A stretch of 64,000 nt of DNA from Pedobacter sp. Leaf170 (GTDB lineage: Bacteria > Bacteroidota > Bacteroidia > Sphingobacteriales > Sphingobacteriaceae), in contig NZ_CAKLBP010000004.1 of NCBI RefSeq assembly GCF_920984665.1, positions 124,001 through 188,000 on the forward strand. Direction: 5' to 3'. Of the stretch, positions 1 to 64,000 are shown one piece after another (the stretch's first letter is position 1; every line of letters begins with the position of its first letter). A program made the position numbers and the translations under genes. Under the pieces are notes generated by a model, which worked only from the letters and a program-made list of their open reading frames with translations, had not been told where the DNA came from and ran no database searches.

Positions 1-1043
1 ATATTTACATAACCTTCCACACCTTCTGCAACCTCTCTAACATATAAAAATTCATCAGCCATGTGTGAGCGGCCAGAAAAACCCGGGCCACATTTTACCG
101 ATGGAATATCCAATAAAGCTTGGTCTGATGTTGTTGGCGAACCATAAGTTGTTTTACCTAGAGCCACACCCGCCTGAACTACAGGATGATTTTTATCAAT
201 TGATGATGGTTTCAAACGGATAGAGCGTGGTGTAACATCGCAACCTACATTTGCTCGAATAATTTCCAAAACTTGTTCATTGGTGTAAGCATCAGTTACC
301 CTAACATCAACCGTGAAAGTACAATTTGCCGGCACTACATTATGTTGCGAACCTGCATTAATAATCGTAACAGTCATTTTTAACGGACCAAAAACCTCAG
401 ATACTTTTGGAAATTGATAATTCCTAAACCATTCAATATCTGCTAAAGCTTTGTAAATAGCATTTTCGCCTTCTTCCCTAGCCGCATGACCCGCTTTACC
501 ATGAGCCACACAATCTAAAACCAACAAACCACGTTCGGCAATAGCCAAATTCATTTCTGTCGGTTCGCCTACAATCCCAAATTCAAGTTCGCCCAAATCA
601 GGCAAAACCAATTCTAAACCATTGTTCCCAGAAATCTCTTCTTCCGCAGTTGCGGCCAAACAAATGTTATATTTTAAGTTTTCTTGCTCGAAATAGTACA
701 AAAACGTGCCAATTAGTGAAACCAAACAACCGCCTGCATCGTTACTGCCTAAGCCGAAAAGTTTATCGCCTTCTATTGCTGCATCATAAGGGTCGCGGGT
801 GTAACCAGAATTGGGCTTCACTGTATCATGATGTGAGTTTAGCAATAAAGTAGGTTTGCTGGCGTCAAAATGCTTATTATATGCCCAAACATTGTTCATT
901 TTACGATGAATGCTAACACCTCGCTCCTCTAAAAACTGCGCAATTAAATTTGCAGTTCTGTCTTCTTCCTTGCTAAACGACTGAATGCGAATTAATTGTC
1001 GCAACAAATCCAGACTTTCCTTTTGTATTTTTTCTAACAACAT
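1..1043 (-). CDS. argE: M20 family N-acyl-ornithine deacylase (ArgE-like), 3' end cut by window edge
   Basis: This gene reads on the minus strand from ATG at 1043 and leaves the window at base 1, so about 347 residues are visible and only the last few should be missing. The protein starts MLLEKIQKES and carries the M20 metallopeptidase signature: a metal-binding His/Asp in LLLNSHHDTVKP, the second metal/catalytic region GLGSNDAGG, the catalytic Glu pair in TAEEEISG, and a dimerisation-domain His in GKAGHAAR. M20 enzymes in arginine clusters remove the acyl group from N-acyl-ornithine or N-acyl-citrulline. In Bacteroidota, where ArgF' makes N-acyl-citrulline, the expected substrate is N-acetyl- or N-succinyl-citrulline. 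It lies last in view of a nine-gene minus-strand arginine operon, about 110 bp after proC. The family is certain from motifs; the exact substrate is inferred from context. Confidence 0.88.
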   Translation of the reverse strand, partial: MLLEKIQKESLDLLRQLIRIQSFSKEEDRTANLIAQFLEERGVSIHRKMNNVWAYNKHFDASKPTLLLNSHHDTVKPNSGYTRDPYDAAIEGDKLFGLGSNDAGGCLVSLIGTFLYYFEQENLKYNICLAATAEEEISGNNGLELVLPDLGELEFGIVGEPTEMNLAIAERGLLVLDCVAHGKAGHAAREEGENAIYKALADIEWFRNYQFPKVSEVFGPLKMTVTIINAGSQHNVVPANCTFTVDVRVTDAYTNEQVLEIIRANVGCDVTPRSIRLKPSSIDKNHPVVQAGVALGKTTYGSPTTSDQALLDIPSVKCGPGFSGRSHMADEFLYVREVAEGVEGYVN

Positions 1044-1150
1044 AGTATCGAGTAGTTAGTATCAAGTATCAAGACTAATCTCAAACTTGCACTTTTTAAA
1101 TTATTGGCCAGGTACATCTTCCATTTTACCTTAACCATTTTACATTAAGC

Positions 1151-1963
1151 TTAGCTTTCTTTTGTGTACAAATTTCCTGCTTTTAGCGCCGATAATTTAA
1201 TACCTTTTATCAATGATGAACTAAAGCCATTGTGCTCCATTTCGTTTAAACCGGCAATGGTACAACCTTTCGGCGAAGTTACTTTATCTATTTCTGATTC
1301 CGGGTGCGTGCCGTGTAATAAAAGCAAATCGGCTGCGCCTTTTGCCGTTTGCACCGCCATTTTAAGCGCTTCATCTGCATGGAAACCAATTTCTACACCA
1401 CCTTGCGATGCTGCCCTAATTGCTCTTAAGAAAAAAGCAATTCCGCAAGCACAAAGTGCCGTAGCCGAAGTCATCAAATCTTCATTTATTTTCACGACAG
1501 AGCCAACCGTCTCAAACATTTTGGTCACATCCGTAATATTTTCTGCCGAAGCATTATCACTTGCCATACAAGTCATCGATTGGCCAATTGCAATAGCTGT
1601 ATTTGGCATTACGCGAACAACCTCAACGTTTTCGCCTAATTTATCTCTAACCGCAGCGCAACTCACACCAGAAATTACAGAAATAACCAGATGTTTGGCT
1701 GCAATTATAGAAGGTTGAATTTCATCCAAAACCGTATTTAATTGTTGGGGCAAAACAGCAAGAATTACAACATCGGCAGCAGAAACCGCTTCTTTATTAT
1801 TATTGCTTACACCAAAGCCCGCATCAGCGAAAGATTTTAAATGGTCAATATTTCTACGGGTTAGCGTAATATCTGCAGCTTTGGCAAAATCAGCCTTTAC
1901 AAGGCCTTTTGCTAAAGATAAACCAATATTTCCACTCCCGATAATGGCTATTTTCTTGTTCAT
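1151..1963 (-). CDS. proC: pyrroline-5-carboxylate reductase
   Basis: A 270-residue cytoplasmic enzyme that reduces 1-pyrroline-5-carboxylate to proline with NAD(P)H. The N-terminal Rossmann fold is plain (MNKKIAIIGSGNIGLSLA), and the C-terminal dimerisation domain holds the usual Thr/Ser-rich region (TSATALCACGIAFFLRAI) and the VTSPKGCTIAGL segment, close to the VTSPGGTTIAGL of other ProC proteins. Length is normal for the family. It sits between argB and argE in the arginine operon. Proline and arginine synthesis share glutamate-derived intermediates, so co-transcription makes sense. The ATG at 1963 gives the expected N-terminus right before the dinucleotide-binding loop. Confidence 0.93.
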   Translation of the reverse strand: MNKKIAIIGSGNIGLSLAKGLVKADFAKAADITLTRRNIDHLKSFADAGFGVSNNNKEAVSAADVVILAVLPQQLNTVLDEIQPSIIAAKHLVISVISGVSCAAVRDKLGENVEVVRVMPNTAIAIGQSMTCMASDNASAENITDVTKMFETVGSVVKINEDLMTSATALCACGIAFFLRAIRAASQGGVEIGFHADEALKMAVQTAKGAADLLLLHGTHPESEIDKVTSPKGCTIAGLNEMEHNGFSSSLIKGIKLSALKAGNLYTKES

Positions 1964-2116
1964 TTGGTTCGATTTAATTAATTCTACTAATTGAATTTAA
2001 ATTGTAATACTTTAAGCGTATTCAAGATATGAAAAGCAGTTTCTCTGGTTCTTTTTAATGTTAGTCCTGCTATTCACTTCGATCTTTTTTAAACTCATTG
2101 TCATGCGCCCCAACAT

Positions 2117-2148
2117 CGTCATTGCGAGGAGGAACCAAGTGGCAATCT
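2117..2148. repeat. single-arm copy of the CGTCATTGCGAG dispersed repeat
   Basis: One short copy of the window-wide repeat, in the GAGGAGGAACCA variant ending in GGCAATCT. The outer ATTGC and GCAAT words can pair, giving a small hairpin. It lies in the 359-bp gap between argB and proC together with a full two-arm copy; I see no gene or promoter in the rest of that gap. Confidence 0.8.
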
Positions 2149-2204
2149 TTATGGTTTGTTCCACTAAAAAAGTATTTTCGTTTCTATCAGGTTTATAAAA
2201 TCTC

Positions 2205-2284
2205 CGTCACTGCGAGGCACGAAGCAATCTTATTGCGATAATTGAATAGCGATAGTTTTAAGATTGCTTCGTGCCTCGCAATGA
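2205..2284. repeat. two-arm CGTCATTGCGAGGCAC palindromic repeat
   Basis: Left arm 2205-2230 (CGTCACTGCGAGGCACGAAG followed by CAATCT) and right arm about 2260-2284 are inverted copies separated by about 30 bp, so the transcript of either strand can form a long stem. It is a full-length member of the repeat family found at 14 places in this window and sits between argB and proC in the arginine operon. Confidence 0.88.
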
Positions 2285-2322
2285 AGAAACGGCGATAGGT
2301 CGTCAACCTTTTAGCTTATACC

Positions 2323-3147
2323 CTATTTCAACATCTTCGTTCCAAAAACTCCATTAGCAAGCTCATTTAATTCATCGGCTTTGCCGATATAAACTGCTGA
2401 AACACCCATTTTAATGGCTTCAAATGCATTATGTAATTTCGGAATCATGCCACCTTGCACTGTACCATCTGCTTTTAAACCCTCAAATTCATCAGCTTTG
2501 ATTTCTGTCACAACAGATGAATCATCATTAACATCTTTCAAAACTCCTTTTTTCTCAAAGCAATATACCAAACGTGTTTCATATAAAGCAGACATCGCCA
2601 CGGCAACCGAAGATGCAATTGTATCTGCGTTAGTGTTTAGCAATTGTGTATCTCCATCATGCGTAATGGCACATAAAACCGGAACTAATCCAGCTTTCAA
2701 CAAGCTTTTTAATGTTTCTGCGGAAACTGAGTTTTCGTCTAAATCGCCAACAAAACCATAATCAATAGTAGCCCCCTCTAAATCTCCCCCAGTTGGGGAG
2801 ACTTTTATAATGGGTCTTTTTTTAGCTTTAATAATGTTTCCATCAGCGCCTGTTAAACCAATTGCATTGATGCCTTTGGCTTGTAATTGGGCAACCATGT
2901 TTTTATTAATCAATCCGGCATAAACCATTGTTACAACACGCAGGGTTTCAATATCCGTAATCCGCCTGCCTTCAACCATTTTTGCTTCAATACCTAAGCT
3001 TTCGCCCAGTTCGGTTGCAATTTTACCGCCACCATGAACCAAAATTTTATCACCGGGCAAAGCCGTAAAATCCAACAGAAACTGGTGTAGGTTTGCAGAA
3101 TTATCAATTACATTTCCACCGATTTTTATGATTGTAAGTTGTTTCAT
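2323..3147 (-). CDS. argB: N-acetyl(acyl)glutamate kinase with in-frame repeat insertion
   Basis: A 274-residue amino-acid kinase that phosphorylates the gamma-carboxylate of N-acyl-glutamate, the second step of arginine synthesis. The phosphate-binding Gly-rich N-terminus is KIGGNVID and the substrate loop is LVHGGGKIATELG (residues 37-49). The C-terminal part keeps LLNTNADTIAS and the GMIPKLHNAFEAI helix typical of ArgB. Residues 115-126 (KVSPTGGDLEGA) interrupt the region that in relatives reads roughly RPV-x-x-IDYGFVGD. This stretch is encoded by a 36-bp palindromic repeat that also occurs in argC. Without it the protein would have about 262 residues, near the usual size. The kinase core is otherwise intact, so the insert is probably tolerated in a surface loop. 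It follows argF' in the operon. Confidence 0.94.
   Translation of the reverse strand: MKQLTIIKIGGNVIDNSANLHQFLLDFTALPGDKILVHGGGKIATELGESLGIEAKMVEGRRITDIETLRVVTMVYAGLINKNMVAQLQAKGINAIGLTGADGNIIKAKKRPIIKVSPTGGDLEGATIDYGFVGDLDENSVSAETLKSLLKAGLVPVLCAITHDGDTQLLNTNADTIASSVAVAMSALYETRLVYCFEKKGVLKDVNDDSSVVTEIKADEFEGLKADGTVQGGMIPKLHNAFEAIKMGVSAVYIGKADELNELANGVFGTKMLK
2770..2805 (-). repeat. 36-bp palindromic repeat inserted in-frame in argB
   Basis: On the minus strand this reads exactly 12 codons (KVSPTGGDLEGA, ArgB residues 115-126). Its core CTCCCC-AACT-GGGGGAG can fold into a hairpin. It matches the element at 6247-6282 inside argC at 29 of 36 bases, with the same length and the same reading phase. 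The pattern resembles palindromic elements known to insert in coding sequences in Rickettsia, but this is a different sequence. Confidence 0.82.
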
Positions 3148-3216
3148 TTTATTTAGCTTAAAGCTTAAAGCAAAATGCTGAAAGCTTTGGTCTTTTAGCT
3201 TTAGTCTTTCTGCTTT
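3148..3216. repeat. low-complexity AGCTTAAAGC word repeat between argF' and argB
   Basis: The 69-bp spacer consists of degenerate repeats of TAGCTTAAAGC / AAAGCTTT / TTTTAGCTTTA. The same words recur near the argG stop (about 7080-7105) and between gmk and yicC (24763-24825). Other operon gaps hold different words: AGTATCAAGT at 1050-1075, GTTATAAGTT at 4200-4225 and 5490-5520. No promoter or gene is visible here. Confidence 0.6.
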
Positions 3217-4188
3217 TTATAATTCCTCCAATATCGCTTTAATCACCGCTTGCGCTGCCCATAAACGATTACCTGCTTCATGAATAACCAATGAATTTGG
3301 TCCATCTAAAATTTCAGAAGATAATTCCAAATCTCTACGAACAGGTAAACAGTGCATCACTTTTGCATCATTCGTAAATTTCAACTTTTCGTTGTTCATC
3401 ATCCATCCATCAGGATAAGTTAAAACCTTGCCATATTCTTTATAGCTGCTCCAGTTCTTTACATAAACATAATCAGCGCCAGCCAAAGCCTCTTCTATAT
3501 TATATTGAATATCTGCACCCGGTGTAAATTCTTCAGCCAGTTCATAACCTTCAGGTTGGGCAATGGTAAAATCAATCATCCCCTCTGCTTGTGCTTTACA
3601 CATCCATTCTGCAAAAGAATTTGGAACTGCTTGCGGCAAAGCTTTTACATGTGGCGCCCAAGCCAAAACAACTTTGGGTTTTCTGCCATCAGGTTGCTTT
3701 GTCCAGGTTTCGTGAATGGTAATAATATCGGCAAAACTCTGCAGCGGATGACGAGTAGCACTCTCCAAACTCACAACAGGAACAGCGCAATATTTTACAA
3801 ATTTGTTAAAGAAATCTTCGCTGTAATCTTCCTCGCGGTTGTTCAGTTTTGGGAAAGAGCGTAATCCTAAAATATCGCAATATTGACCCATCACAGCAGC
3901 AGCCTCACGAATATGTTCAACTGTTGAGCCATTCATAACTACACCATCCTGGGTTTCTAAAGCCCAACCCTCTTTATCCAAATTCATAACCATTACATTC
4001 ATACCTAAATTTAAAGCAGCCTTTTGAGTGCTTAAACGGGTACGCAAACTAGGATTCATAAAAACCAAACCTAAAGTTTTGTTTTTACCCAAACTCTGGT
4101 GCGCATAAGGATTCGCCTTTAATTCAAGCGCATCTTTTACAAATTGTTTGATGTTTGGAACATCGTGTACGGAAGTGAAAAGTTTCAT
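3217..4188 (-). CDS. argF': N-acetyl/N-succinyl-ornithine carbamoyltransferase (ArgF')
   Basis: A 323-residue transcarbamylase that moves the carbamoyl group to an N-acylated ornithine rather than free ornithine. The carbamoyl-phosphate site is NPSLRTRLSTQKAALNLG (residues 45-62), the variant typical of acetyl/succinyl-ornithine enzymes. The ATRHPLQSFAD motif and the C-terminal HCLPVRRDLELS motif are also present. The segment GSTVEHIREA puts Val at residue 90. From memory, the Bacteroides fragilis succinylornithine enzyme has Pro90 there and the Xanthomonas acetylornithine enzyme has Glu92; that position sets acyl-group preference. Val matches neither, so the substrate cannot be read off. It lies between argD and argB in the operon. 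Confidence 0.93.
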   Translation of the reverse strand: MKLFTSVHDVPNIKQFVKDALELKANPYAHQSLGKNKTLGLVFMNPSLRTRLSTQKAALNLGMNVMVMNLDKEGWALETQDGVVMNGSTVEHIREAAAVMGQYCDILGLRSFPKLNNREEDYSEDFFNKFVKYCAVPVVSLESATRHPLQSFADIITIHETWTKQPDGRKPKVVLAWAPHVKALPQAVPNSFAEWMCKAQAEGMIDFTIAQPEGYELAEEFTPGADIQYNIEEALAGADYVYVKNWSSYKEYGKVLTYPDGWMMNNEKLKFTNDAKVMHCLPVRRDLELSSEILDGPNSLVIHEAGNRLWAAQAVIKAILEEL

Positions 4189-4286
4189 TTTAAGACGTTG
4201 TAAGTAGTAAGTTATACGTTATAAGTTTTGTGTATCCCTCATTAAAAAATAAAATTATGCCAGCTCACACTAACCTCTTATGCTGT

Positions 4287-4344
4287 CGTCATTGCGAGGC
4301 ACGAAGCAATCTATCTAATTAGATTGCTTCGTGTCTCAATGACG
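4287..4344. repeat. two-arm CGTCATTGCGAGGCAC palindromic repeat
   Basis: Inverted arms with a short loop; the right arm is slightly degraded (GTGTCTCAATGACG). It lies between argD and argF', about 10 bp after the argD stop on the minus strand, where it could act as an mRNA-stabilising or attenuating stem within the operon. Confidence 0.88.
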
Positions 4345-4355
4345 AGTGTATTATA

Positions 4356-5486
4356 TTACTTTACCAGCTTCCCGAAAGCCGCTAAAAATTCATCAGCATG
4401 TGCTTTAGTTAAATTTAATGCTGGCAATAAACGGATTACATTTGGTTTAGCTTCGCCAGTAAAAATGAAGTGCTTAAATAACAATTCTTTTTTTACATGT
4501 GCTAACTCCTCCGGCAATTCAATTCCAATCATCAGTCCGCGACCGCGAACTTCTTTTACCTGCTCAAATTTCTTTAATTCAGTGATAAGGTAGTTGCCAA
4601 TTTCTTCGGCATTTTTCATTAGGTTATCTTGCTCCATAACTTCAAGAACTGCTAAAGCTGCCGCACAAGCTAAGTGGTTACCGCCGAAAGTTGTGCCCAA
4701 TTCGCCATGCCAAGGCTTAAATTTGGGTGCGATAGAAATTCCCGCAACCGGAAATCCGTTACCCATCCCTTTTGCCATGGTGTAAACATCAGCTTCAACT
4801 CCAGACCAATCATGCGAATAAAATAAGCCTGTTCTACCGTAACCACACTGAACTGAATCGGCTATGTAAACCGCGTTATATTCATCGCAAAGCGAACGGA
4901 TTTTTTGTAAGAAACTTTTTGAAGCTTCTTTTATGCCACCAACACCTTGTATACCTTCGATAATTACAGCAGAAATTTCATCGCCCTGCGATTTAAAAGT
5001 TTCTTTTAAAGCTACCTCATTATTAAAAGGCAAAAAGATTACATTTTCGGTTTGGTTAACCGGTGCAACAATTTTAGGGTTATCGGTTACCGCGACCGCT
5101 AAAGAAGTACGACCATGGAAAGCACCACTAAAAGCAATAACTTTCTTTCTGCCATTGTAAAAAGAAGCAAGCTTTAAAGCGTTTTCATTTGCTTCTGCAC
5201 CAGAATTTACCAAAAACAGCTGGTAATCTTTCTTTCCAGAAACCTGACCTAATTTTGCTGCCAATTGCACTTGCAAAGGAATTTTAACCGAATTAGAATA
5301 AAATCCAACTTTATTTAATTGGTCAGTTAAACGACTTACATAGTGCGGATTGGTATGGCCAATCGAAATCACCGCGTGACCGCCGTATAAGTCTAAGTAT
5401 TTTTGTTCATTAGCATCCCAAACATTACTGCCTGATGCCTTTGTAATTTCTATATCGTTAAGAGGGTAAACGTCGAATAAGTTCAT
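4356..5486 (-). CDS. argD: acetylornithine / succinylornithine aminotransferase
   Basis: A 376-residue class-III PLP aminotransferase converting N-acyl-glutamate semialdehyde to N-acyl-ornithine. Visible landmarks are LYGGHAVISIGHTNP near residues 33-47, VNSGAEANENALKLA, SGAFHGRT, the PLP-Asp segment VYIADSVQCGYGRTG, and the PLP-lysine segment MAKGMGNGFPVAGI. The C-terminal EVRGRGLMIGIEL is typical of ArgD. Length is slightly short but normal for Bacteroidota. ATG at 5486 gives MNLFDVYPLNDIEI, matching the family start. It is followed by argF' and preceded by a four-helix-bundle gene that separates it from argC. Confidence 0.94.
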   Translation of the reverse strand: MNLFDVYPLNDIEITKASGSNVWDANEQKYLDLYGGHAVISIGHTNPHYVSRLTDQLNKVGFYSNSVKIPLQVQLAAKLGQVSGKKDYQLFLVNSGAEANENALKLASFYNGRKKVIAFSGAFHGRTSLAVAVTDNPKIVAPVNQTENVIFLPFNNEVALKETFKSQGDEISAVIIEGIQGVGGIKEASKSFLQKIRSLCDEYNAVYIADSVQCGYGRTGLFYSHDWSGVEADVYTMAKGMGNGFPVAGISIAPKFKPWHGELGTTFGGNHLACAAALAVLEVMEQDNLMKNAEEIGNYLITELKKFEQVKEVRGRGLMIGIELPEELAHVKKELLFKHFIFTGEAKPNVIRLLPALNLTKAHADEFLAAFGKLVK

Positions 5487-5510
5487 ATTACTTGTTATAA
5501 GTTGTACGTT

Positions 5511-5879
5511 TTAAGTTATAGGTTTGGGTGCTCTTACTCTTGAAATTAAATTGATAAGCATTGCCTTAACTTCGTTAATACTATTTGATAAAATTGTGAA
5601 TTCATCTTCAGTTAGGTAATCTAAATCTTTTGATAAAATCAAAAAGTATTCAGTTTCATTAGCCGAGCCCAAAGAGATATTTAAAAAATTAGCCAAATCC
5701 GCTTGTGAATTTTTACCACAACCTTCGGCAATGTTTGCTGGTATTGATGCCGCTGCCCGCCGTAGTTGATTTGTTAAACTGTAAATTTCTTCTTTTGGAA
5801 ATCTGGCACTTATTTTATAAACGCTTAGTGTAAGCTGATGGGCTTTATCCCAAACCTTCAAATCTTTAAAATTCTGCAT
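5511..5879 (-). CDS. four-helix-bundle protein (23S rRNA intervening-sequence protein family)
   Basis: A 122-residue all-helical protein of the family originally found inside 23S rRNA intervening sequences. The diagnostic pattern is present: FKDLKVWDKAHQLTLSVY at the N-terminus, FPKEE-x-YSL-x-x-QLRRAAASIPANIAEG at residues 28-53, and a following LNISLGSANETEYFL segment. The biochemical role of the family is unknown; structures show pentameric helical bundles. Here it lies inside the arginine operon, 25 bp from the argC stop and 24 bp before argD. It has no evident link to arginine synthesis and is probably a mobile passenger gene. A second, divergent member is at 58125-58478. Confidence 0.85.
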   Translation of the reverse strand: MQNFKDLKVWDKAHQLTLSVYKISARFPKEEIYSLTNQLRRAAASIPANIAEGCGKNSQADLANFLNISLGSANETEYFLILSKDLDYLTEDEFTILSNSINEVKAMLINLISRVRAPKPIT

Positions 5880-5904
5880 ACACTTATAACGTATTATGTA
5901 AAAC

Positions 5905-6924
5905 TTAAAACCCCACCGCTTTCAAACGCAAGCCTGCTGTTTCTTCCAAGCCAAACATTAAGTTCATATTTTGAACCGCTTGACCGCTGGCGCCTTTTAG
6001 GAGGTTATCAATAATACTGATGATAAATAATTTATTGCCATGCTTTTCTACATGAACCAGTGCTTTATTGGTATTTACAACCTGTTTTAAATCGATGTTT
6101 TTCCGGCTAACGTGCGTAAATGGATGTGTACTGTAATAATCCTCGTAAATGGCTTGCGCTTCTTCTAAAGTCAAATCGCTTTCCAGGTACATCGCCGCCA
6201 AAATCCCTCTGGTAAAATCTCCGCGTTGCGGGATGAAGTTTAAAACAGCCCCCTCCAAACCTCCCGCAGAAGTGGAGGCTTTAGCAGCTTGCAGAAGGCT
6301 TTCGCCAATTTCATTTAAATGCTGATGCTCAAAAGCCTTATAAACCGAAAGATTATTATTTCTCCAGCTAAAATGAGAAGTTGAAGCAAGGCTTTGTCCG
6401 GCGCCGGTTGAACCTGTAGTTGCATTGATGTGAACTTCATTTTTAATTAAACCTTTTGCAGCTAATGGCAATAAGCCCAATTGAATACAAGTTGCAAAAC
6501 AGCCCGGATTAGCAATATTATTTGCGGAAGCAATCTTGCCCTTATTTAACTCCGGCAGCCCATAAACAAACTCTCTATTAGAATTTTGAATTATGAGTTT
6601 TGAATTTTGACTTAACCTAAAATCCTGAGATAAATCGATGATTTTTATGTTTTCGTTAATCTGATTAGCGTGCAAAAATTTCTTTGCATCACCGTGCCCA
6701 ACGCACAAAAACAGCACATCGATATCTTGTGGAATATCACTTACAAAACGTAAATCAGTATCGCCAATTAAATCGGTATGAACATCAGAAATTAGGTTTC
6801 CGGCGTTGCTTGTACTATTTACGAAAGCAATCTCAACGTTTGGATGGTTAATTAGGATACGAAGCATTTCGCCGCCTGTATATCCTGCACCACCAATTAT
6901 TCCTGCCTTAATTTTGTTACTCAT
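5905..6924 (-). CDS. argC: N-acetyl(acyl)-gamma-glutamyl-phosphate reductase with two in-frame repeat insertions
   Basis: An NADPH-dependent reductase of N-acyl-glutamyl phosphate, the third arginine step. The Rossmann motif is GIIGGAGYTGGEM (residues 8-20), the catalytic Cys is C142 in ANPGCFATCIQ, and the C-terminal part has RGDFTRGI. ATG at 6924 (MSNKIKAGII) is preferred over an upstream in-frame ATG at 6939. With 339 residues the protein is about 20 longer than close relatives usually are. Two 12-residue stretches explain this: 105-116 (SQNSKLIIQNSN), encoded by an AT-rich TTTTGAATT word repeat, and 215-226 (KASTSAGGLEGA), encoded by the same 36-bp palindromic element as in argB. Active-site segments are intact. 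It follows argG. Confidence 0.93.
   Translation of the reverse strand: MSNKIKAGIIGGAGYTGGEMLRILINHPNVEIAFVNSTSNAGNLISDVHTDLIGDTDLRFVSDIPQDIDVLFLCVGHGDAKKFLHANQINENIKIIDLSQDFRLSQNSKLIIQNSNREFVYGLPELNKGKIASANNIANPGCFATCIQLGLLPLAAKGLIKNEVHINATTGSTGAGQSLASTSHFSWRNNNLSVYKAFEHQHLNEIGESLLQAAKASTSAGGLEGAVLNFIPQRGDFTRGILAAMYLESDLTLEEAQAIYEDYYSTHPFTHVSRKNIDLKQVVNTNKALVHVEKHGNKLFIISIIDNLLKGASGQAVQNMNLMFGLEETAGLRLKAVGF
6247..6282 (-). repeat. 36-bp palindromic repeat inserted in-frame in argC
   Basis: This encodes ArgC residues 215-226 (KASTSAGGLEGA) on the minus strand. It is 29/36 identical to the argB element at 2770-2805, with the same length and codon phase. The CCTCC-ACTTCTGC-GGGAGG core is a hairpin with a compensating change set relative to the argB copy. 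Confidence 0.82.
6577..6612 (-). repeat. AT-rich 12-codon repeat insertion in argC
   Basis: The stretch contains two copies of TTTTGAATT separated by ATGAG and encodes ArgC residues 105-116 (SQNSKLIIQNSN). Relatives usually pass from DFRL almost directly to the EFVYGLPELN segment. It looks like expansion or insertion of the intergenic word repeats seen elsewhere in Sphingobacteriaceae. Confidence 0.65.
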
Positions 6925-7026
6925 AATCTGTTCTATCAATTATAGATGGATATGAAAATTAGTTTTAATAACCCTTCGACAAGCTACCGATGTAAATCGG
7001 GACAAGTCAGGATGACAATTGTAAAG

Positions 7027-7056
7027 AGATTGCTTCGTCGTTCCTCCTCGCAATGA
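7027..7056. repeat. single-arm copy of the CGTCATTGCGAG repeat (inverted)
   Basis: Reads AGATTGCTTCGTCGTTCCTC then CTCGCAATGA, the single-arm GAGGAGGAACGACGA variant in reverse orientation. It lies in the argG-argC spacer. Just upstream, ACCGATGTAAATCGGGAC (about 6986-7003) forms another small stem. Confidence 0.78.
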
Positions 7057-7096
7057 GGAAGCAGGAACGGAAGCTTTCTATTTTAGTCTTTTAGCT

Positions 7097-8290
7097 TTAA
7101 GCTTCTTCAGAATTCACTTTATGCCAAATCATTACCTGGTTACCGAAGATTTTAGAGAAACCTTTAACATCTTCTCCGCTCCAGGCGTTGTTCATTTCGC
7201 CGTAGCTACCAAATTTATTGCTCATTAAATCGTGGTTAGATTCTATACCAATAATTTGGAAACGATAAGGCAACAATTCAACAAAAACTTTACCGCTTAC
7301 TACTTTTTGAGTATCCGCTAAAAAAGCCTCTATATTCCGCATAATTGGGTCGTGAAACTGACCTTCATGCAACCAGTTACCGTAGAAAGAAGATAATTGT
7401 TCTTTCCAGCTTAGCTGCCATTTCGTTAAAGTATGTTTTTCTAATGTATGGTGTGCTTTAATAATTAAAACTGGGGCGGCTGCTTCAAAACCAACACGAC
7501 CTTTAATACCGATAATTGTATCGCCAACATGAATGTCGCGGCCAATACCAAATGGCTGTGCAATAGCTTGCAATTTCTGAATCGCTCTTACAGGCGCTAA
7601 AGTTTCGCCATCAATTGCCACTAATTCTCCCTTTTCAAAAGTTAACTCTAGCTTACGCGATTCTGTTTCAGAAACCTGAGTTGGCCATGCACTTTCTGGT
7701 AAAGTTTCATTAGAAGTTAAAGTTTCCTTACCACCTACAGAAGTTCCCCATAAGCCTTTATTAATCGAATATCTTGCTTTTTCAGCACTATATTCAACAC
7801 CATGTTCAGCCAAATATTCTATTTCCGCTTCGCGGGATAATTTTAAATCTCTAATCGGTGTAATGATTTCAACCTCTGGAATAATGATGTTAAAAATCAT
7901 GTCGAAACGTACCTGATCGTTTCCAGCACCTGTACTTCCGTGAGCTACATAATCAGCACCGATTTTTTTTACATAATTTGCAATCGCCGTTGCCTGACTA
8001 ACACGTTCTGCACTAACAGAAAGCGGATAAGTTGCATTTTTTAATACATTGCCGAAGATTAAATATTTAATACAACCATCGTAATAATTATCTGTTTCAT
8101 CTACCACAGCGTGAGATTTTACACCTAAAGCATAGGCTCTTTTCTCAATTTCCTGCAATTCTTCATCAGAAAAACCACCAGTATTTACAATAACAGAATG
8201 AACTTCTAAGCCACGATCTTGAGCAAGATAAATACAGCAAAATGAGGTATCAAGACCTCCACTAAAAGCTAAAACAACTTTCTTCTTCAT
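7097..8290 (-). CDS. argG: argininosuccinate synthase
   Basis: A 397-residue ATP-dependent ligase joining citrulline and aspartate. The PP-loop AFSGGLDTS sits at residues 8-16, followed by ADYVAHGSTGAGNDQVRF, which holds the citrulline/aspartate binding residues, and later EKARYSINKGLWGTSVGG. Length and motifs fit the Bacteroidota form. The start ATG (8288-8290) overlaps the stop of the upstream GNAT gene by one base, so the two are translationally coupled. It precedes argC. Confidence 0.96.
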   Translation of the reverse strand: MKKKVVLAFSGGLDTSFCCIYLAQDRGLEVHSVIVNTGGFSDEELQEIEKRAYALGVKSHAVVDETDNYYDGCIKYLIFGNVLKNATYPLSVSAERVSQATAIANYVKKIGADYVAHGSTGAGNDQVRFDMIFNIIIPEVEIITPIRDLKLSREAEIEYLAEHGVEYSAEKARYSINKGLWGTSVGGKETLTSNETLPESAWPTQVSETESRKLELTFEKGELVAIDGETLAPVRAIQKLQAIAQPFGIGRDIHVGDTIIGIKGRVGFEAAAPVLIIKAHHTLEKHTLTKWQLSWKEQLSSFYGNWLHEGQFHDPIMRNIEAFLADTQKVVSGKVFVELLPYRFQIIGIESNHDLMSNKFGSYGEMNNAWSGEDVKGFSKIFGNQVMIWHKVNSEEA

Positions 8291-8991
8291 TATTTATTAA
8301 ATAATAGGGTAAATAAAAACATCAATACTTTAAAGCCCGATTTCGGCTTAGGTTTAACAACTAAACGCTGCTTTATACGCATAAAGCGTTCGTATAATTT
8401 CGGTTTCTTCTGCAATTCTTCAGCAAATTTCTTGGCTGCATCGTGCTTCTGAGTAGCTGGGTCGTATAGCATTGCTGTACACATGCAATTTTTCCGCTCC
8501 TTCATTTTCAAAATCTCAAAGTTTACACAGCTTTGGCAACCTTTCCAAAATTCTTCATCCTGCGTTAATTCAGAATAAGTAACAGGTTCATAACCTAAAT
8601 CAGAATTGATTTTCATTACGGCTAAACCAGTGGTTAATCCAAAAATTTTGGCTTTAGGATAAAGGCTTCTCGAAAGTTCGAAAACCTTCTCTTTAATGGC
8701 ATGAGCCAAACCTGCTTTTCTAAATTCAGGAGATACGATTAATCCGGAGTTGGCAACAAATTGCCCATGGCTCCAAGTTTCGATATAGCAGAAACCTGCC
8801 CATGTACCATCTTTATGGAATGCAATAACAGCTTTGCCTTCTTGCATTTTATTTGCAACATATTCAGATGAACGTTTTGCAATGCCTGTACCACGTGCTT
8901 TAGCAGATTCGGCCATCTCGGTTACGATTTGTTCTGCAAATACACGATGTTCAGGTAGTGCAACCTGCACTATAAATTCGTTAATATCCAT
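8290..8991 (-). CDS. GNAT-family acyltransferase, candidate N-acylglutamate synthase
   Basis: A 233-residue protein with a GNAT domain over roughly residues 1-165: the acyl-CoA loop lies in VSPEFRKAGLAHAIKEKVF, and a substrate region lies near GTWAGFCYIETWSHGQFVANSG. After the domain come Cys pairs GCQSCVNF and NCMCTAM that could bind metal or form disulfides, then a basic tail. It is the first gene of the arginine operon and overlaps argG by one base. No canonical argA or argJ is visible here. In Bacteroides a GNAT protein beside argG has been proposed to make the first acylated intermediate, so I infer N-acetyl- or N-succinyl-glutamate synthase. A six-base stem with a TTCT loop (8991-9006) abuts its start codon. 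Confidence 0.75.
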   Translation of the reverse strand: MDINEFIVQVALPEHRVFAEQIVTEMAESAKARGTGIAKRSSEYVANKMQEGKAVIAFHKDGTWAGFCYIETWSHGQFVANSGLIVSPEFRKAGLAHAIKEKVFELSRSLYPKAKIFGLTTGLAVMKINSDLGYEPVTYSELTQDEEFWKGCQSCVNFEILKMKERKNCMCTAMLYDPATQKHDAAKKFAEELQKKPKLYERFMRIKQRLVVKPKPKSGFKVLMFLFTLLFNK

Positions 8992-9565
8992 TCGTTTTCT
9001 AACGAAAAATTATAAGTATTCTTGTTAATTGGGTTTTTAGAGAGGATCAATTCCTCATTACGTTTAGTTGAGTTACTAAATACGTGGAGTAAAATTTTGC
9101 CGACTTGTGGGATAGTAGAATACGGGCTGAAAACGATTAATAAATAAACTCTCACCAGCAATTAAGTATGCTGTGATATTTGAAAGTTTATGTAAAAATT
9201 GTTTAATCATTATTTACGTATTAAAACGGCTTTAACTCCATTGAGGTGCAAAGGTTTAAATAATTATCGAGTTCCACAATATTAAACTGATTTTTTTATT
9301 TTATAATAACAATTTATTAAAGTAATCTGACGGTTCTAGACAACGTTTCATAAAAATAACCATCCTTCTATCAGATAGATTTCAGCTTAAGAAACGAATT
9401 TTTGTGTAGCGTTTTCAACAATGTTAAAATACAGAGCAGAACTTTAACATCTGCTTAACATCATTTAACAACCTCCCAATAGGTTTAAACACAATATTTG
9501 TATCCATGTAGCGAATGGCTCTGTCCCTTCGTTTATTTTTAAAATTCAAAAAGAAATTAAAACGA
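8992..9565. other. 574-bp divergent intergenic region upstream of the arginine operon
   Basis: No convincing gene is seen. On the arg side there is a hairpin directly at the start codon (8991-8996 paired with 9001-9006) and an imperfect stem near 9060-9085 (ACGTTTAGT against ACTAAATACGT, with a bulge). These are candidates for leader-RNA control of the arginine operon, but I found no Arg-codon leader peptide and no clear ARG-box palindrome. On the other side lies the promoter region for the DUF4397 lipoprotein; no perfect TAnnTTTG box was found. Confidence 0.4.
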
Positions 9566-10267
9566 ATGAGAAACTTTACATCGAAAAAAAACAGTTTTAT
9601 AATTTTAGCTCTAGCGGTATGCTCAATATTTTTATCCTCTTGTGGAAAAACAGACGTTACAGACACAACAGTTTCTTATCTGCGAGTAGTAAACGGCTCG
9701 CCAAGCTTGGCCACTTTTAACGTTTATTTATCCGGAAATATTATTAATTCAGCAGCATTACCATTCGCAGGCTCAACATCGTATACCTCAAGAAGTTCTG
9801 GAGCATATAATTTAAAATTTACCAGCGCAAGTAGCGCCGAAGCTTTATTCTCTAAAGATATCACACTAAAGCCAAGTACAAATTACTCGTATTATCTGGT
9901 TAATAAACCAGGGCAATTAGATGGTTTTATCGTTAGTGATGACCTGTCTGTTTCATCAAACGATAAGGCATATATCCGATTTATTAATTTATCTACAGAT
10001 GCAGTAGCATTTGATTTAGCAAAAACCGGCGCTACCACATCATTAATTACCAATAAAACTTATAAAACTGCAAGTTCATTTATTGCTGTTGATGCCGGCA
10101 CAATTTCGTTCGACATAAAGGATACCTCAACCGGAATTATCAGAGCAACCCAAACAGATGTTGTGCTTAGCGCAGGTATACATTATGATGTAATTTCTGG
10201 CGGATTGATAAATCCGGCAAATGATACTGAAAAAGCATTGACCATACAGGTTTTAGCCATTAAATAA
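9566..10267 (+). CDS. DUF4397 domain lipoprotein
   Basis: A 233-residue secreted lipoprotein. The start at 9566 (MRNFTSKKNSFIILALAV) gives a signal peptide ending in the lipobox FLSSC, so Cys26 should be lipidated. The mature part is beta-rich with the DUF4397 pattern: SYLRVVNGSPSLATFNVYL, later KAYIRFINLSTDAVAFDLA, then KTASSFIAVDAGTISFDI. Two DUF4397-like repeats can be seen. Function is unknown; such proteins are surface-exposed in Bacteroidota. A terminator follows, so it is probably monocistronic despite the iron genes downstream. Confidence 0.82.
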   Translation: MRNFTSKKNSFIILALAVCSIFLSSCGKTDVTDTTVSYLRVVNGSPSLATFNVYLSGNIINSAALPFAGSTSYTSRSSGAYNLKFTSASSAEALFSKDITLKPSTNYSYYLVNKPGQLDGFIVSDDLSVSSNDKAYIRFINLSTDAVAFDLAKTGATTSLITNKTYKTASSFIAVDAGTISFDIKDTSTGIIRATQTDVVLSAGIHYDVISGGLINPANDTEKALTIQVLAIK

Positions 10268-10301
10268 ACTCAATCTTACCCAAAAAATCAATTAAATTGT
10301 A

Positions 10302-10332
10302 AGTCGTTCTATATTTAGAACGGCTTTTTTTT
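10302..10332 (+). terminator. intrinsic terminator after the DUF4397 gene
   Basis: AGTCGTTCTA and TAGAACGGCT form a stem of about 9 bp with a four-base loop, followed by eight T. It lies 34 bp after the stop codon. Confidence 0.88.
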
Positions 10333-10420
10333 ATGATCTCAGATAGCCAAATTGAACCGCTTTAAATACAAAAACATTTGCATGCAGAATTGAGAACCAT
10401 CAAAATTGATTCGGCAAACC

Positions 10421-10443
10421 TTATTTAGAATTATTCAAAATAA
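10421..10443. promoter_or_regulatory. 23-bp palindrome, probable Fur operator
   Basis: TTATTTAGAATTATTC followed by AAAATAA is a near-perfect palindrome; only bases 7 and 17 disagree, around a central base. It has the AT-rich GAAT-n-ATTC layout of Fur-type iron boxes and lies 63 bp before the siderophore receptor start. A TTTG (10444-10447) and a TATTTTG (10469-10475), 21 bp apart, directly follow and could be the -33 and -7 elements, so a bound repressor would block the promoter. Confidence 0.6.
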
Positions 10444-10506
10444 TTTGGAATTTTAAGAATTGTAATGTTATTTTGCAGCTCTTTAGAATTAATCCAAATA
10501 AAAACA

Positions 10507-12894
10507 ATGAAAAGATTTATCCCATTTTGTTTAACGTTAGTTATATTATTAAGCTCCACTACTTCATTTGCACAACAATTTGGAACCATTAAAGGTACCA
10601 TAACAACCAAAAATGGTAAAGCTGCCGCTTACATTTCTATAGGTTTAAAGGGAAGCGGTAATGGTACAATTACCGATGATAATGGAAAGTACACCATTCA
10701 TCGAGTTAAACCCGGCACCTATACTATTAAAGCATCAGCGGTTGGTATTACATCAGCAGAAAAAGAAGTTAAAGTTATTGCCGGCGAAAACAAAGTAATA
10801 GATTTTACACTTCAAGAAACAGACGAGGCCTTGGAAGATGTAATCATCGCCGGAAAAAAAAACAGATATAAAATTAGTTTGCCTTCTGCCTCTTTACGAC
10901 TTAATGAGCCATTACTTGAGGCACCCCAAAATATTCAAACCGTTAGCGACCAGGTTATAAAAGATCAACAAATTATTAGCATGAGCGATGGTTTGATAAG
11001 AAATGTGAGCGGTGCAGTTCGTGTTGAACATTGGGGTGATATGTACACCAACATTACTATGCGTGGTTCTCAAATTCAGGCTATGCGTAATGGCTTTAAT
11101 GTGGTTTCTTCATTTTGGGGTCCGCTAACGGAAGACATGAGTTTTGTAGACCATATTGAATTTGTTAAAGGTCCGGCGGGTTTTATGCTAGGCAATGGCG
11201 ACCCAAGTGGTATGTATAATGTGGTAACAAAAAAACCAACAGGATTTAACCGCGGTGAAGTTTCTTTTACTTTAGGAAGTTATGATTTATACAGAACCAG
11301 TATAGATTTAGACCGCAAGTTAACCAGCGATGGTAAGTTATTGTTCAGATTAAATGGTGCTGCACAAACTAAAGGCTCATTCAGACCGTATGAGCAAAAT
11401 GACCGTTACAGCATTGCGCCTGTTTTGAGTTATCAAATAACAGATAAAACAAAATTAACTGCAGAATATACTTTTCAGAATGCAAAAATGACCGAAGTTG
11501 GTTCGTATTATATTTTCTCGCCAAATGGCTATGCTGCCTTTCCGAGGGAATTAACTATGACACAACCAGGTGTTCCGCCAACGCGAATTAACGACCAAAG
11601 TTTATTTTTAAATTTGCAACATAATTTTGATGAGCATTGGAAATTAACAGCTCAGGCTGCATATTTTAAGTACAATCAAATGGGATACAGCTCATGGCCA
11701 TCAGCTGTAAATGCAAATAATACAGTTATTAGAAACGTTGCCATTTGGGATGCAGCAAGCAGCATGAAATTAGCCCAATTTTTTATTAACGGACAAGCGA
11801 AAACGGGCGGCATAAACCATAGAATTTTAGCAGGTTTTGATGGAGGTAAGAAAAACTACATGGCCGATTGGGGCCAAACTCACGATTTAGATTTAGCCTC
11901 ATCGCCGTTTGATTTGAACAATCCAAACTATGGTTTCCCGGCCAATGGCTTACCAAACTTTAATCGCATTACACCATTAGCGCAAAGGGCTATCAGCGCA
12001 GGCGGTTTAATGGATTCGAAATATATTAGTGGTTATGTTCAGGATGAATTAGGATTCTGGGAGAATAGAATCCGCTTAACATTAGCCGGAAGATATACTT
12101 ATGTTAGCCAGGCAAATTGGGGAGGTGCGCCAGATAAAGCTAAAAAAATAACGCCCAGAGTTGGTTTAAGCGTATCGCTTGATAAAAACACAGCAGTTTA
12201 TGCTGTTTACGATGAAGCATTTACACCACAAAGCGGCTTGTTACGCAATGGCGGAAAAGTAGAACCTATTACCGGAACAAATAACGAAATCGGTATTAAA
12301 AAAGATTGGTTTGATGGCAAGTGGAATACAACCCTATCGGCCTATAGAATTCTTAAGCAAAATGAGTTAACCGCCGACCCGACGAATACACCAGGCACAA
12401 ATTTTAGTGTTGTATTAGGTGAAAAAAGAGCACAGGGAATTGAGTTTGATTTAAGAGGTAAAATAACCGATGGGTTAACATTAATTGCAAACTATGCTTA
12501 TACAGATTCGAAAGTTACTGAAGTTACGTCTGGTGTTACCGGCATTAATGTTGGAGACGTAATTCCGGGTTTTGCAAAACATGTATCAAATGCCTGGCTA
12601 ACTTATACCTTACAAGAAGGTACTTTAAAAGGTTCTGGAATTTCGGCAGGCTTTACCTATTTAGCAGATAGAGCAACGGATACCTGGAGTGTTGGTTTGC
12701 AAAAATTACCTAATTATTTCAAATTAGATGGTGGACTATTTTACGAACGCCCAAAATTCAAGATTACCGGTAATGCATTTAACATCTTAAATAAATACCT
12801 GTTTAGCGGTTCTTACTATCAATGGTTAAACGCTTATTATTATCAAGCCGAAGCACCAAGAAATTACAGAATTAGTGTAGCCTATAAATTTTAA
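10507..12894 (+). CDS. TonB-dependent siderophore receptor
   Basis: A 795-residue outer-membrane receptor. ATG at 10507 gives the signal peptide MKRFIPFCLTLVILLSSTTS ending FAQQ; a longer in-frame start at 10465 would spoil it. After a CarboxypepD_reg-like domain (about residues 24-105, GTIKGTITTKNGKAAAYISI) come the plug (about 107-245, with EAPQNIQTVSDQVI, TMRGSQIQAMRNGF and FVKGPAGFMLGNGDPSGMYN) and a 22-strand barrel ending in the terminal aromatic motif YRISVAYKF. The plug wording matches the TonB-siderophore (FhuA/FoxA-like) subfamily. A Fur-like palindrome upstream and a PepSY protein 9 bp downstream support ferric-siderophore import. The actual siderophore cannot be told. Confidence 0.92.
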   Translation: MKRFIPFCLTLVILLSSTTSFAQQFGTIKGTITTKNGKAAAYISIGLKGSGNGTITDDNGKYTIHRVKPGTYTIKASAVGITSAEKEVKVIAGENKVIDFTLQETDEALEDVIIAGKKNRYKISLPSASLRLNEPLLEAPQNIQTVSDQVIKDQQIISMSDGLIRNVSGAVRVEHWGDMYTNITMRGSQIQAMRNGFNVVSSFWGPLTEDMSFVDHIEFVKGPAGFMLGNGDPSGMYNVVTKKPTGFNRGEVSFTLGSYDLYRTSIDLDRKLTSDGKLLFRLNGAAQTKGSFRPYEQNDRYSIAPVLSYQITDKTKLTAEYTFQNAKMTEVGSYYIFSPNGYAAFPRELTMTQPGVPPTRINDQSLFLNLQHNFDEHWKLTAQAAYFKYNQMGYSSWPSAVNANNTVIRNVAIWDAASSMKLAQFFINGQAKTGGINHRILAGFDGGKKNYMADWGQTHDLDLASSPFDLNNPNYGFPANGLPNFNRITPLAQRAISAGGLMDSKYISGYVQDELGFWENRIRLTLAGRYTYVSQANWGGAPDKAKKITPRVGLSVSLDKNTAVYAVYDEAFTPQSGLLRNGGKVEPITGTNNEIGIKKDWFDGKWNTTLSAYRILKQNELTADPTNTPGTNFSVVLGEKRAQGIEFDLRGKITDGLTLIANYAYTDSKVTEVTSGVTGINVGDVIPGFAKHVSNAWLTYTLQEGTLKGSGISAGFTYLADRATDTWSVGLQKLPNYFKLDGGLFYERPKFKITGNAFNILNKYLFSGSYYQWLNAYYYQAEAPRNYRISVAYKF

Positions 12895-12903
12895 TTGAGA
12901 TAG

Positions 12904-14058
12904 ATGGCTGTAAATAAAAAAAATAAAACCTTTAAGTATTGGGTTGGAAGATTACACTTATGGTTCGGATTAATTTCCGGGCTATTTGTATGTTTCTTAG
13001 GCATTACGGGCTGCATTTTAGCTTTCGAAAAAGAAATTGAATTTTATACTCAACCGTACCGCAAGTTAGAAACTCAGAATAAACCATTATTATCGCCAAC
13101 TACACTAAAGCAAATTGCCGATAAAGCTTTACCTAACAAACATGCGCATAGTGTTACTTACCAACCGGGTAAATCGGCACAAGTGGTTTACTATAATTTT
13201 GAGCCAGAGTATTATTACATTGTTTTTGTAAATCAATACACCGGAGCAGTAATAAATGTTAAAAACATGAACGAAGATTTCTTCAGGATTGTAATTATGG
13301 GGCATTATTATTTATGGCTACCGCCAGAGATTGGTCAGCCTATATTAACCAGTGCAACCTTAATATTCGTTTTATTGTTAATATCCGGATTAATCCTTTG
13401 GTGGCCAAAAAACAAGGCGGCCTCAAAACAAAGATTTTCAGTAAAATGGAATGCAAAATGGAGAAGGGTAAATTACGATTTTCATAACGTATTTGGTTTT
13501 TACATCACCTGGATAATCATATTTATTGCCCTAACCGGTATGGTTATGGGTTTTCAATGGTTCGCTAAATCTGTTTATTATGTAAGTTCGGCGGGTAAAC
13601 CATTAACAGAATTTACCGAAACATTTTCTGATACAACAAGCAATTCAAATCTTAAATTAAACCCTTCTGCGGCTGATAAAATCTGGAATGATTACCTCAA
13701 AGCAGATCGAAATTTTAAAGGCAGCATTGATGTTCATGTTCCTGAAAATGAAAAGGCATCTATTGAAATAGCCAAAAACCCCGACCCGGACACTTATTGG
13801 AAATCTGATTATAGATATTATGACCAGCACACGCTCAAAGAAATTGAGGTTAAGCATGTTTTTGGCAAAATTAAAAATGCAACTGTTGCCGATAAGATTT
13901 ACAGAATGAATTATGACATACACGTTGGTTCCATTGCAGGCATTCCAGGTAAAATTATTGCCTTTTTTGCCAGTTTAATTGCGGCAAGTATGCCAATAAC
14001 CGGCGTTTTAATATGGATTGGCAGAAATCGTAAAAAATCGAAAGCTCAAAAACCATAA
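12904..14058 (+). CDS. PepSY-associated transmembrane protein (probable siderophore-iron reductase)
   Basis: A 384-residue inner-membrane protein with four clear helices: GLISGLFVCFLGITGCILAF near the N-terminus, LTSATLIFVLLLISGLILWW, FYITWIIIFIALTGMVMGF, and IIAFFASLIAASMPITGVLI near the C-terminus, with periplasmic domains between. It matches the PepSY_TM (PiuB-like) family. His residues in the membrane-proximal segments (RLHLWFG, NYDFHNVFG, NYDIHVGS) could hold haem. Members next to siderophore receptors are thought to reduce Fe(III)-siderophore in the periplasm. It starts 9 bp after the receptor stop and is surely co-transcribed. Confidence 0.88.
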   Translation: MAVNKKNKTFKYWVGRLHLWFGLISGLFVCFLGITGCILAFEKEIEFYTQPYRKLETQNKPLLSPTTLKQIADKALPNKHAHSVTYQPGKSAQVVYYNFEPEYYYIVFVNQYTGAVINVKNMNEDFFRIVIMGHYYLWLPPEIGQPILTSATLIFVLLLISGLILWWPKNKAASKQRFSVKWNAKWRRVNYDFHNVFGFYITWIIIFIALTGMVMGFQWFAKSVYYVSSAGKPLTEFTETFSDTTSNSNLKLNPSAADKIWNDYLKADRNFKGSIDVHVPENEKASIEIAKNPDPDTYWKSDYRYYDQHTLKEIEVKHVFGKIKNATVADKIYRMNYDIHVGSIAGIPGKIIAFFASLIAASMPITGVLIWIGRNRKKSKAQKP

Positions 14059-14132
14059 AAAAGAATACAGAATAAAGAGGTAAATATTCTTTTAATGATA
14101 TTCTAAATCTTTGCTTACATAACATATTATTG

Positions 14133-14169
14133 AAGCCGTTTGACCTAAAATTAAACGGCTTTTATTTTG
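14133..14169 (+). terminator. intrinsic terminator after the iron-uptake pair
   Basis: AAGCCGTTT (14133-14141) pairs with AAACGGCTT (14153-14161), followed by TTTATTTTG. It closes the receptor-PepSY unit. Confidence 0.85.
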
Positions 14170-14196
14170 ATTTAATTACATTTATTAAATTGCGGT

Positions 14197-15363
14197 ATGC
14201 AAATCTCCACCTTAAGAAAAACCCTGTTCCTTTTATGTTTGTGCTGCTCATTAAATACATTCGCTCAAGATTCTACCTACACGCGTAGCCTGATTAAAAC
14301 CTTAACATCTAAAGCATTTTGGGGCAGGGGTTACACAAAAAATGGAATGGCTAAAGCAGCCGAGTTTATCGCTTCAGAGTATAAAAAAATAGGTGTTTTG
14401 CCAATGGGCGATAAATATAAACAGGATTTTAGTTTTCCGGTTAATACTTTCCCGGGTATAATGAGCCTTAATATTGATGGCAAAAAACTTATTGCTGGTA
14501 GAGATTTTATAATAAGCCCCGAAAGCATTGGTAAGAAAAGCGTTATTGATAAAATTAAAGACAGTTTAAATTTATCGGATACTACAAGTTTAACCATTAA
14601 AGTTGTTGATAAATTAACCTGGTCGGTTGCACAAAAAACTACAGATTGGACAACAATAAGTGTTAAAAAATCGGCCATTAAACAACCATTTAATTCGGTG
14701 AAGGTTGATATAGAAAATCACTTCATACGCGATTTTAAAGCTTCAAATGTAGTTGGAATGGTTAAGGGTACCAAATACCCCGATTCTGTTTTAATGATTA
14801 CAGCACATTACGACCATTTAGGCGGAATGGGTGCAAACACTTATTTCCCTGGTGCAAATGATAATGCAGCGGGTGTTGCAACTTTGCTAAGTTTAGCTAA
14901 ATACTATGCGGCAAATCCGCAGCCTTATTCTATTGGTTTTATATGTTTTGCTGCAGAAGAAGCCGGTTTATTAGGTTCCAAATATTTTGTAGAGCATCCA
15001 TTGGTTGCATTGAGCAATATTAAGTTTTTAATAAACTTAGATTTAGTTGGAACAGGTGAAGGTGGAATGACCGTTGTAAATGCAAGCGTTTATCCAAAAG
15101 CTTTTGCTTTACTTAACGAAATTAACAATTCTGAAAATCTGATTTCTAAAATAAACCAAAGAGGAAAAGCAGCCAATAGCGACCATTATTTCTTTACTGA
15201 AAGTGATGTACCTGCATTTTTCTTTTACACTCAAGGCGGACCAAGCGCATATCATGACGTGTTAGACGTAGAAAAAAATCTTCCTTTAACGGAATACAAT
15301 GATTTATTTAAATTGATTGTCAGTTTTAATAATAGGTTGATGGTTAACTTAACGGTTAAATAA
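14197..15363 (+). CDS. secreted M28 family metallopeptidase
   Basis: A 388-residue zinc aminopeptidase of the M28 family. The N-terminus is a signal peptide (MQISTLRKTLFLLCLCCS then LNTFAQ). Two-zinc ligands are visible in order: MITAHYDHLGGMG, PGANDNAAGVATLL, the catalytic Glu pair in FAAEEAGLLGSKYF, the Asp in INLDLVGTGEGG, and a late His in AYHDVLDVEKN. It should act in the periplasm or outside the cell on peptides. Its 3' end overlaps the convergent DUF6624 gene by 15 bp. Confidence 0.9.
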   Translation: MQISTLRKTLFLLCLCCSLNTFAQDSTYTRSLIKTLTSKAFWGRGYTKNGMAKAAEFIASEYKKIGVLPMGDKYKQDFSFPVNTFPGIMSLNIDGKKLIAGRDFIISPESIGKKSVIDKIKDSLNLSDTTSLTIKVVDKLTWSVAQKTTDWTTISVKKSAIKQPFNSVKVDIENHFIRDFKASNVVGMVKGTKYPDSVLMITAHYDHLGGMGANTYFPGANDNAAGVATLLSLAKYYAANPQPYSIGFICFAAEEAGLLGSKYFVEHPLVALSNIKFLINLDLVGTGEGGMTVVNASVYPKAFALLNEINNSENLISKINQRGKAANSDHYFFTESDVPAFFFYTQGGPSAYHDVLDVEKNLPLTEYNDLFKLIVSFNNRLMVNLTVK

Positions 15364-15936
15364 CTTTAAATATTCGGCCAAAGTAGAAAGCCCAACAGAT
15401 TTTCTTCTTGAATCTACCTGATCAGGATTCTCTATTGGAAAAGGTTGGCTTTTCTTGAGTGCTGCATTATAACGTACCTGTGTTCCATAAATCTGTTTTT
15501 TACCTTCGCTAACCAAAACCCTATCCTTTAGCATCGCATTATTTGAAGCTGAAGCGTTCTTAAGTTTCACTTCTTTATCCATAAGAAAAAGTGCCTTCTT
15601 TTGAAAAGCTAAGTCTTCATCGCAGTGCTGAATGATTGACCAAAACTTATTACTGCCTTCTGAACCGACCAAACTATATCCAGGAAAACCATATTTGGCT
15701 GTAATCTCTTTTGCCAATCTCAAATTGATACTATCGGTTTCAGCCAGTTTTTTATTTATAATATTTTCATTAAAATCAGACTTTTCACCAAAATTTATTT
15801 TGTTGTATTCTGTTCGCCATTTCTGGTCTTCTTCAAACATTGCTGATATTTTATTTACTAAAACAGAATTAAGTTTTTGTTGCCCTGCTGCAGATAATGA
15901 AATTAAAGACAACACAATCATTATTGAAAATCTCAT
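15349..15936 (-). CDS. DUF6624 family secreted protein
   Basis: A 195-residue protein with an N-terminal signal peptide (MRFSIMIVLSLISLSAAGQQ). The mature sequence follows the DUF6624 pattern: a DQKWR motif near residue 37, an IT-x-KYGFPGYSLVG segment, and an HCDEDLAFQKKAL segment followed by DRVLVSEGKKQIYGTQ. The family is frequent in Bacteroidota and of unknown function. It is transcribed toward the M28 peptidase and overlaps its end by 15 bp. Confidence 0.8.
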   Translation of the reverse strand: MRFSIMIVLSLISLSAAGQQKLNSVLVNKISAMFEEDQKWRTEYNKINFGEKSDFNENIINKKLAETDSINLRLAKEITAKYGFPGYSLVGSEGSNKFWSIIQHCDEDLAFQKKALFLMDKEVKLKNASASNNAMLKDRVLVSEGKKQIYGTQVRYNAALKKSQPFPIENPDQVDSRRKSVGLSTLAEYLKLFNR

Positions 15937-16077
15937 ATAACTAATTTTTTAGGTAATTTACTTATTTCATTTTAAATAACCTATTGGGATAAAATTTTAA
16001 CCCGTTGGGATAATTAAATAGCTGCATTTATATCTTCTTAACATCTTTGAATCAACAAATCAAAAACAAGATTCCTT

Positions 16078-17148
16078 ATGCAAAAGATACACAACATCTG
16101 CTTATCCCTACTATTCATTATTAGTTCGGCATTAACTTCAAAAGCACAAATCGAAATCGTTATTGTTGGCTCGAGCCATAACAATACTAATTCAAAACAA
16201 AATTTTCAGGCGGTTATTGATAGATTAAAAAACTTTAAACCGGATATGGTTTTTGGAGAATACATACCAGCCGCAGACTATGCAAAACTAGATGATGATA
16301 ATTGGGCGAAAAAAGGGTTTAAGAAAAAACTGGATTATGTAAATAAATTAAATCCCGAGCCGGTAAAAACCACATCAAATTTTATTAATAAAAGTCAAAA
16401 AGCCTTGGCTTCATTTCCATACTATCATAAAACAAGAATGAATTTGGCCGTTGCTTATGCTAAAAATTGGGACCGTGGGAACTTTGATTATCAAGTATAT
16501 GTTTTAGAAAACTACATGAAACAGAATTTTGGCAAAGAAGAAAAAGCAGCCTACGATAAAATGTTTGGAAGTATAGATTCTCTAAAAAAACTTGGCGTAA
16601 TCAGACCAGGAAGTGAATACAATAAAATTTATTTCCCATTAATTTACCAATTAGGGCAAAATCAAATTTATAATATGGATTGCCAGACTTACGATAAACC
16701 ATGGGGAATTGCCTGGGGTAAAACAGACTCTCTTATTAAAATCCTTTCTGCGAAGGCAAAGGCTGATACACTTTCTGCCGAAGCTAAAACCGTAAAAGCA
16801 ATCGAAAAAGCTTCTAGCTATGCAGATGGTGAAGAACAAAAATTTATGGCAGATGAGTACGCAGGTATGAATAGTTTAAAATATGCAGAACTTGATGAGG
16901 TTTGGAATTTTTACGGTGGAAGAAAATTTTATGGCTATGCAGGCTTCCCAACCGAAACGGTTAAAGAAATGATTGCACAATGGACACTGAGAAATGAAGG
17001 CATGTGTAAAAATATTTTAGAACAGGCAAAAGCAAAAAACGCTAAAAGAATTGTGGTTGGCGTTGGTGCATCTCATCGCAAAATTATGGAAGAAATTTTA
17101 GCCAAAAACAGTAATGTTAAAATTATTAACTATAACGATTTAAAGTAG
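16078..17148 (+). CDS. DUF5694 family secreted protein (TraB/ChaN-like fold suspected)
   Basis: A 356-residue protein beginning with a signal peptide (MQKIHNICLSLLFIISSALT then SKAQ). Key conserved segments are VGSSHNN near residue 31, PDMVFGEY, and the C-terminal RIVVGVGASHRKIME. This arrangement (early HNN, FGEY, late GASH) is that of DUF5694, which is thought to be related to TraB/ChaN proteins with a metal-binding His/Glu set. Function is unknown. A palindromic repeat follows it. Confidence 0.78.
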   Translation: MQKIHNICLSLLFIISSALTSKAQIEIVIVGSSHNNTNSKQNFQAVIDRLKNFKPDMVFGEYIPAADYAKLDDDNWAKKGFKKKLDYVNKLNPEPVKTTSNFINKSQKALASFPYYHKTRMNLAVAYAKNWDRGNFDYQVYVLENYMKQNFGKEEKAAYDKMFGSIDSLKKLGVIRPGSEYNKIYFPLIYQLGQNQIYNMDCQTYDKPWGIAWGKTDSLIKILSAKAKADTLSAEAKTVKAIEKASSYADGEEQKFMADEYAGMNSLKYAELDEVWNFYGGRKFYGYAGFPTETVKEMIAQWTLRNEGMCKNILEQAKAKNAKRIVVGVGASHRKIMEEILAKNSNVKIINYNDLK

Positions 17149-17169
17149 TATTTAAACCTATTTACTGCA

Positions 17170-17229
17170 TCATTGCGAGGCACGAATCAATCTTCCACAA
17201 ATGAGATTGCATTGTGCCTCGCAATGACG
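17170..17229. repeat. two-arm CGTCATTGCGAGGCAC palindromic repeat
   Basis: Arms have diverged slightly (CACGAATCAATCT left, AGATTGCATTGTGCC right). The changes are not all compensatory, suggesting an old copy. It lies about 20 bp after the DUF5694 stop. Confidence 0.85.
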
Positions 17230-17309
17230 CGATTATAGATAATCGTCTTTCTGAACTTGTTTCAGAATCTCTTCAATTAAATTATTAGAAAATTAAAGTT
17301 TGATTTCAA

Positions 17310-17575
17310 TGGCGGCTTGTAGTCCCGCCAAACACTTTACTTCACTGCGTTCCGTGTTCGTTAATGTCGGGTTTAGGCACATAGATTTGTGCACAAAATG
17401 TTTCAACAAAAGCACAGCTTTATTTAAATAGCCCCGACATAACGAAAATCCTTTTGGTAACTCAAAAGTTCAAATTGTACAAACTTTAACCAAAAGATTG
17501 CAGTATTGGCGGGACTGCTGCGACCTATTCTTACTGCTTTTGCGCTACAAATCGTTTAAGAAACTAATTTGTAAT
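17310..17575. repeat. mosaic repeat containing GATTGCAGTATTGGCGGGAC
   Basis: A roughly 265-bp noncoding stretch assembled from words found elsewhere: TTTATTTAAATAGCCC (also at about 53787), GCCCCGACAT (compare 25908-25920), and AAAAGATTGCAGTATTGGCG (related copies near 25800, 49524 and 63276). Its outer ends, TAGTCCCGCCAA and TTGGCGGGACTG, are inverted. It fills most of the 447-bp gap between DUF5694 and the methyltransferase; no gene is seen in it. Confidence 0.65.
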
Positions 17576-17595
17576 AACTTGTAATTATTAGAATG

Positions 17596-18285
17596 CTACA
17601 ACTTTGCCAACACCAACCGAACCAAATATTGGTCTTCATCATCATCAAAAACAATTTCGCTAACCCAACCGGTTTCTTTTGCAATTTCGGCTATGGTTTG
17701 CTGGTCGATGTATAACCATTTAAACCAGTTTCCTTTCTCACCTTTATATTCATATTGATAAGAAACCTCTCCGTAATATTGGTTTTGAGGTTTAGGCAAA
17801 TCTTCATATAGATATGCAATATCTGAAGTATCAAATAAAACCTGCCCATCAGGATTTAGCAGTGATTTTAGTTTAATTAAAAAATCTTTAAAACCAGGCA
17901 AAGTTCCCGTTAAACCGATGCCATTCATCAACATTAAAATGGTATCGAACTTTTCTGTGTAGTTAAAAATATCTTGATGAAGCGCATTTTTAACGCCTCT
18001 GTCTTTCATAATTTTCACCGCAGCTTCAGATATATCAATTGCGGTAACATCAACATTAAAAGCCTGTAAAACCAATGCATGGCTTCCCACACCAGCGCCA
18101 ATATCCAATACTTTACCATTACACATCTGCAAGGCCTGCAACTCTAGTACCGGCATATCTTCATCATCTCGAAAGAAAAAATCTACAGGCATTTCCTCTG
18201 GCTCACCATAAGAATTGTGTAGCCAAAGTATATCTGCTTCGCCAGATTTATAAAAATCAGTAATTGCTTTACCAAAAACATCCAT
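17596..18285 (-). CDS. class I SAM-dependent methyltransferase
   Basis: A 229-residue cytoplasmic protein. The start at 18285 (MDVFGKAITDFYKSGEADIL) is chosen over an in-frame ATG at 18333, because the extra residues are encoded by an ATGGAAGATG word repeat. SAM motif I is VLDIGAGVGSHAL, followed by the acidic residue in VTAIDIS, motif II-like FDTILMLMNGIGLTG, and a Leu-rich motif III. The substrate is unknown; the IGLTG post-motif differs from ubiquinone-type enzymes. It is a single gene facing the repeats on its 3' side. Confidence 0.82.
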   Translation of the reverse strand: MDVFGKAITDFYKSGEADILWLHNSYGEPEEMPVDFFFRDDEDMPVLELQALQMCNGKVLDIGAGVGSHALVLQAFNVDVTAIDISEAAVKIMKDRGVKNALHQDIFNYTEKFDTILMLMNGIGLTGTLPGFKDFLIKLKSLLNPDGQVLFDTSDIAYLYEDLPKPQNQYYGEVSYQYEYKGEKGNWFKWLYIDQQTIAEIAKETGWVSEIVFDDDEDQYLVRLVLAKL

Positions 18286-18371
18286 AGGGCAAAGATAAAA
18301 AAAATGGAAGATGTGGGATGGAAAATGGAACAAAGCTAATGATGGAAATTAGTCATGTTGTTCTGCAAAAG

Positions 18372-18421
18372 AGCCACATATTAACAGATTTTAAATAAAT
18401 ATGAATCTGAAAATTTGTGGC
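18372..18421. repeat. AGCCACA...TGTGGC palindrome (degenerate copy)
   Basis: AGCCACATATTAACAGATTT and the inverted AATCTGAAAATTTGTGGC form an imperfect stem. It is a diverged relative of the elements at 37915 and 38252. It lies between the beta-CASP nuclease gene and the methyltransferase, where it may end transcription of the former. Confidence 0.6.
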
Positions 18422-18440
18422 GAAAAAATTTTGAGCGAAG

Positions 18441-19841
18441 TTATCCTAATTCAAATTCCTGATGATACTCTGGAATAGCTACATGCTTAAAACCATGGTT
18501 TTTTAATCGCTCTGCGAAATTTTGCTGTACTTCATATTCACCATGAACAAGGAAAATTTGTTTCACTTTTTGAGGGTCCTGGCCAGATAAAAATTGAAGT
18601 AAATCTTCGTAATCGCCATGCGCACTCATAGATTTTATAGAGCGAACTTCAGCCTTTACTTCGTAATCATCGTTAAAAATATCTACAATTTTTTGCCCGG
18701 CAATCAAACGGCCGCCTAATGATGATGGCTCGCAATAACCAACCATTAGAATTGTATTTTTAAAATTGCTAATGTTATTTCTTATATGATGTTTCACGCG
18801 GCCAGCTTCTGCCATTCCTGATGAGGAAATAATTACACATGGTCTTGGATCGGCATTTAAAGCTTTCGATTCTTCAACACTTTCGATAAAGCGCAAACCT
18901 TTAAAGGAAAAAATATCTTTATCAATCTTTAAAACTTCTTTAACACCATTATTATAAACTTCAGGATGATTTTTTAAAATTTCTGTGGCTTTTGATGATA
19001 ATGGGCTATCAACAAAATACTTAACATCAGGAAGTTTGTGCTTTAATTCTAAGCTATTTAATGCATATAAAAGCTCTTGCGTTCTACCTACACTAAATGC
19101 CGGAATAATAACTTTACCCTTTTTTACATTACAGGTATTGTTGATCACTTGGTAAAGCATATCCTCAATTGGGTCTAAATCTTTGTGAAGCGAATCGCCA
19201 TAGGTAGATTCCATCAATATATAATCTGCCTGGCTAAATTGTTGCGGACTTTTCAATAACAAATCGCCATAGCGGCCAACATCGCCACTAAAAGTAATTT
19301 TTGTAGCCTTGCCATCTTCAGTTATTGTTAAATGAACCGCTGCACTACCTAAAATATGACCAGCATCGGTAAATTTTAAACGGATATCGGGCTGAATTTC
19401 AAAATCCTCTTCGTAATCAACAATCTTCATCAATCCAACCGTTTTGGTTACATCATCATCTGTATAAAGAGGCTCTTCCTTTTCTTGTCCGGGTTTTAGG
19501 TGGCGGTTGGAGAATTCGGCATCTTGCATTTGTATTTTGGCCGAATCCATCATCAGGATTCTAGCTAAATCCATAGTAGCAGCGGTACAAAATATTTTAC
19601 CGTTAAAGCCTTCGGCTACCAAACGTGGCAATAAACCACAATGATCGATATGCGCATGCGATAAAACCAGATAGGTTATTTTTTTAGGGTCGAAACCAAA
19701 AAAGCCGTTAAGCTTATCGGTAATATGTCCCATGCCTTGAAATAGGCCACAGTCTAATAGTATTTGAGTGTTGTTTTTGAGCGTAATAAGGTGCTTACTG
19801 CCCGTAACTGTTCGAGCAGCACCATGAAATGCGATTTTCAT
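18441..19841 (-). CDS. MBL-fold beta-CASP ribonuclease-like protein
   Basis: A 466-residue metallo-beta-lactamase-fold hydrolase of the beta-CASP RNA-processing group. The zinc motif is LSHAHIDHCGLLPRL (near residue 60), followed by AGHILGSAAVHL, the beta-CASP insert (SVGRTQELLYAL, SSGMAEAGRVKHHI) and the late His motifs SMSAHGDYEDLL and LVHGEYEVQQNF. The N-terminus MKIAFHGAARTVTGSKHL is typical of YSH1/CPSF73-like bacterial homologues. It probably cleaves or trims RNA in the cytoplasm. A minus-strand monocistron, 63 bp after the YtxH gene. Confidence 0.88.
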   Translation of the reverse strand: MKIAFHGAARTVTGSKHLITLKNNTQILLDCGLFQGMGHITDKLNGFFGFDPKKITYLVLSHAHIDHCGLLPRLVAEGFNGKIFCTAATMDLARILMMDSAKIQMQDAEFSNRHLKPGQEKEEPLYTDDDVTKTVGLMKIVDYEEDFEIQPDIRLKFTDAGHILGSAAVHLTITEDGKATKITFSGDVGRYGDLLLKSPQQFSQADYILMESTYGDSLHKDLDPIEDMLYQVINNTCNVKKGKVIIPAFSVGRTQELLYALNSLELKHKLPDVKYFVDSPLSSKATEILKNHPEVYNNGVKEVLKIDKDIFSFKGLRFIESVEESKALNADPRPCVIISSSGMAEAGRVKHHIRNNISNFKNTILMVGYCEPSSLGGRLIAGQKIVDIFNDDYEVKAEVRSIKSMSAHGDYEDLLQFLSGQDPQKVKQIFLVHGEYEVQQNFAERLKNHGFKHVAIPEYHQEFELG

Positions 19842-19904
19842 TTTTGATGGTTAGAAATTATAATTGAATAAAAATGCCAGAATTATCCGGCATCTCCAAT
19901 TATT

Positions 19905-20132
19905 TTAAGCTTTAATTTCAGAAACTTTATCTTTCACTTTATCTGCAACATCTGTTGCTTTGCCTACTAAATCTGATATTTTATCTTTTGATGAATCTAA
20001 CAAGTCGCTAAACCAATCTGAAAGTTTATTTTTAACATCATTGTTCGAATCTGAAGATAATGCTAACGCGATTGTTGCACCCAATGCTGCTCCGGCTAAT
20101 ACGCCTACTATAATTTTTGTTTCCTTTGTCAT
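19905..20132 (-). CDS. YtxH domain protein
   Basis: A 75-residue protein with one N-terminal membrane helix (IIVGVLAGAALGATIALALS) followed by an amphipathic Lys/Asp-rich helix (DKISDLVGKATDVADKVKD). This is the YtxH layout: an inner-membrane anchored small protein linked to general stress in other bacteria. Its own role here is unknown. Confidence 0.82.
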   Translation of the reverse strand: MTKETKIIVGVLAGAALGATIALALSSDSNNDVKNKLSDWFSDLLDSSKDKISDLVGKATDVADKVKDKVSEIKA

Positions 20133-20211
20133 AATCTTAATTTTTAATTAATAAACATAAATTAGCGCTTGCTGTTTTTATTTTTTTTAATCTTACAAAA
20201 ACCAATCCATA

Positions 20212-20844
20212 ATGAAAAAAATTTTCTTCGTTGATTTAGATAATACCATTTATTTCACAAAACCAAACGAACAACAATTAATGGGTGGGCTTTACGCAGT
20301 TTTAGAAAACCAAGATTTAGGTATTTCTGTAGATGAATATCAAATGGCAAAAACAGAGATGCTCAAAACGCCATTTCAAAAGGTTGCTGCTAAATACGGT
20401 TTTAAACAAACTGCAATTGATAATGCAGTAAAATATCTGGTAACAGGAGAAGTTACTGAACCATTGAGTACATCAGAAGATTACCATTACATCAAAAATT
20501 TAATAGGAAGAAAATTTATTGTAACTGCCGGGTTTTTAAGAAAACAGACCACTAAAGTAAAAATGTTAGGTATTAGCGATGATTTTGAAGAATTATATGT
20601 TGTAGATGTAACCACATCAAATCAAACCAAAAAAGATGCTTTCGAAGCATTGATAAAAAAACATAAGCTAAATCCGGAAGAAATATTAGTTATTGGTGAT
20701 GATGCAGAATCAGAAATAAAATACGGATTGGAATTGGGGCTTTCTACCTTTCTTTTAGACCCGGAAAACCTTCATCCGAATGCAAAAACCACCTTCCGGG
20801 GAAAGGATTTAAGCGAACTTCATAAAGCGGCGGGGCAGGCATAA
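20212..20844 (+). CDS. HAD-family phosphatase (pyrimidine 5'-nucleotidase-like)
   Basis: A 210-residue HAD hydrolase. Motif I is FFVDLDNTIYF with Asp8 and Asp10, motif II is the Thr in IVTAGF, and motif IV is VIGDDAESEIKYGLELG. The DLDNT variant and helical cap resemble the pyrimidine 5'-nucleotidase/SDT1 branch. The natural substrate is uncertain. It ends at a terminator shared with the convergent DUF6600 gene. Confidence 0.82.
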   Translation: MKKIFFVDLDNTIYFTKPNEQQLMGGLYAVLENQDLGISVDEYQMAKTEMLKTPFQKVAAKYGFKQTAIDNAVKYLVTGEVTEPLSTSEDYHYIKNLIGRKFIVTAGFLRKQTTKVKMLGISDDFEELYVVDVTTSNQTKKDAFEALIKKHKLNPEEILVIGDDAESEIKYGLELGLSTFLLDPENLHPNAKTTFRGKDLSELHKAAGQA

Positions 20845-20845
20845 A

Positions 20846-20871
20846 AAAGTCCCGAACTTCATCGGGACTTT
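20846..20871. terminator. bidirectional terminator between HAD and DUF6600 genes
   Basis: AAAGTCCCGA and TCGGGACTTT form a perfect 10-bp stem with a six-base loop, with A and T runs on either side. It serves both converging genes. Confidence 0.88.
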
Positions 20872-20881
20872 CATTATTGAA

Positions 20882-22468
20882 TTATCCTCTGCCACCTCTA
20901 CCAGGCCGGCCACTCTCACTACTTCTTTCACCACCACCTCTATTTTGCTGTTGCGGCTGTGCTTGTTGCCTGGTTTCCGCAGGGCGCTCCATTCTTTGCT
21001 GACGTTGCTGCTGAACTTGCTCATTTCTTTGCTGCTGCATTTGTTGCGAACGTTCTTGTTGTTGTTGACGTTGTTGCTGCATTTGCTCGCTACGTTGCGC
21101 TCTTTGTTGTTCCATTTGCTGGCGTTGCTGATCAACTTGTTGAGAACGCTGCATCTGCTCATTTCTTTGCTGTTGCATTTGCTGTGAACGTTCTTGTTGC
21201 TGGCGTTGCTGTTGCACCTGCTCGCTACGTTGAGCCCTTTGTTGATCCATTTGTTGGCGCTGCTGCTGCATTTGGTCATTACGCTGTGCATTCTGCTGGT
21301 CGCGATTTGCTCTCTCCTGCTGACTGCGTTGCTGCATTTGCTGAATGCGTTCCTGATCACGATTTCCCTGCTCTCTTGTTCTGTCGTTCGCTTGTCGGTT
21401 CCTTTGGTCAGTATTACCTAAATTCTGGTTACCTCTATCAGTTCTTCCATTCGCATCGCGACTATTAACATCCGGACGATTGTTCGGTTGATTATCTCTC
21501 CGATTATCTACAGCACCATTATCTCGTCTGTTGGGTTGGGTCATTCTGTTATCGTTTCTATCTCCAAATCGATTATCATTTCTGTTTCCATCTCTTTGAT
21601 CGCGATTCGCATAACCTGTTTCTCCCCTTCCATTTCTGTTAAAGCCGGCATTGCCTTGCTCAAATTTTCTGGGTGCCGCGTTGCGGTTATCAACACCGTT
21701 ACGTTCTGGTCTTGGACGATAAATAGATACTGCTCTATCATTAATTCTTCCTGCACCTGGTCTGTTACTTTGCTCAAAACGATAAACCCTTACATCTCTG
21801 TTAGTAGCTCTTCTAATATCTTCTACCCTCGGCCCACCATAATAACTTCTTCTGTTATAAACATAAGTGTTATTTATAATTGTAGTATTGCGGATGTAAA
21901 CATTATTCCTTCCATAATCATATCTAGGAAATCTGTTGATATAAATATTAGTTTGAGGGATAAAATTCCAGCAAAACTCCGGCACAACATAACGGCGACC
22001 AAAGCTTAAATTTATATTAATAGATGGTGCCATCGGAGCCCAACCGTAATATCCATCGCCACTTCTCCAGTCAACCCATGCTGGTCCCCAATTTGTATCA
22101 GGAAGCCAAATCCATTGTCTGTAATTATTGATTACCCATCTTCCATAGTGAAATGGCGCCCAGCCCCAGTCGTAATTAGAAACCCATGTGTTACCATATT
22201 CAGTCATTACCCAACGGCCGTTAGTGTAGTATGGGCGAAAATCATCCTGATCTACATCCGGACGCCAAACATAACCATATTGAGGGTCTTGAATCCAGGT
22301 ACCATACGGCGAAAGCTCATCATAAAATGTTTGCATAGAAACATTTCCTGTATTGTAACGATCGTTCTGGTAATTGTCATCATAGCCTTGTGCCCGGGCG
22401 AGGGTTGTGGTTCCGGCAAGGAGCGAAAAAAGCCCCAGCACAAGTGCCGTAGTTTTCAGTGTTTTCAT
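20882..22468 (-). CDS. DUF6600 secreted protein with long Gln/Asn/Arg-rich tail
   Basis: A 528-residue exported protein. The signal peptide is MKTLKTTALVLGLFSLLAGT then TTLARAQ. The N-terminal half (about residues 40-175) is Trp/Tyr-rich with FYDELSPYGTWIQDPQYGYV, WVSNYDWGWAPFHYGRW and SGDGYYGWAPMAP, the DUF6600 pattern. From about residue 230 the chain becomes low-complexity: Asn/Asp/Arg-rich, then Gln/Arg-rich with a 46-residue tandem duplication, ending RGGGERSSESGRPGRGGRG. The tail is disordered and strongly basic, which suggests binding to envelope polymers or nucleic acid; function is unknown. The composition leaves other frames open, which produces many false long reading frames on both strands. 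Confidence 0.85.
   Translation of the reverse strand: MKTLKTTALVLGLFSLLAGTTTLARAQGYDDNYQNDRYNTGNVSMQTFYDELSPYGTWIQDPQYGYVWRPDVDQDDFRPYYTNGRWVMTEYGNTWVSNYDWGWAPFHYGRWVINNYRQWIWLPDTNWGPAWVDWRSGDGYYGWAPMAPSININLSFGRRYVVPEFCWNFIPQTNIYINRFPRYDYGRNNVYIRNTTIINNTYVYNRRSYYGGPRVEDIRRATNRDVRVYRFEQSNRPGAGRINDRAVSIYRPRPERNGVDNRNAAPRKFEQGNAGFNRNGRGETGYANRDQRDGNRNDNRFGDRNDNRMTQPNRRDNGAVDNRRDNQPNNRPDVNSRDANGRTDRGNQNLGNTDQRNRQANDRTREQGNRDQERIQQMQQRSQQERANRDQQNAQRNDQMQQQRQQMDQQRAQRSEQVQQQRQQQERSQQMQQQRNEQMQRSQQVDQQRQQMEQQRAQRSEQMQQQRQQQQERSQQMQQQRNEQVQQQRQQRMERPAETRQQAQPQQQNRGGGERSSESGRPGRGGRG
21020..21295 (-). repeat. tandem duplication of a 138-bp unit coding the Gln-rich tail
   Basis: The word CTCATTTCTTTGCTG starts at 21020 and again at 21158, followed by closely matching sequence. 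The unit is therefore 138 bp (46 codons), present twice. It encodes RSEQ / QQQRQQQ / ERSQQMQQQRNEQ repeats of the DUF6600 protein. Confidence 0.8.
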
Positions 22469-22733
22469 TTGTGTGTTTATTTTAATAACCTAATGTGTGT
22501 GTAACAATTAGAGCACCAATTTTAATTTTAGTTTAATATGCTAGCATAGTTTATTTAAATATTTAAAATATTGGCTTGCAGGGCATATTTTACTTATTAT
22601 TAACGATTTGGGTAGTTATTAATTGTGCAGAAAATAAGTCGATCTGCAATAAAATTTGCTACACCACTGTTTATAAAAAAGAATATATTGTTATCAATAT
22701 AAATTTTAGAACATATATTTTATTTATTGTAAG

Positions 22734-22741
22734 TATTTTTG
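22734..22741 (+). promoter_or_regulatory. -7 promoter element four bases before a start codon
   Basis: TATTTTTG fits TAnnTTTG exactly. The ATG of the next gene begins at 22746, so transcription would begin at or just before the start codon. No good TTTG -33 element is seen 19-21 bp upstream. The rest of the 277-bp gap before this gene (22469-22745) shows nothing else. Confidence 0.5.
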
Positions 22742-22745
22742 CGAT

Positions 22746-23447
22746 ATGCAAAATGGCACCTTATACTTAATACCTGTACCGCTGGCAGAAGAAGCAGCTG
22801 CAAAAACTTTCACACCTTATCTGGTAGAAACAATTAATCAAATTGATACCTATATTGTTGAAAATAGCAAAACTGCCCGAAGATTTTTGAAAGAAGCTGG
22901 TTTAAAAACTGCTCAAAAGGATTTAATTGTACATGATTATGGTAAACATAACCGAAACGATTTAAATCAATTTTTCCATGAATTAAAAGCTGGTAAAGAT
23001 GTTGGCTTAATGAGTGAAGCAGGTTGCCCGGGCATTGCAGATCCTGGTGCAGATATCGTTGCTGAAGCACACAAAAGAGGTATTAAAGTAGTTCCATTGG
23101 TTGGTCCGAGTTCAATTCTTTTAGCGCTGATGGCATCTGGTTTTAACGGACAAAGTTTTGCATTTTGGGGATATTTACCTATTGATAAAGAACAACGCAC
23201 CAAACGCATTAAAGATTTGGATTTATCAGCGAGCCGTTACAAACAAACTCAAATTTTTATAGAAACTCCTTTTCGAAACAATCAAATGCTGGAAGAGGTA
23301 TTAAAAAGTTGCAAGCCAAATACCCAGCTTTGCATTGCCTCCAATTTAACTGCCGAAGATGAGTTTATAAAAACACAAAGTGTTTACAATTGGCGCAAAG
23401 AGCAGATAGATTTGCATAAAAAACCAACGATATTTTTGCTGTACTAA
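22746..23447 (+). CDS. tetrapyrrole-methylase-fold SAM methyltransferase (RsmI-related)
   Basis: A 233-residue protein of the class III (tetrapyrrole methylase) fold. Recognisable parts are TLYLIPVPLAEE at the start, VGLMSEAGCPGIADPGADIV (residues about 85-104), and VPLVGPSSILLALMASGFNG. These match the RsmI 16S rRNA 2'-O-methyltransferase group, but several positions differ (RsmI has DAGTPxxSDPG), so it is the shorter RsmI paralogue common in Bacteroidota. The target is not established. The start is fixed by the adjacent -7 element. Confidence 0.82.
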   Translation: MQNGTLYLIPVPLAEEAAAKTFTPYLVETINQIDTYIVENSKTARRFLKEAGLKTAQKDLIVHDYGKHNRNDLNQFFHELKAGKDVGLMSEAGCPGIADPGADIVAEAHKRGIKVVPLVGPSSILLALMASGFNGQSFAFWGYLPIDKEQRTKRIKDLDLSASRYKQTQIFIETPFRNNQMLEEVLKSCKPNTQLCIASNLTAEDEFIKTQSVYNWRKEQIDLHKKPTIFLLY

Positions 23448-23454
23448 GTAGATT

Positions 23455-23501
23455 AAAGAGCGAGTTAAGGCAAATTACAATTTCCTTAATTATCGCTCTT
23501 T
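23455..23501. terminator. bidirectional terminator between the methylase gene and nadD
   Basis: AAAGAGCGA with TTAAGG pairs with CCTTAA and CGCTCTTT around a loop of about 15 bases, ending in TTTTTATTT on the plus strand. It lies between convergent stops. Confidence 0.8.
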
Positions 23502-24074
23502 TTATTTATACATGCCTTTGCTGTCAATAAAGTCGATTACTTTATCCGGCAGGAAATACTGAACATTTTTGTTTTCTTTTATCGCTTTACGGATAAATGT
23601 AGAAGATATTCCCATAAGCGGCGTATTGGTAAAAGTTATAGATGGATGGTTTTCCCATTCGGTAACATCGGCACCGGGCCGTGGGTAAACGAAAATCTGA
23701 TAATCCTTTAGCAAAACCTCGTAGTTCTTCCATTTTTTAAAAGAAACCAGATTATCGGCACCCATAATTAATACAAAATCATTTTTAGGGTAACGCTCTT
23801 TTAGATGGATCAGCGTATCAATAGTATAAGATGGCTGAGGCAAACTAAACTCAATATTGCTCACACGTAAATTTAGGGCATTTTCGGTTGCTAGAGTTGC
23901 CATTTCAAACCTATCGTACATATTAGCCAAACCACTTTTCTCTTTCAAAGGATTATGTGGCGATACAACCAACCATACTTCATCCAGATTAGTATGATTG
24001 GCCATATAGTTGGCAATAATTAAATGACCGGTGTGTATTGGATTATAAGAACCGAAGAATAAACCTATTTTCAT
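23502..24074 (-). CDS. nadD: nicotinate-nucleotide adenylyltransferase
   Basis: A 190-residue adenylyltransferase making nicotinate adenine dinucleotide in NAD synthesis. The nucleotide-binding GSYNPIHTGH motif is at residues 8-17, and the C-terminal GISSTFIRKAIKE matches the ISST-x-IR signature. It is the last gene of yicC-gmk-nadD, a common Bacteroidota order. A palindromic repeat separates it from gmk. Confidence 0.95.
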   Translation of the reverse strand: MKIGLFFGSYNPIHTGHLIIANYMANHTNLDEVWLVVSPHNPLKEKSGLANMYDRFEMATLATENALNLRVSNIEFSLPQPSYTIDTLIHLKERYPKNDFVLIMGADNLVSFKKWKNYEVLLKDYQIFVYPRPGADVTEWENHPSITFTNTPLMGISSTFIRKAIKENKNVQYFLPDKVIDFIDSKGMYK

Positions 24075-24097
24075 TTGGAAGTTTTAGTTTATTAAAA

Positions 24098-24160
24098 CGT
24101 CATTGCGAGGCACGAAACAATCTCTCTAACAAATAGATTACTTCGTACCTCGCAATGACG
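24098..24160. repeat. two-arm CGTCATTGCGAGGCAC palindromic repeat
   Basis: Inverted arms with small changes (CACGAAACAATCT; AGATTACTTCGTACC) and a short loop, in the gmk-nadD spacer. Confidence 0.87.
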
Positions 24161-24184
24161 ACTGTTTATTTTTAGACTAAAAAA

Positions 24185-24754
24185 TTATCTCTTTAAAAAA
24201 TCCCCTACCAGCTTTTCAGCTTCCGCACAAGCCGTTTCTAAATCGAAATTCTTTAAAATCACATCAAATTTATCAGCGTAAAGCAATTCTTTTTCGGCCT
24301 TCACAAAACGTTCCTGAAGTTTTTCTACGCTGTCTGTACCGCGTCCGCTTAAACGTTCTTTCAAAACCTCTAAAGATGGTGGCTGCACAAATATAGCCAA
24401 AGCATCATCTTCATATTTTCTCTTCAAACGAAGTCCACCTTCTACATCAATATCAAAAATAACGTGTTTATCGTCATTCCAGATACGTTCAATTTCCGAC
24501 CTCAAAGTTCCGTAGAAAGTTCCATTGTACACTTCTTCAAATTCTACAAATTCCTGGTGCGCAACCTTATGTAAAAACTCCTCTTTAGAGATGAAATAAT
24601 AATCGTTCTCGTGTTTTTCAGCGCCTCTCGATTCGCGAGTTGTTGCAGAAATAGAGAAGCTTAATTCAGGAAACTTTTTAAGTAAATGATGAACTATTGT
24701 AGTTTTACCTGCTCCTGATGGTGCTGAAAATATAATTAATTTGCCTTGTTTCAT
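24185..24754 (-). CDS. gmk: guanylate kinase
   Basis: A 189-residue kinase converting GMP to GDP. The P-loop SAPSGAGKTTI lies at residues 10-20 counted from ATG at 24754 (MKQGKLIIFS). The GMP-binding region is ATTRESRGAEKHENDYYFIS, and FVEFEEVYNGTFYGT and HVIFDIDVEGGLRLK follow. An in-frame ATG four codons upstream is equally possible. It lies downstream of yicC. Confidence 0.95.
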   Translation of the reverse strand: MKQGKLIIFSAPSGAGKTTIVHHLLKKFPELSFSISATTRESRGAEKHENDYYFISKEEFLHKVAHQEFVEFEEVYNGTFYGTLRSEIERIWNDDKHVIFDIDVEGGLRLKRKYEDDALAIFVQPPSLEVLKERLSGRGTDSVEKLQERFVKAEKELLYADKFDVILKNFDLETACAEAEKLVGDFLKR

Positions 24755-24823
24755 TCTGTTAAGCATAAAGCTTAAAGCAAAAAGTCCAAAGCTTTAGCCT
24801 TTGAGCTTATTGCTTTAAGCTTT

Positions 24824-25699
24824 TTATAATACATTTAATAACTGTTCTTTAATCTTTTCTAATTCTTCTTTCATGCCCACAACAAACTGCTGCATTTGCG
24901 CATCATTTGCTTTCGCCCCCATTGTATTTATCTCTCTGCCAATTTCCTGCGAGATAAAGCCCAATTTTTTACCATTTGCCTCTTTACTTCCCAAGGTTTG
25001 TAAAAAATAATCGCAATGACTTTTCAAACGGGTTTTTTCTTCAGTAATGTCGATTTTATCAATGTAATAAATCAGCTCTTGTTCAAACCTATTTTGGTCG
25101 ATATTAACCTTTCCAACAGCCTCTTCTAAAAAGCTAGAAAACTTATCGCGAATTGCTGTAATTCTTTTAGGTTCAAGTTCTTCTACAGATTTAAAATAAG
25201 ATAAAATATTTTTTATCCTTAACTCCAAATCAGCCTTTAAAACAGCACCTTCGTCAGTTCTAAATTTGTTAAAATTAACTAATGCCTCATTAAAGATTTT
25301 ATATAATTCATTCCATTCATCTTCACTAACGCTCTCCTCTTTGTAACTAATTACCTCCGGAAAAGTGAGCGCCGTTTGTAATAAATTATTACTATTTGCC
25401 TGTAATTCGTTATTAACGGCCAGTAATTGGTTATAATAATGCGTAAGTAATGCGGTGTTGATACTTGCTCCAGTAACCTCACCAGAATTTCTATCTACAG
25501 TAATGCTTAAGCTAACTTTACCACGCTCAATATCTTTGCTGCAAATGTTTCGCAGAATTAATTCTTTATCAGAAAAAGCTTTAGGATATTTTAAATTCAG
25601 CTCAAGAAACTTGCTGTTTAGCGATTTGATTTCGACACTATACTTAGCATTTGCATAATCAGCTGATGCCAGTCCGTATCCTGTCATGGATTTTATCAT
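24824..25699 (-). CDS. yicC: YicC family endoribonuclease
   Basis: A 291-residue protein. ATG at 25699 gives MIKSMTGYGLASADY, the invariant YicC start; an upstream in-frame extension to 25795 lacks family similarity. The N-terminal domain has VEIKSLNSKFLELNLKYP, and the C-terminal DUF1732 part has RFEQELIYYIDKIDITEEKT, LKSHCDYFLQTL and LGFISQEIGREINTMGAKA. In E. coli YicC is an endoribonuclease that acts on sRNA. It heads the yicC-gmk-nadD operon. Confidence 0.92.
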   Translation of the reverse strand: MIKSMTGYGLASADYANAKYSVEIKSLNSKFLELNLKYPKAFSDKELILRNICSKDIERGKVSLSITVDRNSGEVTGASINTALLTHYYNQLLAVNNELQANSNNLLQTALTFPEVISYKEESVSEDEWNELYKIFNEALVNFNKFRTDEGAVLKADLELRIKNILSYFKSVEELEPKRITAIRDKFSSFLEEAVGKVNIDQNRFEQELIYYIDKIDITEEKTRLKSHCDYFLQTLGSKEANGKKLGFISQEIGREINTMGAKANDAQMQQFVVGMKEELEKIKEQLLNVL

Positions 25700-25799
25700 G
25701 CGCAAAGGTAAGAAAAATTTGATGTTTTTCAGACTGCAAAATGCCCTATATAATTCCTCAAAATTATTTTTTGAAGCGCAAGAACTGTGTTTCATGGCA

Positions 25800-25925
25800 A
25801 ATGCAGTCCCGCCAATGCTCCAATCTTTTGGCTTAACTAACGAAGTTTTACAAGCATCTTCATTATAGACTTCATAAATTTAAAGCGCCAAAAGTATTTC
25901 CGCTAATGTCGGGGCTAAGTAATTC
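25800..25925. repeat. mosaic repeat (GCAGTCCCGCCAATGCTCCA), inverted copy
   Basis: The reverse complement contains AAAAGATTGGAGCATTGGCG followed by GGACTGC, matching the element near 17496-17525. GCTAATGTCGGGGCTAAG (about 25904) matches another word of the same mosaic. It occupies the 383-bp gap upstream of yicC and the 26083 gene; the remaining part is promoter-length AT-rich DNA with no clear motif. Confidence 0.6.
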
Positions 25926-26082
25926 TTGAAGTGGTTTTTGGCTCCTTTTAAAAAATATGGAGGCAAATAGCTTTAACAAATGCAGCGTATAGTTATAAAA
26001 TACAAACAATTAATAAGCGTTAACGTTTTTTTAACAGTTTACTTCAGCAGCAATTGTTAATTTTACCAGAAAATACCGCTAA

Positions 26083-26793
26083 ATGAATTTCAAATACCTT
26101 TTTATTTTATTAGTCACGGTTACAACTATGAGCCTATCATCAAAAGCTCAGGATTTTATTGTGAAAGGTGTTGTGTTTGAAAAAGGTGCTAATGTTAGGG
26201 TAGCGCTGGCAAATATTACCAATGTACGCACAAAAACGGGCGTTACCAGTAATGATTTGGGGATGTTTCAAATCAGAGCGGCAGTTGGAGATACACTTTT
26301 AATCAGCAAAACATATTTAAACGACCAAAGGATTATTATTCATGGTCAGCAAGATATTTTAATTTATCTGGTACGAGGCAGTACAGTTTTAAACGACGTA
26401 ACTATTTATGGCAATACTAAAAAGCAGGATTTAGCAGAAATAAGCCGGGAATTTAAAAACAAAGGCGTTTACAATGGTGGCAAATCTTCCATTCTATCAT
26501 CTGTGTTCCATCCATTAAATGCTGTTTATAATTTATTCGGTAAAGACCCAAAAAATGCCAGAAGATTTGGTCGCTATGCAGATAATGAAATTAAGCAATC
26601 GCAAATTGATGTTTACTTCAATCCTTCTATAATCAAAAATAATACAGAATTAAGAGGTGATACGTTAGAAAAATACATGATTGATTATCGCCCTGAATAT
26701 CAAAAAGTACAATATTGGAATAGCTACGATTATATCAAATACATCAAAGAAACCTCTAAGAAATTTACCGATACTTTAGGGAAAGGAAAATAA
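26083..26793 (+). CDS. secreted CarboxypepD_reg-like domain protein
   Basis: A 236-residue exported protein: signal peptide MNFKYLFILLVTVTTMSLSS then KAQ. A CarboxypepD_reg/DUF4480-like beta-sandwich follows (VKGVVFEKGANVRVALANIT, GVTSNDLGMFQIRAAVGDTL, INGQ-like ILIYLVRGSTVLNDV). The C-terminal half is helical and not recognised. It is similar in build to the 33984 gene, so both belong to the same family of small surface proteins. Function is unknown. Confidence 0.75.
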   Translation: MNFKYLFILLVTVTTMSLSSKAQDFIVKGVVFEKGANVRVALANITNVRTKTGVTSNDLGMFQIRAAVGDTLLISKTYLNDQRIIIHGQQDILIYLVRGSTVLNDVTIYGNTKKQDLAEISREFKNKGVYNGGKSSILSSVFHPLNAVYNLFGKDPKNARRFGRYADNEIKQSQIDVYFNPSIIKNNTELRGDTLEKYMIDYRPEYQKVQYWNSYDYIKYIKETSKKFTDTLGKGK

Positions 26794-26887
26794 GTTTTTT
26801 GTTGTGTTTTAATTCTGGCAAGTCAGTCAATCTTTTAAAGCTTCTGATAACGCCAAATTAAGCAGTTTAACAAAATTCAAAGTCAAA

Positions 26888-27616
26888 TTAGATAGAAAGC
26901 GCTTCACAAGCCTTTTCGGCGGCTAGTTTCTCAGCGTTCTTTTTATTATAATCTCTGCCAATGCCAACCTTTTCGCCTTCAACAACAGCGCTAATGGTAA
27001 AGAGCTTATTGCTTTCGCCTTCACCATTTTCTACCAATTCAAAGATGATATCTTTACCGTGTCTTTGGCACCATTCAATAAGTTTGCTCTTGAAATTAGT
27101 TTCCGTTAACTCAAGTGTATGAATATCAATATGGGGCTTAACAATCCTTCGTAGTAAAAACTCTTTGGTAAAATTGTAGCCTTTATCCATGTATATTGCG
27201 CCAATTATAGCTTCAAAGGCATCGCCTAACATAGAATTATGCTTTGTTTGAATACTTACTGAGCGCTGATCAAATTGAATCATCTTATCAAAACCCATCT
27301 TTTTAGCAAGCTGATTAAGATTTGCCCGATTTACAATTTTAGATCGCATTTCAGTTAAAAAGCCTTCTTCCTTGTATGGATAATGCTTAAAAAGTAATTC
27401 AGCAATAACTGAACCCAGTACGGCATCGCCTAAAAACTCTAACCTTTCATTGCTACTTCTACTACCGTTTTTTAAAACTTTTGCTGCAGAGCGATGCCTG
27501 AACGCCATTTTATATAGCGTTACATTACCTGGTATAAACCCAAGAATATTCTTTAGCTTTTTAACAAATTCCTTTTCGGGAGAGATGTAAAGTTTATATA
27601 ATTTTAATATCGGCAT
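26888..27616 (-). CDS. rnc: ribonuclease III
   Basis: A 242-residue double-strand-specific RNase. The catalytic signature NERLEFLGDAVL is at residues 56-67; the second acidic cluster (GDAFEAIIGAIYMDKG) and a C-terminal double-stranded RNA-binding domain (KSKLIEWCQRHGK ... IGRDYNKKNAEKLAAEKA) are present. It follows fabF in the conserved acpP-fabF-rnc order. Confidence 0.96.
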   Translation of the reverse strand: MPILKLYKLYISPEKEFVKKLKNILGFIPGNVTLYKMAFRHRSAAKVLKNGSRSSNERLEFLGDAVLGSVIAELLFKHYPYKEEGFLTEMRSKIVNRANLNQLAKKMGFDKMIQFDQRSVSIQTKHNSMLGDAFEAIIGAIYMDKGYNFTKEFLLRRIVKPHIDIHTLELTETNFKSKLIEWCQRHGKDIIFELVENGEGESNKLFTISAVVEGEKVGIGRDYNKKNAEKLAAEKACEALSI

Positions 27617-27711
27617 TAAATAAATAACAGAATTAGTGGCTTAAGAGCATATTTAACTAAGTTATCTAATTTTAACTAGCATACAAAATTATGTAGCAAG
27701 GGCTGATAAAA

Positions 27712-28965
27712 TTAATCTTCGTACTTTTTGAAAATTACTGAAGCATTATGACCACCGAAACCAAATGTATTACTTAAAGCAGCTCTAACAGTACGTTTTT
27801 GAGCCTTATTAAATGTGAAATTCAATTTTGGATCAAATTGCGGATCATCTGTAAAGTGATTAATTGTTGGAGGAACAATATCATTTTTAACAGCAAGAAT
27901 TGCAGCAATTGCTTCAATAGCGCCAGCAGCACCAAGTAAATGCCCGGTCATTGATTTAGTAGAACTGATGTTTAACCTGTAAGCATCTTCACCAAATAAA
28001 TCACCAATAGCCTTGGTTTCACTAATATCTCCAAGCGGAGTAGAAGTTCCGTGAACGTTAATGTAATCAATATCTGCAGTTGTTAATCCTGCATCTTTCA
28101 TAGCGTTAGACATTACCATTCTGGCACCTAAACCTTCGGGATGCGGAGCTGTAATGTGATTTGCATCAGCGCTCATTCCACCACCAACAAGTTCGGCATA
28201 AATTTTTGCACCTCTTGCTTTAGCATGTTCAAGTTCTTCCAAAATAATAGTTCCGGCGCCTTCACCAGCAACAAAACCATCGCGATCTTTATCGAATGGA
28301 CGTGAAGCCGTTTGCGGATCATCGTTACGTGTAGATAATGCATGCATGGCATTAAAACCACCCATTCCTGCTTCGTTAATGATAGCCTCAGAACCACCGC
28401 TGATGATAACATCTGCCATACCCAAACGGATATAGTTGAATGCATCAATCATTGCGTTTGTAGAAGAAGCACATGCCGAAACAGTTGCAAAATTTGGCCC
28501 ACGCAAGCCATACTTAATTGAGATATGCCCTGGAGCAATATCCACAATCATTTTAGGAATAAAAAATGGATTGTATCTTGGCGTACCATCTCCTTTGGCG
28601 AAATTTGAAATTTCATCCAAAAAAGTTTTCAATCCACCGATGCCTGCGCCCCAAATTACACCAATACGGTTGGTATCCAATTTCTCAAAATCGAATCCTC
28701 CATCTTTAACGGCTTCTTCGGTAGCCACAAGAGCATACTGTACAAACGGATCTAGCTTGCGAGCTTCCTTTTTCTCCAAAAAATCTTCAGGATTAAAGTT
28801 TTTTACTTCACAAGCGAATTTAGTTTTAAACTTTTCAGTATTAAAACCCACAATAGGAGCAGCGCCACTCACCCCGTTAGTCAATCCTTCCCAAAAATCG
28901 GGAACATTATTGCCTATAGGAGTGAGCGCACCCAACCCTGTTACTACTACTCTTTTTAATTCCAT
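27712..28965 (-). CDS. fabF: beta-ketoacyl-ACP synthase II
   Basis: A 417-residue condensing enzyme of fatty acid elongation. The active-site Cys is in ATVSACASSTNAM (near residue 165). The two catalytic His lie in NVHGTSTPLGD and STKSMTGHLLGAAGAIEA. The C-terminal NTFGFGGHNASVIF is characteristic. It starts 21 bp after acpP, its substrate carrier. Confidence 0.97.
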   Translation of the reverse strand: MELKRVVVTGLGALTPIGNNVPDFWEGLTNGVSGAAPIVGFNTEKFKTKFACEVKNFNPEDFLEKKEARKLDPFVQYALVATEEAVKDGGFDFEKLDTNRIGVIWGAGIGGLKTFLDEISNFAKGDGTPRYNPFFIPKMIVDIAPGHISIKYGLRGPNFATVSACASSTNAMIDAFNYIRLGMADVIISGGSEAIINEAGMGGFNAMHALSTRNDDPQTASRPFDKDRDGFVAGEGAGTIILEELEHAKARGAKIYAELVGGGMSADANHITAPHPEGLGARMVMSNAMKDAGLTTADIDYINVHGTSTPLGDISETKAIGDLFGEDAYRLNISSTKSMTGHLLGAAGAIEAIAAILAVKNDIVPPTINHFTDDPQFDPKLNFTFNKAQKRTVRAALSNTFGFGGHNASVIFKKYED

Positions 28966-28986
28966 TTATACTGAAAAAGCGTAATT

Positions 28987-29223
28987 CTATTTAACGTTTT
29001 TTTCCAAATAAGCAATCGCTTGACCAACTGTACCGATGGTTTCAGCCTGATCATCAGGAATAGCTACATTGAATTCTTTTTCAAATTCCATAATTAACTC
29101 TACGGTATCTAAAGAATCTGCACCTAAATCGTTGGTGAATGAAGCCTCTGGCGTAACTTCGCTTTCGTCAACACCTAGTTTTTCTACGATAATAGCCTTA
29201 ACTCTTGAAGCAATATCAGACAT
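28987..29223 (-). CDS. acpP: acyl carrier protein
   Basis: A 78-residue acidic four-helix protein. The phosphopantetheine Ser37 is in the [14 protein letters not shown] motif. It is the first gene of acpP-fabF-rnc and carries the growing acyl chain for FabF. Confidence 0.97.
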
Positions 29224-29380
29224 AATTTTATAATTTAATGGTTAAATAATTCTGTGCAAAGAAAAATAAATTCTTACAATTTTCAAATGTTTTTATTTCG
29301 ACACCTAAATTTGGCTCTGAAATAACAAGCGAATATAGAATTAGTTTTTTAATTTCGTTCTGTAAATAATTTATTTCGCC

Positions 29381-29800
29381 TTGAATAAAACTTACCTAAA
29401 ATTAACCTTAGACCTTGATTTTACACTAATTGCGGTAACTGCCCCGTTAAAAGACTATGTGTTATGCCACAAAATTAATACGCGTTTAAACACTCACTTT
29501 GAGAAGATAGACGACCATGAAATATTTTTTAACATTGACGAACCAGCCTGGTATTTTTCTAAATATTACTTTTTTGTTGAGGAAGGAGAAACAGAATATT
29601 ACCTGATAAGTAATAAAAGCAGCGATGGAATTTTGGTTCCGGAAATGAATAATGTTGATTTTTTTATTATCATTAAAGAATTTATTGATAAGGAAGATTT
29701 GAATTATTTAATAAATGGATTAAACAAACTGCCTGATATTCAGGTGGCTGCAAAAATAGACCCCACCAAACTTAAATCGAAAGAGAATTTGGTAATATAA
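29381..29800 (+). CDS. IPExxxVDY family protein
   Basis: A 139-residue protein of the Bacteroidota-specific IPExxxVDY family; here the signature reads LVPEMNNVDFF. The N-terminus LKLTLDLDFTLIAVTA fits the family. No in-frame ATG lies nearby, so the start is taken as TTG at 29381. Function is unknown. The family commonly sits between acpP-fabF-rnc and pyk, exactly as here. Confidence 0.82.
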   Translation: MNKTYLKLTLDLDFTLIAVTAPLKDYVLCHKINTRLNTHFEKIDDHEIFFNIDEPAWYFSKYYFFVEEGETEYYLISNKSSDGILVPEMNNVDFFIIIKEFIDKEDLNYLINGLNKLPDIQVAAKIDPTKLKSKENLVI

Positions 29801-29829
29801 AAATTATATACTTGGTGTATTAATTACAC

Positions 29830-29837
29830 TATATTTG
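29830..29837 (+). promoter_or_regulatory. -7 element upstream of pyk
   Basis: TATATTTG matches TAnnTTTG. TTGG at 29812 is a possible but too-close -33 element (about 15 bp). The pyk ATG follows at 29946, implying a leader of about 100 nt. Confidence 0.5.
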
Positions 29838-29945
29838 AGGGTTATAAAAAACTGTACAAAACAAATTATATATAAATATTAATGCAGTTTAATTAATTTA
29901 GATGATTAATTAGATACAAAACAGCATTGCTAAAACAATTATTAA

Positions 29946-31376
29946 ATGAAACCTTTTCATTCCAGAACAAAAATTGTAGCCACACTCGGCCCCGCTTCAG
30001 CTAAACCAGATGTATTATACAGCATGTTTAATGCAGGTTTGGATGTTTGTCGTTTAAATTTCTCACACGGTTCACAAGCAGATCACCAAGCGGTATTGGA
30101 TACAATCCGCGATTTAAATAAAAAATACGATTATAATGTTGGAATTTTAGCCGATTTACAAGGCCCTAAAATTCGTATCGGTTTAGTTAAAGAAGGTGGC
30201 ATTAACCTTATCAACGGTAAAACAACAATAATTACTACGCAAGAGTGCATCGGTAACGAAGAGCGTATTTACATCACTTATCAAAACTTTCCTCAAGATG
30301 TTCAGGCAGGTGAAATCATCCTTTTAGATGATGGAAAGCTGCAGATGAAAGTGATTTCTACAAACTTGAAAGATGAAGTAGTTTGTGAAATCGTTCATGG
30401 TGGTATCTTAACATCAAGAAAAGGTGTAAACCTTCCAAACACTAAAGTCTCAATTCCATCTTTAACTCCAGAGGATAGAGAAAACTTAGAATTTGTTCTT
30501 GAAAACGATGTTGAATGGATTGGTTTATCTTTCGTTCGTAAGGCCGAAGATATTATCGAACTTAAAAAAATAATTGCTGAGCGTGGAAAAACTGCTCGTG
30601 TAATTGCCAAAATAGAAAAACCGGAGGCTATCGCAAACATTGATGAAATTATCGCTGTAACAGATGGTATTATGGTTGCCCGCGGAGATTTAGGCGTTGA
30701 ATGTCCGATGGAAGAAGTTCCATTATTACAGAAAATGATAGTTGCAAAATGTAGAGCAGCTTCAAAACCGGTAATTGTTGCAACTCAAATGTTAGAAAGT
30801 ATGATTACCACACCTCGCCCTACACGTGCCGAGGTTAATGATGTGGCTAACTCCGTTTTAGATGGTGCAGATGCGGTGATGTTAAGTGGAGAAACTTCGG
30901 TAGGTGAATTCCCGCTGATTGTTATCGAAACCATGCAAAAAATCATTCAAAACATCGAAGAAAACAATTATCCATTCCATCCTGATAAGTTTTTAAAACC
31001 AAAATCTCCATCATTTTTAAGTGATGCGATTTGTGATTCGGCTTGTTTCTTGGCTAAACAAACAAACGCTATTGGTATCGTTTCTATGACTTTGAGTGGT
31101 TACACCGCTTTCGAAATTTCTAGTCACCGCCCAGAAGCGTTAACTTTCATATTTACAAGCAACCGTGCTTTATTAAATGCAGTAAGTTTATTATGGGGTG
31201 TTAGAGGTTTTTACTATGATAAATGGGAAAGTACAGATAATACAATCATTGAGGTTAACGAATTCCTTAAAAGCAAAAAATTGGTTAAGCAAGGAGATAT
31301 CATTATCAATACTGCCGCTATCCCAATGGAAGCAAAAGGTAAAACCAATATGTTAAAAATCACTGTTATTGATTAA
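29946..31376 (+). CDS. pyk: pyruvate kinase
   Basis: A 476-residue glycolytic enzyme converting phosphoenolpyruvate and ADP to pyruvate and ATP. N-terminal RTKIVATLGPAS, NFSHGSQADH, ADLQGPKIRIG, then the catalytic KIEKPEAIANIDEII and MVARGDLGVECPMEEVP, and RPTRAEVNDVANSVLDGADAV (split here by family convention) are all present. The C-terminal domain includes SGYTAFEISSHRPEA. It is followed by a strong terminator. Confidence 0.97.
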   Translation: MKPFHSRTKIVATLGPASAKPDVLYSMFNAGLDVCRLNFSHGSQADHQAVLDTIRDLNKKYDYNVGILADLQGPKIRIGLVKEGGINLINGKTTIITTQECIGNEERIYITYQNFPQDVQAGEIILLDDGKLQMKVISTNLKDEVVCEIVHGGILTSRKGVNLPNTKVSIPSLTPEDRENLEFVLENDVEWIGLSFVRKAEDIIELKKIIAERGKTARVIAKIEKPEAIANIDEIIAVTDGIMVARGDLGVECPMEEVPLLQKMIVAKCRAASKPVIVATQMLESMITTPRPTRAEVNDVANSVLDGADAVMLSGETSVGEFPLIVIETMQKIIQNIEENNYPFHPDKFLKPKSPSFLSDAICDSACFLAKQTNAIGIVSMTLSGYTAFEISSHRPEALTFIFTSNRALLNAVSLLWGVRGFYYDKWESTDNTIIEVNEFLKSKKLVKQGDIIINTAAIPMEAKGKTNMLKITVID

Positions 31377-31398
31377 TTTCGATAACGAAGAAATATTA

Positions 31399-31432
31399 AA
31401 TGCTTCCAATTAATTTTGGGAGCATTTTTTTT
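31399..31432 (+). terminator. intrinsic terminator of pyk
   Basis: AATGCTTCC pairs with GGGAGCATT around AATTAATTTT, followed by eight T. Confidence 0.88.
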
Positions 31433-31462
31433 GAATAAAAAATATATTTTTGCTGTCCATTC

Positions 31463-31548
<86 letters not shown>

Positions 31549-31720
31549 TTTTTTGAATTCCACACTTATTCATGCAGTCACAAACCCAAGCATTTACTTC
31601 TAATTTTTTTAAAACTCCTATCCGAATAAAAGCCATACGTTTCTTTTTTGTATTATTATTGATAAATTAAAATCTAATGAGAAAACAGTTTTAATTTTAT
31701 CGCAAAGAACAAACCTAAAA

Positions 31721-33856
31721 ATGAATAAATATTTATTAAGCGTAACGGTTGTTGCTTTGGCTTTATCGGCTACAGCACAACAAAAAACTGCTTTTACAGC
31801 TCAAGATTATGAGCGTGCTGAAAGCTTTATGAGTTACAATACCGAGAAATTTATAGATGCAGGAAGTGTGCGTCCGAACTGGCTTGATGGTGATAAATTT
31901 TGGTATTCGGTGAAAATAAACGGCGAGGAGAAAAGCTATTTGGTTGACCCAAAAGCAAACACAAAAACGCTAACAACTGATTACAAAGCCAGCAATTCTG
32001 CACCGGGACCACGTAGATCAAGAGGCGAAGTTTTATCCCCAGATGGAAAAAAATCTATTCTAATTAAAGATTATAACCTTTATGTTAAGGATGTTGCTTC
32101 GGGTAAATTAACCCAATTAACAACTGATGGCATTAAGGATTACGGTTATGCTACGGATAACGCCGGCTGGAAACACAGCGATGGCGCCATCCTTCGCTGG
32201 TCGCCAGATTCAAAAAAAATTGCAACATTTCAGCAAGATCAGCGTAATACAAAAGACATGTATTTAGTGACCACAAATGTTGGTTCGCCAAAATTAGAAG
32301 CGTGGAAATATCCCTTACCGGGAGATAAAGAAATTCCAACCATCAGACGTGTAATTATTGATGTGGAGCAACCAAAGGTGATTTCTTTAAATGTAGCACC
32401 AGATCCACACCGTGCAACTTTAAGTGATGATATTTCGAGCAGTGGCACTTTTGATGATATTGACTGGAAAGCAGATGGCTCTGAAGTTGCTTTTGTTTCA
32501 ACTTCGAGAGATCATAAAATAGAGAAATTCCGCATTGCAAATGCAACTACCGGTGCGGTAAGGGAGGTTTTTGAAGAAGTAGTTAAAACGCAATATGAAT
32601 CGGGCCAGGGCGCCATAAACTGGAGATACTTACCTGCCACAAAAGAAATCATTTGGTATTCTGAAAGAGATAACTGGGGGCATCTTTATTTGTACGATTC
32701 TACAACCGGAAAAGTTAAAAATCAGATTACCAAAGGCGAATTTGTGGTTGCGAGAGTTGTAAAGGTTGATAAAAAAACCCGCACAATATACTTTATAGGA
32801 AATGGAAAGGAACCAGGAAACCCATATTTCACACATCTTTATAAAATCGGATTTGATGGTAAAAAGATGGTTTCTTTAACTCCGGAAGAAGGAAATCACG
32901 TGAGTAGTTTTTCACCTTCGGGAAATTATATTTTCGATACCTACTCTCAGCCAAATGTTCCATCGGTTAGTGTTATAAGAGATTTAAATGGTAAATTAAT
33001 TACCACTTTAGAAAAAACAGATGTAAGCAGGCTAGCCGTTACCGGCTGGAAAGCACCAACCCCGGTTTCGGTAAAAGCACACGATGGCAAAACTGATATT
33101 TATGGTTTGGTTTTTACGCCAACAAAAATGGAAGCCGGGAAAAAATATCCTGTAATTGATTATATCTATCCAGGTCCACAGGGTGGAAGTGTGGGCAGCT
33201 GGGCATTTTCAGCATCAAGAGGCGACAACCAGGCATTGGCAGAGTTAGGCTTTATTGTAGTGGTAATTGAGGGAACAAGTAACCCAGACCGCTCAAAAAG
33301 TTTTCATGATATGAGTTACGGAAATATGGCTGAAAACACATTGCCAGATCAAATTACTGCGATTAAGCAACTTGCAGAAAAATACCCGATGGATACAACA
33401 AAAGTTGGTATCTGGGGACATTCGGGTGGTGGTTTTGCTACAGCTACAGCAATGTTTCGTTATCCGGATTTCTTTAAAGTTGGTATTGCTGAATCGGGAA
33501 ACCACGACAACAGAAACTATGAGGATGACTGGGGAGAACGCTACAACGGTTTAGTAGAAAATGCTGATTACGAAGCGCAGGCAAACCAAAATTATGCAAA
33601 AAATTTAAAAGGTAAACTTATGCTTGTGCATGGTATGATGGACGATAATGTTCCACCATCAAATACTTTATTGGTTGTGGAAGCACTTCAAAAAGCAAAC
33701 AAGTCTTTCGATTTGGTAATTTTTCCAAATAGTGCGCATGGCTTTGGTGCTTACTCGCCGTATATGATGAGAAGAAGATGGGATTATTTTGTGCAGCATT
33801 TATTAAACGCAGAACCACCAAAAGATTACAAAATGCAGGGAACTATTATTAGATAG
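31721..33856 (+). CDS. S9 family prolyl dipeptidyl peptidase (DPP IV-like)
   Basis: A 711-residue secreted serine peptidase. The signal peptide is MNKYLLSVTVVALALSATAQ. An eight-bladed DPP IV propeller domain fills the N-terminal two-thirds (RWSPDSKKIATFQQDQRN, WRYLPATKEIIWYSERDNWG). The alpha/beta hydrolase domain holds the nucleophile Ser568 in GIWGHSGGGFA, the Asp in MMDDNVPP and the His in NSAHGF. It should cleave X-Pro dipeptides in the periplasm. It starts 173 bp after the tRNA and ends at its own terminator. Confidence 0.93.
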   Translation: MNKYLLSVTVVALALSATAQQKTAFTAQDYERAESFMSYNTEKFIDAGSVRPNWLDGDKFWYSVKINGEEKSYLVDPKANTKTLTTDYKASNSAPGPRRSRGEVLSPDGKKSILIKDYNLYVKDVASGKLTQLTTDGIKDYGYATDNAGWKHSDGAILRWSPDSKKIATFQQDQRNTKDMYLVTTNVGSPKLEAWKYPLPGDKEIPTIRRVIIDVEQPKVISLNVAPDPHRATLSDDISSSGTFDDIDWKADGSEVAFVSTSRDHKIEKFRIANATTGAVREVFEEVVKTQYESGQGAINWRYLPATKEIIWYSERDNWGHLYLYDSTTGKVKNQITKGEFVVARVVKVDKKTRTIYFIGNGKEPGNPYFTHLYKIGFDGKKMVSLTPEEGNHVSSFSPSGNYIFDTYSQPNVPSVSVIRDLNGKLITTLEKTDVSRLAVTGWKAPTPVSVKAHDGKTDIYGLVFTPTKMEAGKKYPVIDYIYPGPQGGSVGSWAFSASRGDNQALAELGFIVVVIEGTSNPDRSKSFHDMSYGNMAENTLPDQITAIKQLAEKYPMDTTKVGIWGHSGGGFATATAMFRYPDFFKVGIAESGNHDNRNYEDDWGERYNGLVENADYEAQANQNYAKNLKGKLMLVHGMMDDNVPPSNTLLVVEALQKANKSFDLVIFPNSAHGFGAYSPYMMRRRWDYFVQHLLNAEPPKDYKMQGTIIR

Positions 33857-33878
33857 TACGAACCCAAATTGATATTAA

Positions 33879-33915
33879 GTCCTGCAAGTTTTAAATAGTT
33901 TGCAGGGCTTTTTTT
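33879..33915 (+). terminator. intrinsic terminator of the DPP IV-like gene
   Basis: GTCCTGCAAG and the inverted TTTGCAGGGC enclose TTTTAAATAG, followed by seven T. Confidence 0.85.
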
Positions 33916-33983
33916 ATGCTTATTAAAACGTTAAGTAATGTTAAACTTATGAAAACCATATTGTTATGTAATATATTGACCTA

Positions 33984-34739
33984 ATGCGCTACTTCCTTAT
34001 CTTCGTACTAATTATAACATCGAACAAAATTGTTGCCCAGCAATTAATTACCGGGCAAGTGCTCGATAATATTTCGAAGTTGCCAATCGAAAATGCAATA
34101 GTTAGTTATGGCAATCGTGTCAGCATCACCTCTTATACTGGTAAATTTTCATTTGTTAGAGATACTTCAACTAAGTTTATAAGCATTAAAAAATTAGGTT
34201 ACATAAATCAGGAAGTTAGCCTTAGTAATAGATTTAAAGAAGTTGTAATTCTGCTTAAAGCATCAGAAATTAATCTTCAGGAGATTACCATTTATCCGAA
34301 ACGGGATTATCTTAAAGATTCTATTCAGTTAAGGAAAGACTTTGCGAAGGTTTTTGCCTATAAGGAGTTAACGATTAAGGATGTAATTGTAAAGAAAGGT
34401 TTGCGCTATAAAACACCTGGTTCTAATCTGGTATCAAACTCTACCTCATCCATATTTAGTGTTGATGTTTTGAAAATAGCGGGCTTACTAGCGAAGAATA
34501 AATCTTCTGTTTCAAAACTGAAAAAAGCGCAGCTTAAAGATGAAGAAACAAAATACATAGACCACCGATTTGATGTTGAAAAAATCGTTTCTCTAACGAA
34601 ATTAGAAGGCGATTCTTTACAAAAATTTATAACCAAATATCGTCCATCGGCAGCCGAGATAAAAAAAATGAACGATTATCAGTTGCTTAGCTACATAAAG
34701 AAAAGTTTTTTGGAGTTTACTAAGCAAAACAATGATTAA
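33984..34739 (+). CDS. secreted CarboxypepD_reg-like domain protein
   Basis: A 251-residue exported protein. The signal peptide MRYFLIFVLIITSNKIVAQQ is followed by a carboxypeptidase-regulatory-like beta-sandwich (LITGQVLDNISKLPIENAI, VSITSYTGKFSFVRDTST, FKEVVILLKASEINLQEI). The C-terminal half is Lys-rich and helical. It shares layout with the 26083 gene and ends at a similar place, suggesting paralogy. Function unknown. Confidence 0.75.
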   Translation: MRYFLIFVLIITSNKIVAQQLITGQVLDNISKLPIENAIVSYGNRVSITSYTGKFSFVRDTSTKFISIKKLGYINQEVSLSNRFKEVVILLKASEINLQEITIYPKRDYLKDSIQLRKDFAKVFAYKELTIKDVIVKKGLRYKTPGSNLVSNSTSSIFSVDVLKIAGLLAKNKSSVSKLKKAQLKDEETKYIDHRFDVEKIVSLTKLEGDSLQKFITKYRPSAAEIKKMNDYQLLSYIKKSFLEFTKQNND

Positions 34740-34768
34740 TTTTAGAGGTTGATATATAAAACTTAAAG

Positions 34769-35446
34769 ATGGGAAAGAGCAGAGCAACAAATAATGTTAT
34801 AATAACCGGCAGCACGGGTATGGTTGGCGAAGGCGTTTTAATCAGGTGTTTAAACAGCCCAGAAATTGACGCTGTTCTGGTAATCAACCGTAAGCCTTGT
34901 GGATATTTACATCCTAAATTGAAAGAGGTTATACGTGAAGACTTTTTTGATTTTAGCTCGATTGAGGAGCAGTTAAAAGGTTATAATGCTTGTTTTTTTT
35001 GTTTAGGGATAACATCAGTTGGTGCAGATGATGATACTTATTATAAAATGACATATACATTGACCATGCATGTTGCACAAACATTAAGCAGGTTAAATAA
35101 GGATATGACTTTTTGCTACGTTTCTGGTAGTGGAACCAACCCGGAGGGAAGATTAAAATGGCAAAAAGTTAAAGGTAAAACTGAAAATGATTTAACCGCA
35201 CTAACTTTTGAGCAGGTTTATAATTTAAGACCAGGCTTTATAAAACCAATTAAAACACAAAAGTTTGCACATAAATTTTATAACTATGTGAATTGGATGT
35301 TTCCTATCGGAAGAAAGTTTTTCCCGAATGGTTTTTGTACAATGGAAGAACTTGCTGATGCAATGATTAATACCTTAAGCCATAATGGCGAACGTAAAGT
35401 ATTAGAAGGAAAAGATATTATTGCTTTGGCTAATGAACCAAATTAG
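34769..35446 (+). CDS. NAD(P)-binding epimerase/dehydratase-like protein
   Basis: A 225-residue Rossmann-fold protein. The nucleotide loop is ITGSTGMVGEGVLIRCL, followed by YNACFFCLGITSVGADDDTY and CYVSGSGTNPEGRLKWQKVKG (read in two parts), with an R-P-G-F-I-K-P-I stretch. It resembles atypical short-chain reductases (NmrA/HTATIP2-like). The substrate is unknown. It starts 29 bp after the previous gene and may be co-transcribed. Confidence 0.78.
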   Translation: MGKSRATNNVIITGSTGMVGEGVLIRCLNSPEIDAVLVINRKPCGYLHPKLKEVIREDFFDFSSIEEQLKGYNACFFCLGITSVGADDDTYYKMTYTLTMHVAQTLSRLNKDMTFCYVSGSGTNPEGRLKWQKVKGKTENDLTALTFEQVYNLRPGFIKPIKTQKFAHKFYNYVNWMFPIGRKFFPNGFCTMEELADAMINTLSHNGERKVLEGKDIIALANEPN

Positions 35447-35524
35447 GAATTGAAGACGTAAATGGGAAAATAGAATAGGGTAAATGGCTGAAAGAATATG
35501 TAGAAAGGAAAATTGGGAATGGAA

Positions 35525-35607
35525 AATGTAAGATGGACGACGGAAAATACGAAGTGTAAACCAAAGTAACTATCCCATCATACATTTTCCTTCTTCCATC
35601 TTACATT
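35525..35607. repeat. inverted ATGTAAGATGGA word repeat
   Basis: AATGTAAGATGGA (35525-35537) is a perfect inverted copy of TCCATCTTACATT (35595-35607). The flanks are degenerate GGAAAATG words; similar words lie near 1110-1140 and 18300-18330. It may act as a terminator between convergent genes. The 35461-35524 stretch is more of the same. Confidence 0.55.
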
Positions 35608-35610
35608 ATA

Positions 35611-35790
35611 CTATTTCTTATTATCGTGTTTACGCTGATTATCTTTATTCGAGGTTTGGTCTGAACGTTGTCCGCCGCCATTGGTTATACCTTGAATTTT
35701 CTTATCAACTTTTACGTCGTGATTTGCTCTGTCGGCAATAGAACTTCCCTGAACTGTAGGATTATTCTTAGGTGTATTTACATTTTTCAT
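35611..35790 (-). CDS. small hydrophilic protein, 59 residues
   Basis: An ATG at 35790 opens a 59-residue frame ending at TAG 35611. The protein (MKNVNTPKNNPTVQGSSIAD ... ending NQRKHDNKK) is rich in Asn, Asp, Lys and Gln with no Cys, Trp, Phe or Tyr, so it should be disordered and soluble. It resembles the small stress-type hydrophilic proteins of soil Bacteroidota, but I do not recognise a named family. Confidence 0.6.
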   Translation of the reverse strand: MKNVNTPKNNPTVQGSSIADRANHDVKVDKKIQGITNGGGQRSDQTSNKDNQRKHDNKK

Positions 35791-35834
35791 GGTTAAAAAA
35801 TTTAGGTTAATATTTTATCCAGAGCGTTATTGTA

Positions 35835-36083
35835 TTAACTTTTGATTTTACAATATGTTTTAATTTTTTTATTAAATGATGCATTGGCTTTTGAATTTTG
35901 TATTTGAAATACTGCCTTTGTTAGATAAACCGGATTGACGTGAAAATACCTTTTTTGATGGTTAACGATAAAGATTGCCACTTCTGTAAGTATTAAAAGG
36001 ATTGTAACAGAAAGCAGGACTGCAGTTTTGATAGTATTACTGAATATTCGTTTTCCAAATATTTTTATAAAAATCCTGGCTTT
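35835..36083 (-). other. protein-like open frame without ATG (possible gene remnant)
   Basis: On the minus strand an 82-codon frame between stops has protein-like content: a basic start, a strong membrane helix (AVLLSVTILLILTEVAIFIV) and a hydrophilic end. No ATG, GTG or TTG lies in a suitable place, only ATT/ATA codons. It may be a pseudogene, a small protein with a rare start, or chance. It lies upstream of the 59-residue gene on the same strand and occupies much of the 744-bp gap before the GH3 gene. Confidence 0.3.
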
Positions 36084-36190
36084 TTATAACGCACAACTTT
36101 AAATTTTAAAATGTATTAAATCGATTACTTAGATTGGTTTTTGTTTTATTAACATTTTACTTACTAATTTAGCCGACACAATAAAACACC

Positions 36191-37891
36191 GTGAAAAAGA
36201 ACTTAATTACCTTAATTGCCCTATTTACGCTTGCAATTTATGCACACGCACAACAAAATTCTTATATAGAGATGTTAGCTAATCAGCCAAAATGGGTTGA
36301 TTCTGTATTTAAAAAATTAAATAGAAGAGAAAAAATTGCGCAAATGTTTTTCGTTAGGGCGCATACTAATTTAGGTCAGAAATATACTGATTCGGTTGGT
36401 TTGGTAATTAAAAAGGAACAGCTTGGTGGTGTAATTTTCTTTCAGGGTGGCCCGGTAAGACAGGCTGTGGCTACAAATGCCTATCAAAAGGTAAGTCGCG
36501 TACCATTAATTGTTGCCAATGATGGCGAATGGGGATTAGGTATGCGTTTAGATAGTACAATTTCATATCCTTATCAAATGACTTTGGGCGCCATCCAAAA
36601 CAAAGAATTGCTTTATAAAATGGGGCTTGAAGTGGCTAAAGATTATAAGCGTTTGGGTATGCACATGAATTTGGCACCCGATGCGGATATTAATAACAAT
36701 GCGAAAAACCCGGTAATTAACTACCGCTCTTTTGGAGAAAACAAATTTAATGTTGCGGTTAAAACCGGTGCATATATGAAAGGCATGCAGGATGGTGGTT
36801 TGCTAACTACCTTAAAGCATTTCCCCGGACATGGTGATACAGATGTAGATTCGCACTATGATTTGCCACAGCTAACTTTTAGCGCAACCCGACTGGATAC
36901 TTTGGAAATTTATCCATTTAGAGAATTGATAAAGCAAGGTGCATCAGGAGTGATGATTGCGCACATGAATATTCCATCTTTAGATAATACGCCAAATTTA
37001 CCTTCTACCCTATCAAAACCAATTGTTACCGGAATTTTGAAAGAGAAATTAGGTTTTAAAGGCTTAATTATTTCGGATGCTATGGATATGAAAGGCGTTG
37101 TTAAATATTTTAAAGGGGGCGAAGCCGATTTATTGGGCATTATTGCCGGTAATGATATTCTGGAGCTTTCGGAAAATAGCGACAGGGCAATTCATTTGGT
37201 TCGTAGAGCGATTCGTCAGGGTAGAGTTGATATTAAAACAATTGATGCCAGTGTGAGAAAAATTTTGACGGCTAAATACTGGGCAGGTTTATCGCAAAAA
37301 GATACGGTTGTTACCAAGGGTTTAATTGCAGGCATTAACCGTAATGCTAGCAATGCACTTGTGCAGGAGTTGGCGAATGCTTCTGTAACGATGTTAAAAG
37401 GCAAGGATTATATTAAAAACTTAATCCCAATTAGAAGAACTGCAATTGTTAGTATTGGTGTGCCATCGGTTACCAGATTTCAAAAGGAAGTAGCCAAAGG
37501 TTTTTACAATTCCGTTTATTATGTGCTTGACAAAAATGCAAGTGCTACGCAAATATCGAACGTAGCGAGAGAAATTGCCGCTTTTGACCAGGTAATTGTA
37601 GGTATTCATGATAGCCGGGCAAGACCAGCAAATAACATTCAGTTAAATGCAGGTGTTAAAAGTTTTATTAAAGATTTATCGACCAGAAACACCGTATTTG
37701 CTTTGTTTGCAAACCCTTATAACCTTGCCGGATTACCAGGATTAGAAAACAGTAAAGGTTTAATTATCGGTTATCAGAAAGAAGATTATATGCAAGTTTC
37801 GGCCGCGGCTGTAATTAATAACAGATTGGTACCTACCGGAAAATTACCGGTAAGCATTTTGCCGAACTATAAGTTTGGCGATGGCATGTAA
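36191..37891 (+). CDS. glycoside hydrolase family 3 protein (NagZ-like beta-N-acetylhexosaminidase)
   Basis: A 566-residue exported enzyme with a GTG start (36191) and the signal peptide VKKNLITLIALFTLAIYAHA then QQ. The GH3 N-terminal barrel has HMNLAPDADINNN, the NagZ-type KHFPGHGDTDVDSHYDLP loop that carries the catalytic His/Asp pair, and LIISDAMDMKGV. A GH3 C-terminal-like domain follows (RRTAIVSIGVPSVTRF, IVGIHDSRARPANN). Many Bacteroidota homologues go on into a beta-lactamase-like serine hydrolase domain of about 400 residues; this one stops before it. Likely role: removing GlcNAc from muropeptides in the periplasm. Confidence 0.88.
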   Translation: MKKNLITLIALFTLAIYAHAQQNSYIEMLANQPKWVDSVFKKLNRREKIAQMFFVRAHTNLGQKYTDSVGLVIKKEQLGGVIFFQGGPVRQAVATNAYQKVSRVPLIVANDGEWGLGMRLDSTISYPYQMTLGAIQNKELLYKMGLEVAKDYKRLGMHMNLAPDADINNNAKNPVINYRSFGENKFNVAVKTGAYMKGMQDGGLLTTLKHFPGHGDTDVDSHYDLPQLTFSATRLDTLEIYPFRELIKQGASGVMIAHMNIPSLDNTPNLPSTLSKPIVTGILKEKLGFKGLIISDAMDMKGVVKYFKGGEADLLGIIAGNDILELSENSDRAIHLVRRAIRQGRVDIKTIDASVRKILTAKYWAGLSQKDTVVTKGLIAGINRNASNALVQELANASVTMLKGKDYIKNLIPIRRTAIVSIGVPSVTRFQKEVAKGFYNSVYYVLDKNASATQISNVAREIAAFDQVIVGIHDSRARPANNIQLNAGVKSFIKDLSTRNTVFALFANPYNLAGLPGLENSKGLIIGYQKEDYMQVSAAAVINNRLVPTGKLPVSILPNYKFGDGM

Positions 37892-37914
37892 GCCTTTAAA
37901 AAAGCTTTAAAAGG

Positions 37915-37970
37915 AGCCACAGATTTGCAGATTTTATGAGTTAGAATAATCTGTAAATCTGTGGCTTTCT
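37915..37970. terminator. AGCCACAGAT palindrome acting as terminator after GH3 gene
   Basis: AGCCACAGATTTGCAGATT pairs with AATCTGTAAATCTGTGGCT (37948-37966), followed by TTCTTC. Sequence shared with 38252-38296 marks it as a dispersed palindromic element as well as a likely terminator. Confidence 0.8.
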
Positions 37971-38040
37971 TCATTTAAAGAAAAATCATTAAAACAAATC
38001 TTCGCCCAAAATCATTATCTATCTATAAAAACTTATTGTT

Positions 38041-38247
38041 ATGATAGACCCAGAAAACGAAGATTATTCGAACGACCCAAATGATGCATTACGCAGGGAA
38101 GACGATACAGAAAACATAAATGAATTGGATGGCGATACCTCAAAAGTAGAGCACGACAAAGATTTATTAAAACAAGCTGATGAGGCTTCCAGACCATCTT
38201 ACGAGTTAAATGTTGATGATTTGAAGGAAGATGACTTGGATGATTAA
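38041..38247 (+). CDS. small acidic protein, 68 residues
   Basis: A very acidic protein (MIDPENEDYSNDPNDAL ... DLKEDDLDD) with no hydrophobic segment, likely disordered. It is bounded on both sides by AGCCACAGAT palindromes and so is a single-gene unit. I recognise no family; such small acidic proteins are frequent beside stress genes in Sphingobacteriaceae. Confidence 0.65.
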   Translation: MIDPENEDYSNDPNDALRREDDTENINELDGDTSKVEHDKDLLKQADEASRPSYELNVDDLKEDDLDD

Positions 38248-38251
38248 CAAA

Positions 38252-38296
38252 AAAGCCACAGATCATCAGAATTAAAATCTGATTATCTGTGGCTTT
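38252..38296. terminator. AGCCACAGAT palindrome between convergent genes
   Basis: AAAGCCACAGATCATCAGA pairs with TCTGATTATCTGTGGCTTT around a seven-base loop. It lies five bases after the acidic gene and 19 bases before the stop of the thioredoxin-like gene, so it can end both transcripts. Confidence 0.85.
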
Positions 38297-38314
38297 AAAC
38301 TTTAGTCTTTAAAC

Positions 38315-38848
38315 TTATTTGGTTTTAGGCCTGTAAGTTTCAGGATCTACAGCTGCAACGGTCCATCCCTTTAAAAAGGAAATTGTTTTTTTAACATCAT
38401 GACCAACTTTTCTTTTACCGTCTGCTCCAATTTCTTCTGATTCGAGATAAGCGGAATTCTGAATATGCAACACCTTCCCTTTTCCATCCAAAACCACAAA
38501 AACAGGGTAACCAAAACGGTTTGGAAAACCTAAGTATTTCATAGCTTCATCGTTATGGTGGTCTTTATCCCAATTCACCAAAACGTACTCGAAATTATCG
38601 TTTATTGTTTGTTTTAAAATAGCAGTAGTATCAACCAGGTTATGGAAGGCAATGCACCATGTACACCAATTGCCGCCAACTTGTACCAAAACATGTTTAT
38701 TTGCTTTTGCGGCTTTCTCTGTTGCGGCTTTTAAATCGGCCATTGCGTTAGCCTCCGGATTATAAATATGAACGCCTGCTGTTTTCGCCTGACTAAAAGC
38801 AAGTGTTGAGCTAAATGTAATCGCTAAAATTGTGATTAGTTTTTTCAT
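38315..38848 (-). CDS. thioredoxin-family periplasmic protein
   Basis: A 177-residue exported protein (signal peptide MKKLITILAITFSSTLAFSQ). The redox motif is GGNWCTWC with Cys62 and Cys65, and the cis-Pro loop is NRFGYPVFVVLDGKGKV. It is of the thioredoxin_7/DUF255-like branch common in Bacteroidota. It probably reduces or isomerises disulfides of envelope proteins, or supports heme or metal handling; the partner is unknown. Confidence 0.85.
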   Translation of the reverse strand: MKKLITILAITFSSTLAFSQAKTAGVHIYNPEANAMADLKAATEKAAKANKHVLVQVGGNWCTWCIAFHNLVDTTAILKQTINDNFEYVLVNWDKDHHNDEAMKYLGFPNRFGYPVFVVLDGKGKVLHIQNSAYLESEEIGADGKRKVGHDVKKTISFLKGWTVAAVDPETYRPKTK

Positions 38849-38943
38849 GATTTTAATATAATAGCGTAAAAGTAATAAAGACTACCATTTTTATAGATTA
38901 TCCCACATTTCTTTTACAGAATAAATACAATTTTGCAAAATAC

Positions 38944-38951
38944 TATCTTTG
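38944..38951 (+). promoter_or_regulatory. -7 element seven bases before the TatD start
   Basis: TATCTTTG matches TAnnTTTG, and the ATG starts at 38959, predicting an almost leaderless mRNA. A -33 TTTG is not evident. Confidence 0.5.
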
Positions 38952-38958
38952 TAGCGAA

Positions 38959-39615
38959 ATGGATTTTTTAGATGTACACACTCATAAAACTACTCAGCAA
39001 AAAGGAGTTATTAGTATTCAAAGTCTTTCGCTAACCAGCGATATTTTCTTGGCAATGCCGAAAACCAAACCCATTTCAATTGGCTTACACCCTTGGTACG
39101 CTAAAAAAGAATTACTCGAAACTCAATTAAGATATTTAACTGTTCTGGCTAAACAGAAGAATGTAAAATTGATTGGAGAATGTGGTTTAGATAAGTTAAA
39201 GGGCGAAAGCCTGGAAGACCAAATTTATATTTTTGAGCAACAAATTGCTTTAGCAGAGCAATTGAAAAAACCCATGATTTTGCATTGTGTAAAAGCATTT
39301 GCAGAATTAATAGAAGTTAAAGATAGATTGAGCATTAAAGTGCCGTTGATAATTCACGGTTTCAATAAAAATGAAGAATTAGGGAAACAACTATTGGCAA
39401 AAGGCTTTTTAATATCTTTAGGAGCAGCTATTTTAAATGAAAATTCCGGTGCAGCAAAGCTGATTAAACAAAGTGACAACTTTTTTCTGGAAACCGATGA
39501 TTCGGAAACGTCCATTGAAGAAATTTACCAGGCTGCTTCTATTATAAAAAAATGTTCGGTTGATGAGTTAAAAGCCCTTATTTTTGCAAACTGGAAGAAA
39601 TTGGAATTACTTTAG
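38959..39615 (+). CDS. TatD family metal-dependent hydrolase
   Basis: A 218-residue TIM-barrel hydrolase, shorter than E. coli TatD (about 260). Metal ligands are visible: DVHTH at residues 5-9, the Glu in LIGECGLDK, His in MILHCVKAF and LIIHGF, and Asp in FLETDDSE. TatD proteins are 3'-5' exonucleases in other bacteria. Between it and tcdA there are only low-complexity TTTTTACTTT words. Confidence 0.85.
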   Translation: MDFLDVHTHKTTQQKGVISIQSLSLTSDIFLAMPKTKPISIGLHPWYAKKELLETQLRYLTVLAKQKNVKLIGECGLDKLKGESLEDQIYIFEQQIALAEQLKKPMILHCVKAFAELIEVKDRLSIKVPLIIHGFNKNEELGKQLLAKGFLISLGAAILNENSGAAKLIKQSDNFFLETDDSETSIEEIYQAASIIKKCSVDELKALIFANWKKLELL

Positions 39616-39794
39616 CTTTGCAACGGAAACACAGAAATAGTGGAAGCTTTAAGAAATTTATTTCGTTTTAATCCATGTTCCGGGTCAGTGAAAAATAATA
39701 TCTTAAAAGCACATATTTTTGCTAACTGGTATAATTGAGTTTGCTATAACCATTTTTACTTTTAGTTTTTACTTTACACTTTTTACTTAAATAA

Positions 39795-40589
39795 ATGTCT
39801 GATACTAGCTGGCTTTCACGCTCCGCACTTTTAGTGGGAAATGACGGAATTGATAAATTACAATCGAAACATGTGTTAGTTGTCGGTTTAGGAGGCGTAG
39901 GCTCTTTCGCAGCAGAATTTATTTGTCGAGCTGGTGTTGGCGAAATGACCATTGTTGATGGTGATGTTGTAGACCCAACCAATAGAAACAGGCAATTACC
40001 TGCATTGGCTACCAATCACGGTGTAAGTAAAGCTGCCATTATGCAAGAACGGTTGTTGGCCATAAACCCCGAATTGAAACTTCATGTAGTAAATACTTTC
40101 CTAACGCCCGAAAAATGCAGAGAAATATTAGAATCGAAATTTGATTATATTATGGATTGCATTGATAGTGTGATGCCGAAGATCACACTTCTATCAAAAG
40201 CTTTGGAGAAAAACATTCCAATTGTTAGTTCTATGGGTGCTGGTGGCAAAATGGACCCTACGAAGCTCAGAATAGCAATGCTGCCCGATACTTATCAATG
40301 TGTTTTTGCAAGTTATGTGCGTAAGCGATTGAACAAACTCGTTGGAGCAGATAAAATCAGGGCGGTTTTTTCTACTGAAGAAATGGACAAAAAATCTATG
40401 ATAATGACAGACGGCAGCAATTTTAAGCGTTCTGCCTACGGAACAGTTTCTTACCTTCCGGCGGCTTTTGGCGGTACGTGCGCATCAGTTGTTATTCGCG
40501 ATTTATTAGGACTCAAAATTGAAATGGCAGAACGCCCTGCAAGAATTAGTCATAAAACTTTGGCAAAAAGAAAAGCTAAAAAGAAATAA
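39795..40589 (+). CDS. tcdA: tRNA threonylcarbamoyladenosine dehydratase
   Basis: A 264-residue E1-like (ThiF) enzyme. The nucleotide loop GLGGVGSFAAE is at residues 31-41, followed by the acidic VDGDVVDPTNRNRQLPA motif, DCIDSVMPKITLL, SSMGAGGKMDPTK and a C-terminal LPAAFGGTCASVVIRDLLG. These match TcdA (CsdL/YgdL), which cyclises t6A37 in tRNAs. ATG at 39795 gives MSDTSWLSRSALLVG, as in relatives. Confidence 0.93.
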   Translation: MSDTSWLSRSALLVGNDGIDKLQSKHVLVVGLGGVGSFAAEFICRAGVGEMTIVDGDVVDPTNRNRQLPALATNHGVSKAAIMQERLLAINPELKLHVVNTFLTPEKCREILESKFDYIMDCIDSVMPKITLLSKALEKNIPIVSSMGAGGKMDPTKLRIAMLPDTYQCVFASYVRKRLNKLVGADKIRAVFSTEEMDKKSMIMTDGSNFKRSAYGTVSYLPAAFGGTCASVVIRDLLGLKIEMAERPARISHKTLAKRKAKKK

Positions 40590-40653
40590 GCTATTGTGGA
40601 TATCCTGATTTCGGGAAAATTTTAAATTGTTGTAAGTTAGGATATTTTTAAAT

Positions 40654-40695
40654 AGCCACCCCCGCCTTACAGGCACCCCTCCAAAGGAGGGGAAT
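40654..40695. repeat. CCCCTCC palindromic repeat (intergenic copy)
   Basis: AGCCACCCCCGCCTTACAGG then CACCCCTCC-AAA-GGAGGGG folds into two stems (GCCTTACAGGC and CCCCTCC/GGAGGGG). In reverse orientation its end ATTCCCC...GGGGGTGG resembles the insertion at the start of trpG. It lies in the spacer between tcdA and the AddA-like gene. Confidence 0.78.
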
Positions 40696-40717
40696 AAAAC
40701 CCATAGCCAAGAAAAAT

Positions 40718-43700
40718 ATGCCTCAACCCCTTAAAATCCTTCAAGCTTCTGCCGGTTCTGGTAAAACATTCAGTTTAACTGCGCACTACCTTACTTTGCT
40801 TTTTTCTGGCGAGAATAAATACCGAGAAATTTTAGCCGTAACCTTTACCAATAAAGCTACCGAAGAAATGAAGAGCAGAATTCTGGAGGTATTGGTTGGC
40901 TTAGCAAAAGGAAATCCCGCAAAGAAAATTGATGATTATCGGAAATTGGTTTTAGCGGCTCATCCAAATTTAAATGCTAAAGAACTCCAATTTAAAGCTG
41001 ATAAAATCTATCGGAAAATTCTTCACGATTACAGCCGTTTTTCGGTAAGTACCATTGATGGTTTTGTACAAAAAGTAATTAGAGGCTTTGCTTTTGAACT
41101 TGGCTTAAATGCAGATTATAATTTAGAAATGAATTATGATAAAGTTAAAGATGATTTAGTAAATAAACTTGATGAGGCTTTAAACGACAATAAACAATTA
41201 CTGCAATGGATTATCGATTTGGCTATCGAGCGCATTAGCGATAATAAAAGCTGGAATTACAAAATCGAATTATATAATCTAATCGGAGAAATTTTTTCAG
41301 AACGCTTTCAAATTTTCGAATCAGCCGTAGAAGAATTAGGGCTGGAAAACATTGATGCTCTCTTTAAAAAATACATCAGCGTTACTAAAGATGAAATTAA
41401 AAATTTCGAAAGCGAAATTATTCAGCTTGCTAAAGATGCAAACGAGGCACTTGAAGTTTTAGGTGTAGAAAACGACCAGCTAAAAGGAAAATCGAGAAGC
41501 CCATTAACAAAATTAATTCTAATTGCCCGTGGCGATTTCTCCAAAATAGAACCCATTTTTAATATAATTGATGAGCCTGAAGAATGGTTTCAAAAAAACG
41601 CAGATAATCCTGAAGCCTTTACAACCGTTAACCCGATTTTGCAAAAGATTAAAGCTCATTATCTAAACCATTTACCAACTTATCAATTAGCAATTGCCTT
41701 TAACAAAAACCTTTATTATTTAAGGTTGATGCAGGAAATTGCCGTGTTATTAAAGGAATATCGGGCCGAGAATGATAATCTATTAATCAGCGATGCTCAA
41801 AAATTAATTTCAGGAATTACGGAAGATGCCGGCGACAACCCTTCGTTTATCTGGGAAAAAGTTGGTAATCGTTATCGTAATTTTCTTTTTGATGAATTCC
41901 AGGATACTTCTACAAGCCAATGGGGAAGTTTTAAATCGCTTTTAACCAATGCTATTGCCACACCCAGTTTAGATTTAACCGACCATCTTATTGTTGGTGA
42001 TACAAAACAATCTATTTATCGCTGGCGAAATGGCGATTGGAATATTTTACACAAGCATGCAAAAACGGATGTTGGCCCGCATAATGTTATCGAAGACAGT
42101 TTAGCAGAAAATTATCGGAGCACAGAAAACATCATCACATTTAATAACTTTTTATACCGCCAAATTCCTATAACCTTACAAAATGAGTTAAACCAGAGTT
42201 TAGCGAGCAAGCCAGAAAATATTACAGCATGGTGGAATACGCAGCATTACGACTCCATCATTACCGATATTTATGCAAGCTCAACCCAAAATTTTGCAGC
42301 AAATACGCTAAAAGGCGGAACCATTAAAATTAAAAAATTTAGCAAAGAACAGGTTCCGGACGAGGCACGTTTTACAGAAACAATTTTTAGAGATATTGCT
42401 TTAAACGATGTTATCGAAGAAATCCTTCACCTTAAAAACGAGCAAAATTATGCACTAAAAGACATTGCAATTTTAGTTCGCTCCAATAGCGAAGCCATGT
42501 TAACGGTGCAGAAGTTGATGGAACAAAAACTTCCGGTATTATCTGGTGATGCTTTATTGATTTCAAACAATTCTGCCGTTCAGCTCATCATTAATACTTT
42601 AAAAATATTGATAGGTTTAGATGCTCAAACCGCACTTTACAAGGCAAATTGCATTGCACTCTATCATTCTTTACATGATAAAGATGCAAACGCCAACCAC
42701 TATCTAAATTTAGTTAACGTTTCATTAAGCACGCTAGGTAATGTTCTCCCAAAATCGCTTTGCGAAAACTGGCAATCGTGGCTGCAACTTCCGCTGGCAG
42801 AATTAATAGAGATTTTGCTCGAAGCTTATGATTTAAAAAATCTTGCTCAACATTTACCCTATTTATTGGCCTTTAGAGATTTAACAGCAAACGCCGGAAA
42901 GCTTGGCGAAAAAGGTATTATTTCTTTCCTAACCTGGTGGGATGAAGATGGCGTAAAAAAATCTCTACCATCGCCAGAAGGCGCTGATGCGATTCAAATT
43001 ATTACCATACATAAATCTAAGGGATTAGCTTTTAGGGCGGTTTTTGTCCCCTTTTGCAATTGGGAAGTCAAAGGCAAAGCGAATTCTACTTTTTGGGTAT
43101 CATCAGAAGATACAGTTTATAAGGAACTGCGGGGTATTCCATTAAAATACAATAAAGATTTGGCTGATTCATCAATCGCACAAGCCTATTATGAAGAGTT
43201 ACTTTATAACAATATGGATGCATTGAATATGCTTTATGTAGCCACTACCCGCTCTAAAGATTATTTATACATCGCAACTATGGGTAAGGCCGAACCAAAA
43301 GGGAATAAAGAAATTAATTTATCCAATATGGGCGATGTAATAAACCTCACTTTCGAAAACGAATTTGATGAAAACGGGGTTTATGAAATTGTAGAATACA
43401 TTACAATCGAAAATAAGGATGGAGCATCAAATTTTATTAATTTGAAAAGCTATCCAACTACAACACGTTTATCAGAGCTCTACACTTCTTCAGAAGAAAA
43501 GCATTTAAAACACTTGGTTAATATCGAAAAATCGGGTCGGAAAGGTTCATTGCTTCATGATATATTGGCGAGTGCAACAAGTCAGAAAGGTGTTGAAGAT
43601 TATGCCGCAAACCTTATTTTGCAAGGCATTATCAAGGTAGAAGAAAAGCAAAAGCTGGTTGAATCAGCAATGGAGGTTTTAAACCATCCGGAGCTTAAAG

Positions 43701-43954
43701 AACTTTTAGATGCCGCCGGAGAAAGTATAACCGAGAAAAGTATTATTGATGTTAATGGTAAACTTCACCGACCGGATAGAGTGCTTATAAATGATAATGA
43801 AGTAATTATTCTGGATTATAAATTTACTTTAGAAGAAAGTGAGAAACACATTCAACAAGTTGATGGCTATAGAAATTTATTATCGGAAATGGGTTATGAT
43901 AATATTAAAACCTATTTATTTTATGCTGTTAAAGGCAAATTGAAATTAGTCTAA
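40718..43954 (+). CDS. UvrD/Rep-family helicase-nuclease (AddA-like)
   Basis: A 1078-residue SF1A helicase with a C-terminal nuclease-like domain. Motif I is ASAGSGKTFSLT (residues 10-21), Ia is VTFTNKATEEMKSRI, II is FLFDEFQDTS, III is VGDTKQSIYRWRNGD, then ENYRSTENI, V is ITIHKSKGLAF and VI is MLYVATTRSKDYLYI. The end holds DRVLINDNEVIILDYKF, a PD-(D/E)XK core. Together with the next gene it should process double-strand breaks for RecA. Only a repeat separates the two genes. Confidence 0.9.
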   Translation: MPQPLKILQASAGSGKTFSLTAHYLTLLFSGENKYREILAVTFTNKATEEMKSRILEVLVGLAKGNPAKKIDDYRKLVLAAHPNLNAKELQFKADKIYRKILHDYSRFSVSTIDGFVQKVIRGFAFELGLNADYNLEMNYDKVKDDLVNKLDEALNDNKQLLQWIIDLAIERISDNKSWNYKIELYNLIGEIFSERFQIFESAVEELGLENIDALFKKYISVTKDEIKNFESEIIQLAKDANEALEVLGVENDQLKGKSRSPLTKLILIARGDFSKIEPIFNIIDEPEEWFQKNADNPEAFTTVNPILQKIKAHYLNHLPTYQLAIAFNKNLYYLRLMQEIAVLLKEYRAENDNLLISDAQKLISGITEDAGDNPSFIWEKVGNRYRNFLFDEFQDTSTSQWGSFKSLLTNAIATPSLDLTDHLIVGDTKQSIYRWRNGDWNILHKHAKTDVGPHNVIEDSLAENYRSTENIITFNNFLYRQIPITLQNELNQSLASKPENITAWWNTQHYDSIITDIYASSTQNFAANTLKGGTIKIKKFSKEQVPDEARFTETIFRDIALNDVIEEILHLKNEQNYALKDIAILVRSNSEAMLTVQKLMEQKLPVLSGDALLISNNSAVQLIINTLKILIGLDAQTALYKANCIALYHSLHDKDANANHYLNLVNVSLSTLGNVLPKSLCENWQSWLQLPLAELIEILLEAYDLKNLAQHLPYLLAFRDLTANAGKLGEKGIISFLTWWDEDGVKKSLPSPEGADAIQIITIHKSKGLAFRAVFVPFCNWEVKGKANSTFWVSSEDTVYKELRGIPLKYNKDLADSSIAQAYYEELLYNNMDALNMLYVATTRSKDYLYIATMGKAEPKGNKEINLSNMGDVINLTFENEFDENGVYEIVEYITIENKDGASNFINLKSYPTTTRLSELYTSSEEKHLKHLVNIEKSGRKGSLLHDILASATSQKGVEDYAANLILQGIIKVEEKQKLVESAMEVLNHPELKELLDAAGESITEKSIIDVNGKLHRPDRVLINDNEVIILDYKFTLEESEKHIQQVDGYRNLLSEMGYDNIKTYLFYAVKGKLKLV

Positions 43955-43989
43955 TATGAAGTTCTACGACATAGATATTAACCACTTTA

Positions 43990-44073
43990 AGATTGCTTCG
44001 TGCCTCGCAATGACGACCGCACAAACGTTATTGCGAGGCACAGTCTATCCCGATTTTTCGGGAGAGCAATCTT
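43990..44073. repeat. CGTCATTGCGAGGCAC repeat with nested CCCGATTTTTCGGG hairpin
   Basis: Two arms of the repeat are arranged in reverse order, and the right arm (44029-44073) is interrupted after GAGGCAC by TATCCCGATTTTTCGGGAGA, itself a hairpin. The copy at 52713 carries a similar interruption at the same site. It lies in the AddA-AddB spacer. Confidence 0.82.
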
Positions 44074-44110
44074 CTTTAGAACTTTCAAATCTGTTTTTTA
44101 AATCTTAATT

Positions 44111-46975
44111 ATGAAACCATTTTTACAAGAAGTTGCCGAAGATTTAGTTAGCAGATTTGGAAATCAGCTGGCTAATTGTGCCATTGTTTTCAATAATAAA
44201 AGACCAGCTGCTTATTTGCAAAAGCATTTTGCAGATATAATTAAAAAGCCGTTTTTCAGTCCATCCTTTTTTACCATTCAGGAGTTTTTTGCATGCTCTA
44301 CAAATTATAAAATAGCCGATTTCTATTTGCAATTTTTTACGCTTCATAAAATCTATAATCAACTTTTGGTTGAAGAAAAGCTTGAAACCATTTCAAGTCA
44401 TAAATTTTTTCCTTTAGCAAAGATAATTTTAAGCGATTTTAACCAAATTGATGCTGATTTAGTTGATGCAGAAAAACTCTACCGCGATTTGGAAGACATT
44501 TCAGTTATCAATCAGGATTTTGATTATTTAAGTCCGGAGCAATATCAATTCCTTTCACAATTCTGGACGTCATACTCAGAAGGTAAACACAAAAAACAGC
44601 AAGAATTATTTATAAAAATGTGGCGCAGAATGCCAAAGCTTTATAACAAATTTCACGCTGTATTAAAAGAACAAGGCTATTTAACCAATGGTTCAGTTTA
44701 TCGCCACCTGGCGGATGATATTACAAGTCACCAGGAATTTATCTCAAATTTTGATAAAGGTAAAATCATTTTCGTCGGATTTAATGCTTTGAGTAGTGCT
44801 GAAGCAAAAATTTTTAGTCAGTTACAAGAAACAGATAAAGCGCTCTTTTATTTTGATGCAGATAGCTATTATTTAGATGATGCTTCGCAAGAGGCGGGAT
44901 TGTTTCTAAGAAAAAACCTCAACCTTTTAGGCTTAAGAAATGAATTTTCTGAAAAGGAAAGCTTAATGAAAACGGGCGAGCACAATGTTAATGTTTTCAA
45001 AGTTCAGGGACAATCGGCACAGGCAAAAATCCTGAATAATATTTTAGAAGAAGATTACACCAATGCAGAAACCGTTGGTAAAACAGTTGTGGTTCTGGCA
45101 GATGAGAGTTTGCTTATTCCAACGTTACAAACCATCCCTACAAATTATGATGGTGAGGCAATCGACCTTAACGTAACCATGGGTTTTGCACTATCAACCT
45201 CAAGTATTTTTGGTTTGGTTGATTTATGGTTAACCTGCCAACTGGAAATTTTGCAAGGCAATAAAGTAAGTTACAAAAATGTTGAAGCCTTTTTAACGCA
45301 TCCATTAACTGGCTTAACGCAAAAAATGCGTGATAAAATTTTAACTGCACTATTAGAAGAAAATCAGGTTGAAATAGAACACACTCGTTTATTGCGACAA
45401 AGTGGTTTTTTTGAAGTTTTTTATAAAAAAATCGATAATCCTCAATCGGTTGTGACCAATTTATTAGAGGTTCTGGATTTTGTTTTAACCAGATTATCAA
45501 ACGCAAAAACTTTAAAGAAAATTGATGCTGAACTTTTTGTAAAAACCATTCAGGAGTTAAACCGCCTGCACGACACCTTTAATTCACATATTGGTAAAGA
45601 AGAAATTCCTTTTGTTATTTACCTTGTGCAAAAATCGCTACAAGCCATTGCAGTTCCGCTTTCCGGCGATCCACTAAATGGTATTCAGGTTATGGGCTTG
45701 CTCGAAACCAGGAACTTAAATTTTGATAAAGTGGTTATTCTCGGTTTTAATGAAGGCATCATTCCTAAATCATCTATCGGCAATAGCTTTATACCAGATT
45801 CTATTCGAAGGGTTTATGGTTTGCCTGTTTTAGAAAATTTAGATGCCATCTCATCATACATGGTTTACCGTTTGATGCAAAGAGCGAAAAATATCAACTT
45901 TGTTTACAACAGTTTAACCGATGAATCTACATCGGGCGAAGCCAGCAGAATTTTAAAGCAACTGGAATATGAAAGCGGCTTTAATTTTACCTACCATGAA
46001 TTAAATCTCGAAGTAAAAACAGAGGAATTTAAAGCCGTTCAGATTGAAAAAACAGGAAATGCTTTTATTCAGGAAACGCTGCAAAAATATCTTGATAAGA
46101 AGAAAATTTTATCGCCTTCGGCGCTAACGCAGTACATTGCTAACCCGATTGATTTTTTCTTCAACTACATTGCAGGTATCAAAGAACCCAAGGAAATTAG
46201 TGCAGTTGTTGAGGCAAATGAAATTGGTTCAATTTTGCACAAGGTGATGGAATATTTTTACGAAGATTTAAGAAGTGCAGAGATTACTGAAGAAAGAATT
46301 AAAGAAAGGAAAAATTTAGTTCCTCAGTTAATTCAAAAAGCCTTTAATGCAGTAATGTTTAATCATGCTGACAAGGTGATGGAATATAAAGGCATGCAAA
46401 AGGTTATTCTTGCCATTGTTGATGCTTATGTAAACATTATTTTAAATCAGGATATTACGCAAACGCCGTTTACCATTATAAGTTTAGAGCAAAAAGTAGA
46501 GGCCGAAATCAGCTTCTCATTAAATGGAAAGCAAGAAAGTGTTAAAATTTTCGGTTATATTGACAGGGTTGATGTTAAGGATGGCATAACAAAAATTGTA
46601 GATTATAAAACGGGTAGTGATAAATTGGCATTTAAAGATGTTGATGAACTTTTTAATTCAAACGGTAAACATATCAACAAAGCACTGATACAAACCTTGC
46701 TTTATACCTATGCATACGAGCAATCTGCAGGCAAAACTTGTGTAGAACCAAATTTATATATCGTTAAAACAATGAACGACCCGATTAATGGCGGTGTTTG
46801 GTTTAAATCTAACCGACAGGTTTTAAAAGGCGATTTTTTAGAAGAAATTAAGCCTTTGTTTTTAGCCCGATTAAAAGAAAAACTTGCAGAATTATTTGGC
46901 GCACCGTATTTTAATGTCAGCGAAATACCTGATAATTATAAGTATTCGATCTATAAAACTTTGTTTGGGAAATAG
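44111..46975 (+). CDS. PD-(D/E)XK nuclease family protein (AddB-like)
   Basis: A 954-residue partner of the preceding helicase. An inactivated helicase-like N-terminal half (no Walker A is seen) leads to VVILGFNEGIIPKSS, typical of AddB, then SPSALTQYIANPIDFFFNYI, IGSILHKVMEYFYED and the nuclease core IDRVDVKDGITKIVDYKTG. The four-Cys iron-sulphur cluster of Bacillus AddB is not visible: no Cys flanks the nuclease core in the right pattern. It acts in break resection and recombination with the AddA-like subunit. Confidence 0.86.
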   Translation: MKPFLQEVAEDLVSRFGNQLANCAIVFNNKRPAAYLQKHFADIIKKPFFSPSFFTIQEFFACSTNYKIADFYLQFFTLHKIYNQLLVEEKLETISSHKFFPLAKIILSDFNQIDADLVDAEKLYRDLEDISVINQDFDYLSPEQYQFLSQFWTSYSEGKHKKQQELFIKMWRRMPKLYNKFHAVLKEQGYLTNGSVYRHLADDITSHQEFISNFDKGKIIFVGFNALSSAEAKIFSQLQETDKALFYFDADSYYLDDASQEAGLFLRKNLNLLGLRNEFSEKESLMKTGEHNVNVFKVQGQSAQAKILNNILEEDYTNAETVGKTVVVLADESLLIPTLQTIPTNYDGEAIDLNVTMGFALSTSSIFGLVDLWLTCQLEILQGNKVSYKNVEAFLTHPLTGLTQKMRDKILTALLEENQVEIEHTRLLRQSGFFEVFYKKIDNPQSVVTNLLEVLDFVLTRLSNAKTLKKIDAELFVKTIQELNRLHDTFNSHIGKEEIPFVIYLVQKSLQAIAVPLSGDPLNGIQVMGLLETRNLNFDKVVILGFNEGIIPKSSIGNSFIPDSIRRVYGLPVLENLDAISSYMVYRLMQRAKNINFVYNSLTDESTSGEASRILKQLEYESGFNFTYHELNLEVKTEEFKAVQIEKTGNAFIQETLQKYLDKKKILSPSALTQYIANPIDFFFNYIAGIKEPKEISAVVEANEIGSILHKVMEYFYEDLRSAEITEERIKERKNLVPQLIQKAFNAVMFNHADKVMEYKGMQKVILAIVDAYVNIILNQDITQTPFTIISLEQKVEAEISFSLNGKQESVKIFGYIDRVDVKDGITKIVDYKTGSDKLAFKDVDELFNSNGKHINKALIQTLLYTYAYEQSAGKTCVEPNLYIVKTMNDPINGGVWFKSNRQVLKGDFLEEIKPLFLARLKEKLAELFGAPYFNVSEIPDNYKYSIYKTLFGK

Positions 46976-46978
46976 GGG

Positions 46979-47140
46979 TTGGCTAAAGCCCATTTTTATG
47001 ATCTTAAGCCGTTGGTTGAAACCAACGGCAATAAATAGAAAACCAATCAATATAATGAAATCGCCAACTGCACTGTTCATTTCTTTGCCGTTGGTTTCAA
47101 CCAACGGATAAAAATTATTTCATATATTGGCTTTAGCCAA
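46979..47140. repeat. nested inverted-repeat cluster (BIME-like) upstream of the RAYT gene
   Basis: Outer arms TTGGCTAAAGCC (46979-46990) and GGCTTTAGCCAA (47129-47140) are exact inverted copies. Inside lie two hairpins, GCCGTTGGTTGAAACCAACG (47008-47029) and its reverse complement (47087-47107), distinguishable by their loops. The arrangement is that of paired REP sequences in opposite orientation, next to the transposase that would act on them. Confidence 0.85.
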
Positions 47141-47150
47141 AATATCCATT

Positions 47151-47585
47151 ATGTCGTATGTAAAAATTTGGGTTCACCTGGTGTTCTCAACAAAAAATCG
47201 ACATCCCTATTTAACCAAAAGCATCCGTTACAAAGTTCAAAATCATATAATTGAAAATTGTATAGAAAAATCTATTTTCTTAACCGCTATAAATGGACAT
47301 ACTGAGCATTTGCATTGTTTGATATCGTTAGGAAAAGAACAAACTATTGCAAAGACCGCACAACTGATTAAAGGAGAATCAGCTTATTGGATAAACAAAA
47401 ACAAACTAACTACTGATACATTTAATTGGCAGGATGATTATTTCGCTATATCTGTAAGTGAATCGCAATTAGAAATTGTAACAAGTTATATAAAAAACCA
47501 AGAGAAACATCATGCTAAAAAATCATTTGCAATGGAAGTAAAAGAATTCGCAGATAAGTATAAATTTGAAATACGAAACGAATAA
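47151..47585 (+). CDS. REP-associated tyrosine transposase / IS200-like Y1 transposase
   Basis: A 144-residue Y1 (HUH) nuclease. The HUH motif is GHTEHLHCLI with His53 and His55, and the probable catalytic Tyr113 lies in VTSYIKNQEKHH. ATG at 47151 gives MSYVKIWVHLVFSTKNRHPY, the family start. The upstream inverted REP-like hairpins and the absence of an accessory tnpB point to a domesticated RAYT or a solo IS200-type element. All active-site residues look intact. It begins 11 bp after the repeat cluster and ends 3 bp before the GNAT gene. Confidence 0.88.
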   Translation: MSYVKIWVHLVFSTKNRHPYLTKSIRYKVQNHIIENCIEKSIFLTAINGHTEHLHCLISLGKEQTIAKTAQLIKGESAYWINKNKLTTDTFNWQDDYFAISVSESQLEIVTSYIKNQEKHHAKKSFAMEVKEFADKYKFEIRNE

Positions 47586-47588
47586 AAA

Positions 47589-48146
47589 ATGCTAACCCTC
47601 AACTTCACAAAATTCCCTATCCTCGAAACGGAACGATTAATCCTTCGGGAACATGCCATTTCTGATGCGGAAACTTTATTCGCCATGCGAACCAATGAAA
47701 CGGTTATGAAATATATTGACCGTGAGAGGCCGAAAGATTTAGAGGAAATTAAAATATTCATTACCAAGTTTAACCTGGGTTTTGAAAACGGTGATAATTT
47801 AGCCTGGGTAATCGCTTTGAAAAAAAATCCGAATCAAATGATTGGCTCTATCGGTTATTGGCGAACGGATTTTGCAAATCACAGGGCGGAAATCGGCTAT
47901 ATGCTTCATCCCGATTATTGGCGAAAAGGAATTATTGCAGAAGCTTTGAAAAAAACGATTGATTTTGGTTTTCAAGACATCAACCTGCATACAATTAGTG
48001 CCAATATAAATGTAGACAACGATGCATCTCGACAAATGCTTATAAAACATGGGTTTTTAAAAGAAGCTCACTTTAAACAAGATTACTATTTTAGAGGGAA
48101 ATTTTTAGATAGCGAAATTTATGGATTACTAAATCCCAATCATTAA
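47589..48146 (+). CDS. GNAT N-acetyltransferase (RimJ/RimL type)
   Basis: A 185-residue acetyltransferase. The start FPILETERLILREHAISDAE and the acyl-CoA loop AEIGYMLHPDYWRKGIIAEAL, followed by ISANINVDNDASRQMLIKHGF, match the RimJ/RimL group, which acetylates protein N-termini or small molecules. Starting 3 bp after the transposase, it may depend on transcription from that gene. Confidence 0.87.
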   Translation: MLTLNFTKFPILETERLILREHAISDAETLFAMRTNETVMKYIDRERPKDLEEIKIFITKFNLGFENGDNLAWVIALKKNPNQMIGSIGYWRTDFANHRAEIGYMLHPDYWRKGIIAEALKKTIDFGFQDINLHTISANINVDNDASRQMLIKHGFLKEAHFKQDYYFRGKFLDSEIYGLLNPNH

Positions 48147-48309
48147 ATGTTTGGAGAAATAAACAAAATGTAATACAAAAACAACCTAAGTTAATGCACC
48201 GCGAAATTATATTTTAGCCTTTCGATAATAACAATCTAAATAAAAAGTAAAAAGCCAAATATTCCATCAAAACCAACCACAATTATTACAAAATACACGC
48301 ATTATAGCC

Positions 48310-48341
48310 TTTGGTTTCAATGCTTTTAATAATTATATTTG
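48310..48341 (+). promoter_or_regulatory. Bacteroidota-type promoter of pdhB
   Basis: TTTG at 48310-48313 and TATATTTG at 48334-48341 are separated by 20 bp and match the TTTG / TAnnTTTG consensus exactly. Transcription should start near 48347, 15 bases before the ATG. This is the best promoter in the window. Confidence 0.8.
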
Positions 48342-48362
48342 CCACCGTTATAAAAATTTACA

Positions 48363-49349
48363 ATGAGAGAAATCCAATTTAGAGAAGCACTACGCGAAGC
48401 CATGAGCGAAGAAATGCGTAAAGATGACCGCGTTTTTTTATTAGGTGAAGAAGTAGCAGAATATAACGGAGCGTACAAAGTAAGTCAGGGCATGCTTGAT
48501 GAATTTGGTGCGAAACGCATTATCGATACCCCGATTGCCGAATTAGGTTTCGCAGGTATTGCAACTGGTGCTGCAACAGCAGGCCTTATTCCAATTGTTG
48601 AATTTATGACATTCAACTTCTCATTGGTAGCTATCGACCAAATTATCAACGGTGCAGCTAAAATTTTATCAATGAGTGGTGGTCAGTTCTCATGCCCAAT
48701 GGTTTTTCGCGGCCCAACAGGTAATGCGGGCCAATTAGGTGCACAACACTCACAAAACTTCGAAAACTGGTTTGCTAATACTCCAGGTTTAAAAGTAGTC
48801 GTTCCGGCTACACCATACGATGCAAAAGGATTATTAAAACAATCTATTATCGATCCAGATCCAGTAATTTTTATGGAATCTGAAGTAATGTACGGCGATA
48901 AAGGTGATGTTCCGGCTGAAGAATATTATATCGAAATTGGTAAAGCAAAAGTAACCAAAGAAGGTACTGATGTAACCATTGTAACTTTCGGTAAAATGTT
49001 AACTCGCGTGGTTAACCCTGCTGTAGAAGAATTAACTAAAGAAGGTATTAATGTAGAAGTTATCGATTTACGTACTGTTCGTCCTATCGATTACGCCACA
49101 ATTATCGAATCTGTTAAGAAAACAAACCGCTTAGTAGTTGTAGAAGAAGCATGGCCATTAGCATCACTTTCTGGTGAAATTGCCTTTATGGTGCAAAAAC
49201 AAGCTTTTGATTATTTAGATGCTCCTGTTTTACGTATCACTTGTGCAGATGTACCACTTCCATACTCGCCAACTTTAATTGCAGCCAGCTTACCAAATGC
49301 TGAGAAAGTAATTAAAGCGGTTAAAGAAGTTATGTACGCAACAAAATAA
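48363..49349 (+). CDS. pdhB: pyruvate dehydrogenase E1 component, beta subunit
   Basis: A 328-residue transketolase-like subunit. MREIQFREALREAMSEEM, FLLGEEVAEYNGAYKVSQG, DTPIAELGFAGIATGAA and FRGPTGNAGQLGAQHSQ are all standard for 2-oxoacid dehydrogenase E1 beta. In Bacteroidota this sequence type is the pyruvate form, although the branched-chain form cannot be fully excluded. The alpha subunit is not next to it. Confidence 0.92.
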   Translation: MREIQFREALREAMSEEMRKDDRVFLLGEEVAEYNGAYKVSQGMLDEFGAKRIIDTPIAELGFAGIATGAATAGLIPIVEFMTFNFSLVAIDQIINGAAKILSMSGGQFSCPMVFRGPTGNAGQLGAQHSQNFENWFANTPGLKVVVPATPYDAKGLLKQSIIDPDPVIFMESEVMYGDKGDVPAEEYYIEIGKAKVTKEGTDVTIVTFGKMLTRVVNPAVEELTKEGINVEVIDLRTVRPIDYATIIESVKKTNRLVVVEEAWPLASLSGEIAFMVQKQAFDYLDAPVLRITCADVPLPYSPTLIAASLPNAEKVIKAVKEVMYATK

Positions 49350-49387
49350 ATTGTCATTCTGAACAAATCGAAGACAAAACATATACA

Positions 49388-49416
49388 AATCCTCCAAAGC
49401 AATTTGGGGGATTTTT
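49388..49416 (+). terminator. intrinsic terminator of pdhB
   Basis: AATCCTCCAAA pairs with TTTGGGGGATT around GCAA, followed by TTTT. Confidence 0.85.
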
Positions 49417-49424
49417 ACGTTATA

Positions 49425-49609
49425 CGTCATTTCAAGGCAGAAAGCAATCTTACTTTAATAAATAAATTCTGTATTTCAGTGGCAAATAATTTGAAAACCA
49501 ACCTTCAGTAATTCTTCGCCTTCAGTAGCCCCGCCATCCATTTCAATCTTTTTATAACTTTTGTATGCTCAAATTGTCGTCATTGCGAGGAGGAACGACG
49601 TGGCAATCT
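49425..49609. repeat. cluster of degenerate repeats before the DUF1801 gene
   Basis: Three pieces lie here. A decayed CGTCATTTCAAGGCAG...GCAATCT arm spans 49425-49450. An inverted mosaic-repeat word (AGTAGCCCCGCCATCCATTT, 49524-49562) follows. A single-arm CGTCATTGCGAGGAGGAACG ... CAATCT copy spans 49578-49609. They fill most of the 403-bp gap; no gene is seen. Confidence 0.7.
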
Positions 49610-49752
49610 TTTTCGTTGGTATGACAAAAAAGTATCTCCATTCCTGTCAGGTTTATTTTACAAAAACCTGTGCAAAAAACGCAGTGCGGTTCTTACTCAA
49701 ACCCAAAAAACCAAACGATAATTTTTATATTAGCTCAGCAAAAATTATTATT

Positions 49753-50124
49753 ATGGAGAAAATAGAGCCAAAAACCATCGATGAATATATTGCATTATTT
49801 CCTGCTAAAACGCAAGAAATTTTACAGCAGATTAGAGAAACTATTCATAATGCGGTGCCAAACGCTACAGAAGTAATCAGCTATAAAATGCCGGCTTTTA
49901 AGCAAAATAGGGTTTTAGTCTATTTTGCTGCCTATAAAAAACACATTGGCTTCTATCCTACTGGTTCAGGCATCGAGGCTTTTCAACACGAATTTGGAGA
50001 TTATAAATGGAGCAAAGGTGCAGTTCAGTTTCCAATTGATAAACCAATGCCGCTGGATTTGATTGCAAAAATAACCAAATTTAAAGCGCAAAGAGATTTA
50101 ATGAAGGCAGAGGAGAAAAAATAA
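49753..50124 (+). CDS. DUF1801 (YdhG-like) protein
   Basis: A 123-residue cytoplasmic protein. Translation should start at 49753 (MEKIEPKTIDEYIALFP), because the longer frame reads through a repeat copy. The DUF1801 signature is clear: PNATEVISYKMPAFKQNRVL, VYFAAYKKHIGFYPTGSG and KWSKGAVQFPIDKPMPLDLI. The fold is related to the iron-binding frataxin-like YdhG group; function is unsettled. Confidence 0.88.
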   Translation: MEKIEPKTIDEYIALFPAKTQEILQQIRETIHNAVPNATEVISYKMPAFKQNRVLVYFAAYKKHIGFYPTGSGIEAFQHEFGDYKWSKGAVQFPIDKPMPLDLIAKITKFKAQRDLMKAEEKK

Positions 50125-50146
50125 ATGTTTAAATTTTACGCTTTGT

Positions 50147-50245
50147 AGCCCTTCATAGCAGCAAAAACTTAAGTTATCTAAACGGGATTGAAGCGGCATC
50201 TCCCGATTTTTCATCGGGAATATAGCGTAAAGCCCGACGGACCAT
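50147..50245. repeat. mosaic repeat with TCCCGATTTTTCATCGGGA hairpin
   Basis: GGGATTGAAGCGGCATC followed by the hairpin TCCCGATTTTTCATCGGGA (50201-50219) and TATAGCGTAAAGCCCGACGG. It is related in word content to the other mosaic repeats of the window. It lies between the DUF1801 gene and tex. Confidence 0.6.
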
Positions 50246-50371
50246 CATAAAATCTTCTGTTTTTGCTTTCCAAAAAATAAATCTAAAACATTCAAGTCTT
50301 AGTACACTTAAAGATTAAATACTCAAAATTTAAGGTGGAAAAATCATTTCTAAAAATCCTTAAATCCTGAT

Positions 50372-50379
50372 TAGCTTTG
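50372..50379 (+). promoter_or_regulatory. -7 element of tex
   Basis: TAGCTTTG matches TAnnTTTG, with TTTC at 50347 (21 bp upstream) as a weak -33. ATG at 50398 follows 18 bases later. Confidence 0.5.
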
Positions 50380-50397
50380 CCGCATTAATTTTTGAAT

Positions 50398-52689
50398 ATG
50401 CTAACTCACCATAAAATAATTGCAGCCGAACTAAAAGTTGCAGAAAAACAAGTAAGCGCAACAGTAAACTTATTAGATGAAGGCGCAACCGTTCCGTTTA
50501 TTTCGCGTTACCGTAAAGAATTAACCGGAAGTTTAGATGAAGTTCAGGTTGCCGCAATACGCGATAGAGTTTTACAATTACGGGATTTAGACAAACGCCG
50601 CGAAGCGATTTTAAAATCGATGACCGAATTGGGTAAACTTACACCTGAACTCGAAAAGCAGATTAATGAAGCCGAAACCATTTCATTTTTAGAAGATATT
50701 TATTTGCCTTTTAAACCAAAACGCAAAACCCGTGCTTCGATGGCGAAAGATAAAGGCTTAGAACCTTTAGCTTTGCAAATTTTCGACCAACAGAATTTTG
50801 ATTTAAATGCTGCGGCAGATAAATTTATAGATGCTGAAAAAGGCGTAAATACGCTGGATGAAGCCTTAGCGGGCGCTCGGGATATTATTGCTGAAATGAT
50901 TTCGGAAAATCTTGAAGCACGCACCAAAATGCGCACTTATTTCCAGGAAAAGGCCGAATTTAAATCGGAAGTTATTAAAGGAAAAGAAGAAGAGGGTATT
51001 AAATATAGGGATTATTTTGAGTGGACTGAACCAGTCAAAACGGCCGCATCTCATCGAGTTTTAGCCATGCGCCGTGGCGAAAAAGAACTGATTTTACGCT
51101 TAGATGCACTACCACCAGCTGAAGGAGCTTTATCAATTTTAGAAAACCAGTTTATTGCCGGAAATAACGCTGCATCTAAACAAGTGCAACACGCCTTAGA
51201 AGATGGTTATAAACGTTTGTTAGAGCCTGCAATGGAAACTGAGCTGCGGGTTTTTACTAAACAAAAAGCTGACGAAGAGGCCATTCGAGTTTTCGCAGAA
51301 AATGCTCGTCAGTTGTTGTTGGCTGCACCAATGGGACAGAAAAATGTTTTAGCGATTGACCCTGGTTTCCGTACAGGTTGCAAAGTAGTTTGCTTAGATA
51401 AGCAAGGCAAACTTTTGGAAAATACGGCCATTTACCCTCATACCGGACAAGGAAATGTAAAAAATGCTGAAACTACGCTTGTGCAGCTTTGCGAAAAGCA
51501 TAATATAGAAGCTATTGCAATTGGTAATGGAACTGCTGGAAGAGAAACGGAATCTTTTGTGCGGAATTTAAATTTACCAAATGTTACAATTGTGATGGTT
51601 AATGAAAGTGGTGCTTCGATTTATTCAGCTTCGGAAGTTGCCCGTGAAGAATTTCCAACTCAGGATATTACCGTTCGTGGTGCGGTTTCAATTGGCCGCC
51701 GTTTAATGGACCCTTTAGCAGAATTGGTAAAAATTGATCCAAAATCAATAGGTGTAGGGCAATATCAGCATGATGTTGACCAAAACAAATTACAGGCTAG
51801 CCTGGATGATACCGTAATTAGTGCTGTAAATGCGGTTGGTGTAGAATTAAATACAGCTTCGAAACAAATTTTAGCCTATGTTTCTGGCTTAGGACCAACG
51901 TTAGCACAAAACATAGTAGATTATAGAAATACAAACGGAGCTTTTAAAAACCGCGAAAGTTTGAAAAAAGTTCCACGTTTAGGCGGTAAAGCTTATGAGC
52001 AAGCAGCCGGTTTTTTACGTATTCGCAATGCAGAAAATGTTTTAGATACAAGCGGCGTTCACCCAGAGCGATATGCTGTGGTTGATAAAATGGCTAAAGA
52101 TTTAGGCACCACCGTTTCTGCATTAATGAAAGATACAACTTTGCAAAAGCAGATTAAATTGCAACAATACGTTACAAATGAAATCGGCCTACCAACACTA
52201 ACAGATATTTTGAAAGAGTTAGCAAAGCCCGGCCGCGACCCGCGTGAACAATTCGAAGCCTTCAGTTTTACGGATGGCATAAATGAAATTGCTGATTTAC
52301 GAATCGGCATGAAGTTGCCTGGAATTGTAACCAATATTACCAATTTCGGCGCTTTTGTAGATATCGGCGTTCACCAGGATGGTTTGGTTCACACCAGTCA
52401 GCTGGCAAACCGTTTTGTGGCAAATCCAAACGATATTGTTAAAGTACACCAAAAGGTTGAAGTTACGGTTATGGAAGTAGATGCTGCCCGTAAAAGGATT
52501 TCTTTATCGATGAAGACTGAAAATAATCCGAAGTTGGGAGTCGGAAGTCCGAAGTCTAAAGAACAAAAGCCAAGGCAAGATTTTAAACAGAACAATTCAA
52601 AACCTAATTTTAAGCCTAAGCATGAACAAAAAGATGCTGATGGAGATTTACAGGAAAAATTAGCGAAGCTGAAAGGTATGTTCAAATAG
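50398..52689 (+). CDS. tex: Tex family RNA-binding transcription accessory protein
   Basis: A 763-residue protein. ATG at 50398 (MLTHHKIIAAELKVAEKQV) is preferred to an in-frame TTG two codons earlier. Order of domains: N-terminal helical Tex region with VPFISRYRKELTGSLDEVQV, a YqgF/RNase H-like domain (LAIDPGFRTGCKVVCLD), helix-hairpin-helix motifs (VDYRNTNGAFKNRESLKKV), and a C-terminal S1 domain (GIVTNITNFGAFVDIGVHQD). The Gln/Lys-rich tail holds a short repeat-coded stretch, LGVGSPKSKE. Tex binds RNA and assists transcription elongation and stress tolerance. Confidence 0.95.
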   Translation: MLTHHKIIAAELKVAEKQVSATVNLLDEGATVPFISRYRKELTGSLDEVQVAAIRDRVLQLRDLDKRREAILKSMTELGKLTPELEKQINEAETISFLEDIYLPFKPKRKTRASMAKDKGLEPLALQIFDQQNFDLNAAADKFIDAEKGVNTLDEALAGARDIIAEMISENLEARTKMRTYFQEKAEFKSEVIKGKEEEGIKYRDYFEWTEPVKTAASHRVLAMRRGEKELILRLDALPPAEGALSILENQFIAGNNAASKQVQHALEDGYKRLLEPAMETELRVFTKQKADEEAIRVFAENARQLLLAAPMGQKNVLAIDPGFRTGCKVVCLDKQGKLLENTAIYPHTGQGNVKNAETTLVQLCEKHNIEAIAIGNGTAGRETESFVRNLNLPNVTIVMVNESGASIYSASEVAREEFPTQDITVRGAVSIGRRLMDPLAELVKIDPKSIGVGQYQHDVDQNKLQASLDDTVISAVNAVGVELNTASKQILAYVSGLGPTLAQNIVDYRNTNGAFKNRESLKKVPRLGGKAYEQAAGFLRIRNAENVLDTSGVHPERYAVVDKMAKDLGTTVSALMKDTTLQKQIKLQQYVTNEIGLPTLTDILKELAKPGRDPREQFEAFSFTDGINEIADLRIGMKLPGIVTNITNFGAFVDIGVHQDGLVHTSQLANRFVANPNDIVKVHQKVEVTVMEVDAARKRISLSMKTENNPKLGVGSPKSKEQKPRQDFKQNNSKPNFKPKHEQKDADGDLQEKLAKLKGMFK
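52528..52557 (+). repeat. GGAAGTCCGAAGTC word repeat inside the tex tail
   Basis: CCGAAGTTGGGAGTCGGAAG then TCCGAAGTC is made of near-copies of a GAAGT-C-GGA word of the kind seen in intergenic simple repeats. In frame it codes for PKLGVGSPKS at the start of the disordered tail. Confidence 0.55.
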
Positions 52690-52712
52690 GTTTTAATTCG
52701 TCGTTTTACTTC

Positions 52713-52794
52713 CGTCATTGCGAGGCACCGTTTGTCCCGTTTTTTCGGGAAAGCAATCTCTTATAAGTGAGATTGCTTCTGCCTCGCAATAACG
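52713..52794. repeat. CGTCATTGCGAGGCAC repeat with nested CCCGTTTTTTCGGG hairpin
   Basis: The left arm is split after GAGGCAC by CGTTTGTCCCGTTTTTTCGG GAA, a hairpin; the right arm (52768-52794) is nearly intact. It lies between the convergent tex and 52804 genes. Confidence 0.84.
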
Positions 52795-52803
52795 GACTAA
52801 AAC

Positions 52804-53154
52804 TTATTTTCTTTTCATAACATAAACAGCATTACTTGAATCTTTCCCATGTTCTGAATACACTTGAAAAAGTTCGTACCCATAATTTTTAAATTTATTA
52901 ATAAAATCTATAGTAGAATTAAATTCCATTCGCTTACCGGCATCATCTTTAACAACAACGTCATTAAATTCGGTAACAATTTGTCCGTATTCTAAAGAAA
53001 TTAGAATTTTATCCGAAAATAGTTTGCCCGAGCCCTTAATTTCAACATAATCAGCATGGATATCGCTTAGGCGAACGCCGTTAATAGTTTGGGCCTTAGC
53101 ACTAAATAGTGCAAAGCAGGCAACAGCCGTTGCCAGTGCAGTAATTTTTTTCAT
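52804..53154 (-). CDS. small exported protein of unknown function
   Basis: A 116-residue protein with the signal peptide MKKITALATAVACFALFSAK then AQ. The mature part (TINGVRLSDIHADYVEIKGS, IVTEFNDVVVKDDAGKRMEF, YGYELFQVYSEHGKDSSNAV) looks like a single alpha/beta domain. I recognise no family beyond similar Bacteroidota hypothetical proteins. It is an isolated gene between repeats. Confidence 0.7.
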   Translation of the reverse strand: MKKITALATAVACFALFSAKAQTINGVRLSDIHADYVEIKGSGKLFSDKILISLEYGQIVTEFNDVVVKDDAGKRMEFNSTIDFINKFKNYGYELFQVYSEHGKDSSNAVYVMKRK

Positions 53155-53265
53155 AATAAGGTCTCATTTTGTGTGTATCCCAAAATAAAGAAATTATAGT
53201 GTTCTGTTTTATGCTATCTGTAACAAAATTACATTTGAATTATCTTAAAATAACAAATACGGTAT

Positions 53266-53327
53266 CGCCATTGCGAGGCACGAAGCAATCTCTTTTCATA
53301 TAGATTGCTTCGTGCCTCGCAATGACG
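53266..53327. repeat. two-arm CGTCATTGCGAGGCAC palindromic repeat
   Basis: Near-perfect inverted arms around a TCTTTTCATATAGA-type loop, in the divergent gap between the 52804 gene and yccF. The rest of the gap is AT-rich and shows no clear promoter. Confidence 0.88.
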
Positions 53328-53386
53328 GAATTGGATAATATATTGCAAAAAAATGCAGTATAAATAATTTAAAACAAAAATATACA

Positions 53387-53755
53387 ATGAATTTCATAGG
53401 CAATATTATCTGGATTATTTTTGGCGGAATATTTATATTCTTTGAATATATAATCGGTGGATTAATATTGTGCTTAACTATTGTTGGTATTCCCTTCGGG
53501 ATTCAATGTTTTAAATTTGCAATTGTTGGCCTGGCTCCATTTGGGGTAAAAATTACGGATACTTCATCAAATACCGGATGTTTATCAACCGTTATGAATT
53601 TAATCTGGATAGTATGTGGAGGTTTTTGGATTGCATTAACACACCTTTTCTTCGGTATTTTACTTTGCATCACAATTGTTGGTATTCCTTTTGGCAGGCA
53701 GCATTTTAAATTAATGAACCTGGCTTTTACGCCATTCGGAAAGTCTATTTCATAA
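53387..53755 (+). CDS. YccF domain membrane protein
   Basis: A 122-residue inner-membrane protein with two repeats of the YccF unit: GGLILCLTIVGIPFGIQCFK (about residues 25-44) and GILLCITIVGIPFGRQHFKL (about 85-104), each followed by an A-x-x-PFG-K/V motif. Function is unknown. A mosaic repeat follows the gene. Confidence 0.9.
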   Translation: MNFIGNIIWIIFGGIFIFFEYIIGGLILCLTIVGIPFGIQCFKFAIVGLAPFGVKITDTSSNTGCLSTVMNLIWIVCGGFWIALTHLFFGILLCITIVGIPFGRQHFKLMNLAFTPFGKSIS

Positions 53756-53774
53756 CCAGTTTGTTTCTTGCCAA

Positions 53775-53882
53775 AAGCAGCAAATTTATTTAAATAGCCC
53801 TCGATTGAATTGAAGCCATTTTTCATGGCGAAATGAAAGCGGGACTATCGAAACCGATGAGCAATACAATTGCGCTCCAAAT
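53775..53882. repeat. mosaic repeat (TTTATTTAAATAGCCC ... GCGGGAC)
   Basis: The words AAAGCAGCAAATTTATTTAA-ATAGCCC and GAAAGCGGGACTATCG recur from the 17310-17575 mosaic. The stretch also has GAAGCCATTTTTCATGGC, an inverted pair. It lies between convergent yccF and App1 genes. Confidence 0.6.
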
Positions 53883-53883
53883 T

Positions 53884-54858
53884 CTAAGAAATTAAACCTA
53901 TTCGTTTAGAATGCTCAATAGCCTCTAAGCTATTGTTAAAAAGGCAGGTCTTAATTGGAAAAGGCTTTACCCTTTCGAATAATTTAAGGCTTTCTTCAAC
54001 CTTTTCGGGTCTAATATTCCGAATGTAGATGGCTTCGATATTTTTTGGATATTTCTCGGCAATAGACGTATATATTTCCGGATCTTGCTGCGAATTATCG
54101 CCAAAAAACACAAACTTTTGGTTAGGGAAAGCGTCTAAAATCCGCATTACTCTAATTAATTTCCCCTCATGTCCGGTTTTACCGGTACGTATCAAATCCT
54201 TCCATCTCTTTAAAGTATTTAACAGGAATGCCCCCTCAGGCAATTCATTAAATCTAAAAGTTTCTAAAAGGTAATCGTACAAATTCCATTCGCTGCTACT
54301 CACGTAAAAAAAAGGATTTGGCTGGTTTTCTTCCGTATGAGATTTGGCCAAAAGCTGATAATGGTTAGCCACATCAGGAAATGTTTTTCGCGTTCGCGGA
54401 TTTTTAATGAACAACTCCCGTAATCTACGTCCTATGGTTGCCGAATGCGATACCATTACGGTATCATCAACATCAGAAATAAAGGCGTACTGCGTAATGT
54501 GCGGCACATAAACTTTGCCCTCGCTACAGCTTAAAACGGTATCATCTGCGGCTAAAGCCTCAACTTTTACATAATGCCAACCGGCTTCAACGTCACTGTT
54601 TGCCTTCCATTCAAATTTAAAAAAGCCATCAGCTTCTGTTTTATTGTAGATGATTTGATCGAAAAATTGCAAGCGTATTTTAACAAAAGCATAAGGTTTT
54701 AAAATGAATAATTTAAGTAAGTGAACAATGTTTACAAATAGATTTTCGCTGTAAATCTGCTCAGTTTTTGCTTTCCGCTTAAACACGTGACCATACACCA
54801 CCAAATTTTGGGTATGCCCGTAACCATGATATATCTTTACGCTTGTAGATTTATTCAT
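53884..54858 (-). CDS. App1-type phosphatidate phosphatase family protein
   Basis: A 324-residue cytoplasmic protein with the App1/DUF2183 catalytic domain. The HAD-like motif is ISDVDDTVMVSH, the cap region has NPFFYVSSSEWNLYDYL, and the third motif is FVFFGDNSQQDPEIY. The N-terminal part is beta-rich. Yeast App1 is a phosphatidate phosphatase; bacterial substrates are unproven. It is divergent from the lipid kinase gene, which would make phosphatidate-type products, so the two may act on related lipids. Confidence 0.85.
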   Translation of the reverse strand: MNKSTSVKIYHGYGHTQNLVVYGHVFKRKAKTEQIYSENLFVNIVHLLKLFILKPYAFVKIRLQFFDQIIYNKTEADGFFKFEWKANSDVEAGWHYVKVEALAADDTVLSCSEGKVYVPHITQYAFISDVDDTVMVSHSATIGRRLRELFIKNPRTRKTFPDVANHYQLLAKSHTEENQPNPFFYVSSSEWNLYDYLLETFRFNELPEGAFLLNTLKRWKDLIRTGKTGHEGKLIRVMRILDAFPNQKFVFFGDNSQQDPEIYTSIAEKYPKNIEAIYIRNIRPEKVEESLKLFERVKPFPIKTCLFNNSLEAIEHSKRIGLIS

Positions 54859-54917
54859 CTATTTTAAAACAGACTTTGTGTTTAGTTGTTTTGAAAGGAG
54901 CAAATTAGCTTGCATTC

Positions 54918-55772
54918 ATGAAATTACTATTCATTATTAACCCTGGTTCAGGCAGCCACGATATCGATCTAAAAGATGTTATTTCGAAATATTTTATTGA
55001 TAAAGATATTGAAATAGATTTATTTGAATTGCCGGATGATTGCTCGATGGATAAAATTAAATCTAAAATTGACCAATCAAAAGCTGATAAAGTAATTGCT
55101 GCAGGTGGTGATGGCACATTAAAACTCGTGGCCGAATGCTTGCTAAATTCTGATACGCCAATCGGTATAATTCCAGCGGGGTCTGCAAATGGTATGGCAA
55201 AGGAACTTGGCATACCAACAAACATTGAAGAGGCATTAAAAATTATTGAACATGGAAAGCCTAAAAAAATTCACCTGGTTAAGTTAAATGATGAAATTTG
55301 TATTCATTTGTCTGATTTAGGCTTTAATGCTTATCTGGTTAAAAAGTTTGATACTTTACCCAACCGTGGTATGTGGGGTTATGCAAAGGCTACCTGGCAT
55401 GCTTTATGGAACCACAAACGCATGGATGTAGAAATTAAAATTAAAGGCGAAAGCGTAAAATCTAAAGCTGCGATGGTTGCCATTGCAAATGCTACCATGT
55501 ACGGCACTGGTTTAAAAATAAATCCGGATGGAAAGTTAGACGATGACCTTTTCGAAATTATATTGGTAAAGGATTATTCGTACTTAGAAATTTTGAAGAT
55601 CTGGTTTACCAAACTTCCATTTAACCCAAAAAAAATCGAGGTTTTTCAAACATCTAGCGTAAAAATAGCATCGAAACATAAAGCGCATTTCCAGGTTGAC
55701 GGAGAATATATCGGAAAAATTAACACTGTTGAAGCAGAGATACTACCTGCTGCTATTTCAGTAATTGTGTAA
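54918..55772 (+). CDS. diacylglycerol kinase family lipid kinase (YegS/LCB5-like)
   Basis: A 284-residue kinase. The catalytic loop AAGGDGTLKLVAECLL and GIIPAGSANGMAKELGIP are the DAGK_cat signature. MKLLFIINPGSGSH starts the fold, and KINPDGKLDDDLFEIILV belongs to the second domain. It phosphorylates a lipid such as diacylglycerol or sphingosine-like base (Sphingobacteriaceae make sphingolipids); the substrate is not shown. ATG at 54918 has a TAGCTTG near-promoter directly upstream. Confidence 0.88.
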   Translation: MKLLFIINPGSGSHDIDLKDVISKYFIDKDIEIDLFELPDDCSMDKIKSKIDQSKADKVIAAGGDGTLKLVAECLLNSDTPIGIIPAGSANGMAKELGIPTNIEEALKIIEHGKPKKIHLVKLNDEICIHLSDLGFNAYLVKKFDTLPNRGMWGYAKATWHALWNHKRMDVEIKIKGESVKSKAAMVAIANATMYGTGLKINPDGKLDDDLFEIILVKDYSYLEILKIWFTKLPFNPKKIEVFQTSSVKIASKHKAHFQVDGEYIGKINTVEAEILPAAISVIV

Positions 55773-55774
55773 CA

Positions 55775-56164
55775 TTAAAATGTTTCACGATGAATTTTGA
55801 TGGTAAAATATAATCTGAAAAATTCTGCAATGAAACAAATTTTGAAAAAGATATCAAACCAGAGTTCTTTCAGGTTGAAAAGCTCGGGCAGTAGCGTGAT
55901 GAAACCTACCGTAAAAACCCAGATGATAAGTCGGATAGGAAATTGAACGTAATAAGCAATAAGCACAAACTTTTTATAGATGATTAAGCCTGCTGCCGAT
56001 ATAAAAAGAAGCAAGAACATTGGCAGTGTTAAAACGACTCTAACTTGAGATAGCGTTTCTTGTGGAATTTCTTTAAAGTGCGTAATAATTTGCCAAAAAG
56101 GCTGCGCTAACAAAGCAATACTGATAATATCTAAAAGGGCAAAAATTCTAACGGTTAAACGCAT
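55775..56164 (-). CDS. small integral membrane protein
   Basis: A 129-residue protein with about four hydrophobic helices (FALLDIISIALLAQPFWQII, VVLTLPMFLLLFISAAGLII, FVLIAYYVQFPIRLIIWVF, IFFKICFIAEFFRLYFTI). I recognise no named family. It begins one base after the stop of the TonB-domain gene and ends two bases from the convergent lipid kinase. Confidence 0.7.
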   Translation of the reverse strand: MRLTVRIFALLDIISIALLAQPFWQIITHFKEIPQETLSQVRVVLTLPMFLLLFISAAGLIIYKKFVLIAYYVQFPIRLIIWVFTVGFITLLPELFNLKELWFDIFFKICFIAEFFRLYFTIKIHRETF

Positions 56165-56818
56165 TTATTTACAATGTTTAGAAAGATAATTATCTGCTTT
56201 ATCGCTACCCAGATTTTTAACCGTAGTAAAATCTTCACAGGCACCTTGTTTATCTCCCTGTTTTATTTTTTTCAAGCCCATATTTATCAACGAGTCGAAA
56301 TATTCATCATCAATGCCTAATTGCGTTTTGATGGCTAAGATCTGACCTTCTTGACCAGGTTTAGCTGTATCAATGTTTTTATAGAAATTAATTACTGCAT
56401 TTGTTAATCCCTCTTCGGCTAAAAAAGCGTTAATTGCAGATTTTATTTCGTTACTTGATTTACCCTCGCAACCGTAACCCGAAAGTTTAAAGTTTACCGG
56501 AACAACAACAGTAACAGTGGTATCATAACCTGCCGGTATCTGCCATTTTCCACTACTCAGGCGAATTAAACGCAACGCCTCGTTATCCAAATCAGAAATA
56601 ATTCCTTTTGTAATTTTAGATGAGTATACTTTACCGCTTTTATTTAACTTAAAGCTGATGTTTACACTGCCTTGTATGCAATTCTGTTTTGAAAATTGCG
56701 GATAAATGGTGTTATTCTTAATGAAAGTTGCAAAACCAGACGGCCCATTTTTAAACTGCAATTGTGCTTGTGCAAATATAGTGCATAAAATAAAGCAAAG
56801 GGTTATTAACTTTTTCAT
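56165..56818 (-). CDS. TonB C-terminal-like domain protein
   Basis: A 217-residue exported protein (signal peptide MKKLITLCFILCTIFAQAQ). A TonB_C-like domain spans residues 25-115: PQFSKQNCIQGSVNISFKLN, KSGKVYSSKITKGI, LDNEALRLIRLSSGKW. The C-terminal segment KQGDKQGACEDFTTVKNLGS with a final Cys matches a motif found after TonB domains in Bacteroidota. It lacks the membrane anchor and Pro-rich region of true TonB, so it is more likely a periplasmic binding domain than an energy transducer. Confidence 0.78.
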   Translation of the reverse strand: MKKLITLCFILCTIFAQAQLQFKNGPSGFATFIKNNTIYPQFSKQNCIQGSVNISFKLNKSGKVYSSKITKGIISDLDNEALRLIRLSSGKWQIPAGYDTTVTVVVPVNFKLSGYGCEGKSSNEIKSAINAFLAEEGLTNAVINFYKNIDTAKPGQEGQILAIKTQLGIDDEYFDSLINMGLKKIKQGDKQGACEDFTTVKNLGSDKADNYLSKHCK

Positions 56819-56862
56819 CTATCTAATTTACGTAAAAAAGGTAAAAGGCTAAAGCGTAAAGA

Positions 56863-57555
56863 TTAAAGTGATTTCAGGCTGCAATTTAAAATCAAGTTTG
56901 GGTTTAAACAGTTAGCCAAATACTTTTCGCGTTCAGAAAACTTACACACGCCGGGATAATCGCCTTCACAGCCTTCCATATTTTTTACAATTTGAAAGTG
57001 CAAATGTGGCGGCCAAAAACCATTTTCTTCTTTAATGCCTAAAGTTGCAAATGCCTTTCCTGCCGGGATAAATTTACCGGTTTCTAAACCATCTAAAGAG
57101 GCCAGACTTAAATGACCGTATAAGGCATGAAATTCGTAACCGTCTATTTTGTAATTTAAAATTATAGTTGCGCCGTAATCACCAAAATTATTGTTATTGG
57201 CAAAGCTGTGAACGGTAGCATCGTAAAAATTATAGACTGGAGTTAAAGCAGGCGCCCAAATATCTACACCTAAATGCAATCGTCTGGGTTCTTCGCCAGT
57301 ATCAAAATGTCTGCTTCTAGAGTAGATGGTTCTATGTTCATTATAACCGCCAATGCCATATTTGGCGCCATTCGCCTCGAGTTCATTATTTACCCAAGCC
57401 GAAAATAAATCTGTATTATCTAAAATTTCATCTGTTAAAGCCGTATTTGCTGCGGTAAAATCAAGTGCTAATAGTTTATCACTTTGTAGATTGAAATCGA
57501 CAACTTTACCAACTACAGATTTATTTGCTAAAATAACTTCTTCAAAAGTTTTCAT
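56863..57555 (-). CDS. M23 family metallopeptidase
   Basis: A 230-residue LytM/M23 peptidase. Zinc ligands are in RRLHLGVDIWAPALTPVYNF (His and Asp) and PPHLHFQIV (His-x-His). YEFHALYGHLSLASLDGL is also conserved. ATG at 57555 is chosen; an earlier in-frame TTG is less likely. No signal peptide or membrane helix is visible, which is odd for a cell-wall enzyme. It starts 6 bp after rbfA, so the two are co-transcribed. Confidence 0.87.
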   Translation of the reverse strand: MKTFEEVILANKSVVGKVVDFNLQSDKLLALDFTAANTALTDEILDNTDLFSAWVNNELEANGAKYGIGGYNEHRTIYSRSRHFDTGEEPRRLHLGVDIWAPALTPVYNFYDATVHSFANNNNFGDYGATIILNYKIDGYEFHALYGHLSLASLDGLETGKFIPAGKAFATLGIKEENGFWPPHLHFQIVKNMEGCEGDYPGVCKFSEREKYLANCLNPNLILNCSLKSL

Positions 57556-57561
57556 CAAAAA

Positions 57562-57939
57562 CTATTCTGCTTCTTCGTCTGGTTGTCTTGGTTCTTTAGC
57601 AATCTTATCAAAAAGATGATCCATCCGTTCTACATATTCGTTGGTATCATCAACAAAAAAAGTAAGTTCTGGAACAACCCTTACCTGATGGCGAATTCTA
57701 GACCCTAATTTATACCTGATTTCTCCGGCATGTGAATTTACTGTATTGATTGAAAGCGTAGTATTATTGGTATTAAAAAAGCTTAAATAAACTTTTGCCA
57801 CCGCTAAATCGGGCGATACACGCACACGAGTGATGGTTACCAATGTGTTTGGCAAAAATGCAGCACCCTCACGCTGAAAAACCTGTGCTAACTCTTCTTG
57901 TAGCACTCCTGCAAATTTTTGCTGACGTTTACTTTCCAT
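57562..57939 (-). CDS. rbfA: ribosome-binding factor A
   Basis: A 125-residue KH-type factor for 30S subunit maturation. Start at 57939 (MESKRQQKFAGVLQEELAQV). Typical segments are VSPDLAVAKVYLSFFNTNN, EIRYKLGSRIRHQVRVVPEL and TFFVDDTNEYVERMDHLFDK. The in-frame ATG eight codons upstream is less likely because that part is low-complexity. It leads rbfA-M23. Confidence 0.93.
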   Translation of the reverse strand: MESKRQQKFAGVLQEELAQVFQREGAAFLPNTLVTITRVRVSPDLAVAKVYLSFFNTNNTTLSINTVNSHAGEIRYKLGSRIRHQVRVVPELTFFVDDTNEYVERMDHLFDKIAKEPRQPDEEAE

Positions 57940-58124
57940 AATATTAAAATTTTCAAATTTCAATAGTCAATTATCAAACCACAAACGCCAAAAAAATAAA
58001 ATAACGATTGTATCTGAAAAACAACTACAAAATTCTTTATTGCTGTAAAAATACTATATTTATTTAAGAACATTCCTAATATCAAACTCGATAACTAATA
58101 TCCCAAGTTTTATTAAGCCATATT

Positions 58125-58478
58125 ATGAATGAAACAAATTTCAATCTTGAAGATAGAACATTTCACTTTGCACAATCTATCAGAAAATACTGTAAAAACG
58201 TTAGTCAAACAATCATCAACATTCAAGATATTAAACAAGTTGTACGCTCATCAGGCTCAGTTGCCGCGAATTACATTGAAGCTAATGAAGCATTGAGTAA
58301 AGCTGATTTTATATATCGTGTAAAAGTTTGTCGCAAAGAAGCTAAAGAAACAGCACTTTGGATAAATCTAATCGACATAGAAGACAAACCTGAACTTAAT
58401 TTGGTAAAATCTACATTAGCTGATGAAGCAAAACAACTTATGTTAATCTTTAATGCAATCATTAAAAAATCAGCTTAG
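58125..58478 (+). CDS. four-helix-bundle protein (23S rRNA IVP family), second copy
   Basis: A 117-residue helical protein. The family pattern is weaker than in the first copy but clear: DRTFHFAQSIRKYCKNV at the N-terminus and KQVVRSSGSVAANYIEANEA at residues 39-58, then FIYRVKVCRKEAKETALWI. It belongs to the subgroup that has SGSV-x-ANYIEA in place of AASIPANIAEG. It stands alone between rbfA and hflX. Function unknown. Confidence 0.82.
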   Translation: MNETNFNLEDRTFHFAQSIRKYCKNVSQTIINIQDIKQVVRSSGSVAANYIEANEALSKADFIYRVKVCRKEAKETALWINLIDIEDKPELNLVKSTLADEAKQLMLIFNAIIKKSA

Positions 58479-58547
58479 CTATTATCTACGAAACTTCGCA
58501 CCTTGCTGGTTTGATAATTGAAATTTGAAAATTGCTTACTCTATCAA

Positions 58548-59738
58548 TTAATAAAGTAAATTACTATCATACGGGTACCTTGCAACATGCGCTGCTTTAA
58601 CCTTATCGTATAATAATGTTTTAAACTCTTCGATATTTTCCTTTTCAGTTGCTGAAATAAATAAAACCGGAACCTTATCATGGCTCATCCAGCTGCGTTT
58701 AAATTCTTCAAGCGTTAATTTTCCATCGTCGTCTTCATCATCAACCTCCGGCGAAACATAGGCATCAATTTTATTGAAAAGCAAAATCATATCCTTATCA
58801 ATTGCACCAATATCTTTTAAAGTTTCGTTTACGGTGTTTATCTGATCCTCAAAATTCGGATGCGAAACATCAACAACATGAATCAATAAATCAGCTTCTC
58901 TAACTTCATCTAAAGTAGATTTAAAACACTCTACCAAATGGTGAGGAAGTTTGCGAATAAAACCAACCGTATCAGATAAAAGAAATGGAAGATTTTCAAT
59001 CACCACTTTACGAACAGTAGTATCAAGCGTAGCAAAAAGTTTATTTTCTGCAAATACTTCCGATTTCGAAAGCATATTCATAATCGTTGATTTACCAACA
59101 TTTGTATAACCTACCAGCGCTACACGAATTAACTGACCGCGATTTTTGCGTTGCGTTTCGTTTTGCTTGTCAATATTTCTTAAACGCTCTTTTAACAGCG
59201 AGATTTTATTTAAAATTATCCTTCTATCACTTTCAATCTGCGTTTCACCAGGACCACGCATACCAATACCACCTTTTTGACGCTCAAGGTGCGTCCACAT
59301 ACCAGTTAAACGCGGTAAAACATATTGCAATTGCGCTAACTCTACCTGTGTTTTAGCCTGAGCTGTTTGTGCCCGGTTGGCAAAAATATCCAGAATCAGA
59401 TTACTTCTATCCAAAACCTTAACACCTAATTCTCTGTCAATATTTCGCAGTTGCGATGGCGACAATTCATCATCAAACACAACCGTATCAATTTCTTCTG
59501 ATTTTACATAGGCCTTTATTTCCTCGAGCTTACCTGTACCTACAAAAGTAGCACGCTCTGGCTTAAGCATTTTTTGTGTAAAAACCTTCTCCACTTTTCC
59601 GCCTGCGGTTTCAACCAAAAAGGAAAGCTCGTCAAGATATTCTTTTGTTTGTTCTTCCTTTTCGCCGGGTGTAACCACACCAACCAAAATTACCCGCTCC
59701 TGCTTTATCGCAGTATCATAAAATTTCTGTTTTCCCAT
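58548..59738 (-). CDS. hflX: ribosome-associated GTPase HflX
   Basis: A 396-residue GTPase. Start at 59738 (MGKQKFYDTAIKQERVILVG). The HflX N-terminal domain has FVGTGKLEEIKAYV and VVFDDELSPSQLRNIDREL; the linker has GGIGMRGPGETQIESDRR. G1 is LVGYTNVGKSTIMNML, G3 is LLSDTVGFIRKLPHHLVECF and G4 is LLFNKIDAY. HflX splits stalled or heat-damaged ribosomes. A repeat separates it from trpC. Confidence 0.95.
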   Translation of the reverse strand: MGKQKFYDTAIKQERVILVGVVTPGEKEEQTKEYLDELSFLVETAGGKVEKVFTQKMLKPERATFVGTGKLEEIKAYVKSEEIDTVVFDDELSPSQLRNIDRELGVKVLDRSNLILDIFANRAQTAQAKTQVELAQLQYVLPRLTGMWTHLERQKGGIGMRGPGETQIESDRRIILNKISLLKERLRNIDKQNETQRKNRGQLIRVALVGYTNVGKSTIMNMLSKSEVFAENKLFATLDTTVRKVVIENLPFLLSDTVGFIRKLPHHLVECFKSTLDEVREADLLIHVVDVSHPNFEDQINTVNETLKDIGAIDKDMILLFNKIDAYVSPEVDDEDDDGKLTLEEFKRSWMSHDKVPVLFISATEKENIEEFKTLLYDKVKAAHVARYPYDSNLLY

Positions 59739-59843
59739 TAATGCAACAAAGATACAAAATTTGTAAAATGTGATTTCACATAGAAACCATAGAGATGTAA
59801 TAAAAGTTTTATAAAGACAGAAAAGCGACCTGCATAAGGCAGC

Positions 59844-59902
59844 CGTCATTGCGAGGCACGAAGCAATCTACTACTGAGATTGCTTCGTGCCTCGCAATGA
59901 CG
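59844..59902. repeat. two-arm CGTCATTGCGAGGCAC palindromic repeat, downstream of trpC
   Basis: Perfect 26-base inverted arms around ACTACTG-type loop bases. It is almost identical to the copy at 60732-60790 on the other side of trpC, differing mainly in the loop. Confidence 0.92.
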
Positions 59903-59935
59903 AAAAAATTACGTACTTCCGTGGCAAAGAAAGAA

Positions 59936-60718
59936 TTACAGATGCGTTACAAAATCCCTAATCGCAGCACCCGGATTATCGGTTTTCATAAAATTTTCAC
60001 CAATTAAAAAGCCGTTAAAACCAGCATTTCTAAGTTCTTTTATCGTTTCCGGATTGCTAATTGCACTTTCCGAAATCTTCATAAACTCATTCGGTATTTT
60101 ATTAACCAAATCAAAAGAAGTTTGGATATTAACCGTAAAATCAGCCAAATTTCTATTGTTAACACCAATTGCATCTAAATTAGGGCAAATACTGCGTTCT
60201 AATTCTTCCAAATCGTGAACTTCTAACAATACATTTAAGCCCAAACTTTGTGCAAATTTGCCGTAATCGCTAATTTCCTTTGGAGTTAATATTGCAGCGA
60301 TTAAGAGAATAATATCCGCACCCCAGGCTTTAGCTTCCAGAATCTGGTATTCATCAATAATAAAGTCTTTTCTTAAAACCGGAATATTGTTGGCTGCTCT
60401 GGCTGCAATTAAATCTTCGGTTTTACCGCCAAAAAAATCAACATCTGTTAAAACAGAAAGCGCAGAAGCACCGGCATCGCTGTAGGCTTTGGTAACTTCA
60501 GCAACATCAGCAATTCCATTTATTAAACCTTTGGATGGTGAACGACGCTTGAACTCTGCAATAATTCCGTTTCTATCATCAGCCAAAAGGAAATCTTTAA
60601 AAGAATATGGTGTACGGTTAAAATTAGTCGATTGCTCTAAATCAGCAACTGAAACCAACTGCTTTGCATCAGCAACTTCTTCTTTTTTACGTAATACAAT
60701 TTTATCTAAAATAGTCAT
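59936..60718 (-). CDS. trpC: indole-3-glycerol phosphate synthase
   Basis: A 260-residue TIM-barrel enzyme of tryptophan synthesis. The signature EFKRRSPSKG is at residues 55-64, and VLRKDFIIDEYQI, LLEVHDLEELE, IGVNNRNLADF and SESAISNPETIKEL follow. It is monofunctional (no TrpF fused). It lies after trpG with only a palindromic repeat between them; trpD is absent from its usual place, and trpF, trpB and trpA do not follow. Confidence 0.95.
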   Translation of the reverse strand: MTILDKIVLRKKEEVADAKQLVSVADLEQSTNFNRTPYSFKDFLLADDRNGIIAEFKRRSPSKGLINGIADVAEVTKAYSDAGASALSVLTDVDFFGGKTEDLIAARAANNIPVLRKDFIIDEYQILEAKAWGADIILLIAAILTPKEISDYGKFAQSLGLNVLLEVHDLEELERSICPNLDAIGVNNRNLADFTVNIQTSFDLVNKIPNEFMKISESAISNPETIKELRNAGFNGFLIGENFMKTDNPGAAIRDFVTHL

Positions 60719-60731
60719 TTTTCTAAGCTAT

Positions 60732-60790
60732 CGTCATTGCGAGGCACGAAGCAATCTATTGATGAGATTGCTTCGTGCCTCGCAATGACG
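60732..60790. repeat. two-arm CGTCATTGCGAGGCAC palindromic repeat, between trpG and trpC
   Basis: Perfect inverted arms with loop TATTGATG. It starts 10 bp from the trpG stop and 14 bp from the trpC start. This is the point where trpD would be expected. Confidence 0.92.
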
Positions 60791-60799
60791 TGTTTATTT

Positions 60800-61402
60800 T
60801 TAACTGGTCAACCAGTTCTCCATCATTTGTTTACCATATTCGGTAAGCACACTTTCAGGATGGAATTGTACACCCCGAACATCTAGTGTTTCGTGTCTTA
60901 AAGCCATGATTTCGCTCTTGTGGTCTCTTGCTGTGATTTTTAAACAATCCGGAAAATTCTCTTTACTTACTACCCAACTGTGGTATCGCCCAACATTAAT
61001 GGTTTGCGGGCATTCCCAAAATAAAGATTCATCGCCATCTACAACCGTAACCGGAGTAGCAATACCATGCATTGGTCTGCCAAGGTTTAAAAGCGTTCCT
61101 CCAAAAACTTCGGCTATGGCCTGCTGACCTAAACATACGCCAAAAATACTTTTTGTGGCTGCATAAGTTTTTATTACATCAAGAAGCAAACCCGCTTCCT
61201 CCGGAATTCCCGGACCTGGAGATAACAAAATCTTATCGTATTTATCTACATCAGCAAGCTCAAATTTATCATTACGCCACACTTCAGCTTCATAACCAAC
61301 CTCATTAATCAAATGAACCAGATTGTAGGTGAAGCTATCGTAATTATCGATTACAAGAACCACCCCCTTGCCCCCTGAAGGGGGAATATTACTATTATTC
61401 AT
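60800..61402 (-). CDS. trpG: anthranilate synthase component II (glutamine amidotransferase)
   Basis: A 200-residue class I amidotransferase supplying ammonia to TrpE; it may also serve PabB. The catalytic Cys90 is in IFGVCLGQQAIAEVFGG, the oxyanion region is LSPGPGIPEEAG, and the catalytic His is in VRGVQFHPESVLTEYG. Homologues start M-K-x-LVIDNYDSFTYN; here about 14 extra residues (NNSNIPPSGGKGVV) precede VIDNYDS and are encoded by a C/G-rich palindromic repeat. trpE lies upstream, separated by 77 bp. Confidence 0.94.
   Translation of the reverse strand: MNNSNIPPSGGKGVVLVIDNYDSFTYNLVHLINEVGYEAEVWRNDKFELADVDKYDKILLSPGPGIPEEAGLLLDVIKTYAATKSIFGVCLGQQAIAEVFGGTLLNLGRPMHGIATPVTVVDGDESLFWECPQTINVGRYHSWVVSKENFPDCLKITARDHKSEIMALRHETLDVRGVQFHPESVLTEYGKQMMENWLTS
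61359..61388 (-). repeat. CCCCCTTC-AGGGGG palindromic repeat at the start of trpG
   Basis: On the minus strand ATTCCCCCTTCAGGGGGCAA then GGGGGTGGTT codes for IPPSGGKGVV at TrpG residues 6-15. It resembles the intergenic element at 40654-40695 in its ATTCCCC ... GGGGGTGG frame. A further C/G-rich fragment (CTCCCCTTTATGGGTTTGGG) sits at 61459-61478 in the trpE-trpG spacer. Confidence 0.72.
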
Positions 61403-61479
61403 TTCTATCCTTTCTAAAAAAATCCTTTATATACAATCTTCAAAATTTGCTATTAAGCTCCCCTTTATGGGTTTGGGGG

Positions 61480-62877
61480 TTAAATCTCTTTCGCCATTTC
61501 AACTGCTTTTCTAAGCGCAGCAATTTTATTATTCACTTCCTGCATTTCAGTTACAGGTACAGAATCGGCTACAATTCCGGCGCCAGCACGATAATGCAAT
61601 TCATTATTTTTACTCATAAAAGTTCTAATCATTATGGCATGATTAAAATCTTCGTTAAAGCCCATAAAACCTATTGCACCTGCATAGAAATTTCTACCTA
61701 GTTTTTCGTTTTCATCAATTAATTGCATGGCTTTATATTTTGGCGCACCACTTAAAGTTCCGGCCGGATAAGTATCTGCCACAACTTTAAAAGCGCTAAC
61801 ATCATCTTGCAAATGGCCGCTAACTTTACTAACGAGGTGTATTAAGTGAGAATAATATTGAACTTCTTTGAATGATTTAACCTCAACGCGATTACAATGC
61901 CTGCTTAAATCGTTTCGAGCCAAATCTACAAGCATCACATGTTCTGCACTTTCTTTTGGGTCTTGCTCTAACTTTTTTGCCTGCTCTGCATCTTCCACAT
62001 CATTACCACTACGTTTAAAGGTTCCGGCAATTGGGAAAATATTTGCAGTATTATTTTTTATGGTGATTTGTGCCTCCGGCGATGAACCGAAAAGCTTAAA
62101 GCTGCCGTAATCGAAGTAAAATAAATACGGCGATGGATTTATAGAACGAAGGCAACGGTAAACATTAAATTCATCGCCAGTAAATGCTTGCTTAAAAGCT
62201 CTTGATGGCACAATTTGAAAAACATCACCACGGTAAATATGCTTTTGAAGTTTTTCTACCAAATCGATAAAGCCCTGGTCGGTAAGGTTTGATTTTTCTT
62301 CGCCTTTGGTTTGAAATTTATATTCAGGATAGTTTTTATTCTGAATTAAATATTCCATTTTCTCCAAACCACTTTCTTCCTCGCCTTCAAATGAATTTCT
62401 AAACAAAGTGATTTCATTTTTGAAATGGTCTATAGCAATAATATATCGGTATAAGTGGTACTGCATTTCAGGAATTTCCTCACCATCTGGTGTTTCAGAA
62501 CTGAACTTAATATCTTCGAAGTGCTGTACGGCGTTCCAGGTAAAATAGCCAAACAAACCGCTGGTAATAAATTTAATTTCAGGGATTTCGGTTTCCTTAA
62601 ATTTATCTTTAAAATCCACAATTTCTTCAGTTAAGTTTTCTGTTTCCTTAATCTCAACGGTTCCGTCGGGGAAATAAGTTTCCAACCGATTTCCTTTTAA
62701 AATAATTCCGGCAACAGGCTCTGCACAAACAAAACTCATAGAATTTTCTCTACTATGGTAATCAGAACTTTCTAATAAAATACTATTCGGATAAACATCG
62801 CGAAGGCGAAGGTAAATACTAACCGGAGTAGTGGTATCGGCAAGCATTTTCTTGTATTGTGTATTTATTTTAAACAT
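61480..62877 (-). CDS. trpE: anthranilate synthase component I
   Basis: A 465-residue chorismate-using enzyme. The tryptophan feedback site is near NSILLESSDYHSRENSMSF (residues about 31-49). The chorismate-binding core has YRGDVFQIVPSRAF, LFGSSPEAQITI, HVMLVDLARNDLSRHC, and PAGTLSGAPKYKAMQLI. Together with TrpG it makes anthranilate. Transcription should be controlled by the attenuator at 62945-63103. A single-arm palindromic repeat lies between the attenuator and its start. Confidence 0.95.
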   Translation of the reverse strand: MFKINTQYKKMLADTTTPVSIYLRLRDVYPNSILLESSDYHSRENSMSFVCAEPVAGIILKGNRLETYFPDGTVEIKETENLTEEIVDFKDKFKETEIPEIKFITSGLFGYFTWNAVQHFEDIKFSSETPDGEEIPEMQYHLYRYIIAIDHFKNEITLFRNSFEGEEESGLEKMEYLIQNKNYPEYKFQTKGEEKSNLTDQGFIDLVEKLQKHIYRGDVFQIVPSRAFKQAFTGDEFNVYRCLRSINPSPYLFYFDYGSFKLFGSSPEAQITIKNNTANIFPIAGTFKRSGNDVEDAEQAKKLEQDPKESAEHVMLVDLARNDLSRHCNRVEVKSFKEVQYYSHLIHLVSKVSGHLQDDVSAFKVVADTYPAGTLSGAPKYKAMQLIDENEKLGRNFYAGAIGFMGFNEDFNHAIMIRTFMSKNNELHYRAGAGIVADSVPVTEMQEVNNKIAALRKAVEMAKEI

Positions 62878-62885
62878 TATCTTTT

Positions 62886-62917
62886 CGTCATTGCGAGGAG
62901 GAACGACGAAGCAATCT
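62886..62917. repeat. single-arm CGTCATTGCGAG repeat between attenuator and trpE
   Basis: CGTCATTGCGAGGAGGAACG then ACGAAGCAATCT, the single-arm variant. It lies in the untranslated leader of trpE, 8 bp before the start codon on the minus strand. Confidence 0.8.
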
Positions 62918-62944
62918 CTCCCCTTTTGAATTATTATTATAAAA

Positions 62945-62981
62945 ATAAAAAGCCCGGCGTGTGGTTCTACGCCGGGCTTTA
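62945..62981 (-). terminator. trp attenuator terminator
   Basis: On the minus strand AAGCCCGGCGT and ACGCCGGGCTT form an 11-bp GC-rich stem around AGAACCAC, followed by TTTATTTTT. It lies between the leader peptide and trpE, so it must regulate trpE. The stem's left arm can pair instead with GCGCCGGCT of the leader coding region (about 63031-63039), as an antiterminator. Confidence 0.85.
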
Positions 62982-63020
62982 ATGGTTCTTTTTAAGATTT
63001 AGGATGATAGAATATTTTCA

Positions 63021-63089
63021 TCATACGCAGCCGGCGCAATTCTGTTTTGAATTACCTTGCCAAAGCCATGCATGTATATTGTTAATCAT
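63021..63089 (-). CDS. trpL: trp leader peptide with Trp-Leu-Trp
   Basis: A 22-codon frame runs from ATG at 63089 to TGA at 63021. It contains HAWLWQGN with Trp codons at residues 8 (63066-63068) and 10 (63060-63062), and ends NCAGCV. The codons for the last six residues lie in the segment that can pair with the terminator's left arm. A ribosome stalled at the Trp codons would leave that segment free (antitermination), while one reaching the stop codon would cover it (termination). A -7 promoter element sits six bases before the ATG. Trp codons in tandem before a terminator and trpE make this a classical attenuation leader. Confidence 0.82.
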   Translation of the reverse strand: MINNIHAWLWQGNSKQNCAGCV

Positions 63090-63095
63090 ATAGAG

Positions 63096-63103
63096 CAAAA
63101 ATA
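63096..63103 (-). promoter_or_regulatory. -7 element of the trp operon
   Basis: On the minus strand TATTTTTG matches TAnnTTTG. The leader ATG begins six bases later, so the leader mRNA is expected to be nearly leaderless. No strong -33 TTTG is seen. Confidence 0.55.
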
Positions 63104-63260
63104 TAAAGAATTTTGAAAAATGAAAATTTTTATAAAAATAGTTTAATGTATGGTTTGATTTATTAACCAAATTGAGGGGTATGACTATGAATAGATGTAC
63201 GAGGCCTAAGTTTATAAACCTGACAGCGCGAAAATACTTTTTGTTTCAGAAACTTAAATT

Positions 63261-63306
63261 AAAGCCCTGCCTTAAACAAAAAGATTGCAGTAATGGCAGG
63301 GCTTTG
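63261..63306. repeat. mosaic-repeat hairpin AAGCCCTGCC ... GGCAGGGCTT
   Basis: AAAGCCCTGCC pairs with GGCAGGGCTTT around a loop containing AAAAAGATTGCAGTAAT, the same word as in the mosaic repeats at 17496 and 25800. It may serve as terminator for the minus-strand 63358 gene. The remaining 63104-63260 stretch is AT-rich without a gene. Confidence 0.68.
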
Positions 63307-63357
63307 CTTTAATATATGCTGAAACTTGCTTTTCAAATAAATTTGATTAACATATCA

Positions 63358-63804
63358 TTAAGAAATACCAAAAAAGCTTCTTCCCGGAACTTCTTTAACC
63401 ATAAGGGCAATAGATACAATGATGATAAGTAAACCCAAACCAAAAAAGGTGGCAATAGTACGATGTTTAGCCACAGCATCGGCAACTTTTTTTGATTTCG
63501 CATTACCAACGGTAATTAAAATAATTGCGATAATCATCATGCTGATGTGTTCCATTTTAAAATAACGAACCGCAGGCGCACCTTTACTGCTCATAGCATA
63601 CCAACCTTCGGTAAAATAAAGCACCAATCCGATAAGCAACTGGATGTGTGCACTAATTAAGGTAAACACGTTTAACTTTCTATTGCCTTCAGTGTAAGGT
63701 TTGTTGCCAAACCAGCCCGATAATGCTTTAACTACGGCAACAATTAGTAATGCAAAAACAACATAGCGCCAACCTGAATGCGCACTTTTTAGAATTTCGT
63801 TCAT
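63358..63804 (-). CDS. four-helix membrane protein (cytochrome b-like)
   Basis: A 148-residue integral membrane protein with four helices (WRYVVFALLIVAVVKALSG, VFTLISAHIQLLIGLVLYF, HISMMIIAIILITVG, FFGLGLLIIIVSIALMV). Conserved-looking His residues fall in or next to helices (KSAHSGWRY, SAHIQLL, KMEHISMM, KHRTIA), a pattern consistent with b-type haem. The protein resembles small Bacteroidota membrane proteins annotated as cytochrome B-like; no function is proven. Confidence 0.72.
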   Translation of the reverse strand: MNEILKSAHSGWRYVVFALLIVAVVKALSGWFGNKPYTEGNRKLNVFTLISAHIQLLIGLVLYFTEGWYAMSSKGAPAVRYFKMEHISMMIIAIILITVGNAKSKKVADAVAKHRTIATFFGLGLLIIIVSIALMVKEVPGRSFFGIS

Positions 63805-63918
63805 GATTTTATTTTTATAACCCTCAAAAATAAATATTTATTGTAAAAAATAGGTTAATTAACAAATTGAACAGTAATTTATATTAGTTTTAAAGCAAAT
63901 AAACCCCCTAAACATATT

Positions 63919-64000
63919 ATGAAGAAAATTTTACTCGCCTTAGCGCTGGTATTTTCCTCTACAATTCTGTTTGCACAGCAAACCACCTATCCTGTTAATG
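63919..64000 (+). CDS. start of a secreted protein, cut by window edge
   Basis: ATG at 63919 opens MKKILLALALVFSSTILFAQ followed by QTTYPVN, a signal peptide with AQQ cleavage typical of Bacteroidota. Only 27 residues are visible, so the function cannot be told. Confidence 0.7.
   Translation, partial: MKKILLALALVFSSTILFAQQTTYPVN

Follow-up and report, generated by a model that had tools for sequence, protein, structure and literature searches.

Ribosome-mediated attenuation of the trp operon is textbook knowledge for E. coli, and the locus described here raises the question of whether trpE and the genes behind it are controlled in a comparable manner in Pedobacter sp. Leaf170 and, if so, how far this control extends among its relatives. 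In a preliminary description of the window, i.e., the whole stretch of 64,000 nucleotides that was analysed, a complete attenuator was proposed before trpE. The analysis reported here supports that reading in substance; judging from the sequence and from folding models, trpEGC is very probably controlled by a ribosome-mediated transcription attenuator (probability of about 0.9).

The trpE leader and its terminator

All the features considered in this section lie on the minus strand. The gene for anthranilate synthase component I, trpE, occupies 61480..62877 with its ATG at 62877, and its best family in profile searches is TIGR00564 trpE (E 1.3e-124), with 416.7 bits against a higher curated cut-off of 517.7. 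It is followed by trpG (60800..61402) and trpC (59936..60718), both identified by their frames and by profile matches. Upstream of trpE, a -7 promoter element of the type TAnnTTTG, TATTTTTG, was read at 63103-63096. Behind it runs a leader peptide frame of 22 codons, MINNIHAWLWQGNSKQNCAGCV, from the ATG at 63089 to the TGA at 63021, which is recognised by its sequence and conservation and carries two Trp codons (63068-63066 and 63062-63060) in a W-L-W arrangement. From the alignment of related leaders, the inner hairpin of the 1:2 pairing is formed by GTAATTC and GAATTGC (63036..63055), and segment 2, the antiterminator strand GCGCCGG, is located at 63037-63031. Segment 2 pairs with CCGGCGT in segment 3, which is the left arm of the terminator (62969..62980), and segment 4 is the right arm (62949..62960), as delimited by folding and alignment. 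The terminator, AAAGCCCGGCGT-AGAACCAC-ACGCCGGGCTTT (62980-62949), has 12 pairs, eight of them G-C, and a T-rich tract was read behind it at 62942..62948.

The -7 box, the Trp frame, the complementary segment and the terminator thus stand in order before trpE. The preliminary description had given this order, with HAWLWQGN within the 22-codon frame, and it is confirmed with coordinates right within a few bases; its terminator with a T tract also stands, with 12 pairs in place of the 11 bp reported. The window was scanned for any short frame that has near-adjacent Trp codons and a strong terminator behind it; one site was returned, the trpE leader, and the same combination was found in none of 40 dinucleotide-shuffled windows. 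The fold of the leader has a z value of -4.48, and none of 200 shuffles was as good.

Conservation and covariation in the genus

A TrpE search kept 80 of 344 relatives, 75 of them named Pedobacter and five being metagenome-assembled genomes named at the level of family, order or phylum. Two of these loci (L073 and L076) come without upstream DNA, and the usable close loci number 78 (74 named Pedobacter and four metagenome-assembled genomes). The preliminary description had looked to related genomes for conservation of the Trp codons and of the alternative pairing, and both were found: a Trp-x-Trp leader is present in 78/78 loci, and both stems covary. The commonest leader motifs are HTWLWQ or HTWQWR, with variants that include HSWLWQ, NTWQWR, HTWQWP and HTWHWQ, and in two of the 78 the start codon is GTG. 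Together with the window and six more loci, these form a genus set of 85 that includes identical leaders, 70 being distinct; another 30 genus loci (L081-L110) were left out of all counts except for 19 used in the comparison of linker-trpD pairing described below.

When the 70 distinct leaders were aligned, 94.5% of the cells in the 3:4 terminator stem were paired, with two-sided changes at 4 of its 12 pairs. The 2:3 antiterminator had 85.9% of its cells paired and two-sided changes at 3 of 7 pairs, and the inner 1:2 hairpin 91.6% and 4 of 7 pairs. The cells changed on both sides number 58 for 3:4, 35 for 2:3 (C-G to U-A and C-G to A-U exchanges) and 8 for 1:2, and in each case these numbers were reached by 0/500 shuffles, which ignore relatedness and yield fractions that are not probabilities. 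Sliding the structures by 1-3 columns as a control lowered the pairing to 17-54% of cells. In L027, L036 and L078 the change is triple, with CCTGC in the left arm and GCAGG in both the right arm and segment 2. The complementarity between the codons at the end of the frame and the left arm of the terminator, already noticed in the preliminary description, is a pairing that covaries in the genus. Other measures are less favourable: the antiterminator is short in one Pedobacter clade, where one of its end pairs is lost in 28 and the other in 32 of the 70 rows, one inner terminator pair is broken in 13/70 rows, the number of 2:3 pairs with two-sided changes (three) was matched by 63/500 shuffles, and the number of pair types is not above that of the shuffles for either 3:4 (469/500) or 2:3 (203/500).

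In several leaders (L010, L016, L019, L020 and others) a deletion of two bases after the Trp codons shifts the frame, so that the peptide ends in NELRWLRMNKI instead of CAGCV; the nucleotides of segment 2 are unchanged in these leaders. Since segment 2 survives deletions that shift the frame, the end of the frame is kept for the RNA rather than for the peptide. It had been proposed that the C-terminal sequence of the peptide is itself part of the switch; this is so for the RNA segment that encodes it, while the peptide end is not conserved. The unpaired linker between segment 2 and the terminator, TATAGTTTATCAACCTAAACC (62982-63020 in the window, minus strand), is nearly invariant in most genus rows. 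The window's own copy of it is degenerate, and TCAACC occurs in the linker of 13/41 family loci outside the genus.

A predicted switch between alternative folds

The leader was folded in three states, with the footprint of the ribosome, of assumed size, imposed as unpaired bases. For the window, with the RNA made to 62961, placing a Trp codon in the A site gave 2:3 a predicted probability of 0.99-1.00, which fell to 0.05 when the ribosome was left out and to 0.00 when it stood at the stop codon; the models thus agree with the earlier proposal that a ribosome stalled on the Trp codons would free segment 2. Once the whole leader was made, the terminator prevailed in every state (3:4 probability of 0.96-0.97), and antitermination must therefore be kinetic. 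The same behaviour was predicted across 85 genus, 41 family and 32 class loci, for which the mean number of expected 2:3 pairs was 8.9, 9.6 and 10.2 in the stalled state, 4.2, 4.6 and 2.0 without a ribosome, and 3.6, 3.7 and 5.2 in the stalled state with a shuffled linker. Stalled 2:3 pairing exceeded at least 19 of 20 shuffles in 55/85 genus, 30/41 family and 17/32 class loci, and the switch itself, i.e., the stalled value minus that without a ribosome, did so in only 33/85, 18/41 and 21/32 loci.

It had also been proposed that a ribosome at the stop codon masks segment 2. In the window this was borne out by the models; as a general rule it was not, given that the assumed footprint of a terminating ribosome shares bases with segment 2 in only 37/85 genus, 26/41 family and 27/32 class loci. 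In the folds, a ribosome in that position still costs 2:3 two or more pairs in 65/85, 35/41 and 31/32 loci. The models thus indicate that direct cover of the switch segment by a ribosome at the stop codon is not conserved, and masking by the terminating ribosome may be indirect.

The following sequence of events is envisaged. Transcription would begin a base or two upstream of the leader AUG. With ample Trp-tRNA, the ribosome would read through both Trp codons, segment 2 would lie under the ribosome or be paired back to the region of the Trp codons, 3:4 would form, and transcription would stop before trpE. With scarce Trp-tRNA, the ribosome would stall at the Trp codons and leave segment 2 free to pair with segment 3 before segment 4 exists, and RNA polymerase would continue into trpE.

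The start of the leader transcript

An exact TAnnTTTG box ends 4-8 nt before the start of the leader in 84/85 genus, 28/41 family and 10/33 class loci, where shuffles give an expectation of about 1.1, 0.4 and 0.2 loci, respectively. Overall this spacing was found in 122/159 loci; an exact box that could be used is absent from 23/159, and some gaps measure 9-56 nt. In Flavobacterium psychrophilum the sigma-A box is reported at -12 to -5 (PMC9723704). With a gap of 4-8 nt, transcription would accordingly begin 0-4 nt ahead of the leader's start codon. For the window the predicted start is 63091, leaving a 5' UTR of 2 nt (63090..63091, minus strand), as judged from the position of the box. The promoter box thus suggests that the leader mRNA is nearly leaderless, a trait that would be less general outside the genus. 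In F. psychrophilum leaderless mRNAs are given as 5.5% (PMC9723704), and in Bacteroides thetaiotaomicron 5' UTRs shorter than 10 nt as about 3.7% (PMC7366714). If confirmed, such a start would provide a test case for fast loading of ribosomes and their coupling to RNA polymerase without Shine-Dalgarno pairing.

Leaders beyond the genus

TrpE matches at E<=1e-80 were obtained in 50/61 family genomes and 49/149 class genomes, from which up to 600 bases upstream of trpE were taken at 93 loci, six of them from the genus; left out were G065 (broken match), G040, G131 and G150 (match at a contig end), and G071 and G108 (genus). By an automatic criterion, 80/93 of these loci have before trpE a short frame whose Trp codons stand close together, in many cases as WWW; these are 41/45 from the family outside the genus, 33/42 from other families of the class and 6/6 from the genus; one of the 80 (L173) stands at a contig end, has no terminator and is probably spurious. 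Adding the window and its 78 close loci gives 159 leader loci, and a hairpin with a T-rich tail stands behind the leader in 158 of them, as detected with a laxer finder, the strict one having overlooked terminators with mismatches in some loci of the second Pedobacter clade. Among the 13 loci where Trp codons do not stand close together, single- or spaced-Trp frames were seen by eye in L128, L135, L137, L150, L158, L159, L162 and L186, and no Trp frame was seen by eye in L164 and L179. In the remaining three (L187, L188 and L190) trpB stands first. Three trpB-first operons were checked (G200, G167 and G231, with trpB identified by eye from similarity), and in all of them the leader stands before trpB; the leader therefore appears to accompany the first gene of the operon.

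The pairing of segments 2 and 3 was also examined by exchanging partners between species. In 73 loci outside the genus the mean was -13.19 kcal/mol with the own partner versus -9.68 kcal/mol with that of other species, and none of 2000 permutations reached the own-partner pairing, to which a shared base composition of each genome could contribute. This shows that segments 2 and 3 changed together across loci outside the genus. Taken singly, 2:3 gave p<=15/300 in 46/85 genus, 26/41 family and 14/32 class loci in a test that included the loop and was chosen after the result with the terminator arm only had been seen (p<=10/200 in 27/41 family but 4/32 class loci). The loop was added because GAACAGC pairs with GCTGTTC, which runs into the loop. 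The 1:2 hairpin alone gave p<=10/200 in 49/85 genus, 9/41 family and 13/32 class loci.

A predicted second attenuator of a split pathway

In this genome the trp genes stand in two places: trpEGC lies in the window, and another contig carries trpD, trpF, trpB and trpA, of which trpB was named by TIGR00263 and the other three were identified by eye from their frames. A second leader of the WWW type, MIIKNLNNNWWWHNDIC, stands before trpD-trpF-trpB-trpA (L215, G000:C3:328900-331000, minus strand) and has a hairpin with a T-rich tail behind it. With 420 bases read upstream of each locus, such a leader was found in 48/54 trpD loci of the genus and family, this genome and the best 30 of 50 trpD matches included, and 47 of these have a terminator; two of the six loci without a leader have short flanks. 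Both units of the split pathway thus carry a predicted attenuator.

Relation to known systems

Weinberg et al. (2010) listed the Bacteroid-trp motif (RF01692) for Bacteroidetes as likely cis-regulatory (PMC2864571), and a paper of 2019 noted its presence upstream of the F. psychrophilum trp operon (PMC6414381). A transcriptome paper of 2021 described strong clues to leader-peptide attenuation before amino-acid operons (PMC9723704), and Naville and Gautheret (2010) gave Proteobacteria and Actinobacteria as the only groups with leader-peptide systems then known, and added Firmicutes (PMC2965389). In Streptomyces lividans leaderless trp leaders were described, together with a second Trp leader before trpS (PMC8079986). 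These reports extend the mechanism beyond Proteobacteria, where the preliminary description had called it best known. For Sphingobacteriaceae no experimental work on trp attenuation was found in the open-access literature.

RF01692 and the element in the window have in common that they are Trp leader RNAs and that they stand before Bacteroidetes trp genes; the window differs in having W-L-W instead of a WWW leader and in the sequences of the segments. At its gathering score of 49 bits the model finds nothing in the window or in the genome, and relaxing the search to E 1 brought no match in the leader. The cut-off was passed by 5/149 class genomes in a search whose filters lose some weak matches, and only L204 passed among nine further leader loci. 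The model does match the leader before trpB in G200, with the frame MRTILVNTYWWWHSVQLTRS, at 90.7 bits. The kind of attenuator is thus already predicted for the phylum, and the window is a member beyond the reach of the published model. What is added here is the wider occurrence of trpE leaders, the leaders of trpB-first operons, the WWW attenuator before trpD and the prediction of a near-leaderless start. The leader family known from a narrow Rfam model is widened to most of the sampled class loci that bear trpE, and short Trp-rich frames before trp genes in these genomes merit annotation as trp leaders.

The window shares with trpL of E. coli a short frame with close Trp codons, the predicted 1:2, 2:3 and 3:4 pairings and a terminator before trpE. 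It differs in that the trp genes stand in two units, each with a predicted attenuator, and in that a -7 box of the Bacteroidota type stands 6 nt before the start codon, too close for a Shine-Dalgarno leader to fit in if the predicted start is right. A leader peptide that starts at or near the transcript start would be a trait in common with Sinorhizobium, from which the leader sequence differs. The same likeness and the same difference apply to S. lividans (PMC8079986), and in both comparisons the near-leaderlessness of the Pedobacter leader is deduced from the promoter box only.

Alternative explanations

The hairpin could simply be the terminator of the gene upstream, in which case the small frame would have arisen by chance; in favour of this, a same-strand frame has its end at 63358. 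That frame has an inverted repeat of its own behind it (about 63305-63261, by eye); moreover, the genus conserves the promoter box and Trp codons together with segment 2 and the hairpin, a Trp leader with a hairpin stands before trpE, trpB or trpD in many relatives, and the combination did not arise in the shuffled windows, all of which makes this explanation extremely improbable. Hardly more probable is a leader that binds a metabolite or tRNA (a riboswitch or T-box) and merely carries the small frame along. The conserved unpaired stretch between segment 2 and the terminator would suit it, as something besides base pairing may act there; on the other hand, no riboswitch or T-box was found in the window at Rfam gathering scores or in the leader up to E 1, and close Trp codons persist although the surrounding RNA diverges. 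The search of the leader region up to E 1 gave 17 weak Rfam hits, all under their gathering scores and taken as chance, including the highest, RF04312 trpB, with 27 of 59 bits.

The trp leader RNA of Sinorhizobium acts in trans, and attenuation might likewise be accompanied here by a trans action of the terminated leader RNA through its linker. This is unlikely, if less so than the two preceding explanations. In its favour, conservation of the linker extends past the frame in most genus rows, and the TCAACC found in other linkers of the family also fits. Against it, the mean complementarity between the linker and the trpD region, the one target searched, was no better than with shuffled linkers (z -0.3 over 19 genomes, two of them at z -2.9), and the trpD unit has its own attenuator. 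Attenuation at trpE by the leader itself remains the preferred reading. A broader proposal would be that Trp synthesis in the class Bacteroidia is run by attenuators on essentially leaderless leader mRNA, an exception where leaderless mRNAs are rare, that in Sphingobacteriaceae two attenuators with different leaders, at trpE and trpD, keep the split pathway in step, and that further control comes from the unpaired linker conserved in the trpE leader; taken as a whole this is tentative, and we would give it slightly less than an even chance.

Other leaders and elements

Comparable frames were observed before other amino-acid genes. Upstream of an aspartokinase (thrA-like) gene (L212 and L216) there is a Thr/Ile-rich leader, MIFNTSIITTIIITTGINQRG, followed by a GC-rich hairpin; its make-up resembles thrL of E. 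coli, and it was found in 22/24 genus loci, the other two having short flanks. His-rich frames precede hisG in 24/24 genus loci (L208 and L240 among the loci read; LNHHLHLHHRR in L240, with an in-frame ATG upstream), with a weak A+T-rich hairpin behind them by eye. Before the genes up to ilvD (L209) there is a Leu-rich leader, MLNLLLLNILPGKKMGCF, and a terminator. At gathering score, the Rfam matches in the whole window are a tRNA and two Flavo-1 RNAs only, the latter at 50176-50243 (plus strand) and 2059-2198 (minus strand). The window also contains 18 copies of a repeat core, CATTGCGAGG, versus 0.08 expected; these include five inverted pairs 40-50 bases apart, and one copy lies at 62885-62918, between the terminator and trpE.
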